Source of the DNA: Methylococcaceae bacterium
GTDB lineage: Bacteria; Pseudomonadota; Gammaproteobacteria; Methylococcales; Methylomonadaceae
Direction: 5' to 3'
Length of the DNA: 13,525 nt
Assembly (NCBI GenBank): GCA_947484105.1
Contig: CANKON010000013.1
Span: forward strand, 1 to 13,525
A program made the translations under genes and the position numbers. The notes under the pieces were generated by a model, which saw nothing but the letters and a program-made list of their open reading frames with translations, was not told the DNA's origin and did no database searches. Shown in pieces: positions 1 through 13,525 of this stretch; position 1 is the first letter of the stretch, and each line of letters starts with the position of its first letter.

Positions 1-788
1 CCGACGTTACGTTTTACGCCTGATTCGTCACGTATAAAACGTTTCACAATGCGGTCTTCAAGTGAATGAAACGAAATGACAACTAAACGCCCGTTTGAAT
101 TTAATAAGTTTTTGGCTTGTTTTAAAACAGATTCTAATTCACCTAATTCGTTATTTACCGCAATCCGAATGGCTTGAAAACTGCGAGTCGCGGGGTGTTT
201 ATGTTTTTCACGAAACGGAATGGCATCTTCAATTAACTTTGCTAATTGGCGTGTCGTTTCAATCGGTTGCGTTAATCGGGTTGTGACGATTGCATTGGCA
301 ATTCTGCGAGCAAAACGCTCTTCACCATAATCGAATAAAACTTGCACCAACGTTTTTTCATCAACATTTGCGAGCCATTGTGCGGCGGATAAGCCTTGCG
401 TTGTGTCCATTCGCATATCGAGTGTGCCGTCATTCATAAAACTAAAACCGCGTGTTTCGTCGTCTAATTGCGGTGAAGAAACACCTAAATCTAGCAAAAT
501 TCCATCTATTTTTTCATTTAAGTTTAAGTCTATTACGAATTTTTCCATTTCAGAAAAAGGCGCGTGAACTAATCGAAATCGTGAATCGTGGGATAATTGT
601 TGAGCACGTTCACAGTTAATGGCTGTTTCGTCACGGTCAAAAGCGATTAGCCGCCCATTTTCACCTAGTGCTTCTAAAATCCGTTGGCTATGTCCACCAC
701 GTCCAAATGTTCCATCTATATAAATGCCATCTTCCTTGATTGATAAATGGTGCAATGCTTCTTCGAGCATCACGGATAAATGGGTCAT
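1..788 (-). CDS. rsmH: 16S rRNA (cytosine(1402)-N(4))-methyltransferase RsmH, 3' part cut by window edge
   Basis: RsmH is an S-adenosylmethionine-dependent enzyme that methylates N4 of C1402 in the 16S rRNA P site. The ORF opens with [12 protein letters not shown] and carries the SAM-binding [10 protein letters not shown] motif at residues 25-34. Further family blocks are LIAFDRD, the [13 protein letters not shown] stretch, RGFSF and LDMRMD, and later [14 protein letters not shown] and [15 protein letters not shown]. About 262 codons are present. The family is about 310 residues long, so roughly 50 C-terminal residues lie beyond position 1. The start at 788 fits the MxH-S-VML family N-terminus and has GGAA about 10 bases upstream. 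rsmH usually follows mraZ in the mra/fts cell-wall cluster, but here a terminator, a promoter and rnpB lie directly upstream and no mraZ is seen. Confidence 0.96.
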
Positions 789-818
789 TTTGCAACATTT
801 CCGTTGTTAAAAAGCTAT

Positions 819-837
819 AAAAAAAGCCCTATCGGGC
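819..837 (-). terminator. Short intrinsic terminator-like hairpin between rnpB and rsmH
   Basis: Read on the minus strand this is GCCC-GATA-GGGC followed by seven T. The U-tract is present only in that direction. The stem is only 4 bp, though all G-C. It could end the primary rnpB transcript about 75-95 bases past the mature 3' end. It also lies in the leader of rsmH, downstream of the promoter at 851-879. Confidence 0.55.
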
Positions 838-850
838 GTTGGATTTGTTC

Positions 851-879
851 AATATAGATTTCAAATAAGGCTTAGTCAA
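851..879 (-). promoter_or_regulatory. Sigma-70-like promoter for rsmH
   Basis: The minus strand has TTGACT (874-879), a 17-base spacer, and TATATT (851-856), a close match to the -35/-10 consensus with ideal spacing. Transcription would start near 843-845, giving rsmH a leader of about 55 bases. The T-tailed hairpin at 819-837 sits within that leader. This is a pattern match only. Confidence 0.5.
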
Positions 880-911
880 GTTTGAAATTTAATCAGTAAT
901 TTTTAAAATTA

Positions 912-1272
912 AGTGAAAGAGTTAGCCTATAAGCTGGATTTTGTCGAGAACAGTCATTCATCTACGCGACAAATCACTTTGCCGCTTTAGCAATCTACCC
1001 GAAAGCTGCCAGGGCGGACAAATGCTTTCCTATTTGATCTTGCTCCAAGTGGGGTTTTCACTGCCACACCTGTTACCAGTTGCGCGGTGCGCTCTTACCG
1101 CACCATTTCAACCTTACTGATTTGCCGAAGCAAATTTAGCGGTATATTTTCTGCTGCACTTTCCGTAGGCTCACGCCTCCCAGCCATTAACTGGCACTCT
1201 GCCCAGTGGAGTCCAGACTTTCCTCCCCTCTATCATTACAATAAAGCGGCGACTGCCCAGCCAACTCTTTCG
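912..1272 (-). ncRNA. rnpB: RNase P RNA, bacterial class A
   Basis: This is the catalytic RNA of RNase P, which removes 5' leaders from pre-tRNAs. The minus strand shows the conserved elements in order. CAGTCGCCGC comes near the 5' end, then GAGGAAAGTC (P4 5' half), then the GTGCGGTAAGAGCGCACCGC hairpin. GGTAACAG, GGAGCAAG with AAATAGG, and AGATGAATGACTG follow, with CGACA and CTTATAGGCTAACTC at the 3' end. The P1 ends pair: AAAGAGUUGGCU at 1270-1259 matches the 3' AGGCUAACUCUUU at 916-928, with two wobbles. The ends are therefore estimated to within a few bases. One oddity is that the loop of P15 (1007-1023) contains no GGU. The plus-strand ORF inside this region is a chance reading frame. 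Confidence 0.96.
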
Positions 1273-1278
1273 CGATTA

Positions 1279-1287
1279 GTTTAGCAC
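1279..1287 (-). promoter_or_regulatory. Extended -10 promoter of rnpB
   Basis: The minus strand reads TGC-TAAACT, an extended -10 element. A start about 7 bases downstream falls at 1271-1273, exactly where the P1 helix of RNase P RNA predicts the 5' end. No good -35 is seen at 17 bases. A TTGAAC at 1308-1313 is too far upstream (about 23 bases). Confidence 0.5.
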
Positions 1288-1417
1288 AGTCCATTTAATT
1301 TCCTGCCGTTCAATTATTGTTATGTGTATGAACACCCTAAAAAATAAAAGCTAATCTTTGCAACGCCATAATTTAAAATACTCAAAAAAATCATCGAAAT
1401 ATAGCTCAAAAAACTAA
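1288..1417. promoter_or_regulatory. Divergent control region between rnpB and the kinase operon
   Basis: This AT-rich spacer must hold the promoter of the plus-strand operon. CATAAT and TAAAAT around 1367-1380 could serve as -10 elements, but neither has a convincing -35. No strong operator palindrome is seen. The TAA at 1415-1417 is in frame with, and directly before, the kinase ATG, so the kinase cannot start further upstream. The Shine-Dalgarno there is poor. Confidence 0.3.
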
Positions 1418-4400
1418 ATGCAAAAAAATCTAAAACTCAAGCAATTTTCTTTGTGGTTTTCATTAGCAGTTATGTTCGCACTAGGAACAAATACAGGCTT
1501 TTTGATTATGATTCAACGCGCTTATAACGGTGTTGTATCCGTACAAAAACACCGACAAGATGCAATGTCATTAGCGAATGAATTGCGGCAAGAAACAGAA
1601 CAATTGACACTGTTTGTGCGTGCTTATACAAGTACCGCGCAAACGCATTATTTGACCTATTACTACGATATTCTAGCGATTCGCCAAGGCGAAAAACCGT
1701 TGCCTGAAAATTACGTTACAGGAGCGTATTGGGACACTGCCGTTGCTGGCGAAATCACACATACTTTTCAAAAAAATGGCGTGGCATATCCACTTTCTGA
1801 GCGCATGGAATCATTGGGATTTAGTGACAAAGAATTACTCGCATTTGATAAAGTTTCAGAAGCAACAGAGGCAATGAAACAAATTGAACAAATTGCATTT
1901 GCCGCCACACAGGGACTTTATGATCCTAAAAAACAAGATTTTGTTTCGGATGGCAAACCACAATTAAAATTCGCGAGTGAATTAGTTCACAGTCAAAAAT
2001 ATAACACCCTCAAATCAAATTTAGCAAAATCCGTCATCAACTTAGTACAAATGGTTGATTTACGAACTAATACTGAAGTTGTTAAAGCGACAAATGAATT
2101 AGAACGCTGGATTTTACTCAGTTCGTTAAATATGGTTTTGGGGATTTTTATATTGATAATCGCGTCACGAGTGATTAGTCGAAGCGTTATAAAACCGATT
2201 AAATTATTATCAAAAGCCGCCGCAGATTTGGCTCAAGGCGATTATTCCGCCCGCACTTTTAGTTCAGAAGGAAAAGAAGGCGGCGTTGAAGAATTGGTGA
2301 CATTGGGTGTTACGTTTAATCGTATGGCAGAATCGATTGAAAATGACATCGGACTACAATTTAAAACACTCGAAAAATTAAAAATTGCAAATCAAAAAGC
2401 CGAAGAAGCCACGCGAGCAAAATCGATGTTTCTTGCCAATATGAGTCATGAAATTCGTACACCAATGAATGCGATTATTGGGATGGCGTATCTTGCATTA
2501 CAAACCGATTTAACCACACGCCAAAAAGACTACATTAACGAAGTACATAATGCTGCCAAATCGTTACTGGGCATCATTAACGATATTCTTGATTTTTCTA
2601 AAGTTGAAGCAGGAAAAATGAAATTAGAAGAAACGCGATTTGTTCTTGAAAATGTTTTAGGTGACTCATTATCACTGTTACGCCAGCGTGCTTCTGAGAA
2701 AGAGATTGAATTACTTTTAGAAATGACAGATCCATTATTGCTTGGCGGTAGTGGCACACTAATGGGTGATGCGTTACGACTGACACAGATTTTGACAAAT
2801 TTATTATCAAACGCTGTCAAATTTACCCATCACGGTCATGTGAAATTAGTGGCTGAAGTGCAAGAACGTAGTGAAGAGGATTTATTGCTGCGTTTTAGTG
2901 TTGTGGACATGGGAATTGGAATGTCAAAGGCGCAAGTTGATGGCTTATTTCAAGAATTCACGCAAGCAGACGGTTCAACCACGCGCCGATATGGTGGCAC
3001 AGGATTGGGACTGACGATTTCTAAAAAATTTGTTGAATTGATGGGAGGGCGGATTTGGGTCGAAAGTGAAGAAGGAAAAGGTTCACATTTTATTTTTGAG
3101 ATACGTTTTCCCATCGCAAAACCGTTACCGTCGATTGAGGCAAATTTACCTAAAGTTGAGATTTTACGAATTTTAGTCGTTGACGATAGACGCGAAGTCC
3201 AAATTGTCACAACAGAATTGCTTGCACTTTTAGGTGTTAAAGAAAGTGTTGATTGTGCATCAAGTGGCAAAGAGGCTTTAAAAATGCTCGAATATGCCGC
3301 AATAACCAATCAGCCGTATGATTTGCTATTACTCGATTGGGTAATGCCTGAAATGGATGGTGAAGCGGTTTTAAAAGCATTGCAAAAAAGCCAATTACCT
3401 TATTTACCTCAAGTGGCATTATTCACGGCTTACGACACCAATATGATGTATGAAGCGGTAAAGGATTTCGGCATCAAGCACTTTTTATCCAAACCCGTTT
3501 TGCCTGAAGCATTACGAAAATTATTAAATGAAGTGGCAAGCGGAAACATTATTGAAGAAATCCAAAATCATTATGAAAACGATTTGCAAACTAATTTTGA
3601 TGGAATGCGCGTTCTTTTAGCAGAAGATAATTTAATCAATCAGAAATTAGCTATTGAATTGATGCAAAGTCGCGGCGTTGATGTCACGGTTGTGAATAAT
3701 GGTCAAGAAGTTTTAGACAAACTCGCGGAGGTTGAACCTGATTATTACCATTTGGTGTTAATGGATTTGCAAATGCCCATTATGGACGGTTATGAAGCCA
3801 GCGCGAAATTACGCGCTGACCCACGTTATGCCGCGTTGCCTTTGGTCGCTATGACAGCCCATGCCATGATTGAAGAACGTGAACGTTGTATCAAATTAGG
3901 CATGAATGGACATATTAGCAAACCGATTGAACCCGATAAATTTTATATCAAATTGGGACACTACTATAGATCGGGTATTCAGTTTCACCGCAATGCCAGA
4001 AAAACAATTTATGCACCTTATGCGTTGCCTGAGATTGTGGGTTTAGACATTTCGGAAGGTTTGCGGCGTGCAGGAAAAAATCAAAAATTGTATCGGCAAA
4101 TGCTTTCTGCGTTTGTGACCGATTATTCAGACTACATCAATAGGATTACAAATTATATTAAACAGGGTGAATGGGAAAATGCTGAAAAAATGGCACATAC
4201 AACAAAGGGATTAGCGGGAACACTGGGTATTAAAAACGTTCCCGACTTAATGAATAAACTAGAAGTTGCGTGCAAAAATAAACAAATGAAAACGGCACTT
4301 GAAACGTTAGTTGAAATTATTCCCGTTTTCACACCGATAATGATGGGATTGGAACATTTTTTCGAAGAGCATTCTGACACACAAAAAATCGCTGTCACAA

Positions 4401-4609
4401 TAATAGAATCAGGTAAAATTCCCGAATGTTTTCCACAAATTTTAACATTACTTAATGAAGGTGACAGTGATGTAATACATTTGTGGGAGCACCATAAAAT
4501 GGAATTTACGCAAATTCTTTCATCTCACGTTTTGCATCTTATCGATGTTGCAGTGCAAAATTTTGAATTTGATGACGCATATAAACTGCTTGCCGATTTA
4601 CAAAAATAA
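1418..4609 (+). CDS. Hybrid sensor histidine kinase (sensor-HAMP-HisKA-HATPase-REC-REC-Hpt)
   Basis: This is an inner-membrane phosphorelay kinase of 1063 residues. TM1 is at about 11-32. A mainly helical periplasmic sensor of about 195 residues follows, then TM2 at about 231-252 and HAMP at about 253-310. HisKA carries the phospho-acceptor H344 (NMSHEIRTPMNAIIG). The ATPase domain has an N box (NLLSNAVKFT, 461-470), a G1 box (DMGIGMS) and a G2 box (GGTGLGL, 526-532). REC1 at about 583-705 has D589, D590, phospho-site D640, T670 and K692. REC2 at about 730-848 has E736, D737, D783 and K835. Hpt at about 875-980 has H927 in AHTTKGLAGTLG. About 80 further helical residues end the protein. All key residues are intact, so a full His-Asp-His-Asp relay is possible. 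The likely final acceptor is the receiver protein encoded 15 bases downstream. The architecture is BarA-like, but the signal is unknown. Confidence 0.95.
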   Translation: MQKNLKLKQFSLWFSLAVMFALGTNTGFLIMIQRAYNGVVSVQKHRQDAMSLANELRQETEQLTLFVRAYTSTAQTHYLTYYYDILAIRQGEKPLPENYVTGAYWDTAVAGEITHTFQKNGVAYPLSERMESLGFSDKELLAFDKVSEATEAMKQIEQIAFAATQGLYDPKKQDFVSDGKPQLKFASELVHSQKYNTLKSNLAKSVINLVQMVDLRTNTEVVKATNELERWILLSSLNMVLGIFILIIASRVISRSVIKPIKLLSKAAADLAQGDYSARTFSSEGKEGGVEELVTLGVTFNRMAESIENDIGLQFKTLEKLKIANQKAEEATRAKSMFLANMSHEIRTPMNAIIGMAYLALQTDLTTRQKDYINEVHNAAKSLLGIINDILDFSKVEAGKMKLEETRFVLENVLGDSLSLLRQRASEKEIELLLEMTDPLLLGGSGTLMGDALRLTQILTNLLSNAVKFTHHGHVKLVAEVQERSEEDLLLRFSVVDMGIGMSKAQVDGLFQEFTQADGSTTRRYGGTGLGLTISKKFVELMGGRIWVESEEGKGSHFIFEIRFPIAKPLPSIEANLPKVEILRILVVDDRREVQIVTTELLALLGVKESVDCASSGKEALKMLEYAAITNQPYDLLLLDWVMPEMDGEAVLKALQKSQLPYLPQVALFTAYDTNMMYEAVKDFGIKHFLSKPVLPEALRKLLNEVASGNIIEEIQNHYENDLQTNFDGMRVLLAEDNLINQKLAIELMQSRGVDVTVVNNGQEVLDKLAEVEPDYYHLVLMDLQMPIMDGYEASAKLRADPRYAALPLVAMTAHAMIEERERCIKLGMNGHISKPIEPDKFYIKLGHYYRSGIQFHRNARKTIYAPYALPEIVGLDISEGLRRAGKNQKLYRQMLSAFVTDYSDYINRITNYIKQGEWENAEKMAHTTKGLAGTLGIKNVPDLMNKLEVACKNKQMKTALETLVEIIPVFTPIMMGLEHFFEEHSDTQKIAVTIIESGKIPECFPQILTLLNEGDSDVIHLWEHHKMEFTQILSSHVLHLIDVAVQNFEFDDAYKLLADLQK

Positions 4610-4624
4610 CAAAAGAGAAATGCA

Positions 4625-5722
4625 ATGTTTGAAAATCAACGTCCTACTATTTTAGTTATTGATGACACACCGACGAATTTAAATTTACTGTCAAATTTAC
4701 TCAGAAATGACTACCGTGTGAAAGTGGCAAATAATGGGGCGAAAGCACTTGAATTAGCTTTTTCTGTCACACCTGATTTGATATTACTTGATGTAATGAT
4801 GCCAGATATGGATGGTTATGAAGTCTGTCGTCGTTTAAAAAAAGACGAAAAAACCGCGAAAACCCCCGTTATTTTTCTTACTGCTAAAACGGAAATTGAA
4901 GATGAAGAATTAGGATTTTCAGTCGGTGCGGTCGATTTTATTCATAAACCAATCAGTCCTCCGATTGTTTTGGCGCGAGTGAAAGCCCAATTACAACTCA
5001 AAACGTGGCAAGATTTTTTGCAAAATCAGAATATGTGGTTACAAAAACAAGTTGAGCAACGTTTAACTGAAATCAACCATTTGCAATATGCCACCATTTG
5101 CGTAATGACCTCGATGGCAGAATTCCGTGATGAAACAACGGGAAATCATATTCGACGTACACAAAATTACGTTTTAATGTTGGCAAAAGAAATGTCTAAA
5201 TTGCCGCATTATAAAGCGAAATTAACACCTAATTACATTGAGCAAGTGAGTAAATCTGCGCCTTTACACGATATTGGAAAAATTGCGATTCCCGATGACA
5301 TTTTATTAAAACCAGGCAGACATACGCCTGAAGAGTTTGTCACTATGAAAACACACGCCCAACGTGGTTACGATATGCTAAAAAAAGCAGGTGATTACAT
5401 GGGCGAAAAAGGGGAATTCTTAGAAATTGCAATGGAAATTGCAGGTAGTCATCACGAAAAATGGGATGGTTCGGGTTATCCAATGGGGTTAAAAAATACA
5501 CAAATTCCATTTTCAGCACGCTTGATGGCATTGGCAGATGTCTTTGATGCGTTACTTTCTCGCCGTCCTTATAAACCCGCAATGAGCATTGAACAAACCA
5601 TCAAAATTATTTTGGAGGGAAAAGGGACACATTTTGATCCAGAAATTGTTGACGCATTTTTAAAGATAAAAGATGAAATGTTAAAAGTGGCGAAAAATTT
5701 AGCCGATATTCATGACAACTAA
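4625..5722 (+). CDS. Response regulator with HD-GYP domain (c-di-GMP phosphodiesterase, RpfG-like)
   Basis: This cytoplasmic output protein has 365 residues. The N-terminal receiver (about 8-122) has the acidic pair D13/D14, phospho-acceptor D56 (LLDVMMPDMDG), T86 and K108. A short, probably coiled-coil linker follows (about 125-150). The HD-GYP domain (about 155-355) carries HDIGK (H215, D216), H244, paired H276/H277, the GYP signature at 284-286, and D305 in ADVFDAL with RPYK after it. These are the metal-binding and signature residues of active HD-GYP phosphodiesterases, which hydrolyse cyclic di-GMP. The gene follows the hybrid kinase by 15 bases, with AAGAGAA as a modest ribosome site, and its end overlaps the next gene by 11 bases. 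Phosphorylation by the upstream kinase and resulting control of c-di-GMP is inferred from this pairing and from RpfC/RpfG. Confidence 0.95.
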   Translation: MFENQRPTILVIDDTPTNLNLLSNLLRNDYRVKVANNGAKALELAFSVTPDLILLDVMMPDMDGYEVCRRLKKDEKTAKTPVIFLTAKTEIEDEELGFSVGAVDFIHKPISPPIVLARVKAQLQLKTWQDFLQNQNMWLQKQVEQRLTEINHLQYATICVMTSMAEFRDETTGNHIRRTQNYVLMLAKEMSKLPHYKAKLTPNYIEQVSKSAPLHDIGKIAIPDDILLKPGRHTPEEFVTMKTHAQRGYDMLKKAGDYMGEKGEFLEIAMEIAGSHHEKWDGSGYPMGLKNTQIPFSARLMALADVFDALLSRRPYKPAMSIEQTIKIILEGKGTHFDPEIVDAFLKIKDEMLKVAKNLADIHDN

Positions 5723-7025
5723 AAACTGCCTCACACTAGCGTGTGCTGCCGTTTCAATTTTAAATTCCATTTCGGCAAATGCAGCAACCGATTTTTCATT
5801 GTTTGGCGCAGATGTTTCTTTGTCGGGTTTTGCCACAGCAGGTTTTGCAATTTCTGATCAGTCTTATCGATACCAGCGTTTTATAAATAATGATGGCACT
5901 TTTAAGCGTGATTCGCTTGTCGGTGCACAAGTTGATATTAAGCTAAACGACGAATTTAGTATCACTGCACAAGCGAAAGTTGCCCCTTCGTTAGAAAGTG
6001 ACAAAGAAATTAACCCGATATTAACGTGGGCATTTTTGTCGTGGCGACCCACAAATGATTTGTTGTTTCGTGGCGGACGAATTCGTATTCCGATGTATCT
6101 GAATAGTCAAAATATGGATATTGGCGCAACGTTTGATTTTGCACGATTACCCTCAGAAGTGTATTTAACGTCGCCAACTAATGATATAGATGGCTTGTCG
6201 GGCAGTAAAACATGGAATTTTGACTTAGGTGAATTAACAGCTGAGGGATATGTCGGAACGACTGACACATTTAGTCGATTGGGTTCTTACAATTATCCAC
6301 CATTATCTGGAGGTACACTTTTTGTGCCGCTTAAAATTAACTTGTACGGTATGGCATTAACGTTTCAGCATGAAGAAAGTCTTTTTCGTGTTGGTGTTCA
6401 TGATACTTATAGCCAACGTACAGATGGGCGTTACATGATTGTGGACTATCCTTATGTGCCTATTTCATCAAAAGCAGGTTATTACCAAGTGAGTAATGAT
6501 GCGTTAGCAGGTCCTGGTATTCCTCTCAAATCTCAATTACACAGCTTTTTATACACGGTTGGTGCAGATGTATCACTAGGCAATGGATTTCGCTTAATGG
6601 GTGAATATGTTCGCCGTGAAGTGCGTGATATTTTGATCGGTCCAGACTCGGCTGGTGAATATCTTGCGCTACTTAAATCATTTGGTGATTGGACACCTTA
6701 CGTTAGCATGGCACATTTACAATCAACCAATCGGGTACTTGATTTTTATAATAAATTAAATAACAACCGTGTGCCAGCGACAGTTCCTTATTCATCAGCC
6801 ATTAACGCTTCTCAACGGGCAGCGGCAAATAGAACATTAGCGTATGACCAAACAACGTGGGCGTTAGGAACATCTTATCAACTCAATCCAACCAGTAAAT
6901 TGAAAGCAGAATGGGCAATTACTCAAACGGGGAATGTGTCGAGTTTCATTGAGATACCGATGAACGGATCTTCTAGTAACCAACTCATCAATGTCTTTTC
7001 TTTTTCTTACAACGTTACATTTTAG
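5712..7025 (+). CDS. Outer-membrane porin-like beta-barrel protein, copy A
   Basis: This secreted protein has 437 residues. A signal peptide covers residues 1-24 with a likely cut at SANA|ATDF. The mature part alternates polar and hydrophobic residues as in beta strands, is rich in Gly, Tyr and aromatic residues, and ends SFSYNVTF. The terminal Phe is the usual C-terminal signature recognised by the BAM outer-membrane assembly complex. It is a paralogue of the next gene, with shared blocks such as FSLFGADVSLSGFATAGFAI, WRPTNDLLFRGGR and DWTPYVSMAHLQS. The start at 5712 lies inside the preceding HD-GYP gene (11-base overlap, frame shifted), which suggests translational coupling. No strong Shine-Dalgarno is visible. 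I cannot tell the substrate. It would probably let small solutes through the outer membrane, and its placement suggests that the solute relates to the kinase signal or the PstS-like protein. Confidence 0.85.
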   Translation: MTTKNCLTLACAAVSILNSISANAATDFSLFGADVSLSGFATAGFAISDQSYRYQRFINNDGTFKRDSLVGAQVDIKLNDEFSITAQAKVAPSLESDKEINPILTWAFLSWRPTNDLLFRGGRIRIPMYLNSQNMDIGATFDFARLPSEVYLTSPTNDIDGLSGSKTWNFDLGELTAEGYVGTTDTFSRLGSYNYPPLSGGTLFVPLKINLYGMALTFQHEESLFRVGVHDTYSQRTDGRYMIVDYPYVPISSKAGYYQVSNDALAGPGIPLKSQLHSFLYTVGADVSLGNGFRLMGEYVRREVRDILIGPDSAGEYLALLKSFGDWTPYVSMAHLQSTNRVLDFYNKLNNNRVPATVPYSSAINASQRAAANRTLAYDQTTWALGTSYQLNPTSKLKAEWAITQTGNVSSFIEIPMNGSSSNQLINVFSFSYNVTF

Positions 7026-7053
7026 TTAATGAATACAAAGTATGTTTGAATGC

Positions 7054-7058
7054 AGAGG
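7054..7058 (+). promoter_or_regulatory. Ribosome binding site of porin copy B
   Basis: AGAGG lies 12 bases before the ATG at 7071. It falls downstream of the other possible ATG at 7050, so it favours the 7071 start, although the spacing is longer than ideal. Confidence 0.4.
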
Positions 7059-7070
7059 TACGCTAACAAA

Positions 7071-8375
7071 ATGAGAAAACGAATTTTAATGACCCTAGCG
7101 ACGATTTCAGCACTAAATGCTATTTCGGCAAATGCAGCCACTGATTTTTCATTGTTTGGTGCAGATGTTTCTTTGTCGGGTTTTGCCACAGCAGGTTTTG
7201 CAATTTCAGATCAAAGCTATAAATATCAACGCTTCTTAGATGATAACGGTACGTTCAAACGTGATTCCGTTTTGGGTGGGCAAATTGATATTAAATTAAA
7301 CGATGAATTTAGTGTTATCGCACAAGCAAAATTAGCACCTTCCATAAGCAGTGAAAGAGACGTAGATGCGACGCTTACTTGGGCGTTTTTGGCATGGCGA
7401 CCGACCAATGATTTATTATTTCGTGGTGGGCGAGTGCGAGTTCCTTTTTATCTGCATAGCGAAACAACTGACATCGGCGAAACATTCGAGTTTGCTCGAT
7501 TACCCGTCGAGGTTTATCCCGTCTCAGCGGTGGCAAATATAAATGGTCTGTCTGGTAGTAAAACTTGGGATTTAAACAACGGTGAATTAACACTTTCTGG
7601 ATATGTTGGTGAATTAACAAATCATGTCCGCCAATCGCCTTATAACCAGCCACCGTTATCAGCAGAGGCTAGCTATATGCAAATCAATACAGAAGGTTAC
7701 GGATTAGTCTTAACGTTTGAGCATGACAGTGATATTTTTCGTATTGGCGCACACGATTCTTTCAGTCGGCGTAATGATGGGCAAGGTATGGAAGTTACAT
7801 TTCCTTTTGTTTCCATTATGCCAAACGTCGGTTATTACCAAGTATCCAATGATATGCCAGGACCTGGCGTGCCTAAAGTGAATGAAGTGCGAACGATTTC
7901 TTATGTTGTGGGCGCAGATATTGAGTTGGGAGAAGGGTTTCGCTTAATGGGCGAATATGTCCGCCGTGATGTGAGAAATATCGTAACAGGTCCTGATTCA
8001 CAAGGCGGCTATTTGGCGTTGCTTAAATCGTTTGATGATTGGACACCTTACGTCAGCATGGCGCATCTGCAATCAATGGAAAAATCTCTCAATCTTTATC
8101 GTGATTTAAGTGGCAACACTGTTCCAGATATTATTCCCGATGCGGCTGTTCTTAATGCTTCTCAACGTGCGACGGCGGCGAGCATTGATGTTTATGACCA
8201 AACAACATGGGCAATTGGTACTTCATATCGAATAAATCCAACCAGTAAATTAAAAGCAGAGTGGGCAATAACAAAAACAGGTGACGTATCAAGTTTTATT
8301 GACACGCCTATCGGTGGGGCATCGGGTGATAAACTCATCAATGTTTTTTCTTTTTCTTACAACATTGTTTTTTGA
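7071..8375 (+). CDS. Outer-membrane porin-like beta-barrel protein, copy B
   Basis: This is a tandem paralogue of the preceding gene, about 434 residues from this start. MRKRILMTLATISALNAIS followed by ANA|ATDF makes a clean signal peptide, with basic residues then a hydrophobic stretch then ANA. The ATG at 7050 would add seven residues (MQRYANK), is still possible, and has no better ribosome site. The mature barrel matches copy A along its whole length, with the same block order, and ends SFSYNIVF with the terminal Phe. Differences cluster in short segments that look like surface loops, for example after the SGSKTW block. Loop divergence could mean the two porins pass different solutes or face different phage pressure. 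That is inference. The stop codon overlaps the ribosome site of the next gene. Confidence 0.85.
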   Translation: MRKRILMTLATISALNAISANAATDFSLFGADVSLSGFATAGFAISDQSYKYQRFLDDNGTFKRDSVLGGQIDIKLNDEFSVIAQAKLAPSISSERDVDATLTWAFLAWRPTNDLLFRGGRVRVPFYLHSETTDIGETFEFARLPVEVYPVSAVANINGLSGSKTWDLNNGELTLSGYVGELTNHVRQSPYNQPPLSAEASYMQINTEGYGLVLTFEHDSDIFRIGAHDSFSRRNDGQGMEVTFPFVSIMPNVGYYQVSNDMPGPGVPKVNEVRTISYVVGADIELGEGFRLMGEYVRRDVRNIVTGPDSQGGYLALLKSFDDWTPYVSMAHLQSMEKSLNLYRDLSGNTVPDIIPDAAVLNASQRATAASIDVYDQTTWAIGTSYRINPTSKLKAEWAITKTGDVSSFIDTPIGGASGDKLINVFSFSYNIVF

Positions 8376-8378
8376 AGG
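8374..8378 (+). promoter_or_regulatory. Ribosome binding site of the PstS-like gene
   Basis: GAAGG sits 8 bases before the ATG at 8387 and shares bases with the TGA stop of porin copy B (8373-8375). It shows that translation starts at 8387 and not at the in-frame TTG at 8372. The overlap suggests coupled translation. Confidence 0.65.
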
Positions 8379-8386
8379 TTGAAAAT

Positions 8387-8800
8387 ATGAAAAAGAAATT
8401 TAAGATATTCGTTTTGATTTTTTATGTTGGATTCAAGTCCGTTCAAGCGGGCGAGGTCGTTGTTATTGCAAATAATAATGTTCCAAAAATGGATGCTACG
8501 ACAATCCAAAAAATTTATACAGGCAAAATTATTTCTATTTCAGACATCAACCTTAAACCTGTAAATGCCAAACTAGGCACAAAAGAGCGTAATCGTTTTT
8601 TAGACGTGTTTATGAATCAAGATGAAGAAAAATATACAGGTTATTGGACGGTTAGACGTTATATTGGAAAAGGCACGCCACCCAATGAATTGAACAGCGC
8701 GGCAGAAATTATTGATTATGTGAAATCGACTGCTGGGGGAATGGGTTATATTGATGAGGCAGACTTAAAAGAAGGCGTAAATGTCATTGGTCGAAAGTAA
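8387..8800 (+). CDS. Small secreted PstS-like (phosphate/oxyanion-binding-like) protein
   Basis: The protein has 137 residues. MKKKFKIFVLIFYVGFKSVQA is a signal peptide with a cut after A21 (VQA|GE). The mature part of about 116 residues starts with a beta strand (EVVVIANNN). It contains DATTIQKIYTGK, which is typical of the PstS-type periplasmic binding fold, and ends with STAGGMGYIDEADL, the counterpart of the TPGAIGY-type motif of PstS proteins. It is far shorter than full PstS (about 320-350 residues), so it holds only part of the two-lobe fold. No ABC permease or ATPase gene is nearby, so it is unlikely to feed a transporter encoded here. With a sensor kinase at the head of the same operon, it may act as a periplasmic ligand-binding partner of the sensor. 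That is inference. The start is chosen by the GAAGG site and the signal peptide. Confidence 0.8.
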   Translation: MKKKFKIFVLIFYVGFKSVQAGEVVVIANNNVPKMDATTIQKIYTGKIISISDINLKPVNAKLGTKERNRFLDVFMNQDEEKYTGYWTVRRYIGKGTPPNELNSAAEIIDYVKSTAGGMGYIDEADLKEGVNVIGRK

Positions 8801-8802
8801 TT

Positions 8803-9657
8803 TCATTCTTTTGTGAGTGCCAACGCCGCTTGATAAATGGGTTTCTTTTTACCGCCTGTAATTTCAACGGTTAAATCAACGGCTTTTTTTACGCTACATT
8901 CGGCAAGCAACAATTTCAAAATACGTTCTTGTTCAAGCGAAATCACGTTTTCAGACACATCGATTTTTTCTGCGCCTTCAACAATTACCACAAATTCACC
9001 GCGTCGCATATTCACATCGGTTTCAACGAACTCGAGCATTTTAGCGAGTGGTAATTTCACAATCGTTTCATGTAATTTTGTTAATTCTCGCGCAATGACC
9101 ATCGAACGTTCCGCAGGTAAAACCGCCGCCATATCTTGTAGACAATCCAAAATGCGATGACACGATTCATAAAAAACCCACGTTGTTGAAAGGGTAGCGC
9201 GTTCTGCAAAAAAAGTTTTACGCGCGGATGACGTTCGCGGCACGAATCCTTCAAACGTAAAAGGTGTAATCGCTACACCCGCCGCTGATAAACCAGCAAT
9301 CAATGCACACGCGCCAACAATCGGCACAACGGTTAAGTTCGCGTCGTGAACCGCTTTGACAACAGGCATTCCAGGGTCACTAATTAACGGCGTTCCCGCA
9401 TCAGAAACTAACGCAATCGACAATCCCGACCGTAATTTTTCGACAATTTCTAATGCCGCTTTATCTTCATTATGTTGATGTAACGCAATTACTTTGTTGT
9501 TGATACCATAATGTTGCAACAACATTTTGACGTGGCGCGTATCTTCGGCGGCGATTAAATCGACTGTTTTCAACGTTTCAACCGCGCGAAAAGTAATGTC
9601 TGCTAAATTACCAATCGGCGTAGCGACAATGTATAACTTGCCTGATTCTTGAGTCAT
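8803..9657 (-). CDS. rsmI: 16S rRNA (cytidine(1402)-2'-O)-methyltransferase RsmI
   Basis: RsmI uses SAM to methylate the 2'-hydroxyl of C1402 in 16S rRNA, the same nucleotide whose base RsmH modifies. With this start the protein has 284 residues, close to the E. coli enzyme (286). Family motifs are YIVATPIGNLADIT (9-22), AAEDTR (36-41), LVSDAGTPLISDPG (83-96), and FEGFVP followed by a Ser/Arg-rich stretch. FYESCHR and RRGEFVVIVEG come later. The longer ORF could begin at 9681 (MVNKQRMKM), but the AAAGGA at 9663-9668 lies 5 bases before the ATG at 9657 and selects that start. The gene begins 2 bases after the stop of the phosphatase gene, so it is the last gene of a udg-ubiG-mupP-rsmI run. Its stop faces the stop of the plus-strand operon 2 bases away. 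Confidence 0.96.
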   Translation of the reverse strand: MTQESGKLYIVATPIGNLADITFRAVETLKTVDLIAAEDTRHVKMLLQHYGINNKVIALHQHNEDKAALEIVEKLRSGLSIALVSDAGTPLISDPGMPVVKAVHDANLTVVPIVGACALIAGLSAAGVAITPFTFEGFVPRTSSARKTFFAERATLSTTWVFYESCHRILDCLQDMAAVLPAERSMVIARELTKLHETIVKLPLAKMLEFVETDVNMRRGEFVVIVEGAEKIDVSENVISLEQERILKLLLAECSVKKAVDLTVEITGGKKKPIYQAALALTKE

Positions 9658-9659
9658 TT

Positions 9660-10322
9660 TCATCCTTTGTTTATTAACCATTCAAGCAACTCTTTCGGCG
9701 AATGAATCAACATATTTGCGCCCCACAATTCAGGCATTTCACCCGTTTGCAAATAACCATACGTTGCCGCAAGTGTGACCATTCCTGCATTTTTACCTGC
9801 CAAAATATCGTGTGCTGCATCGCCGATATAAACGCACTCTTCAACTGAAACACCGATTTTTTCACACGCCGCAAAAAGTGGAGCAGGGTGAGGTTTTGAA
9901 TTTGGTGTGGTATCGCCACAAATTACACACGCGGCGCGAGTTTGTAAATTCAACGCTTCAACTAACGGAAATGTAAACCGTTCACGTTTATTTGTGACAA
10001 TTCCCCACGATAAATTTTGTGCTTCGATAAATTCTAAAACGTCTAACATTCCATCGAAAAATCGGCTAAATCGGGCAATGTTATTTTCATATTCAACGAG
10101 CATTGAATTCAAAATGGCAGCGCGTTTATCTTCATCAACATCGATTTCAAGACTCGCGTTAATCATCGCAATCGCACCAAATGAAACGTGTGGTTTGACG
10201 TGTTCATACAAAACGGCTGAAAAACCATGTTGCTCTAAACCAAAATTTAAACACGCAATCAAATCGGGCGCGGTATCAACCAGCGTTCCATCTAAATCAA
10301 ATAACACGCACGACAACTTCAT
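9660..10322 (-). CDS. mupP: HAD-family phosphatase, MupP/Gph-like (probable MurNAc-6-phosphate phosphatase)
   Basis: This HAD hydrolase has 220 residues. Motif I is FDLDGTLVD (nucleophile D9, acid D11), motif II is T110 in GIVTNK, motif III is K143 in NSKPHP, and motif IV is GDAAHD (D168, D172). A helical cap lies between motifs I and II. From memory, the segments around WGIVTNK, NSKP-P-PL and the WGA-HSP-EL tail resemble Pseudomonas MupP more than E. coli Gph. In Pseudomonas the gene also directly follows ubiG. MupP dephosphorylates N-acetylmuramic acid 6-phosphate in peptidoglycan recycling. Gph clears 2-phosphoglycolate. The reading frame extends to a TTG at 10328, but the ATG at 10322, 2 bases after the ubiG stop, is the more likely start. 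The HAD call is certain. The substrate is inferred. Confidence 0.85.
   Translation of the reverse strand: MKLSCVLFDLDGTLVDTAPDLIACLNFGLEQHGFSAVLYEHVKPHVSFGAIAMINASLEIDVDEDKRAAILNSMLVEYENNIARFSRFFDGMLDVLEFIEAQNLSWGIVTNKRERFTFPLVEALNLQTRAACVICGDTTPNSKPHPAPLFAACEKIGVSVEECVYIGDAAHDILAGKNAGMVTLAATYGYLQTGEMPELWGANMLIHSPKELLEWLINKG
9663..9668 (-). promoter_or_regulatory. Ribosome binding site of rsmI
   Basis: AAAGGA is 5 bases before the ATG at 9657. It lies at the end of the upstream phosphatase reading frame, just before its TGA (9662-9660). This decides the rsmI start and suggests translational coupling. Confidence 0.65.
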
Positions 10323-10324
10323 TT

Positions 10325-11029
10325 TCAAGCCTGTTTTTTAAATGCCGCAATGTAATTCACATCGACATCTTTACCGAGTGAAAAACGTTTGGTGAACGGG
10401 TTGTATTCAATGCCAATCATGCCTTGAAGTTCTAAACCTGCTGAACGCGCGGTTTTACTTAATTCATGTGGTTTGATAAACGTTTTAAATTCATGCGTGC
10501 CTTTAGGCAACATTTGTAAAACATATTCTGCGGCAACAATCGCCAGCAAAAACGCTTTTGGCTTACGATTCAACGTTGAAAAAAACACCATTCCATCAGG
10601 TTTTACGAGTTTTGCACACGCTGAAATAATCGAACCCGCGTCAGGAACGTGTTCAAGCATTTCCATACACGTTACAAAATCGAAACTTTCGGGTTGTTCT
10701 TCGGCGAGTTTTTCAACCGCGATTTTTTGATAATTCACGGTTGAAACGCCCATTTCTAAGGCATGTAATTCGGCGACATCGATTAAATCGCCGCTCAAAT
10801 CAATGCCTAAAGCCTCTGCGCCATGTTGCGCTAAGGCTTCGGTTAAAATTCCCCCGCCACAGCCTACATCAATGGCTCGTTTGCCAGAAATTTCGGTGAA
10901 TTGTTGAATAAATTGCAAACGCAACGGATTTATCGCGTGCAAGGTTTTGAATTCGCCTTCTTTATCCCACCAGCGTTCAGCCATCGAGCCAAATTTGTGA
11001 ATTTCGTGAGCGTGTACGTTATCAGTCAT
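10325..11029 (-). CDS. ubiG: Ubiquinone biosynthesis O-methyltransferase UbiG
   Basis: UbiG performs the two O-methylation steps in ubiquinone synthesis using SAM. The 234 residues match the family length (E. coli 240). Near the N-terminus is EIHKFGSMAERWWD, then FKTLHAINPLRL. The SAM motif DVGCGGGILTEALA starts at 54. ALGIDLSGDLI and CMEMLEHVPD (121-130) follow, then FFSTLNRKPKAF, and KGTHEFKTFIKP before YNPFTKRF near the C-terminus. It starts 40 bases after the udg stop and ends 2 bases before the phosphatase ATG, in the same direction, so these are probably co-transcribed. Its presence indicates a respiring, ubiquinone-using proteobacterium. Confidence 0.97.
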   Translation of the reverse strand: MTDNVHAHEIHKFGSMAERWWDKEGEFKTLHAINPLRLQFIQQFTEISGKRAIDVGCGGGILTEALAQHGAEALGIDLSGDLIDVAELHALEMGVSTVNYQKIAVEKLAEEQPESFDFVTCMEMLEHVPDAGSIISACAKLVKPDGMVFFSTLNRKPKAFLLAIVAAEYVLQMLPKGTHEFKTFIKPHELSKTARSAGLELQGMIGIEYNPFTKRFSLGKDVDVNYIAAFKKQA

Positions 11030-11069
11030 AGTTTTTATTTTCGTCTATTAAATTAAAAGTAGTTGCGGT

Positions 11070-11765
11070 TTAGTGTAGTTGTTTAAAGGTTTGCAGGGCA
11101 AATTGTAAATCGTGCCACGCTTTACGTTTTTCGGTTAGTGAACGCAATAAATAAGAAGGGTGATAAATAGCAATTAACGGAATATTTTCAACTTGATGCA
11201 CCGTACCGCGCAATTTGCCAATTTTCTCTGGGGTTTCAAGTAATGTTTGAGCCGCAATGCGTCCAACCGCAATAATTATTTTCGGTTGGATTAGTGCAAT
11301 TTGTCGCTGTAAATAATTTCGGCATTGTTTAATTTCATCAACGTGCGGGTCACGATTTTGCGGAGGGCGACATTTTAAAATGTTGGCGATAAAAATTTCA
11401 TTGCGTGTCAAATTCATGGCACGCAACATTTCAGTTAATAATTGTCCCGCGTCGCCGATAAACGGACGACCTTGTTCATCTTCTTGTTGTCCTGGTGCTT
11501 CACCAATAAATAACCAATCTGCATTTTCATTCCCTTCACCAAAAACGGTTTGCGTGCGAGTGGTACATAAAGTGCATAATTTACAACCAGAAACGTCCGC
11601 GCGACATTTTTCCCACGAATCTGGGATGATAACTTCAGTTAAAACAACGTGATGGGCGTCAAATTCAATTGGGGCGATAGTCGAATCAGTCATAAATTTT
11701 GACTGCCAAACTGTCACGCCCATTGCGTCTAAATACTGTAAACGGTTGATTTCAGAAAGTGCCAT
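11070..11765 (-). CDS. Family 4 uracil-DNA glycosylase with iron-sulfur cluster
   Basis: This enzyme removes uracil from DNA that arises from cytosine deamination, starting base-excision repair. It has 231 residues. Four cysteines (C61, C64, C132, C148) are placed as the 4Fe-4S ligands of family 4 enzymes, the first pair in CKLC and the third in KCRPPQNRDP. The active-site motifs are FIGEAPG (86-92) with GRPFIGDAGQLL after it, and HPSYLL (202-207). The first 60 residues form the N-terminal extension usual in proteobacterial members, with YLDAMGVTVW. The start at 11765 is the ATG at the head of that extension. A later Met (residue 25) would remove it. It heads the run udg-ubiG-mupP-rsmI, and a TATAAT about 50 bases upstream supports this. 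Confidence 0.93.
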   Translation of the reverse strand: MALSEINRLQYLDAMGVTVWQSKFMTDSTIAPIEFDAHHVVLTEVIIPDSWEKCRADVSGCKLCTLCTTRTQTVFGEGNENADWLFIGEAPGQQEDEQGRPFIGDAGQLLTEMLRAMNLTRNEIFIANILKCRPPQNRDPHVDEIKQCRNYLQRQIALIQPKIIIAVGRIAAQTLLETPEKIGKLRGTVHQVENIPLIAIYHPSYLLRSLTEKRKAWHDLQFALQTFKQLH

Positions 11766-11817
11766 GTGAGTAAATAAAGTGTGAATGCAAAAAGTAAAAA
11801 CCTGTCAGAATGCGGAC

Positions 11818-11825
11818 ATTATAAC
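11818..11825. promoter_or_regulatory. Overlapping divergent -10 elements (udg operon and PAS/MCP operon)
   Basis: The 97-base spacer 11766-11862 serves both directions. On the minus strand 11823-11818 reads TATAAT, a perfect -10, placing the udg start near 11811 with a leader of about 45 bases. On the plus strand 11820-11825 reads TATAAC, which would place the PAS start near 11832. Neither has a good -35 at 16-18 bases. The two -10 sites share four base pairs, so RNA polymerase could not occupy both at once. Confidence 0.4.
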
Positions 11826-11862
11826 GCTCAATAAACATCAAGATTGTAAAACGGGATAACCT

Positions 11863-12393
11863 ATGAAAAGAAAAGACATTATACCGACCGCTCATGAACG
11901 CTTTATGCGAGAGGACGATTTTATCGTGTCGAAAACAGATTTAACGGGACGCATTATTTACGGTAACGAAATCTTTATTGAATTTTCGGGATACGAAGAA
12001 TATGAATTGCTCGGTAGTCAACATAATATAGTGCGCCATCCCGATATGCCGCGCGTCGTATTTAAATTGCTTTGGGATTATTTAGCGGAGGACAAAGAAA
12101 TTTTTGCATTTGTAAAAAATATGTCTAAAGACGGTAGTTTTTATTGGGTTTTCACGCACGTCGCGCCAATTTTTGATAAAAATAACAAGAAGACGGGTTA
12201 TACATCTGTACGACGAATGCCAAATCCTAAAGCGGTTCCCATTGTTTCTGATGTGTACAAATCAATGTTAAACGCTGAAAAGCAAGCAGGCGCAAAAGAC
12301 GCAATGGCAGCTTCAGGGGCGATTTTAGGTAAATTATTAGAGGAAAAAGGCGTTAGTTATGAAGAACTCATTAATATTCTCCAGTCGCTTTAA
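11863..12393 (+). CDS. PAS-domain redox/energy sensor, Aer N-terminus-like (CetB-like)
   Basis: This soluble protein has 176 residues. A PAS domain covers about 15-120 and resembles the N-terminal sensor of E. coli Aer: SKTDLTGRIIYGNEIFIEFSGY, the HNIVRHPDMPR block (54-64), VKNMSKDGSFYWV (84-96), and GYTSVRR (112-118). In Aer the RHPD residues line the FAD pocket, and they are kept here as R58, H59, P60 and D61. The Aer tryptophan before VKN is not kept (Ile or Phe here). No membrane segment or signalling domain follows. The last 55 residues look helical and contain Ala-rich and Glu-rich stretches. GGGA 6 bases before the ATG acts as ribosome site. The overlapping downstream gene encodes a membrane MCP, so this protein probably senses redox or respiration and passes the signal to it, as CetB does to CetA in Campylobacter. 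Confidence 0.88.
   Translation: MKRKDIIPTAHERFMREDDFIVSKTDLTGRIIYGNEIFIEFSGYEEYELLGSQHNIVRHPDMPRVVFKLLWDYLAEDKEIFAFVKNMSKDGSFYWVFTHVAPIFDKNNKKTGYTSVRRMPNPKAVPIVSDVYKSMLNAEKQAGAKDAMAASGAILGKLLEEKGVSYEELINILQSL
12347..12350 (+). promoter_or_regulatory. Ribosome binding site of the MCP gene, inside the PAS gene
   Basis: AAGG (within AAAAAGG) lies 8 bases before the ATG at 12359. It supports an MCP start inside the PAS gene and a 35-base overlap in the +1 frame. Confidence 0.55.
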
Positions 12394-13525
12394 AATAAAC
12401 GAACAAATTGCTTTTTCCACAGTGGGATTAACGTGGGGCAGTTCATTAGCTTACAGTTGGTGGCATGACGGTGGTCAACCACTTGTCCCTATTTTGCTAA
12501 CCGTTGCGTCCATTATTTCAGTTTGGGCGTGGCACAAATCGCGGCAGCATAATAAAGAGTTACTGACAAAATTGACTGCGATGACGAATGAATGGCGAAA
12601 AGGTGAAGTAAGCGTTCGGATTACAAATATCGGTGGTAAAAAAACGGAATTGCAACAAGTCGCGTGGGCATTAAATGATTTAATGGATCAAGTTGAAACC
12701 GCGCAAGTGGATATGTATTACTCAATGGCGTATGTCACTTACGGTGACTTTTCGCGTAAAAGTTACCCCGCTGGTTTGCACGGTGGTTTTTCGCACGCAT
12801 TGAAGCGTTTAAATTCACTCACAAAAGTGTTGTCTTCGACAACAAACGGTATTAACGAATTGATGACAGCATTGAACGCAGGTGATTTTAGTAAAAAAAT
12901 CAATTTGAAGGTAGATGGCGAATACGCTAAAGCGATTAACAGTGCCACACAAGCAATGGAAGCCATGCGAATGATGATTGATAATATCGGTGAGGTGATG
13001 GGGAATGTCGCACAAGGCGATATTACGCACCGTATCACCGCGCAAGGGCAGGGCGATTTTGCGGTTTTAAAAAATAATGTCAATTTGTCACTCGATGCGT
13101 TGGAAGGTAGTTTTAATGATATTTCGCGGATTGTGAACGCATTGGCAGAAGGCGATTTAACTCAAAATAGTGAACAAACTTATCCAGGCACATTCGGCAA
13201 TGTTATTTTGGGTATGAATCACACGGTTGAAACATTGAAAGTCATGGTGGGTGAAATCAAAGATTCTAGCGAAGTGATTGAAACCGCCGCAAAGGAAATC
13301 GCTGCTGGAAATTATGACTTATCACGTCGCACGATTGATCAAGCTGCAAACTTGGAAAAAACGGCTGCGAATATGAATGAATTTACTCACACGATTAGAC
13401 AAAATAGCGACAATGCCAAACAAGCAAATGAATTAGCAGAAATTTCCTCGAATTTCGCTCGGAACGGCGTAGTTGCTGTGGGACAAGTTGTAAAAACGAT
13501 GGATGGTATTAACGAATCATCTCGC
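12359..13525 (+). CDS. Methyl-accepting chemotaxis protein with several HAMP-like units (CetA-like), 3' part cut by window edge
   Basis: The first 389 residues are visible and the frame is open to the window end. Two membrane segments lie at about 17-35 and 41-58, joined by only a few residues (HDGGQPL), so there is no periplasmic ligand domain. A long run of HAMP-like units follows, marked by repeats such as YGDFSRK (128-134), AGDFSKKINL (174-183), QGDITHRI (219-226) and EGDLTQN (264-270), each followed by a helix. The MCP signalling helix begins near 305, with LSRRTIDQAANLEKTAANMN (321-340), the region that includes methylation sites in Tsr, then QNSDNAKQANELA. The CheA/CheW contact tip and the rest lie beyond the window. 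The start at 12359 overlaps the PAS gene by 35 bases and has AAGG 8 bases upstream. A later GTG (12422) would cut into TM1. With no outside sensor of its own, it probably takes its input from the PAS protein. Confidence 0.92.
   Translation, partial: MKNSLIFSSRFKINEQIAFSTVGLTWGSSLAYSWWHDGGQPLVPILLTVASIISVWAWHKSRQHNKELLTKLTAMTNEWRKGEVSVRITNIGGKKTELQQVAWALNDLMDQVETAQVDMYYSMAYVTYGDFSRKSYPAGLHGGFSHALKRLNSLTKVLSSTTNGINELMTALNAGDFSKKINLKVDGEYAKAINSATQAMEAMRMMIDNIGEVMGNVAQGDITHRITAQGQGDFAVLKNNVNLSLDALEGSFNDISRIVNALAEGDLTQNSEQTYPGTFGNVILGMNHTVETLKVMVGEIKDSSEVIETAAKEIAAGNYDLSRRTIDQAANLEKTAANMNEFTHTIRQNSDNAKQANELAEISSNFARNGVVAVGQVVKTMDGINESSR

Follow-up and report, generated by a model that had tools for sequence, protein, structure and literature searches.

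Why would genes for porin-like proteins and a small PstS-like protein lie in one run with those for a hybrid histidine kinase and a c-di-GMP regulator? The window, by which we mean the whole 13,525-nucleotide stretch of DNA that was analyzed, contains five open reading frames (ORFs) arranged head to tail on the plus strand. They encode, in order, the kinase, an HD-GYP regulator, two porin-like proteins, and a small PstS-like protein that we call half-PstS (Table 1). A sequence-only reading of this DNA had described the same layout, and we reproduced it exactly, with spacings from the ATG starts of 15, -11 (an overlap), 45, and 11 bases and with start and stop codons verified. Since the genes are closely spaced and their order is conserved, the five probably share one transcript; a promoter and terminator scan returned sites no more common than in shuffled sequences. 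The flanking genes are presumably rsm genes, judging by their sequence. The ORF list and Pfam place no transporter gene within the operon, and no PstCAB genes were found among the window ORFs as read, Pfam having covered the operon plus the two rightmost genes.

Table 1. Features of the operon, with positions counted from the first letter of the window
Feature	Position	Strand	Basis
Hybrid histidine kinase, 1,063 aa	1418..4609	+	Pfam, transmembrane estimate, motif positions
Kinase sensor domain in the periplasm (group S3), modeled as a four-helix bundle	1514..2110	+	Structure model
REC and HD-GYP response regulator, 365 aa, putative c-di-GMP phosphodiesterase	4625..5722	+	Pfam REC and HD_5, motifs
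Porin 1, porin-like barrel of the outer membrane, 437 aa ending in F	5712..7025	+	ORF, relatives
Porin 2, porin-like barrel of the outer membrane, 434 aa from ATG 7071 (441 aa from 7050) and ending in F	7071..8375	+	ORF, relatives
Half-PstS, PstS-like secreted protein of one lobe, 137 aa including the signal peptide, or 142 aa from TTG 8372	8387..8800	+	Profile, structure model

The first two genes encode a recognizable signaling pair. The kinase has HAMP, HisKA, HATPase, two REC, and Hpt domains in Pfam, and it carries the phospho-sites of a hybrid phosphorelay (SHEIRTP at 343 in HisKA, LDWVMP at 639 and MDLQMP at 782 in the REC domains, and HTTKG at 927 in Hpt). A HisKA-HATPase-REC-Hpt phosphorelay is also found in BarA-type kinases, and the best NCBIfam match was PRK11107 (BarA type), although far under its cut-off (466 versus 890 bits); the window kinase differs from that type in its two REC domains, its sensor, and its REC-HD-GYP partner. 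Its N-terminal part is estimated to span the membrane at residues ∼14 to 32 and ∼232 to 250, leaving a periplasmic sensor at ∼33 to 231. Among the matches listed, TorS, LytS, and QseE were structural matches of the model of this sensor, which is 36 to 72% identical to its counterparts at four other loci (L031, L097, L120, and L138). The regulator, 55 to 76% identical to the genes in the same position at those four loci and at L032, has both the REC aspartate (LLDVMMP) and the catalytic HD-GYP motifs (HDIGK and HHEKWDGSGYP) of a putative c-di-GMP phosphodiesterase.

Of the porin-like proteins, porin 2 is a tandem relative of porin 1, which shares 61% identity with it and likewise with the sole porin of genome G008, and both begin with signal-peptide-like stretches. 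Porin 1 matched nothing in Pfam even at an E value of 10, and the sole Pfam match of porin 2, to OMP_b-brl, was below threshold; among 19 aligned relatives, five matched Porin_4 and seven matched OMP_b-brl. A profile of the family found no match in the PDB.

The sequence-only reading had suggested phosphate or another oxyanion as the ligand. As a single sequence half-PstS has no match in Pfam, and the profile of its family matches PstS chains. Beyond its signal peptide it comprises an estimated 115 residues or so, and residues 25 to 142 of the model align only to lobe 2 of PstS (E. coli PstS residues 77 to 209 of 321), reproducing the fold of that lobe in 4lat with a root mean square deviation of 1.7 Å over 103 residues. 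Half-PstS thus has the lobe 2 fold and the profile match in common with PstS (PF12849, PBP_like_2) and lacks lobe 1, giving by profile and model a single lobe where PstS and other ligand-binding proteins have two. The phosphate loop is also gone. Its key residues, which we take to be numbered R135, S139, G140, and T141 in PstS, are A, T, K, and E in the window protein (NAKLGTKER). None of 118 half-PstS sequences retains all four, compared to seven of nine PstS-like controls; of the two exceptions, one was a partial alignment in the wrong place and the other a divergent protein. All 118 instead share an invariant W and G that were not seen in the PstS controls aligning there. Candidate fusions of half-PstS to other domains, suggested by long frames around the gene in genome G354, lie in DNA of 65 to 70% GC and were not read as fusions.

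Because only lobe 2 is present and the phosphate loop has been lost, phosphate is an unlikely ligand, as judged from sequence and model; this rejection covers phosphate and does not extend to other oxyanions. It bears directly on ordinary phosphate sensing, in which a short phosphate-binding PstS would signal through the kinase. Such a reading has a precedent in Pseudomonas aeruginosa, where, according to an excerpt of PMC6321045, PstS is the ligand protein of PstABC phosphate uptake and binds the CtpL sensor; there, as we propose here, a transmembrane receptor has a partner with the PstS fold. The module differs from PstS-CtpL in that only half of PstS is present and the phosphate loop is missing, and two members of the genus (G008 and G010) encode a separate full-length PBP_like_2 protein. 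We therefore regard phosphate sensing as highly improbable.

Does the arrangement recur? The sequence-only reading had proposed a search for the same families in other neighborhoods, and had suspected such neighborhoods to be widespread but undefined, a suspicion that our results bear out. The order of kinase, HD-GYP regulator, porin, and half-PstS, with a single porin, is present in two further genomes of the genus and in four of another class (G008, G002, G137, G145, G094, and G241; at the G002 locus the kinase starts on a different contig). We found no description of the module in the open-licence PMC literature, a search that genes treated under locus tags escape. In a sample of Pseudomonadota, an adjacent codirectional ORF of 300 to 520 amino acids ending in F, W, or Y accompanied 83 of 100 half-PstS genes and none of 79 controls (Fisher P = 2e-34), and a codirectional transducer (a chemoreceptor, c-di-GMP enzyme, or kinase) lay within three genes of 78 of the 100, compared to 19 of the 79 controls (P = 4e-13). 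One hundred stretches were retrieved as the best-scoring places among the matches listed, excluding the window's own two places, three beside places already taken, and 19 weaker half-PstS-like places. Eleven of the 75 positive genomes gave weak matches only, at E values above 1e-8, and most of the frames there were as long as a PstS. Half-PstS loci were also seen in Pseudoalteromonas lipolytica and P. haloplanktis, candidate carriers of the chemoreceptor version.

These counts also show which parts are constant. A barrel-like gene was paired with half-PstS for 101 of 120 sampled genes and at 77 of 80 named loci, and a codirectional transducer lay within three genes of 90 of the 120; no transducer was found within that distance for the remaining 30, or at 26 of the 80 named loci. 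(The 120 genes come from 118 loci because ORF calling, which was crude in GC-rich loci, lost the half-PstS ORF at L091 and L159 and gave two each at L088 and L106.) The outputs beside the porin and half-PstS were chemoreceptors, diguanylate cyclases, cyclase-phosphodiesterases, and kinases. The self-contained five-gene set proposed earlier thus stands as a recurrent unit, but its constant pair is the porin and half-PstS; because the output varies between loci, the kinase and HD-GYP regulator are one output of several and not essential to the module.

To ask what the pair follows, we compared half-PstS and barrel trees with their partner sensors, which had been clustered after dropping six of 77 nearby transducers without two clear transmembrane segments. 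The trees were quick, with few columns and SH-aLRT support only. In the half-PstS tree (70 rows, omitting L108_5 and L049_6) partner sensor family required six changes for seven classes, the minimum, whereas output class required eight for four classes (minimum, three). A first tree of all 72 rows, scored for 12 combinations of sensor and output, had required 11 changes, again the minimum, and the barrel tree (70 rows) required seven for eight sensor classes, also the minimum, and eight for four output classes. Forcing the 17 kinase-partnered half-PstS rows together was rejected (p-AU = 0.009), the group having been picked after the first tree was seen. A family of ∼115-residue sensors, found on cyclases, kinases, and one cyclase-phosphodiesterase, formed one side of a branch with support of 97 despite its mixed outputs; chemoreceptor group S2 and group S4 did not each form one side of a branch. 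By coordinates, 23 of the 25 strong matches to the ∼115-residue profile lie beside half-PstS, 17 of the 25 having built the profile, as do 11 of 14 matches outside the profile set. The half-PstS and porin trees therefore sort by partner sensor family and less cleanly by output.

Kinship of the genomes is disfavored as a cause of this sorting, because 14 of the 54 tree genomes carry two or three modules, and in each of these genomes the modules represent two or more sensor families; in G137, two kinase modules differ in sensor group. Clustering by chance or of local extent, with no functional link, is strongly disfavored and very hard to credit: proximity of genes can by itself mislead (PMC11113362, in excerpt), but recurrence across classes, the controls, and the tree sorting all speak against it.

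A weightier alternative, though one we hold to be rather unlikely, is that the porin and half-PstS work as a pair at the outer membrane to take up or gate some solute, with the transducer sensing the solute directly and half-PstS never touching the sensor. The genes would then travel together because importing and responding to one solute are useful together. The constancy of the barrel and half-PstS, and the loci that lack a transducer within three genes, fit this, and some sensors resemble direct ligand binders (a dCache_1 match under cut-off at L044, and the MCP2201 ligand-binding domain). Against it, half-PstS has no facing lobe with which to hold a solute, the operon in the window encodes no transporter, and half-PstS and barrel clades track sensor family across changes of output. 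A further candidate, the split receptor, takes the missing lobe as its starting point: the sensor would replace it, trapping ligand in a joint two-sided pocket. The W and G particular to half-PstS mean that a new site may exist. The anion-loop residues are lost, however, and when seven of the eight sensor groups were compared by profile for common ancestry, nothing convincing emerged (best pair, S4-S6; probability, 49%), so that a common composite pocket is hard to envisage. We consider this quite improbable.

Known systems offer parallels. In TorT-TorS, LuxP-LuxQ, and XylFII-LytS (PMC6321045) and in NspS-MbaA (PMC11575326), as the excerpts of these sources describe them, a periplasmic partner with a binding-protein fold acts on a kinase or a c-di-GMP enzyme that spans the membrane; the receptors activated by binding proteins include ones with four-helix sensors, and also TorS and LytS (PMC6321045). 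In the window and for those 90 of 120 genes, half-PstS likewise lies beside a transmembrane receptor gene. The module differs in its single lobe, in the porin-like gene as constant companion, and in one sensor family serving several output types. The solute-binding proteins known so far have two lobes and masses of 20 to 65 kDa, according to an excerpt of PMC9602780, and the excerpted work on Vibrio fischeri c-di-GMP proteins (PMC11575326) does not mention a porin. We favor, by a little over even chances, a single trans-envelope sensing unit in which half-PstS is the adaptor. The porins would sit in the outer membrane and half-PstS in the periplasm, into which the predicted four-helix sensor would extend from the inner membrane. 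As the porin's constant partner, half-PstS would report porin state or incoming solute to the sensor, and the HisKA-REC-REC-Hpt phosphorelay would set the adjacent REC-HD-GYP regulator, changing c-di-GMP. Elsewhere, in lineages where such a pair accompanies chemoreceptors or diguanylate cyclases, it would serve those outputs. We infer the contacts of half-PstS with porin and sensor, the porin side as input, and the direction of the c-di-GMP change. To our knowledge, QseG-QseE, which pairs an outer-membrane lipoprotein with a kinase, involves neither a porin nor a PstS-fold part.

Porin, half-PstS, and sensor domain read as a three-part sensing unit with an exchangeable output, and with the signaling protein they may represent an undescribed mode of sensing the outside, in which the sensing parts stay constant and the response is swapped. 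More tentatively, and with less than even confidence, they could form a new class of trans-envelope receptor across Pseudomonadota, with a porin front end and a one-lobed PstS derivative as a mechanical adaptor without a small-molecule site, recruiting unrelated inner-membrane sensors that feed chemotaxis, c-di-GMP, or phosphorelays. Half-PstS proteins are annotated as substrate-binding proteins of phosphate ABC transporters, a label that is probably incorrect for most of the family. If our reading is true, many chemoreceptors, cyclases, and kinases now lacking an assigned input would have one common input apparatus that includes a porin. This could account for cases in which a purified sensor domain shows no ligand binding, and deleting the porin or half-PstS would give a direct handle on orphan receptors, read out as c-di-GMP or chemotaxis.

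Five genes of the window stand head to tail on the plus strand, and their measured spacings of 15, -11, 45 and 11 bases bear out the sequence-only reading, which had given gaps of 15, 45 and 11 bases and an 11-base overlap. The two porins (5712-8375) are tandem relatives, 61% identical to each other, and the porin of G008, a genome of the same genus, is nearer to the second (64% identity).

Operon and neighboring RNA gene in the window
Feature	Position	Strand	Basis
RNase P RNA	914-1268	-	RF00010, 307.5 bits; between rsmH and operon
Hybrid kinase	1418-4609	+	HAMP, HisKA, HATPase, two REC, Hpt (Pfam); phospho-sites present
REC-HD-GYP regulator	4625-5722	+	HD-GYP motifs present
Porin-like gene 1	5712-7025	+	ORF reading
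Porin-like gene 2	7071-8375	+	ORF reading
Small secreted PstS-like gene (half-PstS)	8387-8800	+	ORF reading

The order kinase, HD-GYP, porin, half-PstS recurs in G008 (L031) and in G002 (L032; kinase start on another contig) of the same genus, as well as in four genomes from a single family of a different class (G137, G145, G094 and G241; L097, L120, L138 and L145). The first three of these share 36 to 55% identity with the window in the sensor, 55 to 62% in HD-GYP, 35 to 38% in the porin and 39 to 48% in the half-PstS. Among the seven operons, only that of the window has two porins, the other six having one. The order is old. Beyond the RNase P RNA lies a gene that we take from its translation to be rsmH, and the other flank is presumably rsmI (8803-9681, minus strand; named likewise). 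The latter adjoins the operon in G008 as well (L031:2721-3587), but on the opposite side, suggesting that the operon relocated around the same locus. At the right end of the window, a PAS protein (11863-12393, plus strand) overlaps the start of a HAMP-containing protein (12359-13525, plus strand; Pfam), a pair resembling an aerotaxis receptor split in two.

Among 398 sampled Pseudomonadota genomes, a half-PstS profile found matches in 75; in 11 of these, the matches were weak only and mostly in frames of full PstS length. We fetched 100 stretches from this sample and 20 from relatives, with 79 genes more than 3.5 kb away within the 120 stretches serving as controls. A codirectional neighbor of 300 to 520 amino acids ending in F, W or Y adjoined 83 of the 100 sample half-PstS genes, compared to 0 of 79 controls; a codirectional kinase, cyclase, EAL protein or chemoreceptor lay at most three genes off in 78 (controls, 19/79), and both occurred together in 66 (controls, 0/79). 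Across all 120 half-PstS genes, the transducers were 27 cyclase-phosphodiesterases, 24 chemoreceptors, 23 kinases and 16 cyclases, with none in 30 cases. Among named loci (the best 80 of 377, mostly Pseudoalteromonas), 77 had an adjacent barrel-sized gene, 44 had a chemoreceptor at most three genes off (41 of these on the opposite strand), and 26 had no transducer within that distance. Given these counts, the constant core is porin plus half-PstS, the transducer being usual but not universal. The main rival explanation is that the core is a plain uptake pair, the neighboring sensor being independent; most likely, the half-PstS would instead be a putative adaptor linking porin to sensor. In one further arrangement (G067, L088:3464-6583 and flanks), two half-PstS genes alternate with two barrel-sized genes, followed by one cyclase-phosphodiesterase.

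The periplasmic domains of 71 partner transducers and the window kinase cluster into eight groups, and a comparison of seven of these revealed no convincing relation among them. One group, of ∼115 residues, is carried by 12 cyclases, 6 kinases and 1 cyclase-phosphodiesterase. Using quick trees from short or divergent alignments, we found that the half-PstS tree (70 rows) requires 6 changes of sensor label for 7 classes, the minimum, and 8 changes of output label for 4 classes, where the minimum is 3. Shuffled labels gave 39.6 and 38.8 changes, respectively, far more than observed, and both labels are therefore clustered. A topology constrained to group the 17 kinase-partnered rows was rejected (p-AU 0.009; group picked after a first tree), and the mixed-output 115-residue group forms one side of a branch with support of 97. 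In the barrel tree, the sensor label takes 7 changes for 8 classes (the minimum) and the output label 8 for 4. The half-PstS tracks the sensor domain more strictly than the output, although this contrast depends on a small number of output swaps, and a minor one among them (L134) may be a split gene. In 14 of the 54 tree genomes, two or three modules coexist, and every such genome has at least two sensor groups; the two kinase modules of G137 differ in sensor and fall in separate parts of the half-PstS tree. The pattern fits joint inheritance of a three-part unit (barrel, half-PstS and sensor domain) whose cytoplasmic output sometimes changes.

Within the genus, half-PstS orthologs occur in 4 of 18 genomes, the G010 copy being broken, and strong matches to the window kinase sensor also in 4 of 18, the kinase of G016 being cut by a contig end. 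The module is absent from most of the genus. At the G010 locus (L033:1-926), the end of an HD-GYP gene and a fragment of a porin accompany a half-PstS split over two frames, a decayed copy whose appearance could alternatively reflect an assembly fault. The window's own genome, an incomplete assembly (1.5 Mb, 72.5% complete), carries a second, different pair of barrel-sized gene and half-PstS (contig C225, L038:810-2248). Another genome of the genus, G009 (L039), has a similar pair followed by a different kinase and by a REC-HD-GYP regulator, and thus two different sensors share one output type. An AMO/pmoA-type gene was found in six of seven genomes tested, the exception being the window's own, so the group is probably methanotrophic.

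Of eight plasmid records, two place porin and half-PstS close to a chemoreceptor; one combines half-PstS with an EAL protein and a hypothetical gene of porin size; one has a chemoreceptor two genes from the half-PstS with no adjoining porin; three have a porin or porin-sized neighbor with no transducer close by; and one is without annotation. On an Alteromonas mediterranea plasmid (L052:9001-17112), half-PstS and a porin-sized hypothetical gene adjoin a type IV CRISPR (csf) locus. On a large plasmid in a Pseudomonas aeruginosa record (L053:5114-8339), chemoreceptor, porin and half-PstS are consecutive among genes of fatty-acid and aldehyde metabolism; speculatively, this context hints that organic acids are the solute.

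Kinases, chemoreceptors and c-di-GMP enzymes activated by binding proteins are well known, and these binding proteins are two-lobed (PMC9602780, PMC6321045, PMC11113362). The last of these studies has 10 of 11 characterized binding-protein/kinase pairs encoded together but reports no interaction for the neighbors that it tested. In contrast, the half-PstS is one-lobed and tied to a porin, an arrangement for which we found no description in open PMC text. The module of porin, half-PstS and sensor looks undescribed; as a unit it is widespread, and its output is variable.
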